Shown here in pieces: positions 1 to 64,000 of a DNA stretch of 64,000 bases (within the stretch, counting starts at the first letter, position 1; each line of letters begins with the position of its first letter). The position numbers were made by a program, and so were the translations under genes. Under the pieces are notes generated by a model that worked only from the letters and a program-made list of their open reading frames with translations, was not told the DNA's origin and searched no databases. Source of the stretch: Poseidonocella sedimentorum (lineage in GTDB: Bacteria; Pseudomonadota; Alphaproteobacteria; Rhodobacterales; Rhodobacteraceae); the NCBI RefSeq assembly GCF_900116005.1, contig NZ_FOYI01000003.1, positions 1-64,000 of the forward strand, read 5' to 3'.

Positions 1-263
1 AGGAAAGACGGGAAGTACGACCCGGTACGCAGACGCGGAATGCGCAGCTCGACGCTGCCCGCACGGGTCTGCCAGTCTCGGTCGCGGTATCCGTTCCGTT
101 GCGCCAGCCGATCGCTGCTTTTCTCGCCGTAATCGGCACCGGTCTTGGCGCCGACCTCAAGTTCCATCAGCCGCTCGGCTGCGAAGCCGATCATCTCACG
201 CAGCAGGTCGGAATCGGCACTCTTTTCGACAAGCGCACGCAGGTCCATCATAGGTTTGGTCAT
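1..263 (-). CDS. IS256-family transposase, N-terminal part (runs off the window)
   Basis: Reverse-strand translation from the ATG at 263 gives 87 residues in frame to the window edge. The middle contains the motif [18 protein letters not shown], followed by [15 protein letters not shown]. This arrangement (RNGYR, then IPxLRxGxYFP) is the hallmark N-terminal region of IS256/mutator-type DDE transposases. A purine-rich ribosome site (AAGGACGA) precedes the start. The family acts by DDE-catalysed cut and paste or copying of the element. The catalytic aspartates and glutamate lie beyond the window, so activity cannot be judged. Confidence 0.85.
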
Positions 264-345
264 CGGGTGTCGTCCTTGGTTCAGGTTGGTTGTCGCAACC
301 CAACCCTACCGGGAAACCCGATGGCCACCGCCAGCTACACCACGT
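1..345 (-). mobile_element. IS256-family insertion sequence, partial (one end only)
   Basis: The left edge of the window holds the transposase start and upstream end of an insertion sequence; the rest lies outside the window. The right boundary is an estimate. The transposase starts at 263, and a disrupted integrase frame runs in from the right and stops at 335, so the terminus should lie between about 290 and 350. The terminal inverted repeat cannot be confirmed because the other end is missing. Confidence 0.7.
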
Positions 346-646
346 CCGTGGACGTCACCAAACCGCGACGGTCCAGCCAATCAAGGTACTGGTCCAGTTG
401 CGCCTTGAAGTAGGCTTGCACCTTTTCGCGTATCTCGCTTTGTCTCAGTCCTGCCAATGCGTTGTTCTCTCGCAGTATTCTTCCGCAGGATGCAAGATGG
501 CGGGCCAAATCACCAGCCCGATCCGGGCAACGTGTCCGCAGGGAAATGCGTATTGACGTTCGCTTTCCCTCCTTAATGTGAGGGATAGGCCAGCGAAAGT
601 AGTAAATCCCGTGTCTTGAGGGGCTTAGATAGGATGACAGCATCAT
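335..646 (-). pseudogene. Truncated tyrosine-type integrase, N-terminal fragment
   Basis: The reverse frame from 646 encodes 103 residues. Near its start is GIYYFRWPIPHIKEGKRTSI, and then an arginine-rich helix pair that resembles the DUF6538/SAM-like N-terminal DNA-binding part of phage-type tyrosine recombinases, which normally reach about 350-450 residues. No catalytic core (R-H-R-Y) follows. The frame stops at 335, inside what appears to be the end of an IS256-family element. The position just downstream of the tRNA-Cys 3' end is where an island or prophage integrase is expected. I read it as an integrase inactivated by IS insertion. The N-terminal match rests on recognition, not a search. 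Confidence 0.6.
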
Positions 647-713
647 AGGGTGTGTGTCCCACTTTGTGTCACACTCGACCGTTCAGCCGCTAACCCCATG
701 ATTTAGAATGAAA

Positions 714-787
714 TGGAGGCGAGTACCGGAATCGAACCGGTGTACACGGATTTGCAATCCGCTGCGTCACCACTCCGCCAACTCGCC
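714..787 (-). tRNA. tRNA-Cys (GCA)
   Basis: The reverse complement folds as a cloverleaf beginning GGCGAGTTGGCGGAGTGG, with anticodon loop TTGCAAA (anticodon GCA) and T arm GGTTCGATTCC. The acceptor strand GGCGAGT pairs with ACTCGCC. The 3' CCA is encoded. Its 3' end faces the broken integrase, so it is the likely attachment site of a former island. Confidence 0.95.
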
Positions 788-938
788 GTTCCTCGTGGTG
801 GGGGTGAGTTAGCCGATCTGCTGGATGGCCGCAAGGGCACAGGCGAGGGAAAAACGACGGGGCTGCATTGCTCCGGCGGCGCGGCTGTGGCATCACGTGG
901 ACGAAACGGTTCAGAACCGGATTTTGATCGGGCCCCTC

Positions 939-1586
939 ATGACGGATTTCGCCGCGCGACGACAGGTGATGGTGGACACGCAGGTCCGCCCGGTTGATGT
1001 GACCCGATTTCCCGTGATCGAAGCGATGCTCGCCGTACCGCGCGAGGTATATGTGCCTGCGGGCGAGGTCGAGCTTGCCTATATCGAGGATGCGCTCGAT
1101 CTGGGCGAGGGCCGCGTCATTCTGGAGCCGCGCAGTTTTGCCAAGATGCTCGGCGCGCTCGATCTGGGGGCGGAGTCGCTGGTGCTGGATATCGGGGCGG
1201 GGCTTGGATACTCGGCGGCAGTGATGGCGCGGATGGTGGCGGCGGTGGTCGCGGTCGAGGACCACCTTGCGCGGGATCTGCAGCGGATCCTGCCGGAGCA
1301 GGGGGTCGACAACGTGATCGTGGTCGATGCGCCGTTGGACGAGGGCGCGCCGCAACACGGGCCCTATGATGCGATGATCATCGAAGGTGGGGTCGAGCAG
1401 GTCCCCCCGGCGCTGACCGATCAGCTCCGCGAGGGCGGGCGGATCGCGGCGATCTTCATGGAGGGCGCGCTCGGTGTGGCGCGGATCGGACACAAGATCG
1501 AAGGGCAGATCACCTGGCGCTACGCGTTCAACGCCAGCGCGCCGGTGCTGCCGGGATTTCACAAAACCACGGAGTTCGCGCTGTAG
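939..1586 (+). CDS. pcm: Protein-L-isoaspartate O-methyltransferase family protein
   Basis: A 215-residue Rossmann-fold SAM-dependent methyltransferase. The nucleotide-binding motif I is seen as DIGAGLGYSAA at residues 84-94, with later strands AVVAVED and YDAMIIEG. The family repairs isoaspartyl residues in aged proteins. Alphaproteobacterial members such as this one are diverged, so the repair activity is not certain. I start at the ATG at 939 (MTDFAARRQ) because an upstream in-frame ATG at 825 adds an unconserved tail. It lies 63 bp upstream of a TolC-like gene, with which it probably shares a transcript. Confidence 0.8.
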   Translation: MTDFAARRQVMVDTQVRPVDVTRFPVIEAMLAVPREVYVPAGEVELAYIEDALDLGEGRVILEPRSFAKMLGALDLGAESLVLDIGAGLGYSAAVMARMVAAVVAVEDHLARDLQRILPEQGVDNVIVVDAPLDEGAPQHGPYDAMIIEGGVEQVPPALTDQLREGGRIAAIFMEGALGVARIGHKIEGQITWRYAFNASAPVLPGFHKTTEFAL

Positions 1587-1649
1587 CCTATGGCGCGGCG
1601 CGTGCAGGGCCGATCGGGCAGCGGATCAAGGACGAGAGAGAGGCAGGCA

Positions 1650-3047
1650 ATGGCTGGGATGTTGAAGAAGTTGGGGCAGGGGGCGCTGCTGTGCATGGCG
1701 GTGTCGGTGGTATCGGCGCAAGCCACGGCTCAGACGCTGCGCCAGGCGATGGTACAGGCCTATGAAAACAGCGGCCTGCTGGATCAGAATCGCGCCTTGC
1801 TGCGCGCGGCCGATGAGGATGTCGCCACCTCCCTTGCGGCCCTTCGTCCGATCCTGAGCTATTCGGCCGGGGTCACGCGCAGTTTCAGCGAGTCGGCCCA
1901 GAACGGCCGGTCGGCCTCCACCTCCGCGGACATCGGGTTGAGCGCGTCGCTTCTGCTTTATGATGGCGGCGGCTCGCGGCTGGGCATCGAAGTGGCGAAG
2001 GAGAGCGTTCTGGCGACGCGCGAGGCGCTGCGGTCGGCGGAGCAGGCTGTCCTGCTTGGCGCCGTGCGGGCCTATATGAATGTGCGGCTTTCGCGCGAGG
2101 TCGTGGCGCTGCGGCAGAGCAACCTGCGTCTGATCACGCAGGAGTTGCGCGCCGCGCGGGATCGGTTCGAGGTCGGCGAGGTGACGCGCACGGACGTGGC
2201 TCTGGCCGAAAGCCGGCTCGCGGCCTCGCGCAGTCAGCTTGCCGCGGCGCAGGGCGCGCTTGCACAGGCCGAGGCGGAATACACCAACGCGGTCGGGCAG
2301 CGGCCCGGCGCGCTCGGCGCTGTTTCGGCGGCCTCGGTGGGCGCGGGGAGCGTGTCGGAGGCCATGGCCCTCGCGCGGCGGCTGCACCCGGATCTGGCTC
2401 AGGCGCGCCATGAAATTGCGGTCTCGGAACTCAACGTCAAGGTCGCCGAATCCAACCTCAAGCCCACGGTCAACCTGCGCGGTAGTCTGTCCCAAAACGA
2501 GACCTTCCAGTCCGACAGCTTCAGCAAGGGCGGCAGTGTCGGCGTCAATCTCTCGGGGCCGATTTACAGCGGCGGGCAGCTGTCCTCGGCGATCCGGCGC
2601 GCCATCGCCCGGCGCGATCAGGCGCGGGCGAGCCTTCATGTGACGCAGAAATCCATCGATCAGGCGGTCGAGGTGGCCTTTGCCAATCTCGCCGTCGTCA
2701 GGGCCTCGCGCACCGCAAGCTCCGAGCAGGTCCGGGCGGCCCAGGTGGCCTTCGAAGGCCTGCGCGAAGAGGCGACGCTCGGCGCGCGCACGACGCTGGA
2801 AGTGCTTGATGCGGAACAGGAATTGCTCGACGCTCGGTTCGAGCTCGCCTCGGCGGATGTTGATGCGGTGATCAACTCCTACGAAGCGCTTGCCGCGATG
2901 GGGCGGATGACGGTCGAGGCGCTCGATCTGCCGGTACAGCGCTATGATCCGACGGCCTACTACAACCTCGTGAAAGACGGCCCCACCGCCGTGTCGAAGC
3001 AGGGCAAGGCGCTTGACCGGGTGCTCAAGGGCCTCGGCAAGAACTAG
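1650..3047 (+). CDS. tolC: TolC family outer-membrane efflux protein
   Basis: 465 residues. An N-terminal signal peptide is visible (basic start, hydrophobic stretch, then AQATAQ before the mature part). The body consists of two related halves rich in long alpha-helical heptads with Ala/Arg/Glu, and the phrases VGEVTRTDVALAESRLA and LGARTTLEVLDAEQELL. These are the paired coiled-coil hairpin segments of the TolC/OEP family. The protein forms a trimeric channel through the outer membrane and periplasm that serves type I secretion systems and RND or ABC pumps. No pump or adaptor gene is adjacent. The ATG at 1650 follows a GAGAGAGG ribosome site. Confidence 0.9.
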   Translation: MAGMLKKLGQGALLCMAVSVVSAQATAQTLRQAMVQAYENSGLLDQNRALLRAADEDVATSLAALRPILSYSAGVTRSFSESAQNGRSASTSADIGLSASLLLYDGGGSRLGIEVAKESVLATREALRSAEQAVLLGAVRAYMNVRLSREVVALRQSNLRLITQELRAARDRFEVGEVTRTDVALAESRLAASRSQLAAAQGALAQAEAEYTNAVGQRPGALGAVSAASVGAGSVSEAMALARRLHPDLAQARHEIAVSELNVKVAESNLKPTVNLRGSLSQNETFQSDSFSKGGSVGVNLSGPIYSGGQLSSAIRRAIARRDQARASLHVTQKSIDQAVEVAFANLAVVRASRTASSEQVRAAQVAFEGLREEATLGARTTLEVLDAEQELLDARFELASADVDAVINSYEALAAMGRMTVEALDLPVQRYDPTAYYNLVKDGPTAVSKQGKALDRVLKGLGKN

Positions 3048-3133
3048 CCGTCACGCGGCGCCACCCCGGGTTGAGGCCCGGGGGGCGAGCGCGTAACCTG
3101 AGGCTCACTCGAGAACGGCGTAGGGCGCATCGC

Positions 3134-3382
3134 ATGGACAAGCAGGAGACCGGCACGGGCCTGATCGAGCCCTTGGTGCTGCGCCCGGAGCAGCGCGTCG
3201 ATCCTCTGATCCTGACGCAACGCGCGGCCGATTGGACCGAGGATCCCAAGCTCCGGGCGCTGATCTCGCAGATCATCCGTGAAGAATTGCAAGGCAGCCT
3301 TGGCGAGCGGATGACCCGCAACATGCGCAAGCTCGTGCGGCGCGAGATTGCGCGAAGTCTGGCGGAGCGGGACGAGGACTGA
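3134..3382 (+). CDS. Small conserved protein with basic C-terminal helix (DUF2497/PopZ-like tail)
   Basis: 82 residues from the ATG at 3134; an alternative ATG at 3071 would add 21 residues. The C-terminal half (LRALISQIIREELQGSLGERM then TRNMRKLVRREIARSLAERD) is an amphipathic helical segment. It resembles the C-terminus of a family common in Rhodobacterales and related to the DUF2497 region of the polar organizer PopZ. Family members usually carry a longer acidic, proline-rich N-terminus. Function unknown. It follows tolC by 86 bp and may be cotranscribed. Confidence 0.55.
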   Translation: MDKQETGTGLIEPLVLRPEQRVDPLILTQRAADWTEDPKLRALISQIIREELQGSLGERMTRNMRKLVRREIARSLAERDED

Positions 3383-3437
3383 GCGGGCACGCGGCGGAAA
3401 AGGCGAGACACTGGACCGGGGCTCGAAGGCGCGAGAG

Positions 3438-3514
3438 TGGTAGGCCCGGAGGGACTCGAACCCCCAACCAAAGCGTTATGAGCGCTCTGCTCTAACCAAT
3501 TGAGCTACAGGCCC
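3438..3514 (-). tRNA. tRNA with CAU anticodon, probably tRNA-Ile2
   Basis: The reverse complement starts GGGCCTGTAGCTCAATTGG and ends with an encoded CCA. The anticodon loop is CTCATAA and the T arm is GGTTCGAGTCC. The acceptor GGGCCT/AGGCCT and the AGCGC/GCGCT anticodon stem look like the alphaproteobacterial Ile2 species, whose C34 is modified to lysidine, more than elongator tRNA-Met. The amino acid cannot be settled without comparison. Confidence 0.9.
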
Positions 3515-3649
3515 GACCTGCGCATCTTGCTAGCAGAGACAGGGGCCGCGTCAAGCCAAAGCGGCCTGTTGCCCGGGCGGTGCGGCCAGACCGTTGCAGA
3601 GCCGCGCGCGATGAGGTACCGCAACGCAAACACCCTATGGAGACCCGCG

Positions 3650-4696
3650 ATGACCGATCCCAAAGCGCCGCTGACCTATGCCGATGCCGGGGTCGATATC
3701 GATGCGGGCAATGCGCTCGTCGAACGGATCAAACCCGCGGCGGCGCGGACCAAACGGTCTGGTGTGATGTCCGGGCTGGGCGGGTTTGGCGCGCTTTTTG
3801 ATCTCAAGGCCGCGGGCTACAGCGATCCGGTCCTCGTCGCCGCGACCGACGGGGTGGGCACCAAGCTGCGCATCGCGATCGACACCGGCCAGCTCGGCAC
3901 GATCGGCATCGACCTCGTGGCAATGTGCGTCAACGATCTTGTCTGCCAGGGCGCCGAGCCTCTGTTTTTCCTCGACTATTTCGCCACCGGCAAGCTTGAA
4001 AACGCCTCCGCCGCCACCATCATCGAGGGGATCGCGGCGGGCTGCGAAGGCTCCGGCTGCGCGCTCATCGGCGGCGAGACCGCGGAGATGCCGGGCATGT
4101 ATGCACCGGGGGATTTCGATCTGGCGGGCTTTGCCGTCGGCGCGATGGAGCGGGGTGCGGCCCTGCCCGACGGGGTCAGCGCGGGCGATGTGCTGCTCGG
4201 GCTTGGCAGCGATGGTGTCCATTCCAACGGCTACTCGCTGGTGCGCCGGATCGTCGAGCGCAGCGGGCTTGACTGGGACGCGCGCGCGCCGTGGTCGGAT
4301 CAGAGCCTCGGCGAGGCGCTCCTGACCCCGACGCATCTTTATGTCAAACCAGTGCTTGCGGCGCGTGATGCCGGCGGGCTCCATGCCGCCGCGCATATCA
4401 CCGGCGGCGGGCTCACTGAAAACCTGCCCCGCGTCCTGCCCGAGGGGCTCGGCGCTGAGATCGACCTCGGCGCATGGTCCCTCCCGGGCGTCTTCTCCTG
4501 GCTCGCCGCCGAAGGCGGGCTGGCGCAGGACGAGCTGCTCAAGACCTTCAACGCCGGCATCGGCATGGTGCTCGTGGTTGCCGCCGACCGGGCCGAGGCC
4601 CTGTCCGGCCTTCTGCGCGAGGCGGGCGAAACCGTCCACCGCATCGGCGCGATCACCGAAGGCGCGGGCATCCGCTACACCGGGGCGCTTGCTTGA
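3650..4696 (+). CDS. purM: Phosphoribosylformylglycinamidine cyclo-ligase (AIR synthetase)
   Basis: 348 residues, the usual family length. PurM uses ATP to close FGAM to aminoimidazole ribotide in de novo purine synthesis. Visible hallmarks are the N-terminal [12 protein letters not shown], the loop [16 protein letters not shown], the ATP site [11 protein letters not shown], and the later [16 protein letters not shown] and HITGGGL. The start at 3650 is supported by GGAG 8 bp upstream; longer in-frame extensions would run through the CAU tRNA on the other strand. It overlaps purN by 4 bp, implying translational coupling. Confidence 0.97.
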
Positions 4697-5280
4697 CGCT
4701 TCGGGTCGCGATCCTGATCTCCGGCGGCGGCTCCAACATGGTGCGGCTCGTCGATAGCATGACCGGGGATCACCCCGCGCGCCCGGTTCTCGTCCTCTCC
4801 AATCGGCCCGATGCGGGCGGTCTCGCCAAGGCCGCGGAGCGGGGTGTGCCGACGGCCGTGGTCGATCACCGCGCGTTCACGAGCCGCGAGACCTTCGAGG
4901 CGGCCCTGAGCCGCGCGCTGGACGGGGCCCGCCCCGATATCCTCTGCCTCGCCGGGTTCATGCGGATCCTGACGCCTGGGTTCACCCGCGCCTGGGACGG
5001 GCGGATGCTCAACATCCACCCCTCGCTTTTGCCCAAGTACAAGGGGCTCGATACCCATCGGCGCGCGATCGATGCGGGCGATCGATGCGCGGGCTGTTCG
5101 GTGCACCTTGTGACCGCCGATCTCGATGGCGGCCCGGTGCTCGGGCAGGCCGAAGTGCCCATAAACCCGGGCGACACGGCGGAAACCCTTGCGGCGCGCG
5201 TTCTGGTCGAAGAACATGCGCTCTATCCAAGCGTGCTGCGACGTTTCGCCGAGACCCGCGCGCGCCCCTCCGCCGGATGA
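4693..5280 (+). CDS. purN: Phosphoribosylglycinamide formyltransferase
   Basis: 195 residues. PurN transfers a formyl group from 10-formyl-THF to GAR. Seen are the P-loop-like N-terminus [24 protein letters not shown], and the catalytic region [20 protein letters not shown] followed by [19 protein letters not shown]. No ATG lies upstream of the essential first strand. I therefore take the TTG at 4693, which sits inside the purM stop (TTGA overlap). This gives a normal N-terminus ([13 protein letters not shown]) and is typical of coupled translation. Confidence 0.95.
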
Positions 5281-5329
5281 CCCGGTGCCCGGCGCGTCAC
5301 TCCGCGCTTTGAACAGAAAGACGATTCGA

Positions 5330-6487
5330 ATGCCTACTCTGACCACAACCGACGCGCTCGCCGCCTTCTGCGCCGAGGCGCGCGGGGAGCCCTACGTCAC
5401 CGTCGATACCGAATTCCTGCGCGAACGGAGCTATTATTCCAAGCTCTGCCTGGTTCAGCTTGCCATGCCGGGGCAAGATGACAGCCGTGCGGTTCTCGTG
5501 GACCCGCTGGCCGAGGGGATGGATCTCGCCCCGCTGATGGAGCTCTTTCAGGATCCGGGCGTCGTCAAGGTGTTCCATGCGGCGCGTCAGGATATCGAGA
5601 TTTTTCAAGTAGATGCGGGCGTCATCCCGACCCCGCTGTTCGACACGCAAGTCGCGGCGATGGTCTGCGGGTTCGGCGAGCAGGCGGGGTACGAGACGCT
5701 GGTGCGCAAGATCGCCAAGGGCAAGATCGACAAATCCAGCCGGTTCACCGACTGGTCGCGTCGTCCGCTGACGGAGGCGCAGCAGCGCTACGCCCTCGCG
5801 GATGTGACCTACCTGCGGCAGGTCTACGAGTTCCTCGCCGCGGAGCTGGAGCGCAATGGTCGGGCGAAATGGGTGTCGGAAGAGATGCAGATCCTGACCG
5901 ATCCCGAGACCTATATCGTACGGCCCGAGGACGCGTGGAAACGGGTGAAGACCCGGACGAATTCGGGCAAATTCCTCGCCATCGTGCGCGAGCTCGCGCG
6001 GTTTCGGGAAACCTACGCGCAGGAGCGCAACGTGCCGCGCAGCCGGGTCTTCAAGGACGATGCGATGCTCGAGCTGGCCTCGACGAAACCGAGTGATTAC
6101 AAGGCTTTGAGCCGGTCAAGGCTTCTCCTGCGAGAGGCGCGCAAGGGCGAGATCGCCGATGGCATCATCGCAGCCGTGAAGGCGGGCGCTGAATGCCCGG
6201 CAGAGGATTTGCCCAAGGTCGACACGCGCACCGAAACGCGGCAGGTCAACCCCGCGCTGGCCGATCTTCTGCGGGTGCTTCTCAAGGCCAAGGCAGAGAG
6301 CGAGGGCGTCGCGCCCAAGCTCATCGCATCGGCCTCGGATCTTGACGGGATCGCTGCGGGCGAGCGGGATTTGCCCGCGCTCCGAGGGTGGCGCAAGGCG
6401 GTCTTCGGCGATGAGGCCTTGGAGCTATGTGCGGGCCGTGTGGGCCTCGTTGCACAGGGCAGTCAGGTCCGCACGGTGCGGGTCTGA
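5330..6487 (+). CDS. rnd: Ribonuclease D
   Basis: 385 residues. The N-terminal DEDD exonuclease domain begins at about residue 20 with VDTEFLRERSYYSKLCLVQ (Exo I, D and E). It continues with VFHAARQDIEIF (Exo II) and YALADVTYLRQVYEFL (Exo III, D-Y). An HRDC domain follows at roughly residues 210-290. RNase D trims the 3' ends of tRNA and other stable RNAs. The gene lies 49 bp after purN, in the same direction. Confidence 0.95.
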   Translation: MPTLTTTDALAAFCAEARGEPYVTVDTEFLRERSYYSKLCLVQLAMPGQDDSRAVLVDPLAEGMDLAPLMELFQDPGVVKVFHAARQDIEIFQVDAGVIPTPLFDTQVAAMVCGFGEQAGYETLVRKIAKGKIDKSSRFTDWSRRPLTEAQQRYALADVTYLRQVYEFLAAELERNGRAKWVSEEMQILTDPETYIVRPEDAWKRVKTRTNSGKFLAIVRELARFRETYAQERNVPRSRVFKDDAMLELASTKPSDYKALSRSRLLLREARKGEIADGIIAAVKAGAECPAEDLPKVDTRTETRQVNPALADLLRVLLKAKAESEGVAPKLIASASDLDGIAAGERDLPALRGWRKAVFGDEALELCAGRVGLVAQGSQVRTVRV

Positions 6488-6503
6488 CGCACGGGCCGGT
6501 ACC

Positions 6504-6986
6504 TCACGGCCGGCGCGAAAGCGCGTTTTGCGCGGCGCGCACCGTGATTGAAGTCACGCCCGCAAGTTCTTGATCCGTAAGGAACTTCGCTGCGGTGATC
6601 TGAAGCGCGCCCGTGCCTGTCGCGGGCGGCGCGACCTCCGGTTTCTCAGCGCGGAATTCGAAGGCGCGCGTGGTCGCTCCCGGCGCCTGAACCTCCACCA
6701 ATTCGGCGTTGAAATAGCCAGCCCCCGGGGCAAGCCCCTGGGCGGTGATGAGCGCGCCATGGGAGGTCGGGGCGACGTCAAGGCTCGTGATCTGCGCGAT
6801 GGGGCCGCGGCGCTCGATGATCCGCAATTTGCGATCTTCCGGCACCAACGGCGGCACGCTGCCGGCAACGGTCGTGCCGTCGGACACCGGCGCGCGGGCG
6901 CCAAACCAGGTCATCGGGTTCATCCGGCTGTCACAGGCCGAAACAAATGACGCCCCCAGAAGGATGGCGAGAACGGATTTGCGCAT
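6504..6986 (-). CDS. Putative lipoprotein of unknown function
   Basis: 160 residues. The start MRKSVLAILLGASFVSAC is a lipoprotein signal, with the lipidated cysteine at residue 18. The mature part ends in a compact region with QITAAKFLTDQELAGVTSITV. I recognise no catalytic motif; similar short lipoproteins occur next to rnd/sufE in related genomes. It converges on rnd, leaving only 16 bp between the two stop codons. A longer frame extends upstream to 7127, but the signal peptide fixes the start. Confidence 0.65.
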   Translation of the reverse strand: MRKSVLAILLGASFVSACDSRMNPMTWFGARAPVSDGTTVAGSVPPLVPEDRKLRIIERRGPIAQITSLDVAPTSHGALITAQGLAPGAGYFNAELVEVQAPGATTRAFEFRAEKPEVAPPATGTGALQITAAKFLTDQELAGVTSITVRAAQNALSRRP

Positions 6987-7119
6987 TGAAACAGCCCCTT
7001 GTCCCTCACGGGGCCTAGGCCTAGCGGATTGGCCCGCGCTTGGAAAGCGTCTATTCCGGGCTGGACCTTCGCGCCGGGTCGGCTTACCTCCATGGGGTAT
7101 CCGTTCTATTGGGGTGAAC

Positions 7120-7530
7120 ATGGCCACCGAAGCCTTCGAAAATATCGTGCAAGACTTTGAATTCCTTGAGGATTGGGAGGATCGCTATCGCCATGTGATC
7201 GATCTCGGCAAAGCCATGCCGCCGCTCGATCCGGCGCTCAAAGTGCCCGCGCGCAAGGTCGAGGGCTGCGCGAGCCAGGTCTGGCTCCATCCCGAGATCG
7301 ACGGGAAAACCTTTTCATTCGAAGGCGATAGCGATGCGATGATTGTCCGCGGGCTGATCGCGGTGCTGCGCGCGCTCTACAACGGTCTGCCGGTGGCTGA
7401 GGTGGCGACGCTGGACGCCGGCGGCGAACTGGCGCGGCTCGGGCTTCAGGATCACCTTTCGTCGCAACGCTCCAACGGTCTGCGCGCGATGATCACCCGC
7501 ATCCGGGAGACTGCCGCCACCGCCATGTGA
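7120..7530 (+). CDS. sufE: SufE-like cysteine desulfuration protein
   Basis: 136 residues. SufE accepts persulfide sulfur from the SufS desulfurase and passes it to the Fe-S cluster scaffold. The acceptor cysteine is in VEGCASQVWL at about residue 49. The N-terminal FEFLEDWEDRYRHVIDLGK and the C-terminal RSNGLRAMITRI are family features. No suf operon is beside it, so the gene stands alone. The start ATG at 7120 follows GGGGTGA. Confidence 0.93.
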   Translation: MATEAFENIVQDFEFLEDWEDRYRHVIDLGKAMPPLDPALKVPARKVEGCASQVWLHPEIDGKTFSFEGDSDAMIVRGLIAVLRALYNGLPVAEVATLDAGGELARLGLQDHLSSQRSNGLRAMITRIRETAATAM

Positions 7531-7540
7531 TGTCACCTCG

Positions 7541-8242
7541 TCAGTCGGCGTTCGCGGCGCTTGCGGCAGCCCAATCTCCAAGTTGCGAGGCGAGTTCCCC
7601 GTAGCCGGTGGCGCGTCGTTCAAACGAAAGGCCGAGCCGTTCGGCGGCCTCTCTCGCCTTTATATCCAGTGACGGATCGTCGGTTTGCGCGAGATAGACG
7701 AGCGTTCGGTAATGGCCGAAATAGGCGTCGCGCAACTCTGGGTGCCGGTCGAGCCCGAGGGGGCGGATCACGAAGGCGTCGAATTGACGTGTCAGGAAAT
7801 CGGTGAGGTAGAAGGCGTCGATCTCGTCGCGCGCGATGAAGCGGTCGACCCCGTCGAAAAACGCGTAGCAATGCGGCCCCGCAATCCGCGCCACGCCGAG
7901 GTCCGCGCATACCCGATCGAGTGCTCCGCCGGTGCCGCAATCGGCGTAGACGACGAATATCTGCGCGTAGTCGGCCCGCGCTGCCAACACCGCCTCGCGC
8001 ACCGCGCCTGCGATTTTCTCCGGGTGGTTATGCAGCAGTGCGGGCAGGCAGCGCAGATCCAGATGTGTCCAGCAATTCGCGTCCCGAAGCGCGAGGATCT
8101 CATGCGCCAAAGCCCCGCAGGCGATCAACAGCACCGACCCCTGGCCGGACCCGGAAAGGCCCGAATTGCGCAGGTCCTCCTCCACTGGCGTGGCATTCGC
8201 GGTTCCCGGGAATTTTGACACAACCTCGTCCATGGTCGCCAT
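7541..8242 (-). CDS. DUF1638 family protein
   Basis: 233 residues from the ATG at 8242, which has AGAAG 7 bp upstream; a TTG at 8263 would add 7 residues. The fold is unknown. Conserved points are the strand LLIACGAL, LRCLPALLHNHPEKI, FVVYADCGTGG and GPHCYAFFDG. The cysteines in CGAL and DCGTGG suggest metal or cofactor contact (inference). DUF1638 genes are repeatedly found beside corrinoid methyltransferase genes. Here the corrinoid protein gene lies 210 bp upstream in the same direction, so a role in corrinoid-dependent methyl transfer is likely but unproven. Confidence 0.8.
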   Translation of the reverse strand: MATMDEVVSKFPGTANATPVEEDLRNSGLSGSGQGSVLLIACGALAHEILALRDANCWTHLDLRCLPALLHNHPEKIAGAVREAVLAARADYAQIFVVYADCGTGGALDRVCADLGVARIAGPHCYAFFDGVDRFIARDEIDAFYLTDFLTRQFDAFVIRPLGLDRHPELRDAYFGHYRTLVYLAQTDDPSLDIKAREAAERLGLSFERRATGYGELASQLGDWAAASAANAD

Positions 8243-8452
8243 GTAATCACTTCTGCTGAACAAGAACCACCGATCGGTCGCCTTCGTTCATGAGTGGCAT
8301 AACAGTTCGGCCTAGATCAAACAGTTCGACAAAGGGCGAACTATTGAGGGTTGGGGCCGAGGAACCCGGAGGGGAATTGCGACGGCGCTCGATTGTTTCT
8401 GCAGGCGTCCCCGAATGCCACAGGGCAAATCCAAGCGCGCAAGATACCGCCG

Positions 8453-9154
<702 letters not shown>

Positions 9155-9352
9155 GGCGTGATCCTTCTTGGTTCGGGCCTGCGCGGCGGGAGTGGGCGCG
9201 CGCGGCGCCCTGTTGGCCTTCAGCTTCAGCCCGGAATTCAATCGTGGACTGCGCCATTTGCGACGCAGCCCGGGTTGACTGCGACTCTTACGCGCGCGCG
9301 GCCCGAACTACCAATGAGAAATTTGGATTTTCTTTATCGAAAGCTTGCAAGT

Positions 9353-9367
9353 GTTCTCGTAATGTTC
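9353..9367 (+). promoter_or_regulatory. Alphaproteobacterial SOS (LexA) box, GTTC-N7-GTTC
   Basis: GTTC at 9353-9356, seven bases, then GTTC at 9364-9367. The core matches the alphaproteobacterial LexA operator exactly, and the surrounding bases (TGTTCTC...TGTTC) are close to known boxes. It ends 12 bp before the preferred start of the radical SAM gene. Binding by LexA is inferred. Confidence 0.6.
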
Positions 9368-9379
9368 CACCCTGCTGCG

Positions 9380-10546
9380 ATGAGCGATTTGGCGCAGAAT
9401 GAGCCGAAGGGGGTCGGCCCTGTCGTTTCGGAGGACGCATCGCGCGCGGCCGATGGCGGTTTGGGGGTGCGCGTGGCGCCGGAGCGGCGGCGAGGGCGCG
9501 CAGCGGTGAGTAATGCGGCGGGTCGCTTCGATCTGGCGCGCGAGGCGGTGGATGACGGCTGGGGCCCGCCGGAGGGCATGGCCGGGGCGGAGCCCGCGGT
9601 CCGGCGTGAGGTAAGTGAAGAGGCGACGCGCTCACTCATCAACTATGTCCGCTCGCCCGACTTGCCCTTTGACCGGTCGATCAATCCCTATCGGGGGTGC
9701 GAGCACGGGTGCATTTATTGCTTCGCGCGGCCGTCTCATGCCTATCTCGGGCTCTCGCCCGGGCTGGATTTCGAAACGCGGCTGATCGCGCGGCCCGATG
9801 CGGCGGCGGTGCTACGGCGTGAACTCCGCGCGCGAAACTATCGCGTCGCGCCGATTGCGATCGGCACCAACACCGATCCCTATCAGCCGATCGAGCGGGA
9901 GCGGGGGATCATGCGCGCCTGCCTCGAAGTGCTCGAAGAGGCCGGCCACCCGGTGGCGATCGTGACCAAGGGGGCGGGGATCGAGCGCGATCTGGATATC
10001 CTGGGGCGGATGGCGACGCGCGGGCTTGCGCGGGTCGGGATTTCGGTCACGACGCTGGATGCCGATCTGTCGCGCAAGATGGAGCCGAGGGTGCCGTCAC
10101 CAGCGCGGCGGCTGGCGGCGATTGAGCGGGTGCGGGCGGCGGGCGTGCCGGTCCGTGTCATGGTCTCGCCGATTATCCCCGCTTTGACGGATCCGGAGCT
10201 GGAGACGATTCTGGAGGCGGCGCGCGACGCGGGGGCGGACGCGGCGAGCTGGGTCATGCTGCGCCTGCCGCGCGAGGTCTCGGTGCTGTTTCGCGAGTGG
10301 CTGGACGAGGTCATGCCAGGGGGCGCGGGCCGGATTATGGCGCGGGTGCGCGAGATGCACGGCGGCAAGGATTACGACGCGCAATGGGGCCGCCGGATGC
10401 GGGGCGAGGGTGTTTACGCGGCGCTGATTGCCCAGCGGTTCGACAAGGCGATCCGGCGGCTCGGGCTGGAAACCCGGTCTCCGCCGCTGCGCACGGATCT
10501 CTACCGGCGTCCTGAGGAGCCGGGCGATCAGTTGTCTTTGTTTTGA
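9380..10546 (+). CDS. PA0069-family radical SAM protein (SplB-like)
   Basis: 388 residues from the ATG at 9380. The radical SAM cluster motif Cx3Cx2C is visible as CEHGCIYCFARPSH. It follows SINPYRGC and precedes the SPL-like region that ends FETRLIARPDAA. Further family blocks are IGTNTDPYQPIER and VTKGAGIERDLD. The C-terminus ends QLSLF. The family is related to spore photoproduct lyase, but its substrate is unknown. I prefer the ATG at 9380 over those at 9314 and 9362 because the LexA-like box would otherwise overlap the start; the spare N-terminal residues show no family match. It diverges from the corrinoid gene and lies between the two MetH-like parts. Confidence 0.88.
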   Translation: MSDLAQNEPKGVGPVVSEDASRAADGGLGVRVAPERRRGRAAVSNAAGRFDLAREAVDDGWGPPEGMAGAEPAVRREVSEEATRSLINYVRSPDLPFDRSINPYRGCEHGCIYCFARPSHAYLGLSPGLDFETRLIARPDAAAVLRRELRARNYRVAPIAIGTNTDPYQPIERERGIMRACLEVLEEAGHPVAIVTKGAGIERDLDILGRMATRGLARVGISVTTLDADLSRKMEPRVPSPARRLAAIERVRAAGVPVRVMVSPIIPALTDPELETILEAARDAGADAASWVMLRLPREVSVLFREWLDEVMPGGAGRIMARVREMHGGKDYDAQWGRRMRGEGVYAALIAQRFDKAIRRLGLETRSPPLRTDLYRRPEEPGDQLSLF

Positions 10547-10751
10547 GGGCGTTCATGGGCGCTGGAAAGGCGCCAATTTTCCAAGAAATCAAAAAATATC
10601 AGATATTAAAGCTGCAAAGCTTATGTATTACCTAAACTGTTTCGCGTGAACGCTGAAGTGAATGAGAAACCCAATGTCACGCTCTAATTCTCGCCATATC
10701 AAACGGGAAACGGCGCGCGCGCAGGATTGGCCGCGCGCGCCGTACAAAGCG

Positions 10752-11774
10752 TTATTTCCGGCGGCGCCGGCGCGGGCGTTCGGGGGGGGTATCGCCGCCG
10801 GTGCCATCGGAGGCCGAGGAGAAACCGCCCAGCGTTTCGGCGATGGCGTCGAGCCCGGGGCGCGGGCCGGGCGTGCGGGTTTCGAGCGCCTCGCGCATGG
10901 CGCGCAGGTGATCCGGCATGGTGCCGCAGCAGCCGCCGATGATCCGCGCGCCGCAAGCCCGCGCCAAGACCGCGTATTCTGCCATGAGAGCGGGCGTTCC
11001 GTCATAGTGGATGTGGCCATCCTCGTATTTCGGGATGCCGGCGTTGCCCTTGGCGATTACCGGACGCTCGGTCCCCTGGGCGGTAAAGCCGAGTACGGTG
11101 CGCAGCAGGTCCGACGCCCCGACGCCGCAGTTGGCGCCGAAGGCGACCGGCGGATTGGGCAGGTCCTCGACCAGGCTGACCATCGCCTCCGAGGTCGTGC
11201 CCATCATCGTGCGGCCCGCGGTGTCGAAGCTCATCGTCCCGGCCCAGGGCATCCCGGCGAGCGCGAAGGCCTCGGCCGCGGCGCGGAATTCCTCGGGGGC
11301 GGAGATGGTCTCGACCCAGAGCACATCGGCCCCGCCTTCCTTGAGCCCTTCGGCCTGCTCGTGAAACATCTCGACGGCGATCTCGTGGGTCAGCGGGCCC
11401 ATGGGCGCCATGATCTCGCCGGTGGGGCCAACGGAGCCGGCCACGACAACCGGCCGTCCGGCGGCATCGGCCACATCCCGGCCAAGCTCGGCGGAAATCC
11501 GGCTCAACTCGCGCGCGCGGTCGGCCGCATCATGGAGCTTCAGCCGGCTGGCGTTGCCGCCGAAGGAATTGGTGAGGAAGATATCGCTGCCCGCATCGAC
11601 TGCGCCGCGATAGAGCGCGCGGATCCGATCGGGAAACTCCACGTTCCAGAATTCCGGCGGATCGCCCGATTCCAGACCCATGTTGAACAGGTTCGTCCCC
11701 GTCGCGCCATCGGCCATGAGCCAGTCGCGCTCGTCGAGCAGGCGGGAGAGAAGATCGTTCTTTTGCGCGGCCAT
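10752..11774 (-). CDS. bmt: Homocysteine S-methyltransferase (betaine/MetH homocysteine-binding type)
   Basis: 340 residues, TIM-barrel homocysteine methyltransferase. Substrate motifs are MADGATGTNLFNMGL and TNSFGGNASRL. The zinc-binding cysteines are C216 (in GANCGVG) and C282/C283 (GGCCGT). These activate the thiol of homocysteine for methylation to methionine. The C-terminus is a short Arg/Pro-rich tail. Usually annotated as betaine-homocysteine methyltransferase; next to a corrinoid protein, and in this lineage, it more likely supplies the homocysteine half of a split methionine synthase. The pterin-binding half and the reactivation domain are not in the window. Confidence 0.9.
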   Translation of the reverse strand: MAAQKNDLLSRLLDERDWLMADGATGTNLFNMGLESGDPPEFWNVEFPDRIRALYRGAVDAGSDIFLTNSFGGNASRLKLHDAADRARELSRISAELGRDVADAAGRPVVVAGSVGPTGEIMAPMGPLTHEIAVEMFHEQAEGLKEGGADVLWVETISAPEEFRAAAEAFALAGMPWAGTMSFDTAGRTMMGTTSEAMVSLVEDLPNPPVAFGANCGVGASDLLRTVLGFTAQGTERPVIAKGNAGIPKYEDGHIHYDGTPALMAEYAVLARACGARIIGGCCGTMPDHLRAMREALETRTPGPRPGLDAIAETLGGFSSASDGTGGDTPPERPRRRRRK

Positions 11775-12159
11775 GGGCGGTCTCCGGGGCTAGGGGCTCG
11801 GGGGCTTGAGGTCTTCGGGAGGCGAAATCTCACGAATGGCGCGCGGGTGCAAACCCAATCGCATACCCGCCTGCCGCTTGCGCCGGGGCAGGGCGCCCGC
11901 GCCGGTCCGATAGCGGGTCTCACAACTGCTCGCGCGTAAATCACGCGGCGCGAATCCTGCCGCGATTTGTTGCGCGTTTCGCGGCCGTTTGCCTTTGATT
12001 TACCCAAGGTTCTTCGGGCGATTGTATCGGCTTGGCGCATCGGATATGAATGAGGTACGCCATTTGCGTTTAATGAATACTTTCATAAGCAGTAGCCAGT
12101 GCAATGCAGCAATTTGAAACAATGATAAAGCCGGGCCGCCCCCTTCGTTGGGCGATGTC
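11775..12159. other. 385-bp divergent intergenic region with possible leader peptide and operators
   Basis: This separates bmt (leftward) from the histidine kinase (rightward). On the minus strand an ATG at 11864 with AGGCGGG just upstream opens a 24-codon frame ending at 11790, 16 bp before bmt. The RNA before it can form GC-rich hairpins (CTGCC/GGCAG around 11865-11890). Near the kinase an imperfect inverted repeat, TTAATGAA-tac-TTTCATAA, lies at 12070-12088. I could not match any SAM, SAH or cobalamin riboswitch core. Confidence 0.4.
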
Positions 12160-14133
12160 ATGACCCTGCGTCAAATCGGAAGCTACCTGCCCGCACTCGC
12201 CCTTTCCATCGCGATCCCGCTCGGGGTTGCATATGGGGTCCCCGTTCCGGCCGGTTTCTTGCTTTTGTTGTGTGCGGTGATCGGCGCCGGAATCGTCGGC
12301 GGGCGGATTCCGGCCACGCTTGCCGGGCTCACCGCCTCGGCGGTGCTCGCCTATGCGCATCACGTAGGATTCGGACCGGCGGCCGCGAGCGGGCTCTCGA
12401 CGACCGCTTTCGCGATGCTCATCTATACCGCCACGGGGCACATCATCGGCACCTTGCGCGACCAGCGTGACGAGACCCATGAGCGGCTACGCCGGACGAC
12501 AGAAGAGCTCGAAGAGCGGCTTCGGGAGGAATCGGCCGCGCTGGAGGCCTCGGCGCGCATTCTGAACGTGAGCGAGGTGCAGCTCGATCAGGCCGCGCGG
12601 ATCGCCAAGCTGGGCTATTTCGTGGTCGATGCGCGCGCCGGGATCTGCACGGTCTGTTCCAAGCGCCACGCGGAGATTTTCGGCCTGACCGCCGAGGACT
12701 TCATTGCCCGGACAAATAGCGGCATCGCGGGCGAATTGCCGATGGTGCACCCCGACGACCGCGCCAAGCTGCGCGCGCAGTATGAACGCCTGCTCGAAGG
12801 GTCGGAGATCGACATCGAGTACCGCTTTCCTCGCGCCGATGGCACCGAAGGCAACATTCGCGAGTTTGTCGTGCCGTATTTCGACGAGGCGGGACAGGTG
12901 GTGCGCGGGATCGGCTCGAGCATCGACATGACCGAGGCGCGGCGCACCGAAGAGCGGCTCTTGCATTCGCAGAAGATGGATGCGGTGGGCAAGCTGACCG
13001 GGGGTGTGGCCCATGATTTCAACAACTTGCTGGCGGTTATCCTCGGAAATCTTGAGCTGATCGAGTCCGAAATCCATGACCACCCCGCGCTGCGCAAGGA
13101 GCTGGATGCGGCGAAAAGCGCCGTCCGGCAGGGGGCCGATCTGATCCACAACATGCTCTCCTTTGCCCAGCAGGCGCGGCTCGAGCCGCGGCGGCTCGAT
13201 CTTGGCGCGATGGCGCTTGAGGTCGAGAAATGGGCGGTGCGTGTGTTGCCGGCGCAGGTCTCGTTGGAGGTGGAGACGGAGGTCGGGCTCTGGGAGGTGA
13301 TGGCCGATGCCTCGGCCTCGCAAAGCGCTCTGCTCAACCTCATCGTGAACGCGCGCGATGCGATGCCCGAGGGCGGGGAGGTCTTGGTTGAGACGGCCAA
13401 TGTCACGGTGCTGGAGCCCCATGACCTCGACGGGCAGGGGGTGCTCGCGCCGGGCCGCTACGTGCGGCTTTCGGTGAGCGACAGCGGCGTCGGGATGGCA
13501 CCGGAGCGGCTCAAAGAGATATTCGAGCCGTTTTTCACCACCAAGCGCCCGGGGCAGGGATCTGGCCTTGGGCTTTCGATGGTGCAGGGGTTCATGTCGC
13601 AGACCGGCGGGGTCGTCCATGTGCAATCGGCGCTCGACAAGGGCACGCGGTTTTCGCTCTATTTCCCCGCCGCCGAGCTGCAGCGGCCGGTTGCCGGAAA
13701 GCCCCAGTCGCGGGCTGCGCTCACCCCGTCGAGCGGGATTCGCATCCTGATGGTGGAGGACGAGGCAGCGGTGCGCGAGCTTCTGACCAAGATGCTCACA
13801 CGGGCGGGGTATCACCCGGTTCCGGCGGCCTCTGGCGACGAGGCGGTGAAGCTTTGGCAGACGGCGGGGCCGTTCGATCTGCTGCTGACCGACATCATGA
13901 TGCCGGGGCGTTTGCAGGGGCCGGAGCTGGCGGAGCTGTTGCGGAAGAGCGATCCGGGGCTGCGGGTGCTGTTCCTGTCGGGCCAGAGCCTCGATTTCCG
14001 TCAGGCGCAACGGATTCGCGATGCGGGCGTGCCCGATGGCGACCGGCTGATGAAACCTGTGAGCCGCGAGACGCTGATCCGGGGGATCGAGACGGCCCTG
14101 CAGGCGCCGGCCGATGCGCGCCCGCCGCTCTGA
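12160..14133 (+). CDS. Membrane-anchored hybrid histidine kinase (PAS-HisKA-HATPase-REC)
   Basis: 657 residues. Three or four N-terminal membrane helices (about 10-100) resemble the DUF4118-type sensor-kinase anchor. A coiled-coil linker and a PAS domain (about 145-260) follow. The HisKA H-box GGVAHDFNNL has the phosphorylated H285. The HATPase domain has its N box at N397 and G boxes DSGVGM and GQGSGLGLS. The C-terminal receiver (about 527-650) has D578 as phospho-acceptor in LLTDIMMPG. No DNA-binding partner lies nearby. The signal is unknown; the 'HDFNN' class is common in Rhodobacterales. The ATG at 12160 is chosen over an in-frame TTG at 12148. Confidence 0.9.
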   Translation: MTLRQIGSYLPALALSIAIPLGVAYGVPVPAGFLLLLCAVIGAGIVGGRIPATLAGLTASAVLAYAHHVGFGPAAASGLSTTAFAMLIYTATGHIIGTLRDQRDETHERLRRTTEELEERLREESAALEASARILNVSEVQLDQAARIAKLGYFVVDARAGICTVCSKRHAEIFGLTAEDFIARTNSGIAGELPMVHPDDRAKLRAQYERLLEGSEIDIEYRFPRADGTEGNIREFVVPYFDEAGQVVRGIGSSIDMTEARRTEERLLHSQKMDAVGKLTGGVAHDFNNLLAVILGNLELIESEIHDHPALRKELDAAKSAVRQGADLIHNMLSFAQQARLEPRRLDLGAMALEVEKWAVRVLPAQVSLEVETEVGLWEVMADASASQSALLNLIVNARDAMPEGGEVLVETANVTVLEPHDLDGQGVLAPGRYVRLSVSDSGVGMAPERLKEIFEPFFTTKRPGQGSGLGLSMVQGFMSQTGGVVHVQSALDKGTRFSLYFPAAELQRPVAGKPQSRAALTPSSGIRILMVEDEAAVRELLTKMLTRAGYHPVPAASGDEAVKLWQTAGPFDLLLTDIMMPGRLQGPELAELLRKSDPGLRVLFLSGQSLDFRQAQRIRDAGVPDGDRLMKPVSRETLIRGIETALQAPADARPPL

Positions 14134-14160
14134 GCGGCGGGGCGGTCTGTTGCGAAAGGC

Positions 14161-14478
14161 TTACTTGGCTTCGTCCAGAAGCTGGCCCTTGGCCACGATC
14201 ATGAGCTCGTCGAGCTTGGCGCGGATCTCGTCGGGGCTGGACTTGTCGCCCAGATCGCCCGCCACCTTGCGCACCACATCTTCCGAGCCCGCTTCCTCGA
14301 AATCGGCCTTCACGACCTCCTTGGCATAGGCGTCGGCCTCGGCGCCCTCGCGGCCCATGAGCCCCGCGGCCCAAAGGCCCAGGAGCTTGTTGCGCCGGGC
14401 CTCGGCACGGAAGGTCATTTCCGCGTCATGCGCGAATTTGTTCTCGAATGCGGATTCGCGATCGTCGAAAGTGCTCAT
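14161..14478 (-). CDS. F1F0-ATPase inhibitor zeta subunit (DUF1476)
   Basis: 105 residues. The protein begins MSTFDDRESAFENKFAHDAEM and has the central RNKLLGLWAAGLMG. This is the DUF1476 pattern, which in Paracoccus was identified as the zeta inhibitor of the F1-ATPase. Its N-terminal inhibitory helix inserts into F1 and blocks ATP hydrolysis while permitting synthesis. The family is confined to alphaproteobacteria. It converges on the kinase gene. A GGACCCCTCC sequence lies before the ATG. Confidence 0.92.
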   Translation of the reverse strand: MSTFDDRESAFENKFAHDAEMTFRAEARRNKLLGLWAAGLMGREGAEADAYAKEVVKADFEEAGSEDVVRKVAGDLGDKSSPDEIRAKLDELMIVAKGQLLDEAK

Positions 14479-14740
14479 GGAGGGGTCCTCTCTGGTGCCG
14501 GGGCCGGTGCCGTGGGGCGGGCCCGCGGGTGTTCTGGTGAAGATATGCCCGCCCCGGAGCCGGCGTTCAAGCCCCGCGCTGTTGGCAGTGCCTTCGCCCA
14601 CCGATACGCGCAGGCGCGAAGGACCCACCGAGCGGGCACCGCTTGCGACGCCCGGGCCCTTGGACTAAGAGGGCAATATGTTTGCGCGGAGTCGGGAATT
14701 CACGGGTTCTCGTGCACGCCCCGAACAGTCAGGAGACCCC

Positions 14741-15502
14741 ATGCCAAGGCGCAAGAAGATCTATGAAGGCAAGGCCAAGACCCTTTTCGAAGGGCCGGAG
14801 CCGGGCACGCTCGTGCAATATTTCAAGGATGACGCCACCGCCTTCAATGCCGAGAAGCGCGACGTGATCGAGGGCAAGGGTGTGCTCAACAACATCCTGT
14901 CGGAATATTTCATGCAAGGGCTGGGTGACATCGGCGTGCCGACCCATTTCATCCGCCGCCTCAACATGCGCGAGCAGCTCGTGCGCGCCTGCGAAATCAT
15001 CCCGCTGGAAATCATCGTGCGCAACTATGCGGCCGGCTCGATTTCCAAGCGGCTCGGCATCGACGAGGGCACGCGCCTGCCGCGGCCGATCATCGAATAT
15101 TGCTACAAGGACGATGCGCTCGGCGATCCGCTGGTCTCCGAGGAGCATATCGCCGCTTTCGGCTGGGCCAGTTCGCAGGACATGGACGATATCGTGAGCC
15201 TCGCGCTGCGGGTGAATGACTTCATGAGCGGCGTGATGCGCGCCGTCGGCATCCGGCTGGTGGATTTCAAGATCGAGATCGGCCGTGTCTATGACGGCGA
15301 TTTCCAGCGGCTGATCGTCGCCGACGAGATCAGCCCTGACAGCTGCCGGCTGTGGGACATGGAGACCGACCAGAAGCTTGACAAGGACGTGTTCCGCCGC
15401 GATCTGGGCTCGCTGACGGATGCCTATTCGGAAGTCGCGCGGCGCTTGGGCGTGTTGCCCAAGGGCGCGGTCCCGATGGCCAAACCGACGCTGATCAACT
15501 GA
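14741..15502 (+). CDS. purC: Phosphoribosylaminoimidazole-succinocarboxamide synthase (SAICAR synthetase)
   Basis: 253 residues, the family norm. PurC joins CAIR and aspartate with ATP in de novo purine synthesis. Seen are the N-terminal [14 protein letters not shown], the ATP site region [18 protein letters not shown] and [17 protein letters not shown], and the C-terminal [10 protein letters not shown]. The start at 14741 has AGGAG 7 bp upstream. First gene of a purC-purS-purQ cluster; spacing to purS is 41 bp. Confidence 0.97.
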
Positions 15503-15543
15503 AGATACCGAGGCCCTCGGGGCCGCAAAGACGCGAGGACGCT

Positions 15544-15774
15544 ATGAAAGCACGGGTGCATGTGATGCTGAAGACGGGCGTGCTGGACCCGCAGGGAGAG
15601 GCCGTGCGCCACGCGCTTGGCGCGCTCGGGTTCACCGGCGTCGAGGGCGTCCGGCAGGGCAAGGTGATCGAGCTCGATCTGGCCGAGGGTACCCCCGAGG
15701 AGACCGTCGGCGAGATGTGCGAGAAGCTGCTCGCCAACACGGTGATCGAGAGCTACTCGGTGGAGATCGTCTGA
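15544..15774 (+). CDS. purS: Phosphoribosylformylglycinamidine synthase subunit PurS
   Basis: 76 residues, the typical PurS size. It bridges PurQ and PurL in the three-subunit FGAM synthase. Visible motifs are [29 protein letters not shown] and [18 protein letters not shown]. The stop overlaps the purQ start (TGATG), indicating coupling. purL itself is not in the window. Confidence 0.96.
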
Positions 15775-16442
15775 TGCGCGCCGCCGTCCTTGTCTTCCCC
15801 GGCTCCAACTGCGACCGCGACATGGCCGTCGCGCTGCGCGCCGCCGGATTCGACACGCAGATGATCTGGCACAAGGACACCGTGCTTCCCGAGGGGCTCG
15901 ATCTGGTGGGTGTGCCCGGCGGGTTTTCTTACGGCGATTACCTGCGCTGCGGCGCGATCGCGGCCAATTCGCCGATCTGTCACGCGCTTGTCTCCCATGT
16001 GGAGCGGGGCGGCTACGCGCTTGGCGTCTGCAACGGGTTTCAGGTCCTGACCGAGACCGGCCTTCTGCCCGGAGCGCTGATGCGCAACGCCTCGCTGAAA
16101 TACATCTGCAAGACCGCCGGGCTGCGGGTCGAGACCGCGGACAGCGCCTTCACAGCGGGTTATGAGGCGGGGCAGGAGATCGCCCTGCCCATCGCCCACC
16201 ATGACGGCAATTACTTCGCCGATGACCAAACTGTCGCCGAGCTTGCGGGCGAGGACCGGGTGGCCTTTCGCTACACGGCGAACCCCAACGGCGCGCGCGA
16301 TGACATCGCCGGCATCCTCTCGGCCAACCGCCGCGTGCTCGGCATGATGCCGCACCCCGAACGCGCCGCCGAACCGGCCCATGGCAACACCGACGGCGCG
16401 GCGCTCTTCGCAGGGCTGATCGGCGCCTTTGCGCCGGCCTGA
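15774..16442 (+). CDS. purQ: Phosphoribosylformylglycinamidine synthase, glutaminase subunit
   Basis: 222 residues, class I glutamine amidotransferase. It releases ammonia from glutamine for FGAM formation. The nucleophilic cysteine is in [11 protein letters not shown] (about residue 86), after [19 protein letters not shown]. The catalytic His-x-Glu is in [11 protein letters not shown] near the C-terminus. The start at 15774 overlaps the purS stop; the upstream frame within purS is discarded. Confidence 0.97.
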
Positions 16443-16489
16443 GGCGCCCCCGGCTTGAGCGCGCGCGCCGTCGCGGCTAGGCTCGACCA

Positions 16490-18256
16490 ATGCGCATAAG
16501 CCTTGCCAAACTGGCCGGGCGGCGACATGGCAGCTTCGGCTGGCCCGTCCGTCTGGCAATCCTGATGATCGTGGCGGTGGCGGCGATCGCGGTTTTCGTG
16601 ACCAACGAGTGGCTGACCCAGCGGTTCACCGAGAGCACGCGCAACCGCGCCGAGCTGCGCCTTGCGCTCTACAACGGCAACCTGATTTCCGAGCTGCGGC
16701 GCAACGCCATCGTGCCCCAGCTTCTGGCCCGGGACCCGGCGCTGATCGGCGCGCTCAATTCGAGCGATTTTTCTCAATCGACCGCGCGGCTCATCTCCTT
16801 TGTCGATGAGATCGGCGCAGCCTCGCTCATCCTGCTCGATCTCGACGGCCGGATCGTCGCCGCGACGAACCGCGCGCGGCTTGGCGAAAACCTTGCGCAG
16901 ACCCGGTTTTTCGTCGATGCGCTGCGCTCGGCTGGCACGGTCTTCACCAGCGGCCAGCGCGAGAGCGGCGCCTTTGGCTTCACCTATTCGCGGCGGATGG
17001 AGAGCCAGGGCAACACCATCGGCGTCATTGTGGTGGAGGTCGATCTGGCCAAGTTCGAGCGCGCCTGGGCGGGGATTTCGGATGCGGTGCTGGTGACCGA
17101 CAGCGAGGGGACGATCATCCTCTCGACCGAGCCGCGTTGGCGCGGGATGACCGAGACCGAAGCGCTTCAACGCGAATCCGTCGACAGCGCGATTGCCCGC
17201 GCCCTGCGCGCCACCGCCGACTGGACGACGCTCCCGGCCGATGCCTACCTTCGCGGCGAGGCGGTGATGCGGATGGAGAGCCGCGTGCCGTTTCAGGGCT
17301 GGCGCATCGCCTCCTTCACAACCTACGCCAGCGTACGCGAACGGGTGAACGCGTTTATTGCCCTTGAAATCATGGGGTTCGCCATCCTTCTGGCGGGCGG
17401 CTTCTACTTCATGACCCGGCGCGCGCGGCTGCGGATGATCTTCTTCCAGCGCGAATCAGCCCAGCTGCGGCAGCTTAACGACCGGCTGCAAAGCGAGATT
17501 GCCGAGCGCGAGAAGGTTCAGGAAAACCTCGCTGTCGCCGAGCAGACGCTCGCCCAAAGCTCCAAGCTTGCCGCGCTTGGCGAGATGTCCGCCGCGGTCA
17601 GCCACGAGCTCAACCAGCCGCTTGCGGCGATGAAAACCTATCTCGCGGGGGCCAAGCTCCTGCTCGCGCGCAACCGGCCGGACGAGGCCATGTCCTCCTT
17701 CGGCCGGATCGACGGGCTGATCGACCGGATGAGTTCGATCACCCGGCAGCTCAAGAGCTACGCGCGCAAAGGGGGCGAGGATCTGGTGCCGGTGAACCTA
17801 AACGACGCGCTTTTGTCGGCGATTTCGATCATGGAGCCGCAGCTGCGCCAGCGCCATGTGCGCATCAAACGCGCGATCCCCGACCGGCCGGTCATCGTAC
17901 TCGGCGATCGGGTGCGGATCGAACAGGTGATTATCAACCTGCTGCGCAATGCGCTCGATGCCACCAGTGCGGTGCGCGATCCGCGCATCGAGGTGATCCT
18001 CGCGGCGGGCAAGCAGGCGGTGCTCACGGTGCGCGACAATGGCCCCGGCATCGAGGATCTCGACGCGCTCTTCGAGCCCTTCTACACCACCAAACAGCCC
18101 GGCGACGGAGTCGGGCTCGGTCTTGCGATCTCTTCGGGCATCGTGGCGGACCTCGGCGGGCGGTTGACCGCCCATAACGGGGGGGAAGGCGGGGCGGTCT
18201 TTGAAGTCAGCCTGCCGATATTGCACGAAGAGCGCGGCGCCCATGCGGCTGAATGA
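16490..18256 (+). CDS. dctB: DctB-type sensor histidine kinase
   Basis: 588 residues. A first membrane helix (about 20-38) and a second (about 288-308) bracket a double-PDC/Cache periplasmic sensor (about 40-285), as in C4-dicarboxylate sensors. A coiled coil (about 325-358), then the H-box LGEMSAAVSHELNQPLAA with H372, follow. The HATPase N box is LLRNALDAT and the G boxes DNGPGIED and GDGVGLGLAI. The DctB assignment comes from architecture and from the response regulator that follows 45 bp later. The ligand could be another organic acid. The gene also starts only 47 bp after purQ. Confidence 0.85.
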   Translation: MRISLAKLAGRRHGSFGWPVRLAILMIVAVAAIAVFVTNEWLTQRFTESTRNRAELRLALYNGNLISELRRNAIVPQLLARDPALIGALNSSDFSQSTARLISFVDEIGAASLILLDLDGRIVAATNRARLGENLAQTRFFVDALRSAGTVFTSGQRESGAFGFTYSRRMESQGNTIGVIVVEVDLAKFERAWAGISDAVLVTDSEGTIILSTEPRWRGMTETEALQRESVDSAIARALRATADWTTLPADAYLRGEAVMRMESRVPFQGWRIASFTTYASVRERVNAFIALEIMGFAILLAGGFYFMTRRARLRMIFFQRESAQLRQLNDRLQSEIAEREKVQENLAVAEQTLAQSSKLAALGEMSAAVSHELNQPLAAMKTYLAGAKLLLARNRPDEAMSSFGRIDGLIDRMSSITRQLKSYARKGGEDLVPVNLNDALLSAISIMEPQLRQRHVRIKRAIPDRPVIVLGDRVRIEQVIINLLRNALDATSAVRDPRIEVILAAGKQAVLTVRDNGPGIEDLDALFEPFYTTKQPGDGVGLGLAISSGIVADLGGRLTAHNGGEGGAVFEVSLPILHEERGAHAAE

Positions 18257-18301
18257 GTCGGACGGCCCCCGGGCCCGCTGGCATTGAGTGAAAGGTAAGT
18301 G

Positions 18302-19636
18302 ATGGCCAAGGCAATGAAAATCGCGATCGTGGATGACGAGAAGGACATGCGTCAATCGATCAGCCAGTGGCTGGCGCTTTCGGGCTATGACACGGAGGCC
18401 TTCGGCAGCGCGGAGGAGGCGCTCAAATCCATCGGGCCGGATTATCCCGGCATCGTCGTGACCGATATCCGCATGCCCGGCATGGACGGGATGCAGTTCC
18501 TGCGCAAGCTCATGGGCGCGGATAGCGCGCTGCCCGTAATCATGATCACCGGCCATGGCGATGTGCCGATGGCGGTCGAAGCGATGCGGATCGGGGCCTA
18601 TGATTTCCTCGAAAAGCCCTTCAACCCCGACAAGATGACGGCGCTGGCCAAGAAGGCGGCCAATGCGCGCCGCCTCACGCTCGACAGTCGCGCGCTGCGC
18701 CGCGAGCTTTCGGACGGGGGCGAGCTGATGAAGAAGCTCATCGGCGCCTCGCCGGTGATGGAACGGCTGCGTGAGGATATCCTCGATCTCGGCCAGGCTG
18801 ACGGGCACGTGTTGATCGACGGCGAGACCGGGACGGGCAAGACCCTCACGGCCCATGCGCTGCATGCGGTGGGCGCGCGGGCGGGCAAGAAATTCGTGCT
18901 GGTCAACTGCTCGGCGCTGGAGGAACAGGCGCTTGCGCGGCGGCTGTTCGGCCCGGTGCTTGAGGGCGATCCGAGCCTTCCGGCGGTCGAGGAGGCGCGC
19001 GGCGGGACGCTCGTGCTCGAGGACGTTGAGTCGCTGAGCGACACGCTGCAGGCGCGACTGTTGCAGGTGATCAACGAACAGGGCACCCCGGCCGAGACGC
19101 GGATCATCGCGATTTGCAACATGCAGGACGAGGGGCGCACCAGCGAGGACGCGCTGCGCCCGGATCTCTTCTACCGGCTCGCCGCCCTTCGCCTGACGCT
19201 GCCGCCGCTGCGCAACCGGGGCGAGGATATCCTGATGCTCTTCACCCGGCTGACCGACCAGTTCGCTGAGGAATACGGCTGCGATGCGCCCAAGGTCAGC
19301 GCGCAGGAGGCGGCCCAGCTGCTGCAGGCGCCATGGCCCGGCAACGTCCGCCAGCTCATCAACGTGGCCGAGCGCGCGGTGCTGCAATCGCGGCGCGGCT
19401 CAGGGACGATCGCTTCGCTGCTGATGTCGGAAAACGAGGAAGTGCGCCCGGTGATGACCACCGAGGGCAAGCCGCTCAAGGAATATGTCGAGGCCTTCGA
19501 ACGGATGCTCATCGACAACACGATGCGCCGCCACAAGGGCTCGATTTCCAGCGTGATGACAGAGCTGTGCCTGCCGCGTCGGACGCTCAACGAGAAGATG
19601 GCGAAATACGGGCTGCAGCGCGCGGATTACCTCTGA
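18302..19636 (+). CDS. dctD: DctD-type response regulator with AAA+ domain lacking the GAFTGA loop
   Basis: 444 residues. The receiver domain (1-120) has phospho-acceptor D55 and ends DFLEKPFNP. The AAA+ domain has Walker A GETGTGKT (174-181). A C-terminal Fis-type helix-turn-helix follows (GSISSVMTELCLPRRTLNEK). After VNCSALEEQALARRLFG the sequence goes straight to PVLEGDPSLPAVEEARGGT. The sigma54-contacting GAFTGA loop is missing and the region shortened by a few residues. Walker B reads LVLEDVES instead of the usual FLDE. It therefore probably does not remodel sigma54 holoenzyme. The ATG at 18302 has AAAGG upstream; an overlapping GTG at 18299 is alternative. Confidence 0.88.
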   Translation: MAKAMKIAIVDDEKDMRQSISQWLALSGYDTEAFGSAEEALKSIGPDYPGIVVTDIRMPGMDGMQFLRKLMGADSALPVIMITGHGDVPMAVEAMRIGAYDFLEKPFNPDKMTALAKKAANARRLTLDSRALRRELSDGGELMKKLIGASPVMERLREDILDLGQADGHVLIDGETGTGKTLTAHALHAVGARAGKKFVLVNCSALEEQALARRLFGPVLEGDPSLPAVEEARGGTLVLEDVESLSDTLQARLLQVINEQGTPAETRIIAICNMQDEGRTSEDALRPDLFYRLAALRLTLPPLRNRGEDILMLFTRLTDQFAEEYGCDAPKVSAQEAAQLLQAPWPGNVRQLINVAERAVLQSRRGSGTIASLLMSENEEVRPVMTTEGKPLKEYVEAFERMLIDNTMRRHKGSISSVMTELCLPRRTLNEKMAKYGLQRADYL

Positions 19637-19654
19637 GGCGCATGCCTCGGCGGG

Positions 19655-20863
19655 TCAGTCCCGGCCCGAGGCGCCCAGCCCCAGCCGCATCAGCCGCCGC
19701 CGCAGCGGGCTGATCTCGAACACCCGGTCGAGCACGAAGGCGCGCGCGGCGCGCAGCGGCTCCGGCGTGGCCATCGAGGCGCGGTTGAGCATGTCGATCC
19801 CGGCGATCCGGCGGCGAATATCGGGCAGGCGCGCGCGGGAGTACGCCGCGAGCATGGCAGCATCGCCCAGCCCCTCGGGCCGGGCCTCGGCCAGGGTGAG
19901 CAGCGTGTCGAGATCGGCGAGCGACATGTTGAGCCCCTGCGCACCGATCGGCGGGACGACATGAGCGGCCTCGGCCACGAGCGCGAGCCGTTCGCCGGTG
20001 ATCTCTTCGGCCACCTGGCTGATGATCGGCCAGACGGAGCGGCGCGACGCAAGCGTCAGCGGCCCGAGAATTTCGCAGGAGCGCGCGGTTGCCTCGGCCT
20101 CGAACGCCGTTGTCTCCAGCGCGGCCAGCCGTTCCGCCTCGGGCCCGCGTTCCATCCAGACCACCGCGCTCGCGGGCCGGCCGTCCCGGTCGGGCAGGGG
20201 CACGAGCGTGAAGGGCCCGCCGCTGAGATGCACCTCGGTCGAGACGTTTTCGTGCGGCGTCGGGTGGGTCACGGTGAAGGCGAGGGCGCGCTGTCCGTAG
20301 CGGATCGTCCGGGCCTTAATCCCCGCCGCCGCCCGCATGGGCGAGCCGCGCCCGTCGGCGGCGATCACCAGCCGCGCGCGGACAAAGCGCCCGTCGCTGA
20401 GGCCCACCGTCGCCTCGCCCTCGCGGGTCAGAAGTGTGCGCGTGCCGACGCCGGTCTCATGGGTGACACTGGCGCTGTTCTTCAGGGCCGCGGCAAATTC
20501 GCGTCGTAACAGCCAGTTCGGCAGGTTCCAGCCAAAGGGCAGACCGCCCAGCTCGCCCGCATCGAAATCCCGCTGCACCGGGCCGCGCGCGCCCTCGCGC
20601 CCCGCATCGAGGATGCGCATCACCCGCAGCAGCGCGGCGTCGCCCGCCAGCCGCTCCCACAGCCCCGCGCGGGCCAGAAACCCCTGCGCTGGCTGGAGAA
20701 ACGCCGTCGAGCGCATGTCCGCGCCGGCGGCCTCGCGCTCCGTCACCGGCGGAGCCGGGTCGACGCAGATCACGGAGAACCCCGCGCGCCCGAAAGCGGC
20801 CGCGGCGGCCATCCCGGCGATGCCGCCGCCGGAGACGAGGATATCGGTGTGGATCATGCTCAT
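19655..20863 (-). CDS. UbiH/UbiF/VisC-family FAD-dependent hydroxylase
   Basis: About 402 residues. The N-terminal FAD motif is DILVSGGGIAGMAAAAAFGRAG. The second FAD motif appears as RLALVAEAAHVVPPIGAQGLNMSLAD, where the usual GDAAH reads AEAAH. The middle has LVIAADGRGSPMR (DG motif). The family hydroxylates the ubiquinone ring; which position cannot be told from sequence. The start is taken at the ATG at 20863; one at 20857 is also possible. It is downstream of, and codirectional with, the HAD phosphatase gene. Confidence 0.88.
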   Translation of the reverse strand: MSMIHTDILVSGGGIAGMAAAAAFGRAGFSVICVDPAPPVTEREAAGADMRSTAFLQPAQGFLARAGLWERLAGDAALLRVMRILDAGREGARGPVQRDFDAGELGGLPFGWNLPNWLLRREFAAALKNSASVTHETGVGTRTLLTREGEATVGLSDGRFVRARLVIAADGRGSPMRAAAGIKARTIRYGQRALAFTVTHPTPHENVSTEVHLSGGPFTLVPLPDRDGRPASAVVWMERGPEAERLAALETTAFEAEATARSCEILGPLTLASRRSVWPIISQVAEEITGERLALVAEAAHVVPPIGAQGLNMSLADLDTLLTLAEARPEGLGDAAMLAAYSRARLPDIRRRIAGIDMLNRASMATPEPLRAARAFVLDRVFEISPLRRRLMRLGLGASGRD

Positions 20864-20905
20864 GCGCTGCAATCTATCGGTCTGCCGCGCCGGGGCAAGG
20901 CGCGC

Positions 20906-21550
20906 TCAGACAAGCTGCGCCAGAAACCGCGTGAGATCGTCGGTATGGTGGTGAATATGCGCCTCGCCCGTGCCCGCCTCGGCCACGTGAACGGTGCGCA
21001 TCCCGAGCGCGTGGGGCACCACGAGATTGCGCGGATCGTCTTCGAACATGGCCGCCGTCTCGCCCGCGACGCCATCCTTGGCAAAGACCGTGTCGAAGGC
21101 CGCACGCTCCGGTTTGGGCAGGAAATCGGCATGTTCGACCCCGTAGACCGCGTCGAAAAGCCCGTCGAGCCCCCGCGCGGCGAGCACATTCATCGCATAG
21201 GGCGCGCAGCCGTTGGTATAGACAATCTTGCGTCCGGGCAGGGCGCGGATGTGATCGGCCAGCGCCGCGTCGCGCTCCAGCCCGCTGAAATCGATGTCAT
21301 GCACAACCGTGAGATAGGGCGCCGGATCGACGCCGTGTTCGCGCATGAGACCCGCCAGCGTGGTGCCGTAGTCGCGCCAATAATCGCGCCGCAACCGGTC
21401 GGCCTCGGCCTCCGTGACGCCCACGGCCTCCATGACGAAAGCCGTCATCCGGACTTCGATCTGGTCGAAAAGCCGGGCCGAGGGCGGGTAGAGCGTGTTG
21501 TCGAGGTCAAAGACCCAGTGACGTACATGGGAGAGGCTGTCGCGTGGCAT
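20906..21550 (-). CDS. HAD-superfamily pyrimidine 5'-nucleotidase
   Basis: 214 residues. Motif I is FDLDNTLYPP with the nucleophilic aspartate at about 15 and the acid D two later. Motif II is VYTNG, motif III the lysine in LPKPERAAF, and motif IV FEDDPRN. The pattern DNTLYP, with an all-helical cap, is that of the SDT1-like/ pyrimidine 5'-nucleotidase group. These dephosphorylate UMP/CMP and some damaged nucleotides. Usual length. Physiological substrate not established. Confidence 0.88.
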   Translation of the reverse strand: MPRDSLSHVRHWVFDLDNTLYPPSARLFDQIEVRMTAFVMEAVGVTEAEADRLRRDYWRDYGTTLAGLMREHGVDPAPYLTVVHDIDFSGLERDAALADHIRALPGRKIVYTNGCAPYAMNVLAARGLDGLFDAVYGVEHADFLPKPERAAFDTVFAKDGVAGETAAMFEDDPRNLVVPHALGMRTVHVAEAGTGEAHIHHHTDDLTRFLAQLV

Positions 21551-21651
21551 GGGGGATGCCTACCCGTCGGCGCGCAATGTGGCAATGGGTCGGCCTTGAT
21601 TTCCGGGCGGGGCGCGGCCTAGGGTCCGCGAAATCACGGGAAGGACTGAAG

Positions 21652-22296
21652 ATGAAACCTGCGCCGTCACCGCAGAAGGATGCCTATTCGCTGGTGCTCG
21701 AGGCGATTGATCTGGGGCTCTACAAGCCGGGGGACCGGTTGGTCGAGAGCGAGCTGGCCGAGCGGTTCGGGGTCTCGCGCACGCCGATCCGGGAGGCGCT
21801 CCAACGGCTGGAGACGCAATCGCTGCTGACGCGGGATGGGCGGAGCTTGATCGTGGCCTCGCTCGATCACAACCAGCTGGCAGAGCTTTACGTCGTGCGC
21901 TCCGAGCTTGAGGGGCTGGCGGCGCGGCTGGCGGCGCAACATGCCACGGAAGAGGAGGTGCGCGTGCTGCGTGACATGCTCGATTCGGACCGGCTTCTGG
22001 CCAAGGATCCGGCGGCGCTCGCGCGCACCAACCGGCGGTTTCACAAGATGGTCCACCTTGCGTCACACAACCGCTATCTGGTGCAGCAGCTCGACCTTGT
22101 CTACCGCTCCATGGCGCTCATGGCGACAACGTCGCTCTCAAGCGAGGGGCGCGCCGAGATCGCGCTGGCTGAGCATGACGAGATCGTTCAGGCCATTGAA
22201 AAGCGCGATTCGGATCGGGCCTACGCGGCGCTTAAATCACATATTTCAAAGGCTTATGTGACGCGGCTCAAGTCTGACGCTGAAGCCGCGGAATAG
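21652..22296 (+). CDS. GntR/FadR-type (FCD) transcriptional regulator
   Basis: 214 residues. The winged helix (about 8-75) carries ESELAERFGVSRTPIREALQRL. The FCD ligand-binding domain (about 85-205) is all helical. Metal-binding His and Asp candidates lie in RRFHKMVHLASHN and LAEHDEI. The family represses catabolic operons and is released by organic acids. No catabolic gene lies beside it, so the target is unknown. The start is supported by GGAAGG about 8 bp upstream. Confidence 0.9.
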   Translation: MKPAPSPQKDAYSLVLEAIDLGLYKPGDRLVESELAERFGVSRTPIREALQRLETQSLLTRDGRSLIVASLDHNQLAELYVVRSELEGLAARLAAQHATEEEVRVLRDMLDSDRLLAKDPAALARTNRRFHKMVHLASHNRYLVQQLDLVYRSMALMATTSLSSEGRAEIALAEHDEIVQAIEKRDSDRAYAALKSHISKAYVTRLKSDAEAAE

Positions 22297-22307
22297 CGCT
22301 GCGGGGG

Positions 22308-24176
22308 TCACTCCGGTCCGGGCTGGGAATGGCCGTGTTCGGTCTTGTCCCAGAAGAACGGGCGCGCGATGAGCTCGTAGAGCCCCTTGTAGGCGGCGAG
22401 TGTGGCCAGCGGGAAGTAGAGCATCATCCCCGGCGTCCACTTCATCAGGTGGCGGTGGCGCTCGCCCCGCACGGCGAAGCTTGAGACGGCCACGCCCACC
22501 AGCTCCATCGCGAGAAACCCCGCCCCGATCAGCAGCGTGCCTTCAGTGGAGAGGACCGGTGTGAGCGGGTGGGGCGCGCCGAGGAGCACCAACCAGAAGG
22601 ACCACAGGACCGGCGCGAAGAGGAAGCCCACGATGGAAGTCAGAAAGAAGATCTGGAAGCCGAAGAAGCGCCAAGCGCCGAGTTGACGAAAGAGCGTCCA
22701 GGGCCGGCGCATGTGGACCGCATAGGTCGCCATGTAGCCCTTGAGCCAGCGCGAGCGTTGCCGCACCCAAGGCCAGGCGCGGCAGTTCGCCTCCTCCATC
22801 GTGACCGTGTCGATCAGCTCCGTCCGGTAGCCGTGGCGCGCGAGACGGATTCCCAGATCGGCGTCCTCTGTGACGTTGTGGGCATCCCACCCGCCGAAGC
22901 GTTCGAGAATTTTCCGCTGGAAAAACAGTGTCGTACCGCCCAGTGGGATCGGAAAGCCCAGCCGCGCGATGCCCGGCAGGAAGACGCGGAACCAGGTGGC
23001 ATATTCGATCGCGAAGCAGCGCGCCATCCAGTTGTGGCGGGCGTTGTAGTAGTCCAGCACACCTTGCAGGCAGACCACGTCCCAAGGCGCATCGCGGAAG
23101 CGCCGGGCGACCTTTTCGAGCTGGTCCGGGGCGGGGGCGTCCTCGGCGTCATAGATGCCGACGATCTCGCCGCGGCAGAAATCCAACGCGTAGTTGAGCG
23201 CGCGCGGCTTGGTTTGCGGGTGGCCCGGCGGGACGACGATGGTGCGGTACCAGACCGGCAGCTGGCTCTTGGCGAGGGCGTCGCGAGTCAGGCTGTCGCC
23301 CTCTTCGACGACGAGCAGGATGTCGAGCAGATGGCGCGGATAGTCGAGCCGGTCGAGCCGTTTGACAAGGACCTCGGCCACCGATTGCTCGCGGTGCAGC
23401 GGCACGAGGATCGAGATCGTCGGGCGTTTCCAACCCGGCGGCCCCTTGGGGAAGCTCTCGCGGCGCCGGCTCGTGAGCGCGGCGGTGAAGGCGGCGATCT
23501 TGAGCAGAGTCGAGAACAGAAGCGAGACCGAGGCGACGGAGGCGAGGGCAGTGAAGGTGATGACCGGCTGATAGACCAGCGCGGCGATAAGCGCGCCGAC
23601 GGTGATCGCGGCGAAGAGCCCGGCGAAGCGGCTGTTGTCCTGCATCGTGCGGCAGGAGACCTCTTCGGGCACGCGCGTTTCGGCCCGGCGCGCGAGGGTC
23701 TCGCCGCAAAACCGGCGCAGCACTTCTTCGAGCGTGGTGACGGGCGTGACGGCGAGGATCGCGGGTTTGAGATCGTCGGGCAGGGCCTCCAGGATCGCCT
23801 CCAGCCGTTCGGGGTAGGCGGTGGCGATCACCGTGAGCCCGCCGACGCGCGACCACGGCACGAAGCCGACCTTCTGCATGACGCTCGGATCCACCCGTTC
23901 GATCAGCCGGGGCATGGGCGCGCCGCCCGCAAGATCCACGTATTGCGCTGATTTCTGAAGAGAAAGCGCGCGGTACAGCTCGGCTTCGGTGATCAGCCCG
24001 AGGGCAACGAGCACATCGCCGAGCTTGGCATTGTCGGATTTCTGAACCTTGATCGCGCGGGTCAACTCACCGTTGCTGATCAGCCCCTGGCTCACAAGGA
24101 TTTCGCCAAGGCGCACATGCGCCCGGTCCGATACGAGCGGCTCAGCCGTTTCCAATCTGAGGGAAGCGTCCGACAT
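22308..24176 (-). CDS. Membrane glycosyltransferase 2 with N-terminal MshEN (c-di-GMP-binding) domain
   Basis: 622 residues. Residues 22-45 (RLGEILVSQGLISNGELTRA..Q) and 51-74 (KLGDVLVALGLITEAELYRA..Q) form two 24-residue motifs with a 5-residue spacer. This is exactly the c-di-GMP-binding pattern of MshEN domains. Two membrane helices follow (about 190-235), then a GT2 catalytic domain: ISILVPLHRE, IYDAEDAP (DxD-like), TEDADLGIRLA (base) and QRSRWLKGY (QxxRW). Four more membrane helices are at the C-terminus. It resembles NfrB-like and cellulose-synthase-like enzymes that export a glycan. The acceptor is unknown. The GntR gene converges on it with 11 bp between. Confidence 0.88.
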   Translation of the reverse strand: MSDASLRLETAEPLVSDRAHVRLGEILVSQGLISNGELTRAIKVQKSDNAKLGDVLVALGLITEAELYRALSLQKSAQYVDLAGGAPMPRLIERVDPSVMQKVGFVPWSRVGGLTVIATAYPERLEAILEALPDDLKPAILAVTPVTTLEEVLRRFCGETLARRAETRVPEEVSCRTMQDNSRFAGLFAAITVGALIAALVYQPVITFTALASVASVSLLFSTLLKIAAFTAALTSRRRESFPKGPPGWKRPTISILVPLHREQSVAEVLVKRLDRLDYPRHLLDILLVVEEGDSLTRDALAKSQLPVWYRTIVVPPGHPQTKPRALNYALDFCRGEIVGIYDAEDAPAPDQLEKVARRFRDAPWDVVCLQGVLDYYNARHNWMARCFAIEYATWFRVFLPGIARLGFPIPLGGTTLFFQRKILERFGGWDAHNVTEDADLGIRLARHGYRTELIDTVTMEEANCRAWPWVRQRSRWLKGYMATYAVHMRRPWTLFRQLGAWRFFGFQIFFLTSIVGFLFAPVLWSFWLVLLGAPHPLTPVLSTEGTLLIGAGFLAMELVGVAVSSFAVRGERHRHLMKWTPGMMLYFPLATLAAYKGLYELIARPFFWDKTEHGHSQPGPE

Positions 24177-24233
24177 GCCCCATCCTTGACCCAAGTGCCT
24201 CGGCACTCTGGGCGAATTGGGTTAATGCGGGGT

Positions 24234-24258
24234 AAAAACCTCCCCAATTTCGGGGAGG
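24234..24258 (-). terminator. Rho-independent terminator after carA
   Basis: On the minus strand CCTCCCC, loop GAAATT, GGGGAGG, then TTTTT. It lies just downstream of the carA stop at 24272. Confidence 0.85.
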
Positions 24259-24271
24259 TCCGGGGCCCTCC

Positions 24272-25429
24272 TCAGGCGCGCTCGGCCATCGCCGCGGCGA
24301 AGCGCTCGAAGAGGTAATAGCTGTCCTGCGGGCCCGGGCTCGCCTCCGGGTGGTACTGGACCGAAAACACCGGCCGGTCGGCCACGCGGATGCCGCAGTT
24401 GGAGCCATCGAAGAGCGACACATGCGTCTCGATCACACCCTCGGGCAGGGTCTGGCTGTCGACGGTGAAGCCGTGGTTCATTGAGGTGATCTCGACCTTG
24501 CCGGTCTCGTTGTCGCGCACCGGGTGGTTGGCGCCGTGGTGGCCGTGGTTCATCTTGACCGTGTGGGCCCCGAGGGCGCGGGCAAGCATTTGATGCCCAA
24601 GGCAAATCCCGAAGACAGGCAGGTCCGTCTCGTCAAGCAGCTCGCGGATCATCGGCACCGCGTATTCCCCCGTTGCCGCCGGATCGCCGGGGCCGTTGGA
24701 AAGGAAAATCCCGTCCGGGTTCTGGGCCAGCACATCCTCGGCGGTGGAGGTCGCGGGCATTACGGTCACCTCGCAGCCAGCGCTGGCGAGGCAGCGCAGG
24801 ATGTTGCGCTTGGCGCCGTAATCGAGCGCGACGACCTTGAACCGGGCCTCGGTCTGGGGCGCGTAACCCTCGGGCCAGGCCCAGCGTTTTTCATTCCACG
24901 CATAGCTCTGGGTGCAGCTCACGTCCCGCGCGAGATCCCGGCCCACGAGCCCCGGGAAGGCCCGCGCGCGCGCCACCAGCGCCTCGATGTCGAAGACACC
25001 GTCGGGATTGTGCTCCAGCGCCACATGCGGCGCGCCCTGTTGGCGGATCGCGCGGGTCAGGCGCCGGGTGTCGACCCCGCCGATGGCGATGCGCCCCCGC
25101 TTGGCAAGCCAGTCCGAGAGCGGCTCTGCGGCGCGCCAGTTCGACGGCTCCGTCGGATCCCACTTCACGACCATCCCCGAAGCGACCGGGTCCATCGCCT
25201 CGTCATCCTCGGGGGTCACCCCGACGTTGCCGACATGCGGGAAGGTGAAGGTCACGATCTGGCCGGCGTAGGACGGATCGGTCATGATCTCCTGATAGCC
25301 GGTCATGGCGGTGTTGAAGCACAGCTCCGCCTCGGTCGAGCCCTCGGCCCCGAAGCCGCGGCCGTAGAAGATCGTCCCGTCTGCGAGGGCAAGGCAGGCG
25401 GTTGGGTGTGTCCCGGCGGAGTGGGTCAT
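24272..25429 (-). CDS. carA: Carbamoyl-phosphate synthase, small (glutaminase) subunit
   Basis: 385 residues, the standard length. The N-terminal domain reads [20 protein letters not shown] and [20 protein letters not shown]. The class I glutaminase has its nucleophilic cysteine in [11 protein letters not shown] and the catalytic His-x-Glu in [10 protein letters not shown]. It supplies ammonia to CarB for pyrimidine and arginine synthesis. carB is not in the window. A rho-independent terminator follows, so it is probably monocistronic. Confidence 0.97.
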
Positions 25430-25609
25430 CGCGCGACTCTCTGACTGTGGTTAAATCCCGCCGAAAGTAGGGACGGGCCCGGCTGAGGTCAAGTGTGCGG
25501 CCGGAAATTAAACCCGTTTGATACCAATGACTTGCCGCAACGCCCTGGACTTGCTTCGGGCCGGGCAATTCGGTATCAAGGCGGCTTTGGACCATTGGGG
25601 ATTGGGGCC

Positions 25610-26068
25610 ATGACCATTCGTGAGAAGATTTCGGCGGCGCTGAAGTCGGCGATGAAGAACAAGGAGGCCGACAAGCTGGCCACCTTGCGGCTGATCAATG
25701 CCGCGATCAAGGATCGCGAGATCGCCCTGCGCGGCGGCGATGACGAGACCGAGATCAGCGATGCCGATGTGCTCGCGATCCTCGGCAAGATGGTCAAGCA
25801 GCGCAACGAGAGCGCGCGGGCCTATGAAGAGGGCGGGCGGCTGGAGCTGGCGGAACGCGAGCGCTCGGAGATCGCCGTCATCGAGGATTTCCTGCCGCGT
25901 CAGCTCACCGATGAGGAGATCGCGGCGGCCGTGGACGCAGCGGTGGCCGAGACCGGCGCGAGCTCGATCCGCGACATGGGCAAGGTAATGGGCGCGCTCA
26001 AGAGCAAATACACCGGGCGGATCGACTTCGCCAAGGTCGGGCCACTGGTCAAGGACCGGCTGAGCTAG
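25610..26068 (+). CDS. GatB/YqeY domain protein
   Basis: 152 residues, the usual size for free-standing YqeY proteins. It begins MTIREKISAALKSAMKNKEA and ends with the C-terminal helical domain GKVMGALKSKYTGRIDFAKVG. That domain is shared with the tail of GatB, which binds tRNA during transamidation. The role of the free protein is not known. It diverges from carA. ATG at 25610 follows GGGG. Confidence 0.93.
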   Translation: MTIREKISAALKSAMKNKEADKLATLRLINAAIKDREIALRGGDDETEISDADVLAILGKMVKQRNESARAYEEGGRLELAERERSEIAVIEDFLPRQLTDEEIAAAVDAAVAETGASSIRDMGKVMGALKSKYTGRIDFAKVGPLVKDRLS

Positions 26069-26394
26069 GACCCACCATCGATACTCAAGCCCGGCGCTCG
26101 CGCTATGGCCGGGCTTGACATGTGATCCCGATCCTATAGATGAGGGTCATGCTGCGCTGCCGCGTGAGGGTCACGTGCCGGGCGATTGTCTGGCACGACA
26201 GCGCAAACCAAGTTCCCATCACGCAGGGTTCTCAAGGGCGGGTCTGACCGTCAGAGACATGGGTCAGGGGGGCAACCTTCTGAACAGTTTTCTGATGGGC
26301 CGGGATGCCGCTGAACCCAAATGACGGGCCGCCACGATGGCGGGCCCGCGTTATTCGGTGCGACTTTGATGGCGCGCCATTGAAAGGACATCTA
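26069..26394. other. 326-bp intergenic region with hairpins and promoter-like elements
   Basis: A perfect 10-bp inverted repeat, TCAAGCCCGG/CCGGGCTTGA (26085-26118), probably ends yqeY. Its right arm runs into TTGACA (26115-26120), a good -35 element, with a weak TAGATG 16 bp later. Direct repeats TGAGGGTCA lie near 26141 and 26165. A CGTGCC/GGCACG hairpin follows, then a near-palindrome GGGCCGCCA/TGGCGGGCCC near 26325-26347. No protein frame is convincing. It may hold a small RNA or the long 5' leader of the helicase. Confidence 0.4.
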
Positions 26395-27720
26395 TTGTCA
26401 GACTTCCAGACGCTCGGGCTTGCCCCGGCGATCACGCGTTCTCTTGAAGAAGCGGGTCTCAAGGACCCGACGCCGATCCAGGCCCAGGCTATTCCCCATG
26501 CGCTCGAAGGCCACGATATTCTCGGCCTCGCCCAAACCGGTACCGGCAAGACGCTGGCCTTCAGCCTGCCGATGATTCACCGCCTCACCGAAATGCCCGG
26601 CAAGCCCGCGCCGAAATCGGTCAAGGCCCTGGTGCTTGCGCCGACGCGCGAGCTGGTCAACCAGATCGCTGAAAACCTGCGCCCGATGGTCAAGCACACG
26701 CGGCTGCGGGTGACGACGGTTGTCGGCGGCCAGTCGATCAGCCGCCAGATCAATACGCTCGCACGCGGGATCGATATCCTCGTCGCGACGCCGGGCCGGC
26801 TCATTGACCTGATGGATCGCGGCGCGGTTGATCTCTCGACCGTGCAGTTCCTCGTGCTCGACGAGGCCGACCAGATGCTCGACATGGGCTTCATCCACGC
26901 GCTGCGCCGGATCGCGCCGCAACTGGGCCAGCCGCGCCAAACGATGCTTTTCTCGGCGACCATGCCCAAGCAGCTTGAGAGCCTGAGCGCGAGCTACCTC
27001 ACCGATCCGCGCCGGATTCAGGTCGCGCCTCCGGGCAAGACGGCCGATGCGGTCGATCAATCGGTGGTCTTCCTGCCCAAAGCGGAGAAGGGCGCCAAGC
27101 TGCGCGAGATCCTCGCCGCCGAGCCCGAGGCGCTCACGCTCGTCTTCTCGCGCACCAAGCACGGTGCGGAGCGGATGAAGAATCAGCTTGTCGCCGAAGG
27201 CGTCAAGGCCGACAGCGTCCATGGCAACAAGAGCCAGGGCCAGCGCGACCGGGCGATCAAGGCCTTCCGCGCAGGCACGGTGACGGTGCTGGTGGCGACG
27301 GATGTGGCGGCGCGCGGGATCGACATTCCCGGCGTGTCCTACGTGATCAACTATGATCTGCCCAACGTGCCGGAGGCCTATGTCCACCGGATCGGGCGCA
27401 CGGCGCGCGCAGGCCGTGACGGCACGGCGATTTCCTTCTGCAGCCCCGATGAACGGCCGCTGCTGCGCGATATCGAACGGCTCATCAAGCGCCGGTTCAG
27501 CGATGATGCGGGCCATGATGACAGTCAGCACGCGGAAGCAGGCGCGCCGAAAGGCAAGCCCAAGCATCGTCGTGGCGGCCAGGGCAAACCGCGCTCGGCG
27601 CAAGGCAAACCGCGCGGCGGGCAGGGCGACGCAGGCGCCAACCGCGCCGGCGGCAAGCCGGGTGGCCGGCGTCGCCGGTCGCGCAGCGGGGGCGGCACGT
27701 CCAGCCCCGCGGCGGCTTAA
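26395..27720 (+). CDS. DEAD-box ATP-dependent RNA helicase (RhlE type)
   Basis: 441 residues. Helicase motifs in order are Q motif PTPIQ, motif I AQTGTGKT (46-53), PTRELVNQ, TPGR, motif II DEAD (156-159), SAT, and the C-terminal HRIGRTARAGRDG. From about residue 390 a basic Gly/Lys/Arg/Gln-rich tail with repeated GKPRG/GGQG units binds RNA non-specifically. Such helicases remodel structured RNA in cold growth, ribosome assembly or RNA decay. I use the TTG start at 26395, preceded by AAAGGA, because it gives the conserved SDFQTLGL N-terminus and no nearby ATG does. Confidence 0.95.
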   Translation: MSDFQTLGLAPAITRSLEEAGLKDPTPIQAQAIPHALEGHDILGLAQTGTGKTLAFSLPMIHRLTEMPGKPAPKSVKALVLAPTRELVNQIAENLRPMVKHTRLRVTTVVGGQSISRQINTLARGIDILVATPGRLIDLMDRGAVDLSTVQFLVLDEADQMLDMGFIHALRRIAPQLGQPRQTMLFSATMPKQLESLSASYLTDPRRIQVAPPGKTADAVDQSVVFLPKAEKGAKLREILAAEPEALTLVFSRTKHGAERMKNQLVAEGVKADSVHGNKSQGQRDRAIKAFRAGTVTVLVATDVAARGIDIPGVSYVINYDLPNVPEAYVHRIGRTARAGRDGTAISFCSPDERPLLRDIERLIKRRFSDDAGHDDSQHAEAGAPKGKPKHRRGGQGKPRSAQGKPRGGQGDAGANRAGGKPGGRRRRSRSGGGTSSPAAA

Positions 27721-28223
27721 GCCTCGGGCATCGGGGGGCGGGTGGCGCGCGCAAGCGCCTCGCAAAGCTCCCCGTAAAGCACCAAGCGTTCGGGCGCCGA
27801 CAGGAAGCGCCCGAGCTCGACCTCTCGCGGACCATCCCCTTTCAGAGTGATATATTGCGCGACGGGCCCGCCTTGGGCGTGGATCGCGGCGCGTGTCCAG
27901 AACGGGTTGGCCTGCCAATGCTGCGACGGCCCGCGCGGGTTGTGGCGCACAAGCTCCACCGCGTCGGGGCTGATGGTCAGCTCCTCGACGATCCGCGCGT
28001 CCCGGTCGCTCCGCCGTAACCCGAACCAGAGCGCGGCGATGGTGAGCATCAGAAACGGCAGGAGCGCCCAGAGCACCGGGCTGCCCAGCACCGCCAGCAG
28101 CGGCAGCAGCAAAAGCCCCGCCGTGGCGCCGATCATCACCGCAAATCCCCGGTTCGACAGCGAGCGATAGGGCCAGGCCGCCAATCGCCGCGTCCCGTGT
28201 TCCTCTGTCCAGGTGTAGGGCAT
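27717..28223 (-). CDS. DUF2244 domain membrane protein
   Basis: 168 residues. Two adjacent membrane helices (about 27-65: FAVMIGATAGLLLLPLLAVLG and a second hydrophobic run) are followed by a soluble domain with VELVRHNP, FWTRAAIH and RFLSAPERLVLYGEL. That is the DUF2244 pattern. Function unknown; in alphaproteobacteria these genes often lie close to cytochrome oxidase genes, and ctaD is the next gene here. Its stop overlaps the helicase stop by 3 bp on the other strand. AAGGAG precedes the ATG at 28223. Confidence 0.85.
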   Translation of the reverse strand: MPYTWTEEHGTRRLAAWPYRSLSNRGFAVMIGATAGLLLLPLLAVLGSPVLWALLPFLMLTIAALWFGLRRSDRDARIVEELTISPDAVELVRHNPRGPSQHWQANPFWTRAAIHAQGGPVAQYITLKGDGPREVELGRFLSAPERLVLYGELCEALARATRPPMPEA

Positions 28224-28500
28224 GCGTCTCTCCTTGCAGTCCAAGGATAGGTGCGGCGCCGCAAAAGAAAAGTGGCAAGCGCCGGCATGCCCTTTGCAGA
28301 GTCGCAGGGCGCGCCCTCAACGGTGGTTGCGCCATCGCCGATCGCTCATGCCGAGCGGGCGCGTCGCGGGCGTTTGCCGGGGTGCCCCGTTTGATGCAAA
28401 GACCAGAAGCACCGGGGCGCATTATCGCCCGTCGGGCCGCGTGATGGCCTCAGATGCCCCAAGGCAGTGATCGGGCGGCGCGCGCCGCAGCCCCCATGAA
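28224..28500. other. Intergenic region upstream of DUF2244 gene, no gene seen
   Basis: This lies between the DUF2244 start and the ctaD terminator. It is GC rich. I see the ribosome site of the DUF2244 gene and a GGGGTGCCCC palindrome near 28379, but no convincing promoter, RNA or protein. Confidence 0.4.
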
Positions 28501-28528
28501 AAAAGGCCCGGAGATCTCCGGGCCTTTT
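28501..28528. terminator. Strong palindromic terminator after ctaD
   Basis: AAAAGGCCCGGAGA is followed by its exact reverse complement TCTCCGGGCCTTTT (28 bp, perfect). It lies 25 bp past the ctaD stop on the minus strand and would also work on the plus strand. Confidence 0.9.
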
Positions 28529-28553
28529 GTCGTTTCTGGCTATGGCGCGCGGC

Positions 28554-30227
28554 TTAGTGCGCCGGGTGCTTGTCCCAGTCTTCCTGCTTCGGGAGCTGCT
28601 CGAACGTGTGCTCCGGCGGCGGGGAGGGCAGGGTCCATTCCAGCGTATCAGCGTATTCGTTCCAGGGGTTGGCCACGGTGCTGCGCGTGCCGTAGCGCAG
28701 GGTGTAGACCATCACCCCGATGAAGAAGAGGAACGAGGCGAAGCTCAGGAAGGCGCCGAGGGAGGAGTAGAAGTTCCACGTGGCGAAGGCTTCGGGATAG
28801 TCGATGTAACGGCGCGGCATGCCCTGACGGCCCAGGAAGTGCTGGGGGAAGAAGGTCAGGTTGGCGCCGATGAACATCGCCCAGAAGTGCAGCTTGCCGG
28901 CCCATTCGGGATACATCCGGCCCGACATCTTCGGCAGGTAGAAGTAGATCCCCGCGAAGATGCAGAAAATGGCTCCGAGCGACATCACGTAGTGGAAGTG
29001 CGCCACGACGTAGTAGGTGTCGTGATAGGCCCGGTCGACGCCCGCTTGCGAGAGCACGATCCCGGTCACGCCGCCCACGGTGAAGAGGAACAGGAAGCCG
29101 AAGGCCCAGAGCATCGGAGTCTTGAACTCGATCGAGCCACCCCACATCGTCGCGATCCAGGAGAAGATCTTCACCCCTGTCGGCACCGCGATGACCATGG
29201 TGGCGAGCATGAAGTAGGTCTGCTGCCGGAGCGACATGCCCACGGTATACATGTGGTGCGCCCAGACGACGAAGCCGAGGACCCCGATCGCCACCAGCGC
29301 GTAGACCATCGGCAGGTAGCCGAAGATGGGCTTGCGCGAGAAGGTCGCGATCACGTGGGAGATGATGCCGAAACCGGGCAGGATGATGATGTAGACTTCC
29401 GGGTGCCCGAAGAACCACAGGATGTGCTGGTAGAGGATCGGATCGCCGCCACCTGCGGGATCGAAGAAGGTCGTCCCGAAGTTGCGGTCGGTCAGCAGCA
29501 TGGTGATCGCGCCGGCGAGCACGGGCAGCGCCAGAAGGATGAGCCATGCCGTCACGAAGATCGACCAGGAGAAGAGCGGCACCTTGTGCAGCGTCATGCC
29601 CGGGGCGCGCATGTTGAGGAAGGTCGTGATCATGTTGATCGCGCCGAGGATCGACGAGGCGCCCGAGACGTGGACCGCGAAGATCGCGAGATCCATCGAC
29701 ATGCCGGCCTCGGAGGTCGAGAGCGGCGGGTAGAGCACCCAGCCCACGCCCGAGCCGAGCTGGCCGTTGCCGCCGGGGGCGAGGATCGAGGCCACGCCGA
29801 GCGATGTCCCGGCGAAATACAGCCAGAAGCTCAGGTTGTTGAGCCGCGGGAAGGCCATGTCCGGTGCGCCGATCTGGAGCGGCATGAAGTAGTTGCCGAA
29901 GCCCCCGAAGAGCGCCGGAATCACCACGAAGAACATCATCAGCACGCCGTGATAGGTGATCATGACGTTCCACAGATGACCGTTGGGCGTGCATTGCTCG
30001 ACCGTGGTCGGGAACAGGCGCGCACCTTCTTCGCACATGAATTGCACGCCGGGGTGCATCAGCTCCATCCGCATGTACACGGTGAAGGCGACGGAGATGA
30101 ATCCGACGATTCCCGCGACAAAGAGATAGAGGATCCCGATGTCCTTGTGGTTGGTTGACATGAACCAACGGGTGAAGAAATCGCGCTGATCTTCGTGTTC
30201 GTGGCCGTGAATGGCTGCGTCCGCCAT
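28554..30227 (-). CDS. ctaD: Cytochrome c oxidase subunit I (aa3 type)
   Basis: 557 residues with 12 membrane helices. It carries the binuclear centre and heme a of the terminal oxidase. Ligand motifs are visible: [12 protein letters not shown] (heme a), [17 protein letters not shown] (CuB His and the cross-linked Tyr), [10 protein letters not shown] (two CuB His) and [12 protein letters not shown] (heme a3 and a). The N-terminus ([31 protein letters not shown]) is typical of alphaproteobacterial CtaD. AGGAGG precedes the ATG at 30227. Other oxidase subunits are absent here, so it is a single-gene unit. Confidence 0.97.
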
Positions 30228-30644
30228 GCCTTGCCTCCTAGGTAGCAGTTACACGGCTCAAGGGGCGGGCCCTGATCCGTTCTTCACCTCGTTCTAGTTT
30301 GCGCGGGCGGGATGGGCAATGTCCGCTTTTGCCGCAGGTTGATTATTTTTGGGGTGTCGGGGAGCGGAGGTATCCCGTATCGAACCCTCGCCTTTGTATC
30401 TGATGGGATTTGCACCAGCCCGGAGCAAGGCCCGGAGGGCCGCCGGGCCAGCGCCTGCCCGTCCCGGCGGGCTGGCGCTTTGGTTGGGGTCGGAGAGACC
30501 TTGGAGCGTAGATGAATCTGGCCACATAAAGCGCGCCCGCTCAATCGTTGGCGGCGCCATCCCTCGGGCAGGCGCTCGCCCGGCTTCGCGCGGGGGCCGC
30601 CACAATGTTCTCAGAAGTCGGCCGAAGTTCTGTTCAGCAGTGCA
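30228..30644. other. 417-bp intergenic region with two back-to-back GC hairpins
   Basis: The region upstream of ctaD also contains the downstream side of lipB. GGCCCGG/CCGGGCC (30429-30449) is followed at once by a 12-bp stem AGCGCCTGCCCG/CGGGCTGGCGCT (one mismatch, 30450-30479) and TTT. These could be a REP-like repeat pair or a terminator for a short plus-strand transcript. No tRNA or protein gene is supported. The ctaD promoter must lie near 30240-30340, but I cannot place it confidently. Confidence 0.45.
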
Positions 30645-31310
30645 TCAGGGCAGGGAAGAAGTGTCGCCAAAAACGCTCGTAAAATTGCGTCGCAGCGCGT
30701 TGTCGAGGTCTTCCATCGTCACCGGCAGGCCCAGATCCACGAGGCTGGTGACGCCGTGATCGCGGATGCCGCAGGGAACGATTCCGTCGAAATGCTCCAG
30801 ATCGGGTTCCACGTTGATGGAAATGCCATGGAAACTCACCCATTTGCGCAGGCGAATCCCGATGGCCGCGATCTTGTCCTCGCGCGTCTCGCCCGACGGC
30901 AGGGCCGGTTTGTCGGGCCGCGCGATCCAGACGCCAACGCGCCCTTCGCGAATCTCGCCGCGCAGGTTGAACTCCGCCAGCGTCGCGATGACCCAGCCCT
31001 CAAGCTGCTCCACGAATGCGCGCACATCGCGCCCGCGCTTGGTGAGATCGAGCATCACATAGGCCACGCGCTGGCCGGGCCCGTGATAGGTGTACTGCCC
31101 GCCGCGCCGCGCGGTGAACACCTCGAACCGGTCCGGATCGGTGAGATCCTCGGGCCGCGCGCTGGTCCCGGCGGTATAGAGCGGGGGGTGTTCGAGCAGC
31201 CAGACGGCCTCATCCGCGCGGCCTTCGAGGATTGCATCCACCCGCGCTTCCATCTGTGCGAGCGCCTGCGGATAGGCCACGGGGGCGGGCGAGACGATCC
31301 AGTCGACCAT
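30645..31310 (-). CDS. lipB: Lipoyl(octanoyl) transferase
   Basis: 221 residues. LipB moves octanoate from acyl carrier protein to lipoyl domains. Motifs are [13 protein letters not shown], the catalytic lysine in [18 protein letters not shown], and the acyl-binding cysteine in [16 protein letters not shown] start at the ATG at 31310 ([13 protein letters not shown]), with AAGGA upstream. An in-frame extension to 31373 is not conserved in style. Stand-alone gene. Confidence 0.96.
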
Positions 31311-31503
31311 GCTGTCAAAGTCCTTGCTGACGTGTTGCAGACGGGGATGCCGCCAGTTGGCGCCGCTTGTCAATCGCGCCCGGGTTTCGTCTCATCCGGG
31401 GACTGCGCGGGGCGCGTTTGAGGGGAGTTCGAAAAAACCTGAAATCTGCTCTTGATGTGCCCCGATGCCTCCGTTAGAGAGCGCTTCACCAAGTCAAGGC
31501 AGT

Positions 31504-31590
31504 GCGGTCGTGGCGGAATTGGTAGACGCGCAGCGTTGAGGTCGCTGTGGGGTAACTCCCGTGGAAGTTCGAGTCTTCTCGACCGCACCA
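31504..31590 (+). tRNA. tRNA-Leu (GAG)
   Basis: 87 nt with encoded CCA. The acceptor is GCGGTCG/CGACCGC. The anticodon loop is TTGAGGT, giving GAG. A long variable arm (GTGGGGTAACTCCCGT) and T arm GTTCGAGTC follow, typical of a class II tRNA. Confidence 0.96.
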
Positions 31591-31602
31591 TTCTCTCAGG
31601 TT

Positions 31603-31660
31603 CGAACGGCGCGGCCGTTTGATTGAGAGAGTTCGAACTCCGTTCGAACGGGCGCACCAC
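31603..31660. repeat. Cluster of TTCGAA palindromes after tRNA-Leu
   Basis: Three copies of GTTCGAAC-type sequence occur near 31603, 31631 and 31642. The middle one is GAGTTCGAACTC, a perfect 12-bp palindrome. The last is followed by GGGCGCACCACTCTC, which resembles the tRNA 3' end GACCGCACCATTCTC. The set also creates overlapping GTTC-N7-GTTC patterns on both strands (31631-31645 and 31635-31649). Confidence 0.45.
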
Positions 31661-31833
31661 TCTCTTTCTCAACAGTCATAATTGCGCTCTTTGTTGAGAG
31701 GCTCCCCGCCAAGGCGGCCCCCGAACTTTCGAAAAATGCTCCCAAAGTGCCGGTAGGCGCATCCCGTGTGCTTTGCTAGGTTACCCGTGTTCGGAGCGCC
31801 GCGTGGCGGCGCGGTGCAATCGGGGGGATCGAC

Positions 31834-32781
31834 GTGCCCAGCAAGACAGTTCTTTTCGCCATTGCGGCGGTGATCGTGGGATTCGTGATCGGTGTGATTG
31901 CGCGGTCGGCGGATGACAAGAATTATGACGCGGCCATCGCGGCGTTGGAGGCGCGTGTCGACGGGCTCTCTGCAGGCGTCGATGAGATCCAGTCGGGCAT
32001 GAGCGAGAGCTTCGCGGCGGTGGAATCGGGGATTTCGGAGCGGATCGGCGCGGTCGAGGCGGGCGTAAGCGCGGGGGCGCAGGCATTGTCCGAGGCGACC
32101 GGCGCTCTGCGCGGCGAGATGGCGGCGATGGGCGAGGCCACGCGCGCGGCACTGGCCGAGGCGCAGGCAGCGGCCCAGGACGCGGTGACCGCCGGTTTGG
32201 CGGCGATGAGCCCGGCGGAGACCTTGGAGGCGGCTCCCGAGACCATGCCCGAGGCAGCGACAGAGGCGACGATGGAGGCGGCGACAGAGGCAACGACAGA
32301 GGCGGTGGCCGACGCGCCCGTCTACCGCGCGGGGCAGACCGTGATGCTGGCCGACGGTGCGCTGCGGGTCTTCGTCTCGCGCGTGGATGACGGCGAAGGG
32401 CGTGTGAGCCTCGCGGTCAACGGGTTCGAGCGGGTCATGCTGGGGCAGGGGCGCGCCACCGAGGTGCGCGGCGGTGACGGGGCGGCGTGTCTGTTGTCGG
32501 TTGGCGAGGTCTCGGCGGACGGCGTGGCGCTCGCGGCGCCTTGCGGAGCCGATCGTGCGGAGCCCCGCGGGGTAACGGCGGGCAGCACCGCGCGGCTCAC
32601 CGATGGGCTGCGGGTGTTCGTCTCGCGCGTCTCGGACGGCGCGGCGCGGATCGCGATCAATGGCCGGTCGCTCCAGAGCCTCTCCGTTGGCGAGGCCGCC
32701 GATGTTCCCGGCCAGCGCTGCGCCCTGCGGCTCGAAGGGATCGACCGGGGCCACGTGGACGTCTCCACCACCTGCGGCTGA
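31834..32781 (+). CDS. Hypothetical membrane-anchored protein with coiled coil and duplicated C-terminal domain
   Basis: 315 residues from a GTG start, with a G-rich ribosome site. One N-terminal membrane helix (about 5-23) anchors it. A long Ala/Glu-rich heptad region (about 30-120) should form a coiled coil. An EAATEAT-type low-complexity linker follows (about 125-165). The C-terminus holds two related units of about 70 residues: each starts AGxT..L.DG.LRVFVSRV.DG..R, continues with NG and GxA, and ends in a pair of cysteines 19-21 apart, probably a disulfide. The likely topology is periplasmic. I do not recognise the family. Confidence 0.7.
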   Translation: MPSKTVLFAIAAVIVGFVIGVIARSADDKNYDAAIAALEARVDGLSAGVDEIQSGMSESFAAVESGISERIGAVEAGVSAGAQALSEATGALRGEMAAMGEATRAALAEAQAAAQDAVTAGLAAMSPAETLEAAPETMPEAATEATMEAATEATTEAVADAPVYRAGQTVMLADGALRVFVSRVDDGEGRVSLAVNGFERVMLGQGRATEVRGGDGAACLLSVGEVSADGVALAAPCGADRAEPRGVTAGSTARLTDGLRVFVSRVSDGAARIAINGRSLQSLSVGEAADVPGQRCALRLEGIDRGHVDVSTTCG

Positions 32782-32808
32782 GGCGCACATAAAATCGCAC
32801 GCGGGCCC

Positions 32809-32839
32809 TTGACCTTCCCGTAACTGGAACCCCTATCTC
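32809..32839 (+). promoter_or_regulatory. CueR-type copper-inducible promoter of copA
   Basis: TTGACC (-35, 32809-32814), a 19-bp spacer, TATCTC (-10, 32834-32839). The spacer carries the imperfect dyad ACCTTCC...TGGAACC. The long 19-bp spacer and the CCTTCC-N6-GGAA core are the hallmarks of MerR/CueR-activated promoters. Confidence 0.85.
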
Positions 32840-32862
32840 CCACCCGAGAAAGGGGCGCCGTC

Positions 32863-35340
32863 ATGAACAATCGTCAAACCCAGGCACCGGGTTCCCACAG
32901 CCTCGTCCTTGAGGGGCTGAGCTGCGGCGCCTGTGCCGCGCGGGCGCGCGGGGCACTCGATAAAGTTCCGGGGGTGAGCGAGGTCTCGGTCAATTTCGCC
33001 GATGGCAAAGCGCGGTTTCAGGCTGCGCCCGACGCGCTCCCGGCGGCGGCGCGGGCTCTGGCCGAGGCGGGCTATCCGGTCCGGAAGATGCAGATCCGCT
33101 TTGCCGTGCCGGACATGTCCTGCGCGTCCTGCGCCGGGCGGATCGAAGCGGCGTTGGACGGCGCGCCGGGGGTGCTTGGGGTCCACAGCAACCTCGCCCG
33201 CCGGGAGGTGACCGTCACGGCACAAGACGGCGTGGCCGCGCCCGACGATCTGCGCCAGCGGCTCGCGCAGGCCGGCTACCCGCCCGCAGAGACACCCACC
33301 GGCACGCAGCAAAACGGCGAGACAGGTAAAACCGAAGCGCAGCGCGAGGTCCACCAGGCCGCCCGCCGCGCCGCGATCGCCGCGATCCTCACCCTGCCGG
33401 TGTTCCTCATCGAGATGGGCGGCCACCTCTATGCGCCCTGGCATCACCTCATCAACCGCACCATCGGGCAACAGACAAGCTGGCTCCTGCAGGGCGCGCT
33501 GGCGCTTGCGGTGATCCTCGGGCCGGGGCGGCCGCTGTTTGCCCGCGGGATCCGGGCGCTTTGGCGCCGCGCGCCGGACATGAACAGCCTCGTCGCCCTC
33601 GGCGCGGGGGCGGCCTTCGGCTATTCGGCGGTGGCCACGGCCCTGCCGGAGCTGCTGCCCGCCTCGGCGCGCGCGGTCTACTTCGAGGCGGCGGCCGTCA
33701 TCGTCACGCTCATCCTCATCGGGCGTTACCTTGAGGCGCGGGCCCGGGGCCGGACCGGGGATGCGCTGCGCGGTCTGCTCGATCTGCGCCCCCAGACGGC
33801 GCGGGTCCTTGAGGGCGCGCGGGTGGTGGAGCGGCCCTTGGGCGAGGTGGTCGAGGGCGATCTGCTCGATCTGCGCCCCGGCGCGCGGGTCCCCGTAGAT
33901 GGCGTCGTGACGGAGGGCGCGAGCCAGATCGACGAGAGCATGATCTCCGGCGAGCCGCTGCCCGTGGCCAAGGCGCCGGGGGACGCGGTCATCGGCGGGA
34001 CAATGAACGGGACCGGCCACCTGCGCTTTCGCGCGACCCACGTGGGCGCGGCCACGGTCCTGTCGCGGATCGTGCGGCTGGTCGATGAGGCGCAGGGCGC
34101 GCGGCTTCCGGTGCAGGCGTTGGTGGACCGGGTCACGCTCTGGTTCGTCCCGGCGGTGCTTCTGGCGGCGGTGCTGACGGTCGGCGCCTGGCTGCTCTTC
34201 GGGCCAGAGCCGCGCCTGACCCACGCGCTGATCGCGGGCGTGTCGGTCCTGATCATCGCCTGCCCCTGCGCCATGGGGCTCGCGACGCCGACCTCGATCA
34301 TGGTGGGCACCGGCCGTGCGGCGGAACTCGGGGTGCTCTTCCGGCAGGGCGATGCGCTGCAACGGCTGAGCGGGGTCCACGCGGTCGCTTTCGACAAGAC
34401 CGGCACGCTCACCGAAGGGCGCCCGACGGTCACCGATGTGGTGACGCTGGAGGGGCGCGGGCGCGCGGCGCTGCTCGCCTCGGTCGCGGCGCTCGAGGCC
34501 CAGTCGGAGCACCCGCTGGCCATGGCCTTTGCTGCGGCAAGCGAGGGGGCGGCGCTGCCCGAGGTCGCGGAGTTTGCCTCCGAGACCGGGCAGGGCATTC
34601 GCGGCGTTGTCGGCGGCGCGGACCTGCGCGTGGGCTCGCGCGCCTATCTCGAAGCCGCGGGCATCGCTGTGAGCGCGGCGGAGGCCGAGACCGCGGAAAC
34701 CCTCGCGGCGCAAGGGAAAACCACCGTGTTCGCCGCGATGGACGGCGCCCTGGCCGGGATTATCGCCGTGGCCGATCCGATCAAGGCCAGTAGCGCGGCG
34801 GCCATGGCAGCGCTCAAGGCGCGAGGGCTGCGCACGCTCCTGCTCTCGGGCGATCAGCGCGCAACGGCGGAGGCTGTCGGCACGGCGCTCGGGGTCTCCG
34901 AGGTCCATGCCGGGATGCGCCCCGAGGACAAGCTCGCGCTGCTGCAGGAGCTGCGCAGCCAAGGCGGCGTCGCCTTCGTCGGCGACGGGATCAACGACGC
35001 CCCCGCGCTCGCGGGCGCGGATGTGGGGATCGCGCTTGGCACGGGCACGGATATCGCCATGGAGGCCGCCGATGTGGTGCTCATGTCGGGCGATCCGCTG
35101 GGCGTGGCCAACGCCTGGGAGGTCTCGCGCCAGAGCATGGCCAATATCCGCCAGAACCTCTTCTGGGCCTTTGGCTACAACGTCGCGCTGATCCCAGTGG
35201 CGGCGGGGCTCTTTTATCCGCTGACCGGGGCGATGCTCTCGCCGATGCTTGCCGCCGGGGCGATGGCGCTCTCGTCGGTCTTCGTGCTGACCAACGCGCT
35301 ACGCTTGCGCCGGATCCGGGCCGTGGAGGGCATGGAATGA
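32863..35340 (+). CDS. copA: Copper-exporting P1B-type ATPase
   Basis: 825 residues. Two N-terminal metal-binding domains carry CxxC at C21/C24 (LSCGACA) and C87/C90 (MSCASCA). Eight membrane helices follow. The translocation motif CPC is at about 467-469 (ACPCAMGLATP). The phosphorylated aspartate is in DKTGTLTEG (about 511), with the HP motif SEHPL and GDGINDAPAL further on. It pumps Cu(I) out of the cytoplasm. cueR overlaps its stop by 4 bp, so sensor and pump share one copper-controlled transcript. Confidence 0.97.
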   Translation: MNNRQTQAPGSHSLVLEGLSCGACAARARGALDKVPGVSEVSVNFADGKARFQAAPDALPAAARALAEAGYPVRKMQIRFAVPDMSCASCAGRIEAALDGAPGVLGVHSNLARREVTVTAQDGVAAPDDLRQRLAQAGYPPAETPTGTQQNGETGKTEAQREVHQAARRAAIAAILTLPVFLIEMGGHLYAPWHHLINRTIGQQTSWLLQGALALAVILGPGRPLFARGIRALWRRAPDMNSLVALGAGAAFGYSAVATALPELLPASARAVYFEAAAVIVTLILIGRYLEARARGRTGDALRGLLDLRPQTARVLEGARVVERPLGEVVEGDLLDLRPGARVPVDGVVTEGASQIDESMISGEPLPVAKAPGDAVIGGTMNGTGHLRFRATHVGAATVLSRIVRLVDEAQGARLPVQALVDRVTLWFVPAVLLAAVLTVGAWLLFGPEPRLTHALIAGVSVLIIACPCAMGLATPTSIMVGTGRAAELGVLFRQGDALQRLSGVHAVAFDKTGTLTEGRPTVTDVVTLEGRGRAALLASVAALEAQSEHPLAMAFAAASEGAALPEVAEFASETGQGIRGVVGGADLRVGSRAYLEAAGIAVSAAEAETAETLAAQGKTTVFAAMDGALAGIIAVADPIKASSAAAMAALKARGLRTLLLSGDQRATAEAVGTALGVSEVHAGMRPEDKLALLQELRSQGGVAFVGDGINDAPALAGADVGIALGTGTDIAMEAADVVLMSGDPLGVANAWEVSRQSMANIRQNLFWAFGYNVALIPVAAGLFYPLTGAMLSPMLAAGAMALSSVFVLTNALRLRRIRAVEGME

Positions 35341-35720
35341 ACATCGGAGAGGCCGCGAAATTGGTCGGGCTGCCGCCCAAGACGATCCGCTATTACGAGG
35401 AGATCGCGCTGGTCACGCCGGGGCGGGACGCCAATGGCTACCGCGCCTTTTCAGAGCCGGACCTGCACAAGCTGCGCTTTCTCGCCCGGGCCCGCGCCCT
35501 TGGGTTCTCCATCGAGGATTGCCGCGTGCTGCTCGCGCTTTACGAGGACGACACGCGCGAGAGCGCGCAGGTCCGCGCGATTGCCCAGGAGCACCTTGCG
35601 CGGATCGACGAGAAAATCGCGGGGCTCAAGGCACTGCGGGGCACGCTGGCACATCTGGTCTCGGCCTGCGCCGGAGACGACCGGCCCGATTGCCCGATCC
35701 TCGACGATCTGGGCGGCTGA
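35337..35720 (+). CDS. cueR: Copper-responsive MerR-family regulator
   Basis: 127 residues. The MerR winged helix is at the N-terminus (MNIGEAAKLVGLPPKTIRYYEE). A dimer coiled coil spans about 75-108. The metal loop is CAGDDRPDC with C111 and C119; these two cysteines at 8-residue spacing are diagnostic of Cu(I)/Ag(I)/Au(I) sensors. It activates the CueR-type promoter at 32809. ATGA overlap with copA. Confidence 0.95.
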   Translation: MNIGEAAKLVGLPPKTIRYYEEIALVTPGRDANGYRAFSEPDLHKLRFLARARALGFSIEDCRVLLALYEDDTRESAQVRAIAQEHLARIDEKIAGLKALRGTLAHLVSACAGDDRPDCPILDDLGG

Positions 35721-35730
35721 GGCCGGGCGC

Positions 35731-37041
35731 CTAGAGCCGCAGATCCGCGATCACCGGGCGGCGGATCGTCAGCGCGGCGGGGATGAGGGCAAGGCTCAGC
35801 GTGAGGCTCACGAACCCGGCCACGAGATGCAGTTCGGGCCAGCCGAGATGGGCCGTGACCAGCACATCGGTGCGCGCGGTGATCATGCCCGACAGGATCC
35901 GCGCGGCGATCAGGCCGAGCAGCAGGCCAAGCGCCGTTCCGGCGAGGATGAGGCTGCCCGCGAAGCTCCAGGTGAGCGCGAAGATGAACCGCCGGGGCGC
36001 GCCGAGCGCGCGCAGAAGCGCCAGCCGGCGGGCGAGCAGGCGCGTGAGCATCATCAGCCCGGCCAGCACGGCGGCGGTCACGAGCACCTGCGTGAGCAGC
36101 GCCACGACGGAGAGGATCTGGCGCAGATCGCCCATGATCGCGTGGAGCCGGGAGAGCACGTTGCCGGGGAAGAAGGCCATGGTCCGCTCGGTGGTGAAGG
36201 CGCGTTGAAGCGCGTAGTTGGCCCAGAGCGAGGAGGCGCGGATCAGCACGGCGGGTGTGCCGGGAAAGCGGCTCGGATCGAAGGGGGGGCCGAGCGTGCC
36301 GTCCCAGTCGGGCCCGTGCCCGTCGGCGAGCCCGTGGACGCCCCAGACCGCCTCGACCGGCACGATCAGCGCCTTGTCCCAGGGCGAGCCGGTGCGAGGC
36401 ATGCGGCCCACGACCTCATAGGCGACGTCATGCGCTTCGGCCGCATCGGCGACCCCGTGCCCGTGGGCCGGGGTGAAGCGCGCGCCGATCTCCAGCGGAA
36501 CGCCCGCGCCGACGACCGCTTCCTCCGTGCTCTCAAAAAGCCGCCCCTCGGCCAGCGTTTCGGCAAGGTGGGTGACGAACTCCGCGGTGGAGCCGACGAT
36601 CGGCGCGCCTTGCCAGCTGTCGCCAAAGGCGATGGGCGCGGCGAGGGCGACTTGCTCGGTGGCGGCGATTTCGGCGAAGGTCTCCCCGTCGATGAGCGGC
36701 AGGGCGGAGGGCTGAAGGTAGACCGCGGCGAGCATGGCAGTGATCTCGCTCCCGGGAGCGGCGACGATCAGGTCGAACTTGTCCGCCGCCCGGGCCGACC
36801 CCTGCCGCAGCGCGCGTTCCTGTGCGGTGATCGCCGCGCCGATGGCGACGGAGGTGGCGATCAGCAAGATGAAGACGAGGCTGAGGCCCGCATGGCGGCG
36901 CAGGAGCCCGCGCAGGAGCGGCCCGAGCCGGTAGCCGCGCAGGATCAGCGGGGCCTGCAGCAGCGCCGGGGCGAGCAGCGCAAGGGCAATCGCGCCGTCC
37001 TGCGCCCAGAGGGGGAGGCTGTGCCACAGCGCGTTAAACAC
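35731..37041 (-). CDS. ABC transporter permease, FtsX/MacB type
   Basis: 436 residues. Two N-terminal membrane segments (about 12-33 and 50-73), a large periplasmic domain (about 75-300) and three C-terminal helices fit the FtsX/MacB permease fold. The periplasmic part contains FTPAHGHGVADAAEAHDV and GLADGHGPDWDG, an unusual density of His/Asp that suggests metal contact (inference). It overlaps the ATPase gene by 8 bp. The trio with the Tat-exported DUF3299 protein suggests export or periplasmic handling of a metal or cofactor rather than nutrient uptake. Substrate unknown. Confidence 0.85.
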   Translation of the reverse strand: MFNALWHSLPLWAQDGAIALALLAPALLQAPLILRGYRLGPLLRGLLRRHAGLSLVFILLIATSVAIGAAITAQERALRQGSARAADKFDLIVAAPGSEITAMLAAVYLQPSALPLIDGETFAEIAATEQVALAAPIAFGDSWQGAPIVGSTAEFVTHLAETLAEGRLFESTEEAVVGAGVPLEIGARFTPAHGHGVADAAEAHDVAYEVVGRMPRTGSPWDKALIVPVEAVWGVHGLADGHGPDWDGTLGPPFDPSRFPGTPAVLIRASSLWANYALQRAFTTERTMAFFPGNVLSRLHAIMGDLRQILSVVALLTQVLVTAAVLAGLMMLTRLLARRLALLRALGAPRRFIFALTWSFAGSLILAGTALGLLLGLIAARILSGMITARTDVLVTAHLGWPELHLVAGFVSLTLSLALIPAALTIRRPVIADLRL

Positions 37042-37726
37042 GGGCGGACTCGGGGCGGAGCGCGCCGTCTTCTATATGGAGCACCCGGTCGGCGGCGGCG
37101 ATGAGCGCGGGATCGTGGCTCACCGCGATCACCGTCTTGCCGCCATCGCGGGCGAGGCTCATCAGGTCGGCGACGAGCCGGTCGGCATTGGCGCGATCAA
37201 GGCTCGCGGTGGGCTCATCGGCCAGCAGGATCGGCGGATCAGTCGCCAGCGCGCGGGCGACCGCGATGCGCTGGCGCTCACCGCCCGAAAAGCTGTCCAC
37301 CCGCCGCGCGCCCCGCGCGCCGAGGCCGAGCCGGGTGAGCAGCGCCTCTGAACGGGCGGCAAGCCCGGCGCGCGCGGCTTTCGGTGCATAGAGCGCGGCG
37401 AGGCTGGCGTTTTCTGCGGCGCTGAGCTCTTCGAAGAGCATGTGGTCCTGAAAGACAAAACCCAGCGTTTCGCGCCGGAAACGGGCGATGGCGGGCTCGG
37501 GCAGCGCCGCGAGATCCGTTTCGCCCCAGCGGATTTCGCCGCGCGCGGGCCGGATGAGCCCGGCGAGCGCCATGAGCAGCGTCGATTTTCCCGCGCCGGA
37601 AGGGCCGCGGATGACGGTGGCGGTGCCCGGGGCGATGGCGAGCTTCGGCAGGGTGAGCAGCGCCCGCCCGCCAGGGCTCGTCACGGCGAGATCGCGCAGG
37701 CGCAGGGGCGGCGGAGTGCGGGGCAT
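37034..37726 (-). CDS. ABC transporter ATP-binding protein (LolD/MacB type)
   Basis: 230 residues. Walker A is GPSGAGKST (41-49), Q-loop FQDHMLF, signature SFSGGERQRIAVARA, Walker B ILLADEP, and the H-loop SHDPA. The LolD/MacB subgroup pairs with FtsX-type permeases, as here. The ATG at 37726 is chosen because the longer frame runs through the DUF3299 gene. Overlaps the permease start by 8 bp. Confidence 0.93.
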   Translation of the reverse strand: MPRTPPPLRLRDLAVTSPGGRALLTLPKLAIAPGTATVIRGPSGAGKSTLLMALAGLIRPARGEIRWGETDLAALPEPAIARFRRETLGFVFQDHMLFEELSAAENASLAALYAPKAARAGLAARSEALLTRLGLGARGARRVDSFSGGERQRIAVARALATDPPILLADEPTASLDRANADRLVADLMSLARDGGKTVIAVSHDPALIAAADRVLHIEDGALRPESARV

Positions 37727-37737
37727 CCGGGCGGGCC

Positions 37738-38187
37738 TCAGGCGATGTCGAAATGCGCACCGGTCAGGCGCACGCGGCTGAGGAACCCGGTGTCGGGGTC
37801 GCGGAAGGGGCCGAGCTCCAGAAGACCCGAGACCTCGATCTTGCGCGAGTAGGACACGGTGCGGAAGGTGCGGCGGGTGTAGATGGCGAGGATGTCGGCG
37901 GGCCAGTCGGCCTCGGTCTCGCAGAAGGGACAGACCGACATCGGCATCTTGGTCAGCACGAAAAAGGTGCTGTCGGCCTTGAGCGGCGGGGCCATGAACC
38001 CCTCGACCGTGAGCGGTTTGCCTTCGAGTCCGAGCGCGATTCCGGAGAAGCTCTTGTCCTTGTTGTAAAGCTCGCGGAGCTTGAGCGGGGCGGCCTCGGC
38101 GCGCAGGGCGCCGGGCAGGAGGCCGAGGGGCAGGGCCGTGGACAGACCGGTGCCGAGGCAGGAAGAGAGAAAATCGCGACGGAGCAT
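37738..38187 (-). CDS. Tat-exported DUF3299 protein with CPFC motif
   Basis: 149 residues. The N-terminus MLRRDFLSSCLGTGLSTALP is a twin-arginine signal, with processing near AEA (about 31-33). The mature domain has LTVEGFMAPPL and a CxxC pair at C86/C89 (MSVCPFCE), followed by ILAIYTRRTFRTVSYSRKIEV. That is the DUF3299 pattern. DUF3299 genes are linked in several marine bacteria to FtsX-type ABC transporters thought to handle zinc or other metals. Tat export implies it folds, perhaps with metal, in the cytoplasm. It lies 11 bp upstream of the ATPase gene. Confidence 0.82.
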   Translation of the reverse strand: MLRRDFLSSCLGTGLSTALPLGLLPGALRAEAAPLKLRELYNKDKSFSGIALGLEGKPLTVEGFMAPPLKADSTFFVLTKMPMSVCPFCETEADWPADILAIYTRRTFRTVSYSRKIEVSGLLELGPFRDPDTGFLSRVRLTGAHFDIA

Positions 38188-38282
38188 GGGGCAAGCCTGA
38201 GGTGGAAAAGATCCGCAGGGAACGGCCCCCCGCGGATCGGTGATGTGGAGAGGCGGCCGGGCGCGGGGCCCGGCGGCCGTTG

Positions 38283-39764
38283 TTATTCGGCGGTGACGGC
38301 GTGGTGCATCACGTGGAAGAGCACGTTCTGCTCCAGCGTTCCGTCGACCAGATGCGCCCAGGGGCCCTTGGCATAGACGGCCACATCTTCGCCCGAGTGG
38401 GTCTCCGACGAGGTCGGGACGAGCGCTTGCTGGACGTAGTCCATGTCGGTGGCCTCTTCCTGGGTGAGATCGCCGCGCGCGCCGACCCAGTTCACGTCCT
38501 CGCGCAGCACCGAGCCGGAGCCGTTGAGGAAGCCGACCACGGTGTAGGGCTTGCCGTCGGCGGCGAGCAGGGGCTCGTTGCTGTGCTTGTCGCCCATCTT
38601 GGAGACGCCCATGCAAAGCCCGAGGATGTCGGAGCCGCGCCCGCAGTAGCCGTTGAAGGCGATGGCGTGCTCGTGGTCGGCGGTGACGATGATCAGCGTA
38701 TCCTCGTCATTGGTCAGCTCGTCGGCGATGGCCACGGCTTCGGCAAAGGCGACGCCGTCGGTCAGGGTGCGGTAGGCGTTGCCGGCGTGGCTGGCGTGGT
38801 CGACCCGGCCCGCTTCGACTTCGAGGTAGAAGCCGTTCTCGTTCTGGCTGAGGAATTCGATCGCCTTTTTGGTGATGTCGGCCAGCGAGGGCTCGTCGTC
38901 ATCGGCGCGGTCGGCCTCGTATTCCAGATGGCTGTCGTTGAAGAGCGCGAGGACGGGCGCGTCCATCGAGAGCGCGTCGAAGCCGGCGGTGTCATGGGCG
39001 AACTGCGCGCCGAAGCCTTCGGCCCGTTCGATCAGGTTGACGCCATCGGTGCGGCGGCCCTTGCTCTGGCCGACTTCGGTGCCCTCGGGCAGGAAGAAGC
39101 GCCCGCCGCCGCCCATGGCGAAGTCGATCGTGCCGGCTTCCATGGCGTCGATGAGCTGGGTCGCGATGTCCTTGGAATTGTCACAGCCCTCGGGGACGGC
39201 GCCTTCCCAGTTGCGGTTGGCGGTCTTGGCGTAGACGGCGGCGGGCGTGGCGTGGGTCAGGCGCGCGGTGGAGGCGATACCGACCGATTTGCCCATGTCC
39301 GTCACGATCTCGGAGAATGTCGTGAGCGTGTTGCCCGCTTCGGTGGTGCAATCGTCGTGAATGCCGGATTCGCTGAGGTTGATGAGGTTGAAGCGCTGCT
39401 TCACGCCGGTGTTCATCGCGCCCGCGGTCGGGGCGCTGTCGGGCGTCTGGGCGTTGATGTTATAGGTCTTGACCAGCGCGGTGTAGAAGTCGGGTGTCTC
39501 GTAGGGCAGGACGTTTTCCTCGCCCAGCATGCCTTTTTGCTGGCCGTCGAAGAGGCGCGTTGCGTAGTTGGTGCCCACGCCGTTGCCGTCGGCGACCATG
39601 ACGATCACGTTCTTGGCGGTGTTGGTGTTGGCCTTGCGCGCGAGCATCGCTTCGATGGTGGCTTGCCCTGCGGTGAACCAGTCGCTGCTGGCCTGCGGCA
39701 GATCCTGCGCGGCGACGGCAGTGCCGGCCATGGCGGCGGCGAAGGCGAGTGCGGAGGTTTTCAT
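38283..39764 (-). CDS. phoA: Alkaline phosphatase, PhoA family
   Basis: 493 residues. A Sec signal peptide ends at about residue 19 (AVAAQ). The nucleophile region is PDSAPTAGAMNTG with S110, after VMVADGNGVG (metal aspartate). Further metal ligands are in EVEAGRVDHASHAGNA, VTADHEHAI and ETHSGEDVAVYA. It removes phosphate from organic esters in the periplasm and needs two Zn and one Mg. Five cysteines in the mature protein allow disulfides. Four PHO-like half-sites lie upstream. Confidence 0.95.
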   Translation of the reverse strand: MKTSALAFAAAMAGTAVAAQDLPQASSDWFTAGQATIEAMLARKANTNTAKNVIVMVADGNGVGTNYATRLFDGQQKGMLGEENVLPYETPDFYTALVKTYNINAQTPDSAPTAGAMNTGVKQRFNLINLSESGIHDDCTTEAGNTLTTFSEIVTDMGKSVGIASTARLTHATPAAVYAKTANRNWEGAVPEGCDNSKDIATQLIDAMEAGTIDFAMGGGGRFFLPEGTEVGQSKGRRTDGVNLIERAEGFGAQFAHDTAGFDALSMDAPVLALFNDSHLEYEADRADDDEPSLADITKKAIEFLSQNENGFYLEVEAGRVDHASHAGNAYRTLTDGVAFAEAVAIADELTNDEDTLIIVTADHEHAIAFNGYCGRGSDILGLCMGVSKMGDKHSNEPLLAADGKPYTVVGFLNGSGSVLREDVNWVGARGDLTQEEATDMDYVQQALVPTSSETHSGEDVAVYAKGPWAHLVDGTLEQNVLFHVMHHAVTAE

Positions 39765-40115
39765 GAATTCTGTCCCCTGATGTCTGTCCGGCGGTTTCGT
39801 GCCGGCGGTGTGCGGCTCCTGTGGCCACGGGGCGCACTTAGGGCGGGGACTGTAATGGATATGTGTCGCCGGTGTGACGCTTGTGTAAATTTCGGCAACA
39901 AAGGCCAAAACCGCCGGGAAGGCCGGCGGTGGCGCATCTTATCGATATGTTATACTGTATCAATCCTCCGCGCGCCGCGCAACCCCTTTTTGCCGGGCCT
40001 GGCAGGCGAGGGTGCGGCGCATCGGATTGACAGTTGGGCCCGCCGCGCCATTGTGGCGCCAAGGGCTCGGCGGGCATCCGCACGAGCGGCACCTTTGAGA
40101 CGAGGAGGAGGCGAG
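39765..40115. other. 351-bp divergent promoter region of phoA and acuI
   Basis: It contains a run of four 7-bp elements spaced at 11 bp (39850-39889), a TATACT near 39951 that could serve as -10, and TTGACA near 40027. No gene is seen. The AGGAGGAGG ribosome site of acuI ends it. Confidence 0.5.
39850..39889 (+). promoter_or_regulatory. Candidate PHO box array (four half-sites, 11-bp period)
   Basis: CTGTAAT, ATGTGTC, GTGTGAC and GTGTAAA begin at 39850, 39861, 39872 and 39883, each 11 bp after the last. The shape NTGTNNN with 11-bp steps is that of PhoB direct repeats (consensus CTGTCAT). Individual matches are imperfect and the sites read toward acuI, away from phoA. Confidence 0.4.
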
Positions 40116-41099
40116 ATGTTTCGGGCATTGCTGGTGGAGAAGGACGAGGACGGCCAGACGCGGGCCGGGGTCACGGAGCTGGACGAGGACCGCCTCCCGG
40201 AGGGCGACGTTACGGTCGCGGTCGAATATTCCACGCTGAACTACAAGGACGGGCTCTGCATCGGGCCGGGCGGCGGGCTGGTGCGGACCTATCCGCATGT
40301 GCCGGGGATCGATTTCGCAGGCACGGTCGAGAGCTCGGGCGACGCGCGCTACGCGCCGGGCGACAAGGTGGTGCTGACCGGTTGGCGCGTCGGGGAGAAC
40401 CGCTGGGGCGGCTATGCGCAAAAGGCGCGCGTCCCCGCTGACATGCTTGTCCCGCTGCCCGAGGGGCTCAGCACGAAACAGGCGATGGCTGTCGGCACGG
40501 CGGGATTCACGGCGATGCTTGCGGTCATGGCGCTCGAGGATCACGGGATCAAGGACGGCCCGGTGCTGGTGACGGGCGCGTCGGGCGGGGTTGGCTCTGT
40601 CGCGACGGCGATCCTCGCCAAGCTCGGCCATGAGGTGGCGGGCGTGACCGGGCGGCCCGGGTCGGCGGACTATCTCACATCCCTCGGGGCGTCGCGGATC
40701 GTTGCGCGCGAGGACATCGCCGAGACGGTCAAGCGCCCGCTGGAGAGCGAGACCTGGGGCGGCTGCGTCGATGCGGTGGGCGGCGCGATGCTCGCCCGCG
40801 TTCTGGGCCAGATGCAATATGGCGCCAGCGTGGCGGCCGTGGGGCTGGCGGGGGGCGCGGCGCTCCCGGCGACGGTGGTTCCTTTCCTGCTGCGCGGGGT
40901 CAACCTTCTGGGCATCGACAGCGTGCTGCAACCCCATGACGCGCGCCTGCGTGCCTGGGGCCGGATCGCGCGGGATCTGCCGATGGACAAGCTCGAGGCG
41001 ATGGTTCAGCCGGCGACGCTCGCCGATCTGCCCAGGCTCGGGGCCGATATCCTCAAGGGGCAGGTCAAGGGGCGCGTCGTGGTCGACGTCAACGCCTGA
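40116..41099 (+). CDS. acuI: Acrylyl-CoA reductase AcuI (YhdH-type MDR oxidoreductase)
   Basis: 327 residues. Zinc-free MDR fold, with the substrate region STLNYKDGLCIGPGGGLVRTYPHVPGIDFAG and the NADPH-binding strand VLVTGASGGVGSVATAILAKLGH. AcuI reduces acryloyl-CoA to propionyl-CoA, detoxifying acrylate formed from DMSP in Roseobacter-type bacteria. No ddd or dmd gene is adjacent. AGGAGGAGG precedes the ATG. A very long upstream frame in the same phase is only the antisense of phoA. Confidence 0.93.
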   Translation: MFRALLVEKDEDGQTRAGVTELDEDRLPEGDVTVAVEYSTLNYKDGLCIGPGGGLVRTYPHVPGIDFAGTVESSGDARYAPGDKVVLTGWRVGENRWGGYAQKARVPADMLVPLPEGLSTKQAMAVGTAGFTAMLAVMALEDHGIKDGPVLVTGASGGVGSVATAILAKLGHEVAGVTGRPGSADYLTSLGASRIVAREDIAETVKRPLESETWGGCVDAVGGAMLARVLGQMQYGASVAAVGLAGGAALPATVVPFLLRGVNLLGIDSVLQPHDARLRAWGRIARDLPMDKLEAMVQPATLADLPRLGADILKGQVKGRVVVDVNA

Positions 41100-41161
41100 C
41101 CCGCTCTGGCCGTCCTTCCCGCCATCGGGTATGGGAAGGACAGCACGAGGAGTGATCGAGA

Positions 41162-41878
41162 ATGGCGAAACAGCCGAGCGGCAAAAACACGTCCGGACGC
41201 GGGCAACGGGATCTGACGGTCAAGGTCAAATCGGCGCGGGGGCGCAAGCTCTCCTCGACCCGGTGGCTTCAGCGCCAGCTCAACGATCCCTATGTCAAAC
41301 GCGCCCAGGCCGAGGGCTATCGCGGCCGGGCGGCGTTCAAGATCATGGAGCTTGACGACAAGTACCGCTTCCTCGTGCCCGGTGCGCGGGTGGTTGATCT
41401 GGGCTGCGCGCCCGGTGGCTGGTGCCAGGTGGCGGTCGCGCGGGTCAATGCCTTGGGCGAGAAGTCCGGCAAGGCGCAGGGCCGGGTTCTTGGGGTTGAT
41501 CTTCAGGAAATCGAGCCGCTCGCGGGCGCCGAGATGCACCAGCTCGATTTCATGGACGAGGGCGCCGACGAGACGGTCAAGGGCTGGCTCGGGGGCAAGG
41601 CCGATGTGGTCATGTCCGACATGGCCGCCTCCTCCTCGGGCCACAAGCAGACCGACCATTTGCGCATCATTTCGCTCTGCGAGGCCGCCGCCTATTTCTC
41701 CTTCGACGTGCTCGAAGAGGGCGGAACCTTCGTGGCCAAGGTCCTCGCGGGCGGGGCCGAGGGGGAGTTGCAAAAGCTCCTGAAGCAGAAATTCACCAAG
41801 GTGGCCAACGTCAAACCGCCGGCAAGCCGCTCCGACAGTTCGGAAAAATTCGTCGTGGCCACCGGATTTCGCGGCTGA
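41162..41878 (+). CDS. rlmE: 23S rRNA (uridine-2'-O)-methyltransferase
   Basis: 238 residues (RrmJ/FtsJ). It methylates the 2'-O of a universally conserved uridine in the 23S A-loop. The K-D-K-E tetrad appears in [28 protein letters not shown] and [10 protein letters not shown]. The SAM motif is [16 protein letters not shown] basic N-terminal extension (about 1-35) is usual in alphaproteobacteria. Confidence 0.95.
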
Positions 41879-42020
41879 GAAGCGCGCGGGCCGGGCGGGG
41901 ACGTATCAGGTCTGACACGCCCTGCCGCTTGCAGTTTGTAAACTTCCTGCGGATAAGGGCATCCAAAGCGCTTGAACCGGGGTCGGCCCGGTGGCCGCGC
42001 GAAGCCTCGGTGCCCCGATC

Positions 42021-44435
42021 ATGACCCAGACCCTCCACGCCGTTCCGGCCGGCGACGCCATCGATGCCACCGCCCTCAAGGCCGACGTGCTCAAGCATCT
42101 GACCTTCACCATCGGCCGCGCGCCGGAGGATGCGGCGCTTGGCGATTGGCGCATGGCGCTTTCCTTCGCGGTGCGTGACCGGATCACGGAAAGCTGGCTC
42201 GCCTCTGAGCGTGCGGCGCGGGAGGCGGGGGCCAAGCGGGTCTACTACCTCTCCCTGGAGTTCCTGATCGGGCGGCTGCTGGAGGACGCGCTGGTCAACC
42301 TCGGGCTCGCGGAAGCGGCGGAGGTGGCGCTGCGCGATCTGGGGCTCGCGCTCGGCGAGGTCGTCGCCGATGAGCCCGACGCGGCGCTCGGCAATGGCGG
42401 GCTGGGCCGGCTCGCGGCCTGTTTCATGGAATCGCTCGCCACCATCGGCTGCCCGGCGATCGGCTATGGCATCCGCTACGAACACGGGCTTTTCCGCCAG
42501 CAGTTCGAACACGGCCGGCAGGTGGAGCTTCCCGAGCTCTGGCTCGAACAACAGCACCCCTGGGAATTCGAGCGCCCCGGCTCGCGGCTGCGCGTCGGCT
42601 TCGGTGGGCATGTGCACCAGGTCGAGGGCCGCACGATCTGGCATCCGGCCGAGGAGGTCGAGGCCGAGGCTTTCGATACGCCCATCGTCGGCTGGGAGGG
42701 GCAATGGGCCAATCCGCTGCGGCTCTGGTCGGCGCGGGCGGTCTATCCCTTCGATCTCAACCGATTCAACCACGGCGATTTTCGCGGCGCGGCCGAGCCA
42801 GAGGCGCTCGCGCGCACCATCAGCCGTGTGCTCTATCCCGACGACACCACTGACGAGGGCAAGGCGCTCCGGCTCAAGCAGGAATACTTCTTCGTCGCCG
42901 CGAGCCTGGCCGACATCCTGTGCCGCTTCGAGCGCGATTTCGATGACCTCGCGCTCTTGCCCGAAAAGGTCGCGATCCAGCTCAACGATACGCATCCCGC
43001 CGTCGCGGGGCCCGAGCTTGTGCGGCTGCTGCACGACGAGCGCGGGGTGGAGTTTTCCCGCGCGGTGGAGATCGCGCGCGGCTGTCTGTCCTACACCAAC
43101 CACACGCTTTTGCCCGAAGCGCTCGAAAGTTGGTCCGAGGGGCTCTTCGGCCACCTGCTGCCGCGCCATCTGGAGATCATCGAGCGGATCGACGCCGAGC
43201 ACTACGGCGCCCACCCGGACCGGCCGGGCAGCATCTTCGAGCATGGCGAGATCCAGATGGGCACGCTCTCTTTCGTCATGGCCCACAAGGTCAACGGGGT
43301 CTCGGCGCTGCACACCGAGCTGATGAAGGAGACGGTCTTCGAGGGGCTGCACCAGGTGCATCCCGACCGGATCGTCAACCAGACCAATGGCGTCACGCCC
43401 CGGCGCTGGCTCAAGTCCTGCAACGCGGCGCTGTCGGATCTGATCACCGAGACGATCGGCGCGGGCTGGGTGCGGGATCTGTCGCAACTGGAACGGCTGG
43501 AGCCGCATCTCGGCGACGGCGCCTTCATCAATCGCTACGCGGCGGCCAAACGGGCGAACAAGGCGGTGTTCTCCAACTGGCTGGCCGGGGATTACGGGCT
43601 CAAGGTCGACCCCGACGCGATGTTCGACGCCCAGATCAAGCGCATCCACGAATACAAGCGCCAGCATCTCAACATCCTGCAGACGATCGCCGCATGGCAG
43701 GCGATTCACGACGATCCGCAGGCAGACTGGACACCCCGGCTCAAGATCTTCGGCGGCAAGGCCGCGCCGGGCTATCATTTCGCCAAGGACATCATCCGGC
43801 TGATCAATGACGTGGCCGCGCGGCTCAATGCCGATCCGGTGACGAGCAAATATCTTCAGGTCATCTTCCTGCCCAATTACAACGTCTCGCTCGCCGAGCG
43901 GATCATCCCGGCCTCAGACCTCTCCGAACAGATCTCGACCGCCGGCAAGGAGGCCTCGGGCACGGGCAACATGAAATTCGCCCTCAACGGCGCGTTGACC
44001 ATCGGCACGCTGGATGGCGCCAACGTGGAGATCCGCGAGCAGGTGGGGCCGGAGAATTTCTTTCTCTTCGGGATGACGGCGGCCGAGGTCACCGCGCGGC
44101 GGGCGGTCCCCGATCATGCGCGGCGCGCGATCGAGGGCTCGGCCCCGCTGGCCCGCGCGCTCGGCGCCCTGCGGGACGGGACCTTTAGCCCCGATGAGCC
44201 GGGCCGCTACCACGGAATCGCCGACAACATCGCGGGCGGGGATCATTTCCTCGTGGCCTCCGATTTCGCCGCCTATCACGCGGCGCAAACCGATGTCTCC
44301 CGCGCCTATGGCGACCGCGAAACCTGGGCGCGGATGGCCGCACGCAACACCGCGCGCTCGGGCTGGTTCTCCTCGGACCGGACGATCCGCGGCTACATGG
44401 GCGAGATCTGGGGCGCGGCGCCGCTCATCGACTGA
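42021..44435 (+). CDS. glgP: Glycogen phosphorylase
   Basis: 804 residues, in the family range. It releases glucose-1-phosphate from glycogen using pyridoxal phosphate. Visible blocks are [63 protein letters not shown], and the PLP-lysine region [36 protein letters not shown] at 41991 could extend it by 10 residues. It opens a six-gene glycogen cluster running in one direction to 53.3 kb. Confidence 0.97.
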
Positions 44436-44500
44436 GGAAATTCCCGCGCCCCCCTGTCTCAGCAGTTGCAAGTTGGCCAAACGCGTCTAGTGTCAAAGGC

Positions 44501-46702
44501 ATGACAGGTAACAAACGCGCCGAGACATTGGGGCATATCCCCCTGACAGTGCAGCGCCTTTTGGCGGCGGGGCAGCATGATGATCCGTTCGCCTGGCTCG
44601 GTCCCCACAAGGTGGGGCGCAAGCGCTTTGTCACCGCGCTCGATCACGGGGCGGCGGCGATGTGGGCCAGGGTGGGCACAAAGCGCCACCCGCTGGAGCC
44701 TCTGGGCGACGGGCTCTTTTCGGGCCATGTGCCGGGGGTCAAACCCTATGTCCTGCTGGGCGAGAGCGCCGATGGCGCGACCTGGGAGGCAGAGGATCCC
44801 TATCGCTTCGGGCCGGTCTTTTCCGATTTTGACGAATACCTCGTGGCCGAGGGCACGCACCGGCGGCTCTGGGAAGTCCTGGGGGCGCATGTGCTGGAGC
44901 ACGAGGGGATCGCCGGGACGCATTTTGCCGTCTGGGCGCCCAATGCGCGGCGGGTTTCCCTGCTTGGCGATTTCAACCAGTGGGATGGCCGGCGGCATGT
45001 GATGCGGCGGCGCGGCGGGACCGGCATCTGGGAATTCTTCCTGCCCGGGATCGGCGAAGGCGCGGGCTACAAATACGAGATCCTCGCACAATCCGGCGCG
45101 CTTTTGCCCGCCAAGGCCGACCCGGTCGGGTTCGGCGCCGAGCATCCGCCCGAGACGGCCTCGGTGGTGCGCGATTTGCGCGGCTATGGCTGGTCCGACG
45201 ACGCCTGGATGGAGCGGCGCGCGGCGGCGCAAAGCCGCGAGGCGCCGATCTCGATTTACGAAGTGCAGCTCGGGAGCTGGCGGCGCAAGGAGGGCGGGCG
45301 GCCGATCTCCTACCGCGAGGCGGCCGAGGAGCTTGTGACCTATGTCCGCGAGATGGGCTTCACCCATATCGAGCTCATGCCCGTGAGCGAATATCCCTTC
45401 GATGGCTCCTGGGGCTATCAGCCGGTGGGCATGTATGCCCCCACCATCCGCTTCGGCCCGCCGCATGAGTTCCGCGATCTTGTGAACGCGGCGCATGAGG
45501 CGGGGCTCGGCATCCTGCTCGACTGGGTGCCGGGGCATTTCCCGGCCGATGCCCATGGGCTGGGCCAGTTCGACGGCACCGCGCTATATGAACACGCCGA
45601 TCCGCGCGAGGGATTCCACCAGGACTGGAACACGCTGATCTACAATTACGGGCGCAAGGAGGTCGCGAACTACCTGACCTCGAACGCGCTTTACTGGCTC
45701 GAAGAGTACCACGCCGACGGGCTGCGCGTCGATGCGGTGGCCTCGATGCTCTACCGCGATTATTCGCGCAAAGACGGCGAATGGGTCCCCAACCGGGACG
45801 GCGGGCGTGAGAATTACGAGGCGATCGGGTTTCTCCAGCGGGTCAACGAGGAGGCCTATGGCGACTGTGCGGGGATCATGACGGTGGCCGAGGAAAGCAC
45901 CTCGTTTCCCGGCGTCTCGGCGCCGGTCTTCTCCGGCGGGCTCGGCTTCGGGTTCAAGTGGAACATGGGCTGGATGAACGACACGCTGGAGTACATCAAG
46001 AAGGACCCGATCCACCGCAAGCACCACCACGACCAGATCTGCTTCGGCCTCTCCTATGCCTTCTCGGAGAACTTCATCCTGCCGATCAGCCATGACGAGG
46101 TCGTCCACGGCAAGGGCTCGATGCTCGCGCGGATGCCGGGCAATGACTGGGAGCGCTTTGCCAACCTGCGGGCCTATTACGGGTTCATGTGGGGGCATCC
46201 GGGCAAGAAGCTGCTGTTCATGGGCCAGGAATTCGCCCAGCCGCATGAGTGGCAGCATGATGAGGCGCTGGCCTGGCACCTGCTCGACCACGCGCCTCAT
46301 GCGGGCATTCAGGCGCTGGTGCGCGATCTCAACCGGCTCTACCGCGACACGCCCGCCCTCTATCAGCGCGATTGTGTCGCCGAAGGCTTCGAGTGGATCG
46401 AGATGCGGGACGCCGAGCGCTCGGTCTATGCCTGGCTGCGCAAGGGCGAGGCGGGTGCGCCGCCGGTGGCCGTGATCTGCAACTTCACGCCGGTGGAGCA
46501 GACGGGCTACCAGATCGGCCTGCCCGAGGCGGGGCGCTGGCACGAGGTGCTCAACACCGACGCGGAGATCTATGGCGGCGGCAATCGCGGGAACATGGGC
46601 GGTGTCGAGGCGGTTGAGGGGGAAAGCCACGGGCAGCCCGCACACGCGCGCCTGACCCTGCCGCCGCTGTCGGTGCTCTTTCTCCAGCTTGGGAAGGAGT
46701 GA
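44501..46702 (+). CDS. glgB: 1,4-alpha-glucan branching enzyme
   Basis: 733 residues. N-terminal carbohydrate modules (about 1-230) precede the GH13 barrel. Its conserved regions are [22 protein letters not shown] (catalytic nucleophile D), EES (acid) and [14 protein letters not shown]. It introduces alpha-1,6 branches into growing glycogen. 65 bp separate it from glgP. Confidence 0.97.
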
Positions 46703-46843
46703 TCCGGCGAGACGCGCAGGAAAGCCGCAAAGAGCCGCTGGGTGGCGCCAGACGGGCCGTCGATCATCACCGCGTTGGGGCGGCGGGGATCGCAATCAAG
46801 ACAGGGCGCGTCACGCGCCTGAACACCGGGGAGGGGTGGGATA

Positions 46844-48109
46844 ATGGGACTACCGACGCAAAGACTGGCCAATAACGCGATGGCCTTCGTGCTCGCGGGG
46901 GGGCGCGGCAGCCGGCTCAAGGAGCTGACGGACAACCGCGCCAAGCCCGCGGTCTATTTCGGGGGCAAGACGCGCATCATCGATTTCGCGCTCTCCAACG
47001 CGCTCAATTCCGGCATCCGGAAAATGGCGATCGCGACGCAATACAAGGCCCATTCGCTGATCCGCCACTGCCAGCGCGGCTGGGCCTTCTTCCGCGCCGA
47101 GCGCAACGAATACCTCGATATCCTGCCCGCCTCGCAGCGCATCGACGAGGTGAACTGGTACCAGGGCACCGCCGACGCGGTCTATCAGAACATCGACATC
47201 ATCGACAGTTACGGCGTCGAATACATCCTCATCCTCGCCGGCGATCACATCTACAAGATGGATTACGAGGTCATGCTGCGCCAGCACGTGGACACCGGCG
47301 CGGATGTGACCATCGGCTGTCTGACCGTCCCGCGTGAGGAGGCGACGGCCTTCGGCGTCATGGATGTCGACGAGAACGACGGGATCACCGGCTTCCTCGA
47401 AAAGCCCGCCGATCCGCCGGGCACCCCGGATGACCCCACTGTGGCGCTCGCCTCGATGGGGATCTACGTCTTCAAATGGACCTTCCTGCGCGAGCGGCTG
47501 CGGGAGGATGCGGCGAATGCCAGCAGCAGCCATGATTTCGGCAACGACATCATCCCCTCAATCGTCAAGGGCGGGCGCGCCGTGGCGCATCGGTTCGACA
47601 AGAGCTGCGTGCGCCACCCCAAGGCCAAGACCTCCTACTGGCGCGATGTGGGCACGATCGACGCCTTCTGGAAGGCCAATCTCGACCTCACCGATTTCAC
47701 CCCCGAGCTCGACCTGTGGGATCGCAACTGGCCGATCTGGACCTATTCCGAAGCCGTCCCCCCGGCCAAGTTCATCCATGACGAGGCCGACCGGCGCGGC
47801 AGCGCGATCTCTTCGATGGTGGCGGGCGGCTGCGTGATTTCCGGAACGGAAGTGCGCGAATCGCTCCTCTTCACCCAGGTCCACACCAACTCCTATGCCA
47901 TGCTCGAAGAGGCGGTGGTCCTGCCTTACGTCAACGTCGGGCGCCACGCGCGGCTGACCAAGGTGGTGATCGACCGGGGCGTGGAGATCCCCGAGGGCAT
48001 GGTTGTCGGCGAGGATCCGGAAGAGGACGCGAAGTTCTTCCGCGTCTCCGAGGGGGGCGTCACGCTCATCACCGCGCCGATGGTCGAGGCCTGGAACGCC
48101 GCGCGATGA
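46844..48109 (+). CDS. glgC: Glucose-1-phosphate adenylyltransferase
   Basis: 421 residues. It makes ADP-glucose, the committed step of bacterial glycogen synthesis. The N-terminal nucleotide site is [42 protein letters not shown] and [13 protein letters not shown] follow. The C-terminal beta-helix is present. Enzymes of this type in alphaproteobacteria are activated by fructose-6-phosphate and pyruvate (family knowledge). ATGA overlap with glgA. Confidence 0.97.
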
Positions 48110-49515
48110 TCAAGGTTCTCTCTGTTGCGTCCGAATGTGTCCCGCTGGTCAAGACTGGCGGGCTCGCGGATGTGGCGGGCGCGCTGCCCGCGGCTCTGGC
48201 GCAGCACGGGGTCGAGGTGGCGACGCTGGTGCCCGGCTACCCGGCGGTGATGGCGGCGCAGGGCGGGGGTCCTGTCCTGCGCGAGTTTCCCGATCTCTTC
48301 GGCGGGCCGGCGCGGCTGCTGCGGGGCGCGCTCGGCGATGAGACGCTCCTCGTGCTCGACGCGCCGCATCTCTACGACCGGCCCGGCGCGATCTATCTCG
48401 GCCCCGATGGCAATGACTGGCCCGACAACCCGCAGCGCTTCGCGGCGCTCTCCTGGGTCGCGGCGGATATCGCCGAGGGCGGGGCGGGCGGTTTTATTCC
48501 GCAGGTGGTCCATTGCCATGACTGGCAGGCCGCGCTCACGCCGCTCTACCTGCAGGACCGCGGGCTTTCCGGCCGGGTCGGCTCGCTCATCACCATCCAC
48601 AACATCGCCTTTCAGGGGCTCGCCCCGGCCGAGATGCGCGGCGCGCTGCGCCTGCCCGATTGGGGCTTTCACCCGGACGGCTATGAATATTACGGCAAGA
48701 TCAGCGCGCTCAAGGCGGGGCTCGTCTATGCCGACAAGATCAGCACCGTGAGCCCGACCTACGCGGTGGAGCTGCTGACGCCGGACTACGGCACCGGGCT
48801 GGATGGCGTGCTGCGCGACCGGGCGGGCGATCTCGTCGGCATCCTCAACGGCATCGATGAGCAGATCTGGGCTCCGCCCTACAAGGACCTGCGCGGCAAG
48901 CCCAAGCACAAGGCCGCGCTGCGCAAGGAGTTCGACCTGCCGCCGAGCGACGGGCCGCTCTGCATCGTCATCTCGCGGCTCACCGGCCAGAAGGGGCTTG
49001 ATCTGTTGCTGGAGGCGCTGCCGACCCTGCTCGACTGCGGCGGCCAGCTGGCGCTTCTGGGCAGCGGCGAAGCCCGGCTGGAGGCGGCCTATCTTCAGGC
49101 GGCGCGCGATCATGAGGGGGTGAGCGCCCATATCGGCTATGACGAGGCGCTCTCGCGGCGGATGATGGCGGGGGCCGATGCGATCCTCGTGCCCTCGCGG
49201 TTCGAGCCCTGCGGGCTTACCCAGCTTTACGGGCTGCGCTTTGGCACCTTGCCGCTGGTCGCGCTGACCGGCGGGCTGGCCGACACGGTCATCCCGGCCT
49301 CGGCGGCGGGGCTTGCTGCGGGCGTCGCCACGGGGTTTCAGTTTCACCCGGTGAGCACACCGGCGCTGGAGCGCGCCCTCGCGCAGATGTGCGCCACCTT
49401 CGCGGATCGAAAACTCTGGGCTAAACTCCAGCGCAATGCTATGCGCCATCCTGTGGGGTGGGACAGATCCGCCGCGCATTATGCCGCTCTCATGCAGGAC
49501 CTGGCTCGCAGCTGA
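48106..49515 (+). CDS. glgA: Glycogen synthase (ADP-glucose, GT5)
   Basis: 469 residues. It elongates alpha-1,4-glucan from ADP-glucose. Motifs are the N-terminal [13 protein letters not shown] (ADP-glucose binding), [35 protein letters not shown], and the C-terminal [19 protein letters not shown]. Start overlaps the glgC stop by 4 bp, and its stop overlaps the glgX start by 1 bp. Confidence 0.97.
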
Positions 49516-51617
49516 TGACGACACCGACGCCGCTGATATTCGAGGGCCGCGCCAGTCCTCTAGGGGCCACGTTCGATGGCCATGGCGTCAATTTCGCCGT
49601 TTTTTCCCAACATGCCACGCGGATGCAGCTGTGCCTGTTTTCCGAGGACGGCAAGCGCGAGATGCACCGGATCGACATGCCCGAGCGGACGGGCGATGTC
49701 TGGCACGGGTTCATCCCCGGTATGCGGCCGGGCCAGAAATACGGCTACCGCGCGTTTGGCCCCTATGCGCCCGAAGACGGGTTTCGCTTCAATCCCAACA
49801 AGTTGCTCATCGATCCTTATGCAAAACGCCTGACCGGCCACCCGGTCTGGAACGATGCGCTCATGGGCTACAAGGTGGGCGACCCGGATGGCGATCTGTC
49901 CTTTTGCGAACGCGACAGCGCGCCCTTCATGCCGCGCTCTGTGGTCGAGGATCCGAGTTTTTCCTGGGGCCATGATCAACCGCCCCGCCGGCATATCGCG
50001 GACACGGTGATCTACGAGGCCCATGTCAAAGGCGCGACCAAGCTCACCAACCTGCCGCACGCAGGCACCTTTCTCGGCCTCGCGACCGACCCGATGCTCG
50101 ACTACCTCACCGATCTGGGCATCACCGCGATCCAGCTTCTCCCCGTCCACGCCTTCGTCAATGACCGGTTCCTCGTGGAGAAGGGGCTGGTGAACTACTG
50201 GGGCTACCAGACCCTTGGCTTTTTCGCGCCCGATCCGCGTTACCTCGCCTCAGGCGAGATCGCCGAGTTCCAGCAGACCGTCGCGCGGCTGCATTCCGCG
50301 GGGATCGAGGTCATTCTCGACGTGGTTTACAACCACACCTGCGAGGGTGACCAGATGGGCCCGACCTTCGCCTTTCGCGGGCTCGACAACACCAGTTACT
50401 ACCGCCTGACCGACGGCAACGCGCGCTACTACGTCAACGATACAGGCACCGGCAACACCCTCAACGTCGAGCATCCGATGGTGCTCCGGATGATCATGGA
50501 TTCGCTGCGCTACTGGGTCGAGGTGATGCATGTCGACGGGTTCCGCTTCGATCTCTGCGCCACGCTGGGGCGCACGGCCACGGGCTTCGATCCCGGCGCG
50601 GCCTTCTTCGATGCGATCCGTCAGGATCCGGTCCTGACCGACGTCAAGCTCATCGCCGAGCCCTGGGACATCGGCCCCGGCGGCTATCAGCTGGGCAGCT
50701 TTCCGCCCCCTTTCCTTGAGCTCAACGACCGCTTCCGCGACGGGGTCCGCCGCTTCTGGCGCGGCGATGACGGGATGGTCTCGGTGCTGGCCGATCACCT
50801 GACCGGCACGGCGGGCAAGTTCGACCATTCGGGCCGCCCCGCGACCACCTCGGTCAACAAGATCACCAGCCATGACGGCTTCACCCTGGCCGATGTCGTC
50901 TCCTACAACGAGAAGCACAACGAAGCCAACGGCGAGAACAACCGCGACGGGCATGACGCCAACTACACCGACAATCTCGGCGTGGAAGGCCCCACCGACG
51001 ACGCCGAGATCCTCGCCAAACGGCTGCAAAGACGGCGCAACCTGATGGCCACGCTCTTGCTCTCGCAGGGCACGCCGTTCCTCTTGGCGGGCGACGAGCT
51101 CGGCCACAGCCAGAAGGGCAACAACAACGCCTATTGCCAGGACAATGAGCTCACCTGGATCAACCCGCGCGGCGCGGACTGGGAGTTCCGCAAGCTGGTG
51201 CGCAAGCTCATCACCCTGCGCCGTGAGCACCCGATCCTGCGCCAGAAGCACTTTTTGCATGCCAAGGAACGGGTCATCGACGGGATCGAGGATCTCTTCT
51301 GGTGGCGCGCGGATGGCACGCCCATGCGGGTCGAGGATTGGCAGGATCCGGCCCTGCGCACGCTTTGCGCCGAGATGCGCACCGCCTCCGGCACGCCCCA
51401 CTACGGGGCCCGGGAAGACGCGATCTTCCTTGTGTTCAACGCCGGCCCCGCGCTCGAGATCACGCTGCCCAAGGTGCCCGAGGGCATGGGCTGGGTGCAC
51501 CTTTTCGACACCGCCGCCCCCGACACAGACGTCCACGACAGGGACGCCAGCACTGTCCGCACCCCATGCGAGGTGGCGGGTGAGGCCGTGCAAGTCTTTG
51601 AATTGCAAAAACTTTAA
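49515..51617 (+). CDS. glgX: Glycogen debranching enzyme (isoamylase type)
   Basis: 700 residues. An N-terminal CBM48 module (about 12-120) is followed by a GH13 barrel. Catalytic regions are DVVYNHTCEGDQMGP, VDGFRFDLCATLGR (nucleophile D), LIAEPWDIGPGGYQLG (acid E) and NKITSHDGFTLADVVSYNEKHNEANGENN abridged. It removes phosphorylase-limited side chains. The ATG at 49515 gives TGATG coupling with glgA; the upstream frame is within glgA. Confidence 0.96.
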   Translation: MTTPTPLIFEGRASPLGATFDGHGVNFAVFSQHATRMQLCLFSEDGKREMHRIDMPERTGDVWHGFIPGMRPGQKYGYRAFGPYAPEDGFRFNPNKLLIDPYAKRLTGHPVWNDALMGYKVGDPDGDLSFCERDSAPFMPRSVVEDPSFSWGHDQPPRRHIADTVIYEAHVKGATKLTNLPHAGTFLGLATDPMLDYLTDLGITAIQLLPVHAFVNDRFLVEKGLVNYWGYQTLGFFAPDPRYLASGEIAEFQQTVARLHSAGIEVILDVVYNHTCEGDQMGPTFAFRGLDNTSYYRLTDGNARYYVNDTGTGNTLNVEHPMVLRMIMDSLRYWVEVMHVDGFRFDLCATLGRTATGFDPGAAFFDAIRQDPVLTDVKLIAEPWDIGPGGYQLGSFPPPFLELNDRFRDGVRRFWRGDDGMVSVLADHLTGTAGKFDHSGRPATTSVNKITSHDGFTLADVVSYNEKHNEANGENNRDGHDANYTDNLGVEGPTDDAEILAKRLQRRRNLMATLLLSQGTPFLLAGDELGHSQKGNNNAYCQDNELTWINPRGADWEFRKLVRKLITLRREHPILRQKHFLHAKERVIDGIEDLFWWRADGTPMRVEDWQDPALRTLCAEMRTASGTPHYGAREDAIFLVFNAGPALEITLPKVPEGMGWVHLFDTAAPDTDVHDRDASTVRTPCEVAGEAVQVFELQKL

Positions 51618-53267
<1,650 letters not shown>

Positions 53268-53337
53268 TCGCGCTTTCTGCCGCGTATCGCCTCGGCTAGG
53301 GTGGGCCGACCGCCCCACCCGAGTCGCACAGGTGCCC

Positions 53338-54675
53338 ATGTCCCACGTCTTCCCCCGCCATTGCCACAAGCCGCTCCCCACCGTGGTGGGCGGCGAGGGC
53401 TGCTATCTCATCGACAGCACAGGCAAGCGCTACCTCGACGGCTCCGGCGGCGCGGCGGTCTCCTGCCTCGGTCACGGCGACGCAGGTGTCATCGCGGCGG
53501 TCAAGGACCAGCTCGACAAAGTCGCCTTCGCCCATACCGGCTTTTTCACGTCTGAACCCGCCGAGGCTCTGGCCGACCGCCTGATCGCCGCCGCGCCCGC
53601 GGGGCTCGACCGGGTCTACCTCGTGTCCGGCGGGTCCGAGGCCACGGAATCCGCGATCAAACTCGCGCGGCAGTATTTCGTCGAAACAGGCGCGCCCGAA
53701 CGGCGGCACCTGATCGCCCGGCGCCAAAGCTATCACGGCAATACCCTCGGCGCGCTCGCCGCGGGCGGCAACCAGTGGCGCCGCGCGCAATTCGCGCCCC
53801 TGCTGGTGGAGGTGAGCCACATCGCGCCCTGCTATGCCTACCGGTTGCAGGAGGCGGGCGAGAGCGCCGAGGCCTATGGGCTGCGCGCGGCGCAGGAGCT
53901 TGAGGACGAGATCCTGCGGCTCGGGGCCGAGACCGTGATGGCCTTCATCGCCGAGCCGGTCGTGGGCGCCACCGCTGGTGCCGTCCCGCCCGCACCGGGC
54001 TATTTCCGGAAAATTCGCGAGATTTGCGACCGCTATGGCGTGCTCCTCATCCTCGACGAGGTCATGTGCGGCATGGGCCGGACAGGGACGCTCTTCGCCT
54101 CCGAACAAGACGGGATCTCGCCCGACATCGCCTGCGTCGCCAAGGGGCTCGGCGCGGGCTACCAGCCGATTGGCGCGATGCTCTGCTCGGGCGAGATCTA
54201 CGACACCATCGCCCGGGGCAGCGGATTTTTCCAACACGGCCACACCTACATCGGCCACCCCGCCGCCGCCGCCGCCGGACTCGCCGTGTTGAGCGCGATC
54301 GAAGACAGGGGCCTCCTGCACAACGTGCAGGCGCGCGGGGCGTTGCTCGATGCGGCGCTCCGCGCGGCCTTTGGGGATCATCCGCATGTGGGCGATATCC
54401 GGGGGCGGGGGCTGTTTCGCGGGATCGAGCTTGTGGCCGACCGCGCGACCAAGGCGCCGTTCGATCCGGCTTTGGGCCTCGCAGGGAAGATAAAATCCGC
54501 GGCGTTCGAGGCCGGGCTCATCTGTTATCCGATGTCCGGGACCATCGACGGGCAGCGCGGCGACCATGTCCTCCTTGCCCCACCCTTCATCATCGATGAG
54601 TCGCAGATCGAGGCGCTTGTGGCGATGCTGCACGGCGCCATCGACGCCGTCATAGGCAATACTACCTATAGCTGA
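53338..54675 (+). CDS. Class III PLP-dependent aminotransferase
   Basis: 445 residues. The PLP-binding blocks are VSGGSEATESAIKLARQYF, RRQSYHGNTLGALA, LILDEVMCGMGRTGTLFASE (PLP aspartate), and CVAKGLGAGYQPIGAML with the Schiff-base lysine. It belongs to the omega-amino acid/amine:pyruvate class. Substrate unknown; acuI nearby and the TRAP system downstream make a C2-C4 amine or omega-amino acid reasonable. GTG at 53332 is an alternative start. Confidence 0.9.
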   Translation: MSHVFPRHCHKPLPTVVGGEGCYLIDSTGKRYLDGSGGAAVSCLGHGDAGVIAAVKDQLDKVAFAHTGFFTSEPAEALADRLIAAAPAGLDRVYLVSGGSEATESAIKLARQYFVETGAPERRHLIARRQSYHGNTLGALAAGGNQWRRAQFAPLLVEVSHIAPCYAYRLQEAGESAEAYGLRAAQELEDEILRLGAETVMAFIAEPVVGATAGAVPPAPGYFRKIREICDRYGVLLILDEVMCGMGRTGTLFASEQDGISPDIACVAKGLGAGYQPIGAMLCSGEIYDTIARGSGFFQHGHTYIGHPAAAAAGLAVLSAIEDRGLLHNVQARGALLDAALRAAFGDHPHVGDIRGRGLFRGIELVADRATKAPFDPALGLAGKIKSAAFEAGLICYPMSGTIDGQRGDHVLLAPPFIIDESQIEALVAMLHGAIDAVIGNTTYS

Positions 54676-54736
54676 GCCGCGCCGTGGCGCGTCTGATTGC
54701 GCCGGACAGATCCGCGCGCCGGGGCTGCGATCAAGG

Positions 54737-54751
54737 TTAATAAGTGGTTAA
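54737..54751 (+). promoter_or_regulatory. Candidate CtrA-binding site, TTAA-N7-TTAA
   Basis: TTAA at 54737-54740, seven bases, TTAA at 54748-54751. This is the full CtrA consensus in alphaproteobacteria. It lies 184 bp before the TRAP binding-protein gene, in an AT-rich patch of an otherwise GC-rich region. Confidence 0.4.
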
Positions 54752-54934
54752 AAACCAGCCGCTTGACGGGGCCGGATCCGAGCGCCCACCGCGCGGCGCT
54801 GCGCCCTCCGGCCTCCCTGTTAGCGCCCCAATTGAGACATTGCACGGCGTAAATCCCGTGCTATCGTGGCGGGATCAAGCGGCGACAAATCAAAGGCTTG
54901 AGTTAAGTCAGTCGCAGATAAAGGGAGAAAATTC

Positions 54935-55894
54935 ATGCGTCTTGCAGGACTAGCCGCGTTTGCGGCCGCGATGAGCGTTGCCACCACCGTCGTGGCGCAG
55001 GAACGTTTCATCACCATCGGAACCGGGGGTCAAACCGGGGTGTACTTCGTGGTGGGGCAGTCGATCTGCCGCCTCGTGAACCGAAGCTCCGCAGATCACG
55101 GTCTGAAATGCACCGCGCCGTCCACCGGCGGCTCCATCGCCAACATCAACGCCATCAAGGCCGGTGACATGGACATGGGCGTCGCCCAGTCCGACTGGCA
55201 GTTCCACGCCTACAACGGCTCCTCCCAGTTCGAGGGCAACCAGTTCGACGGGCTCCGCGCGGTCTTCTCCGTGCACGGTGAGCCGTTCAACGTCATCGCC
55301 CGCGCCGATGCCGGGATCGACAGCTTCGCCGATCTCAAGGGCAAGCGCGTCAACATCGGCAACCCCGGCTCGGGCCAGCGCGCGACCATGGAAGTCGTGA
55401 TGAACGCGCTCGGCTGGAGCGTTGACGACTTCGCACTCGCCTCCGAGCTCAAGCCCGCAGAGCAATCGGCCGCTCTGGGCGACAACAAGGTCGATGCGAT
55501 CATCTACACCGTCGGCCACCCGGCCGGGTCCATCCAAGAAGCCACGACCACCGTCGATTCCAAGCTCATCCCGGTGGAGGGCGCCGAGATCGACGCGCTC
55601 GTCAACGACAACCCCTACTACGCCTATGCCACCATCCCCGGCGGCATGTACAACGGCAACGAGGATGACGTGAAGACCTTCGGCGTCAAGGCCACCTTCG
55701 TGACCTCCGCCGATGTGCCTGACGATGTGGTCTACACCGTTGTCAGCGCCGTGTTCGAAAACTTCGAGCGCTTCAAGGGGCTGCACCCGGCGTTCGCCAA
55801 CCTGACCCCCGAAGAGATGATCTCCGGTGGTCTCTCCGCCCCGCTGCACCCGGGCGCCGAGAAATACTACAAGGAGCAAGGCTGGCTCAACTGA
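54935..55894 (+). CDS. TAXI-family TRAP transporter solute-binding protein
   Basis: 319 residues. Sec signal peptide with cleavage after VVA (about 21). The mature start RFITIGTGGQTGVYFVVGQSICRLVN and ADLKGKRVNIGNPGSGQRATMEVVM are TAXI hallmarks. Family ligands are organic anions such as glutamate or 2-oxoglutarate; here the ligand is unknown. AAGGGAG precedes the ATG. It heads an operon with a fused permease and a UspA protein. Confidence 0.93.
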   Translation: MRLAGLAAFAAAMSVATTVVAQERFITIGTGGQTGVYFVVGQSICRLVNRSSADHGLKCTAPSTGGSIANINAIKAGDMDMGVAQSDWQFHAYNGSSQFEGNQFDGLRAVFSVHGEPFNVIARADAGIDSFADLKGKRVNIGNPGSGQRATMEVVMNALGWSVDDFALASELKPAEQSAALGDNKVDAIIYTVGHPAGSIQEATTTVDSKLIPVEGAEIDALVNDNPYYAYATIPGGMYNGNEDDVKTFGVKATFVTSADVPDDVVYTVVSAVFENFERFKGLHPAFANLTPEEMISGGLSAPLHPGAEKYYKEQGWLN

Positions 55895-55960
55895 GCCCCT
55901 TGCGGATCGCGGGCCCCGCGCGCCGGTCAATGCCGGAGCGCGGCCCGCGCCCAAACCAAA

Positions 55961-55990
55961 ATCCCGCGCGCCTCATGCCGCGCGCGGGAT
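55961..55990 (+). terminator. Intercistronic hairpin after the TRAP binding-protein gene
   Basis: ATCCCGCGCG, ten-base loop, CGCGCGGGAT: a perfect 10-bp stem between the binding-protein and permease genes, without a T run. Such stems typically slow decay or partly end transcription, so that the binding protein is made in excess. Confidence 0.6.
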
Positions 55991-56117
55991 CACCCGGGTG
56001 AAGCCTTGCGCATAAATGGCACGCCCGACGTGATTTCAGCGTAAAACCAACAGGCGCTGACATCGGCATTTCAGACGAGACTGTCCTGCCGGCGCCGAAC
56101 CCTCCAGGGACGGGAAC

Positions 56118-58847
56118 ATGAGCGATACATCAAAGCAAGACGGCGCGCTCAGTCAGGAAGAACTTGACGAGCTGGTCGCCTCCTCCGACACGGGCGGGCG
56201 TTCGCCGCAAGGCCCGGTCGGCACATTCATTCTTCTTGTGGCCCTCGTGTGGTCGCTGTTCCAGCTCTGGATCGCCTCGCCGATCCCCTTCATGATCGGC
56301 GCCGGGGTCTTCAACGACACCGAGGCCCGCTCGATCCACCTCGCCTTCGCGCTCTTCCTCGCCTTCGCCGCCTATCCCGCGGCGCGCAGCCCGGTCCAGC
56401 TGGGCCTTGCCATCGGCGTTCCGGCCATGCTTGCGATCCTGTTCATGGTGGGCGCCAAGGACGGGGTTGCCGTCTGGTGGATCCCGATCCCCGCGATCCT
56501 GCTCATTGGCGCGGTGTTCCTCGGCTCGCCCAAGGACCGCATCCCGCCCTGGGAATGGGCGCTTGCCGTGGTCGGGGCCGCCGCCGCGCTCTACCTCTAT
56601 TTCTTCTATGACGGCATCGCCACGCGGGTGGGCGCGCCGATCATGCAGGATTACGTCGTGGCGGTCATCGGCCTGATGCTCCTGCTGGAGGCCACGCGCC
56701 GCTCATTGGGGCCTGCGCTCATGATCGTGGCGACGGTCTTCCTCGCCTATACCTTCCTCGGGCCGATGATGCCCGGGATCATCGCGCACAAGGGCAACAG
56801 CCTCTCGGAAGTCGTGAACCACCAGTGGATCACCACCGAGGGCGTCTTCGGCATTGCGCTCGGGGTTTCGACCTCCTTCGTCTTCCTGTTTGTTCTCTTC
56901 GGCTCGCTTCTCGACAAGGCCGGCGCGGGCAACTACTTCATTCAGGTCGCCTTTTCGCTCATGGGCCACATGCGCGGCGGGCCGGCCAAGGCGGCGGTTG
57001 TCTCCTCGGCCATGACCGGGCTCATCTCGGGCTCATCCATCGCCAACGTGGTCACCACCGGGACCTTCACCATTCCGCTGATGAAACGCGTGGGCTTTTC
57101 CTCCGAAAAGGCCGGCGCGGTCGAGGTGGCCTCGTCAGTCAACGGCCAGATCATGCCGCCGGTGATGGGCGCCGCCGCCTTTCTCATGGTCGAATATGTG
57201 GGCATTCCCTATTTCGACGTGGTCAAACACGCCTTCGTTCCGGCCGTGATTTCCTACATTGCGCTGGTCTACATCGTCCACCTCGAGGCGATGAAAGCCG
57301 GGCTTGAGGGCCTGCCGCGCTCCTACGTCCCGGGCCCGCTCCTGCGCCGCCTCGTCGGGACGGTCTTCGCGATCATCGTGGTCTGCGCTCTGTCCTTCGC
57401 GGTCTACTACGGTATGGGTTGGATCCGGCCGGCCTTCGGCTCCGCCGCGCCCTACGTGATCTTCCTCGCCCTGACGGCGGTCTATGTGGGGCTGCTCTGG
57501 GTCGCCTCGCGCGAAGAGCCGCTGGAGATGGAAGACCCCGACGCGCCGGTCACCGAACTGTCCCCCCCGGGGCCGGTGGTCCGCACGGGCCTGCACTTCA
57601 TCCTGCCGGTTGTCGTCCTCGTCTGGGCACTCATGGTGGATCGGCTTTCGCCCGGGCTCTCGGCCTTCTGGGCCTCGGCTTTCATGATCTTCATCCTCGT
57701 GACCCAACGCCCGATCCTCGCGGTCATGCGCGGCCTCGGTGATACAAGCACCGCCTTCCGCGCCGGGTTTATCGACCTGATCGACGGGCTCGTCTCGGGC
57801 GCGCGCAACATGATCGGCATCGGCATCGCCACGGCGACGGCGGGCATCATCGTCGGCGCGGTCTCCCAGACGGGCGTCGGCTCGGCGCTCGCGGATGTGG
57901 TCGAGGTGCTCTCGGGCGGCAACATCATGGCGATCCTCGTGCTGACCGCGATCCTGTCGCTGATCCTCGGGATGGGCCTGCCCACCACGGCGAACTACAT
58001 CGTCGTCTCGGCGCTGCTCGCCCCGGTGATCGTCACCCTCGGCCAGCAGAACGGGCTCATCGTGCCGCTCATCGCGGTCCACCTCTTCGTGTTCTACTTC
58101 GGGATCATGGCCGATGTGACGCCGCCGGTGGGGCTTGCCTCCTTCGCGGCCGCCGCGGTCTCTGGGGGCGATCCGATCCGGACCGGGGCCGTGGCCTTCT
58201 TCTACAGCCTGCGCACCGCGGCCCTGCCGTTCCTCTTCATCTTCAACACCGAGCTGCTGCTCATCGGGGTGAATTGGTTCCAGGGGATATTCATCTTCGT
58301 CGTGGCGACGGTGGCGATGCTGCTCTTTGCGGCGGCAACCCAAGGCTGGTTCCTCGCGCGCAACCGGTTCTACGAGACCATCGCGCTTCTGCTCATCGCC
58401 TTCACGCTCTTCCGCCCGGGGTTCTGGATGGACATGGTTTCGGCCCCGTTCGAAAACGTGGAGCCTGCGGCGATTGCCGAGGCGGCCATGGACGTGGAGC
58501 CGGGCGAGAACCTGCGCCTCACGGTCGATGGCCTCAACTCGGTGGGCGATCCCATCACCTTCACCGCGCTGCTGCCGGTGGGCGAGGGCGCGACGGGCGA
58601 GGACCGGCTTCTGGCCTCGGGGCTTGAGTACATCGTCAACCCCGACAGCGTCCTGATCGACAACGTCGGCTTCGGCAGTGCCGCCCAGACGGCGGGGCTC
58701 GATTGGGATCAGACGATCCAGGAGGTGCTGGTGCCGGTGGCGCAGCCGTCGAAATACTGGATGTTCATCCCCGCGCTTGCGCTTCTGGCGCTGGTGGTGA
58801 TGCTCCAGCGGGGCCGGTCCGGCCGCGCGCAACCGGTTGCGGCCTGA
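56118..58847 (+). CDS. TRAP transporter permease, fused DctQ-DctM type with C-terminal DUF3394-like domain
   Basis: 909 residues. The N-terminus is soluble and acidic, followed by about 20 predicted membrane helices that fuse the small (DctQ-like, about 40-200) and large (DctM, about 200-760) subunits. Typical DctM blocks are GGPAKAAVVSSAMTGLISG, SVNGQIMPPVMGAAAF and GLPTTANYIVVSALLAP. After RPGFWMDM comes a periplasmic module (about 770-870), with PDZ-like YIVNPDSVLIDNVGFGSAAQ (DUF3394-like), and a last helix. It uses an ion gradient to import the TAXI ligand. Confidence 0.93.
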   Translation: MSDTSKQDGALSQEELDELVASSDTGGRSPQGPVGTFILLVALVWSLFQLWIASPIPFMIGAGVFNDTEARSIHLAFALFLAFAAYPAARSPVQLGLAIGVPAMLAILFMVGAKDGVAVWWIPIPAILLIGAVFLGSPKDRIPPWEWALAVVGAAAALYLYFFYDGIATRVGAPIMQDYVVAVIGLMLLLEATRRSLGPALMIVATVFLAYTFLGPMMPGIIAHKGNSLSEVVNHQWITTEGVFGIALGVSTSFVFLFVLFGSLLDKAGAGNYFIQVAFSLMGHMRGGPAKAAVVSSAMTGLISGSSIANVVTTGTFTIPLMKRVGFSSEKAGAVEVASSVNGQIMPPVMGAAAFLMVEYVGIPYFDVVKHAFVPAVISYIALVYIVHLEAMKAGLEGLPRSYVPGPLLRRLVGTVFAIIVVCALSFAVYYGMGWIRPAFGSAAPYVIFLALTAVYVGLLWVASREEPLEMEDPDAPVTELSPPGPVVRTGLHFILPVVVLVWALMVDRLSPGLSAFWASAFMIFILVTQRPILAVMRGLGDTSTAFRAGFIDLIDGLVSGARNMIGIGIATATAGIIVGAVSQTGVGSALADVVEVLSGGNIMAILVLTAILSLILGMGLPTTANYIVVSALLAPVIVTLGQQNGLIVPLIAVHLFVFYFGIMADVTPPVGLASFAAAAVSGGDPIRTGAVAFFYSLRTAALPFLFIFNTELLLIGVNWFQGIFIFVVATVAMLLFAAATQGWFLARNRFYETIALLLIAFTLFRPGFWMDMVSAPFENVEPAAIAEAAMDVEPGENLRLTVDGLNSVGDPITFTALLPVGEGATGEDRLLASGLEYIVNPDSVLIDNVGFGSAAQTAGLDWDQTIQEVLVPVAQPSKYWMFIPALALLALVVMLQRGRSGRAQPVAA

Positions 58848-58860
58848 GGAGGGACTGGGA

Positions 58861-59283
58861 ATGTTCAACAAGATCCTGTTGCCGATCGATCTCGAAGAAG
58901 AGCAAAGCTGGGCCAAGGCTCTGCCCATGGCCCAACGGCTGGCCGGCGAGAGCGGGACGGTCCATCTGCTGGGGATCGTGCATGATGTGGGCTCCGCGCT
59001 TGTCGCGGGGTTCCTGCCCGAAGGCTATGAGCGCGAGGCGCTTTCCAAGATGCAGCGCCGGTTGCTGGAATTTGCCAAGGATCACGGGGCCGAAGGCCGC
59101 ATCGAGGCCCATACCGGGCACGGCCATGTTCCCGAGGTGATCTTGCGCCAGGCCAAGAAAACCGGCGCGGAACTCATCGTCATGGCGTCGCATTCGCCCG
59201 ACGATCTGCGCACCTATCTCGTGGGCTCACACGCCGACAAGGTGGTGCACAATGCCAAGATCCCGGTTCTGGTGATGCGCTAG
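58861..59283 (+). CDS. Universal stress protein A family protein (TeaD-like)
   Basis: 140 residues. The ATP-binding signature is present at the C-terminus as GSHADKVVHNAKIPVLVMR (G-2x-G-9x-G(S/T) type). It follows the permease by 13 bp. UspA proteins linked to TRAP operons, as TeaD in Halomonas, bind ATP and lower transport. That regulatory role is inferred from position. The ATG at 58861 follows GGAGG. Confidence 0.92.
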   Translation: MFNKILLPIDLEEEQSWAKALPMAQRLAGESGTVHLLGIVHDVGSALVAGFLPEGYEREALSKMQRRLLEFAKDHGAEGRIEAHTGHGHVPEVILRQAKKTGAELIVMASHSPDDLRTYLVGSHADKVVHNAKIPVLVMR

Positions 59284-59305
59284 AGCCGCGGGCCGAGGGG
59301 GCGGA

Positions 59306-59857
59306 TCAAAAGAATTCGATGTCGTCCTGCTTGGGCACGACCTTGACCGGCGACAGGTCTTCTTTCAGCGCGGCGTTGGATACGCGCTGACGCGCCTGGC
59401 CGGTGGAGGGCCAGAACCGGATCTCGCGGGCCATGCGCCCGCCGGTGTCGCCGCCCATGACGGGGATGCCCTCGCGCTGGAGGAATTCCTGTACGAACTG
59501 CGCATTGCGCGCGCCGATTCCCGAGCTATGCGCCAGCATCTGGGCCCCGCCGAAGAGCTTGGCCCGCAGTGCGCTCTTGCGCGCCCCCAGCTTGAGCAAT
59601 TCGTTGACCAGCAGTTCCATGGCGTTCACACCAAACGCCGCCGAGCGGCCGTCGAGCCGGGCCGTGGCAGGCAGGACGATATGGTTCATGCCCCCCGCGC
59701 CGCGCGCGGAATCCCACAAGCAGGCCGAGACGCAGGAGCCGAGCGTTGTCGTGATGATCGTGTCGGGACTGTCGCAAACCGCTTGCTCGCCCTGACCCAC
59801 GTAAACCGTCATTGAACCGATGCTTCGGCTGGATTGCGGATTGATCACCTGAGTCAT
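59306..59857 (-). CDS. cheD: Chemoreceptor glutamine deamidase CheD
   Basis: 183 residues. The catalytic triad is visible: C42 in TTLGSCVSACLWD, H59 in GGMNHIVLP, and T36, matching the spacing known for the CheD of Thermotoga. AKLFGGAQM and IPVMGGDTGG are further family blocks. It deamidates Gln residues on chemoreceptors to set their signalling state. No other chemotaxis gene is in the window, so it is a stand-alone copy. GAGGA precedes the ATG. It converges on the uspA gene. Confidence 0.95.
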   Translation of the reverse strand: MTQVINPQSSRSIGSMTVYVGQGEQAVCDSPDTIITTTLGSCVSACLWDSARGAGGMNHIVLPATARLDGRSAAFGVNAMELLVNELLKLGARKSALRAKLFGGAQMLAHSSGIGARNAQFVQEFLQREGIPVMGGDTGGRMAREIRFWPSTGQARQRVSNAALKEDLSPVKVVPKQDDIEFF

Positions 59858-60004
59858 GACTGGACATCCTCGTTAACAACGCCACCAACTTCGGCGGTTT
59901 TGTTGACCTTAGAGGCAGAATTCTGAATGCGAGGTAAAATCGACGCATTTTATGCAAAAGAGCGTCAAGGTGGAGGCAGCGAGCCGGACAGGTGAGCCGC
60001 CAGT

Positions 60005-61012
60005 TCAGCCGCCAGTATGGCTCATGTGGCGCGAGACGCGCCCGTCGACCGTTTGGCGCGAATAGTCGAAATCATGGCCCTTGGGCTTCAAGGCAATCGC
60101 CGCGCGGATCGCCTCTTCGAGCGGCGCGTCCATGGTCGGGAAGTTGCGCAGGGCAGGGCGCAGATCCGCCACGTCCTCCTGGCCGAGACACATGAAAAGC
60201 TCGCCGGTACAGGTCAGCCGCACGCGATTGCAGCTTTCGCAGAAATTATGCGTGAGCGGCGTGATGAAGCCGATCTTCTGGCCGGTTTCCTCGAGCCGCA
60301 CATAGCGCGCGGGGCCGCCCGTCCGCTCGGCGAGATCGGTGAGCGTGTAGCGCTCCGCGAGGCTCTGGCGCAGGTCCTTGAGCGACCAGTATTGCCCGAT
60401 CCGGCTCTCGTTGCCGATATCGCCCATCGGCATGACCTCGATCCATGTGAGGTCCATGTCGCGCGCGGCGCACCACTCGGTCATCTCGAAGAGCTCGTCC
60501 TCGTTGAACCCCTTGAGCGCCACGGCGTTGATCTTGATCCGCAGGCCCGCGCGCTGCGCGGCATCGATGCCCTTCATCACCTGTGGCAACCGGCCCCAGC
60601 GGGTCACCTCGGCGAACTTGGCCTCGTCGAGCGTGTCGAGCGACAGATTCACCCGGCGCACCCCGGCGGCATAAAGATCATCCGCGAAGCGGGCGAGCTG
60701 CGAGCCGTTGGTCGTCAGCGTCAGCTCCTTGAGCGCGCCGCTCTCCAGATGCCGGCCCATCGCGTTGAAAAACGTCATGATCCCGCGCCGTACCAGCGGT
60801 TCTCCGCCGGTGATCCGCAGCTTCTCGACCCCCAGTTTGACGAAGGTCGAACACATCCGGTCGAGCTCTTCGAGCGTCAGAAGCTCCTTCTTGGGAAGGA
60901 AGGTCATGTTTTCCGACATGCAGTAAACACAGCGGAAATCACACCGATCGGTCACAGAGACGCGCAGGTAGGTGATCGCTCTGGCGAAGGGGTCGATAAG
61001 GGGCGTGGTCAT
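60005..61012 (-). CDS. moaA: GTP 3',8-cyclase (molybdenum cofactor biosynthesis protein A)
   Basis: 335 residues, radical SAM. The first cluster binds C24, C28 and C31 (CDFRCVYC). The second Fe-S cluster uses [12 protein letters not shown] near residue 265-276. The family-defining GG C-terminus is present (SHTGG). It converts GTP to 3',8-cyclo-GTP at the start of molybdopterin synthesis. Other moa genes are not nearby. Confidence 0.97.
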
Positions 61013-61099
61013 TGTGGCACGAGGTTAGGCCGGATCGCCGCAGGCAGCAAGGGGCGCAATCGGATTGAGCTTGGCAGGCGCTGATCCTAGGGTGCGGTC

Positions 61100-61609
61100 A
61101 TGCGTGATCCCGTTCGGCTTGTTGCCCCCGTTTCTCCGTTGCGCCCGATGGTTCTTTGCCTCGGGTTGGCCGGCCTTGGCCTTGCCGGTTGTGCCCAGAT
61201 GCCCCCAACGGGCGGCCTTCCCGGCGCCGAGGCAGACCCTGCGGCTCAGGCCGCTCCGGCCACTCCGGCGCCCCCGGCCACGGCCCGCACCGCCGAGGAG
61301 TTCGACACGACCACCGCCGAAGATCGCGCCGCGGCCCAGGCCACCACCGCGCAGCCGGCCGACGCGCCACTCGGGCGCACGATCACCAGCCTTGGGAATC
61401 CCACCGATCCGGGGTTCTGGATGGAAACGCCGCTCGTCGATGCGGTGCGGTCCGGTCGCGTCCGCGATCCCGCCACGGGCAAAAGCGTGGCTGTCGAGCT
61501 GCGCCCCGCAGGCGGCGCGGCGAGCGGGAGCCGGATTTCGCTCGCGGCGATGCGGCTTCTCGGCGCGCCCCTGACCGGGCTGCCGGAGTTGGAGGTCTTT
61601 GCCGACTAG
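61100..61609 (+). CDS. Putative lipoprotein
   Basis: 169 residues. A lipobox LAGC places the lipidated cysteine at residue 31 (or 15 if the ATG at 61148 is used). An Ala/Pro/Thr-rich linker (about 38-90) leads to a compact end with GRTITSLGNPTDPGFWMETP and GSRISLAAMRLLGAPLTGLP. Similar Rhodobacterales proteins are often labelled 'D-galactarate dehydratase'; I see no reason for such a catalytic role. It diverges from moaA. Confidence 0.7.
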   Translation: MRDPVRLVAPVSPLRPMVLCLGLAGLGLAGCAQMPPTGGLPGAEADPAAQAAPATPAPPATARTAEEFDTTTAEDRAAAQATTAQPADAPLGRTITSLGNPTDPGFWMETPLVDAVRSGRVRDPATGKSVAVELRPAGGAASGSRISLAAMRLLGAPLTGLPELEVFAD

Positions 61610-61640
61610 CCCGCGCGCGAAAGGCGCGGCAGGCCTTGAG

Positions 61641-62378
61641 TCACGACCAGTCCGAGATATTGCGCAAAGTCATGACGATGAGCGCGAGGGTCGCTACCAG
61701 AGCGATCCCGCCGATGAGCAGCGAGCCACCGCCGACATTCGCGACCACCACGGCGACAAGCGCCCAGATCACGCTCAGCCCGTAGAACGGCGTGGCCTTC
61801 CAGACTGACAGCACACCGCCCGCGATGCCCACGGCCAGCAAGAGCGACGGCACCGCCCAGACGACCGGCCCCTGCCAGAGCAGGTGGTAGCCCGCCGCCG
61901 TGACACCGAGCGCGACACAGGCCGCCGCCGTGAGCCAGCCTGCGTAAAGCGCCACCGGCGCGCGCCCGAGCCAACGGTCCGCCCCGCCACCCGAGGGCGC
62001 GCGGGCAAGGGCGGCAAGCGCCGCGATGAGCATGACCCAGATCAGGATCGTGGCCGCAATCGGCGAGAGCTTCGCCACCGGCAGCCACGTCATCCCGACG
62101 CCAAGCGAGACGAGCAGGGGTAGCCGCATCGCGCCCCAGGCCGCATCGCGCGCGCGCCGCCAAAGCCCGTAAGCCGCTCCCGCGACGAGCCAGACATAGA
62201 GCAGCCCCCAGATCGCAAAGGCATAGCCGGCGGGCTGCACGGGCGGATCGATCTGCGGGTAGGGGAATTGATCGGGCTCGAACCCGCCGAAACCCGGCAC
62301 CAGAAGCGGCGAAAGCATGAAGAGCACCGCCGCCCCAAGCACCAGCGCCGGCAAGACCTTGTCCGATCCGGCGCTCAT
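61641..62378 (-). CDS. TspO/MBR-related multi-pass membrane protein
   Basis: 245 residues with about seven membrane helices. The second helix region has [26 protein letters not shown], matching the P-x-x-x-F-x-x-W pattern of tryptophan-rich sensory proteins. It is longer than the five-helix TspO, so it belongs to the larger MBR-related group. Function unknown. Its start overlaps the serS stop by 4 bp, so the two are translated from one transcript. Confidence 0.8.
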
Positions 62379-63667
62379 ATCAACGCGCCCTCGGCCGAAA
62401 TCGCCGATTTGCCCCCGACATAGGGCGAGAGCGCGGAGGGCAGGATCACCGATCCGTCTTCCTGCTGGCCATTTTCCAGAACCGCAATCAGACAGCGCCC
62501 GACCGCAAGCCCCGAGCCGTTGAGCGTATGAACAAACCGCGGCTTGCCCCCGTCGCCGGGCTTGTAGCGCGCGTTCATCCGCCGGGCCTGAAAATCGCCG
62601 GTGGTCGAAACGCTGGAAATCTCGCGATAAGCGTCCTGACCGGGGAGCCAGGCTTCGATGTCATAGGTCCGCCGCGCGCCAAATCCCATGTCGCCAGCAC
62701 AGAGGATCACGGTCCGATACGGGATTTCCAGCGCCTCCAGAATCCCCTCGGCGCAGCGCAGCATCCGCTTTTGCTCCGCATCCGATTCCTCCGGCCGCGT
62801 GATCGAGACCATCTCGACTTTCTCGAACTGATGCTGGCGCAGCATCCCCGCCGTATCCCGCCCCGCGCTCCCCGCTTCCGACCGGAAGCACAGCGTATGG
62901 CTGGTGTAGCGCCGCGGCAGATAGGCCTCCTCGATCACATGACCCGCCACGATATTGGTCAGCGTCACTTCGGACGTGGGAATGAGCCACATGCCTTCCT
63001 GCGTTTGATAGCTGTCCTCGGCGAATTTCGGCAACTGCCCGGTCCCGAGCATCGCCTCCTCGCGCACGAGCACAGGCGTGTTGACCTCGGTCAGCCCGTT
63101 CTCGTTCACATGCCGGTCGAGCATGAACTGCGCCAGCGCCCGGTGCAGCCGCGCCACCGCGCCCGACATCAGGACGAACCGGCTGCCGGAGAGCTTGGCG
63201 GCCGTCTCGAAATCCATTCCCGATGCCACGCCCGCGAGCTCATAATGCTCTTTCGGCGCAAAGTTGAAAGACCGCGGCGTCCCCCAGCGGTTGATCTCGA
63301 CATTATCCGCCTCATCGGCCCCATCGGGCACATCCTCGGCAGGCAGATTGGCGATCCGCATCAAAGCGTCCTGCAACTGCGCATCGAGATCCTTCGCCTC
63401 GGCCTGCATCCGCGCAACCTCGGCCTTCTTCTCCGACACCAGCGCCCGAAGCCGCTCGAATTCCGCCTCGTCTCCCGACGCCTTGGCCTTGCCAATGTCC
63501 TTGGAGGCCCGGTTCTGATCGGCCTGCGCGGTCTCTGCGGCGTGGATCTTCGCCCGCCGCGCCTCATCCAGCGCCAGAAGATCCGCCGAAACAGGGGACT
63601 CTCCTCGCCGTGCCAGCGCGGCGTCAAAGGCCTCGGGGGCCTCGCGCAGAGTGCGGATGTCATGCAT
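62375..63667 (-). CDS. serS: Seryl-tRNA synthetase
   Basis: 430 residues, class II. The N-terminal coiled-coil arm (about 35-100) contacts the long variable arm of tRNA-Ser. Motif 2 reads [28 protein letters not shown] and motif 3 [16 protein letters not shown]. It charges tRNA-Ser. A palindromic operator-like element lies upstream at 63784-63800. Confidence 0.97.
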
Positions 63668-63783
63668 GGGCTCGTCCTCGCAAATGAATCACTGCCCGCG
63701 ACTTATGCAATACTTTGAAAAAGATCGTAAGCGGCCCCGTGACCCGGCCGTGATTGTTCGCCAGGCATCAAACTGTCGGCAAG

Positions 63784-63800
63784 GGTCAAACAGTTTGACC
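63784..63800. promoter_or_regulatory. 17-bp inverted repeat GGTCAAAC-A-GTTTGACC upstream of serS
   Basis: Perfect 8-bp arms around a single A, about 117 bp before the serS start. A related half-element (ATCAAACTGTCGGC) starts 18 bp to the left. GATCAAACAGTTCGAC at 8315-8330, between the DUF1638 and corrinoid genes, is nearly the same. Possibly an operator. Confidence 0.45.
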
Positions 63801-63837
63801 GATATCGAACCGTCCACCCGCTTCTTCTCTTGAGAAA

Positions 63838-63879
63838 TACTCCGGGGGAGCCTGCAAGGCAGGCGGGGGCAGAGCCCCC
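63838..63879 (-). terminator. Terminator of the gene at the right edge
   Basis: On the minus strand GGGGGC-TCT-GCCCCC, then GCCTGC-CTT-GCAGGC, then CCCCCGGAGTATTTCTC. It sits just after the stop at 63896. Paired GC hairpins ending in CCGGAGTATTT are common at gene ends in Rhodobacterales. Confidence 0.6.
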
Positions 63880-63895
63880 AACCCGCTGCCCGGAC

Positions 63896-64000
63896 CTACC
63901 CTCGACGCCGCCGGCGACCACCCGACCGGCGCCCACCCTCGGGCGCGTCTCCAGCCGGCTTGTTGAACCGGATCCACGCCCCGCCGTGCGGGTCGGAATC
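63896..64000 (-). CDS. C-terminal end of an unidentified protein (runs off the window)
   Basis: The reverse strand from the window edge reads 34 residues in frame to a TAG at 63896-63898. The visible part, PHGGAWIRFNKPAG followed by a Gly/Arg tail (GGRRSGGRRRRRG), looks like the basic end of a nucleic-acid-binding protein. The family cannot be named from this piece. A typical terminator follows at once. Confidence 0.5.
   Translation of the reverse strand, partial: DSDPHGGAWIRFNKPAGDAPEGGRRSGGRRRRRG

Follow-up and report, generated by a model that had tools for sequence, protein, structure and literature searches.

A predicted c-di-GMP-gated polysaccharide synthase with an N-terminal MshEN domain, conserved beside carA while its motifs decay among relatives

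The control of exopolysaccharide by c-di-GMP is usually told through the PilZ domain. A gene in the 64,000-nucleotide stretch of Poseidonocella sedimentorum DNA analysed here (the window), from a 3.56-Mb genome in 27 contigs, raises the question of whether a polysaccharide synthase may instead be switched through an MshEN domain, and of how such a switch fares among the relatives of the enzyme. The gene lies at 22308..24176 on the reverse strand and gives 622 amino acids from the ATG at 24176; in the open reading frame check, the frame spans 22308..24206 from an in-frame GTG at 24206. An earlier note on the sequence had read the product as a family 2 glycosyltransferase (GT2) with an N-terminal c-di-GMP-binding domain. 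On the comparisons below, it is most likely a polysaccharide synthase of the inner membrane under the direct control of c-di-GMP.

An MshEN domain is defined by two 24-residue motifs of the form RLGxx(L/V/I)2xxG(L/V/I)2xxxxLxxxLxxQ with a 5-residue spacer, and the protein contains both. Motif I, RLGEILVSQGLISNGELTRAIKVQ, covers residues 22–45 (24042..24113, reverse strand), and motif II, KLGDVLVALGLITEAELYRALSLQ, covers residues 51–74 (23955..24026, reverse strand), the spacer between them being KSDNA; both were found by motif model and pattern match. The departures from the textbook motif are Lys51 for Arg and Ile42 for Leu, both conservative. The published relaxed 53-residue pattern has a single match, at residue 22, and matched nowhere in 200,000 shuffled versions of the sequence. 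The NCBIfam model NF053729 spans residues 22–74 end to end (E = 9.7e-18) with 63.7 bits, against a cut-off of 38 and a score of 66.4 bits for E. coli NfrB, and the window's copy tops all the scores of this model listed in the genomes of the family. The pair and its exact spacer thus stand as the earlier note had described them. They are followed by an MshEN_C subdomain at residues 78–160 (23697..23945, reverse strand), where Pfam PF05157 scored 26.9 bits against a cut-off of 23.1. The same motifs, spacer and MshEN_C are shared with the N-terminal domain of Vibrio cholerae MshE; in MshE this domain controls a type IV pilus ATPase, whereas the window's MshEN is fused to a GT2 enzyme. A phmmer search of the PDB paired the front part of the protein with domains of MshE, PilB and PilF. 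In a Foldseek search with a structure model of the domain (mean pLDDT 63.6), taken as weak support alone, the c-di-GMP-bound MshE entry 5htl came first at a TM-score of 0.41, and ranks 1–20 were N-terminal domains of MshE, PilF, PilB or XpsE with TM-scores near 0.4. The motif pair makes direct c-di-GMP control of the synthase plausible, although even a perfect consensus gives no guarantee of binding, because in the available part of one study a PilF domain with its consensus restored by mutation bound only once further features had been taken away as well (PMC12002112).

The remainder of the protein resembles a processive synthase. Two membrane helices, predicted from hydropathy at residues 182–235 (23472..23633, reverse strand), precede a GT2 catalytic domain at approximately residues 252–482 (22731..23423, reverse strand), which was placed by Pfam and alignment, scores above the cut-offs of four Pfam glycosyltransferase families and carries DAED at 343, TED at 436 and QRSRW at 473. 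The C-terminal membrane region, residues 502–608 (22353..22673, reverse strand), has two segments above the hydropathy threshold (502–536 and 545–570), and more are possible. A conserved WDKTEH tail, residues 609–614 (22335..22352, reverse strand), follows in our 131-row alignment. With DxD, TED and QxxRW in a membrane protein, its helices being called from hydropathy, the product has the sequence marks of the processive GT2 synthases of the BcsA, PgaC and NfrB type, and the phmmer relatives of its body in the PDB were cellulose synthases and one family-2 glycosyltransferase. It shares the membrane GT2 with the BcsA–BcsB cellulose synthase, and related copies adjoin BcsB-like genes (see below); BcsA, however, carries PilZ where the window's synthase has an N-terminal MshEN, and a Pfam scan of the protein found no PilZ, in agreement with the earlier note. 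The CelA model reached 43.7 bits against a cut-off of 699.1, and with CelA, PilZ and a BcsB partner (sought in the genome with seven of nine candidates scored) as the marks of BcsA, the protein falls outside that group. A full-length structure model, built from two sequences with a mean pLDDT of 42.2, was discarded.

In its own genome the synthase is the only MshEN protein found. Alongside it there are eight GGDEF matches and a single PilZ match; from its sequence, we judge the PilZ protein not to be a glycosyltransferase. The family looks like Rhodobacteraceae, with Tateyamaria and Pseudorhodobacter as the closest named relatives found. As the earlier note had observed, the gene stands alone, with glycan genes absent from its immediate neighbourhood. 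Upstream, at 24272..25429 on the reverse strand, lies a conserved neighbour identified by open reading frame and locus comparison, which from its sequence we take to be carA. A GntR/FCD regulator found by family search (21652..22296, forward strand) converges on the synthase gene from the other side. The gap between carA and the synthase contains a hairpin with a perfect 8-bp stem and a run of T after it (24238..24259, reverse strand); it is absent from the list of the terminator scan, but by eye it is terminator-like and suggests a separate transcript for the synthase gene.

To place this arrangement in the family, we took 100 loci, one of them a second copy, with approximately 6 kb on each side where contigs allowed. 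A carA-like gene lay immediately upstream on the same strand in 94 of them, and a direct recount gave CarA at 95 of 99 first-copy loci. A small conserved gene beyond carA was present in 89/100, and two downstream genes, neighbours of the window's copy as well, were present in 74/100 and 83/100; one of these is a HAD-type hydrolase by family search and the other presumably an FAD-dependent hydroxylase. The linkage to carA and the conserved flanks point to an old single gene at a fixed place, with no local glycan cluster. The linkage across the family, together with nearly invariant catalytic residues (DAED in 131/131 alignment rows, TED in 130/131 and QxxRW in 131/131), is new here.

The synthase is found almost throughout the family: 138 of 149 genomes, representing 148 genera, had a match, two of these (G017 and G119) being weak and probably not orthologues. 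Matches were present in 138 of the 141 genomes that have GGDEF, and all eight genomes without a GGDEF match also lacked the synthase (Fisher's exact test, P = 3.3e-11). On a quick CarA tree of 136 genomes this co-absence requires only two changes of each, and we therefore did not take it as independent evidence; that the genomes devoid of GGDEF all lack the synthase is suggestive, no more. Among the 11 synthase-negative genomes, three (G102, G115 and G146) had weak, non-orthologous CarA matches, so that the absence may there be an assembly gap, and one (G001) has GGDEF and carA with the synthase absent.

The switch has not been kept as the enzyme has. The 131-row alignment includes a named outside strain (L032) and a second copy (L141); excluding these leaves 129 orthologues, one per genome, and nine of the 138 positive genomes (G015, G017, G022, G054, G068, G091, G119, G122 and G147) are omitted as split, cut or weak. 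With thresholds set in the present analysis, the motif pair was intact in 43 of the 129, partial in 35, degenerate in 33 and absent in 18. Over the 131 rows, position 22 is Arg in 17 and position 51 is Arg or Lys in 42, Gly24 is kept in 90 and Gly53 in 59, and the terminal glutamines Gln45 and Gln74 are kept in 60 and 62. The glycine losses and missing domains weigh more than changes at the first position, as NfrB itself has Pro there and still binds. An independent measure, the NCBIfam motif model, exceeded its cut-off in 59/149 genomes and had E values up to 0.001 in 89/149. On a quick tree of residues 250–622, in which change counts cannot separate loss from gain, at least 24 changes are needed between intact or partial and degenerate or absent states, and 10 between absence and presence of the domain. 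Two of the orthologues scored as absent retain remnants: in one (G009, L092) the synthase is split and an MshEN-like part is read from a frame of its own upstream; in the other (G123, L091), where the synthase is interrupted, such a part lies behind an in-frame stop. At most 16 of the 18 thus lack MshEN; of the eight intact controls in the remnant check, one (L012) was overlooked. Motif state showed no relation to GGDEF number (Mann–Whitney, P = 0.38). With 51 of the 129 orthologues having a degenerate or missing motif and the enzyme kept, the enzyme can persist without its switch; that the switch repeatedly decays while the enzyme persists is new here. The earlier note had named loss of the arginine/lysine and leucine pattern in orthologues as evidence against its claim. 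The arginine/lysine pattern is indeed lost in part of the family, whereas the window's copy is itself the most canonical: it alone among the 129 has the strict consensus in both halves, which makes the example of the earlier note the best-preserved one. In its sister species (L003), each half still has its glycines and its final glutamine, and the first positions are Pro and Gln.

Relatives outside the family supply the neighbours that the window's gene lacks. Across the class, 128 of 289 genomes had some match, many of those listed being to the general GT2 body only; in a mixed set, 13 of 24 proteins, the window's included, matched the motif model at E values up to 0.001, and some outside copies carry degenerate motifs or none. 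A protein of the Geobacillus stearothermophilus plasmid pEF60063-1 (CP128455.1, WJQ05460.1) has the same MshEN-first order, a motif pair scoring 65.7 bits and 40.3% identity to the window's protein over residues 252–615 of the latter. The plasmid is typed as conjugative and groups this gene with those of a BcsB protein (PF03170, 43.4 bits) and a ManC-like sugar nucleotidyltransferase, whereas the window's gene is lone and chromosomal. We collected 20 further alphaproteobacterial loci from the stronger matches, in genomes spanning 14 family codes. At three of these 20 (L204, L205 and L211), as in strain UR115, a BcsB-like gene lies directly upstream of the synthase. A Pfam BcsB match is known for the Geobacillus protein alone; the UR115 protein has none, and the other three are called BcsB-like from their similarity to it, those of L204 and L205 being similar to the Geobacillus BcsB as well (E = 1.2e-7 and 2.9e-9). 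Within the family, a BcsB-like profile matched in 7 of 149 genomes, and the three strong matches (G013, G088 and G107) adjoin a second synthase copy away from carA. Near these second copies, with the BcsB-like gene upstream, are histidine kinase or response-regulator genes (L228, L226 and L227, respectively), and the loci are possibly regulated glycan operons. Weak matches to dCache sensors, under the Pfam cut-off, were also seen close to synthase genes in L204 (11149–12240) and L226 (3852–5963). In the window's genome, a five-row profile with seven of nine candidates scored found no BcsB-like gene.

The outside loci also point to a candidate exporter. At eight of the 20 (L204, L205, L206, L208, L211, L214, L217 and L218; six of the 14 family codes), the synthase has a neighbour, approximately 3 kb away at most, whose product of about 265 residues starts with what looks like a signal peptide and ends in phenylalanine, the features expected of an outer-membrane barrel. 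The gene abuts that of the synthase in L208 and L218; the BcsB-like gene, synthase and barrel occur together in L204, L205, L211 and the second-copy locus of G088 (L226). Predicted barrel genes were placed at L204:10458–11252, L205:2724–3515, L211:9222–10031 and L226:2817–3596, and at 20 family loci (L233–L252). Inside the family the barrel carries the motif GAWPR...EYGLT...W.EF. It was assigned to no Pfam or NCBIfam family (0 for three members; 0/8), and a family-model search gave a single weak barrel match among 18. Near the synthase it was found at only 4 of 109 first-copy family loci, all in one clade; the difference from 8/20 (Fisher's exact test, P = 2.8e-5) ignores relatedness and is an after-the-fact comparison, because the synthase loci used for the count are those in which the barrel had first been noticed. 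A profile built in the family found the barrel in 79 of 149 genomes, mostly unlinked to the synthase. All 79 are among the 138 synthase-positive genomes and none among the 11 negative ones (Fisher's exact test, P = 1.6e-4), an association sharing with the GGDEF co-absence the weakness of few changes on the tree, and barrel presence showed no link to motif state (47/78 versus 30/51, P = 1.0). In the window's genome, two profile searches, with 15 of 27 and 19 of 35 first-look candidates scored, found no barrel. The search for outer-membrane partners proposed in the earlier note has therefore yielded a candidate exporter type at related loci, but neither partner in the genome from which it set out. 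We tentatively suggest that a BcsB-like protein, an MshEN-gated GT2 and a barrel of about 225–270 residues may form an undescribed secretion module; the carA-linked synthase would then be a dispersed remnant of its core, maintained by selection for some basic role in the envelope, the barrel gene lying mostly elsewhere on the chromosome in many genomes and the gate having been lost repeatedly.

Fusions of MshEN to glycosyltransferases have been stated before, as seen in the accessible parts of Wang et al. 2016 (PMC5013675), whose supplementary tables may list such proteins, and of PMC12943098; what was seen of two reviews (PMC10333796 and PMC10519070) adds nothing on them. In the literature searched, mostly titles and abstract openings with few subscription papers, we found no description of a synthase with MshEN first, of BcsB or barrel genes next to it, or of the decay of the domain. 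The closest characterised analogue is E. coli NfrB, described in 2021 (PMC8669469, PMC8669472, as available in part). It is the c-di-GMP-activated exopolysaccharide synthase of NfrBA-YbcH, the phage N4 receptor system, and it shares with the window's protein the GT2 with DxD, TED and QxxRW, the MshEN domain, the inner-membrane location and the lack of PilZ. According to the same partial source (PMC8669469), NfrB binds c-di-GMP with a Kd of 1.0 µM, and changes in either of its parts reduce or abolish N4 infection. A conserved MshEN is reported there in 1,705 of 1,841 NfrB homologues, whereas the carA-linked synthases often have it worn or missing.

Taken together, we favour, with a probability of roughly 0.55, a membrane-bound, cellulose-synthase-like GT2 that is switched directly by c-di-GMP and polymerises and threads a sugar chain. 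The c-di-GMP would be made by at least one of the eight GGDEF-matching proteins and bind to MshEN_N, the cytosolic domain at the N-terminus, where it would lie between the two helix-pair motifs of 24 residues each. With c-di-GMP bound, the domain would act on the glycosyltransferase by way of MshEN_C and the first pair of membrane helices, releasing or aligning it if MshE and NfrB are a guide; activation is the presumed direction of the effect. The glycosyltransferase would then polymerise a nucleotide sugar and pass the polymer across the inner membrane between its own helices, and the chain would cross the outer membrane by a barrel of the type seen beside related synthases. The domain, motif, catalytic residues, conservation and gene position behind this reading were computed, and the binding, processive product and barrel passage are predicted from them. 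It is favoured because the motif pair is complete and NfrB-like in score, the catalytic residues are kept, the protein is the sole carrier of MshEN in a genome with eight GGDEF matches, related MshEN-first synthases adjoin BcsB-like genes or barrels, NfrB binds c-di-GMP with the same parts, and GGDEF-less genomes are without the synthase. It is weakened by the worn or missing motifs of the 51 orthologues, whose state is unrelated to GGDEF number, and by the failure to find NfrA_C in the genome or, among the part of the candidates scored, a BcsB-like or barrel gene.

The decay could also mean that the MshEN domain is a structural or dimerising relic and the enzyme constitutive or otherwise controlled, as in its motif-less relatives. 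The 33 degenerate and 18 absent motifs and their independence of GGDEF number fit such a relic, and there are known cases, XpsE among them, of GSPII domains in which binding has been lost or is blocked (PMC12002112, PMC5013675, each in its accessible part). The window's copy is nevertheless the one that meets the strict consensus in both halves, and the glycines and glutamines of the sister species give little sign of decay in the genus; we regard a relic here as rather unlikely, though it is the strongest of the alternatives. Slightly less probable still is a lipid-linked sugar or short glycan as the product, with no secreted polymer. A lone gene by carA with no adjoining export genes would suit this, as would the failure to find BcsB-like and barrel partners in the genome among the part of the candidates scored, and the HpnI and MftF models show similarity under their cut-offs; against it, QxxRW is present in every alignment row, the best-scoring glycosyltransferase relatives include exopolysaccharide, cellulose and PNAG synthases, themselves all under the model cut-offs, and relatives adjoin BcsB-like genes.

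Very improbable, by comparison, is that the protein is the local NfrB, making the NfrBA polymer, proposed to be a ManNAc glycan. The two domains are the same, and both sequences show TED, QxxRW and a tail of the form WDKTxH. The domain order is, however, opposite, as the earlier note had pointed out, with MshEN C-terminal in NfrB; BLASTP aligned only part of the glycosyltransferase domain, at approximately 22% identity; and the NCBIfam equivalog model for NfrB, which gives 1332.7 bits to the E. coli protein, gave 33 to the window's, against a cut-off of 1170 and with its best stretch in MshEN. Orthology to NfrB was accordingly rejected. An NfrA partner was rejected as well, since NfrA_C (PF13283) matched in 0 of 149 family genomes, the window's own included, with E. 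coli positive as control. NfrB, with which the earlier note had compared the protein, is thus an analogue rather than a near relative.

A direct c-di-GMP switch on the synthase, the reading we prefer, would place a different c-di-GMP gate on an enzyme found in nearly every searched genome of a large bacterial family, and the loci outside that family offer a candidate exporter type for a synthase previously without one. As intact, worn and lost gates occur on the same catalytic body, a direct test of gate function is possible, and, if the module suggested above is real, the family would hold a natural series of one enzyme with and without its c-di-GMP switch.
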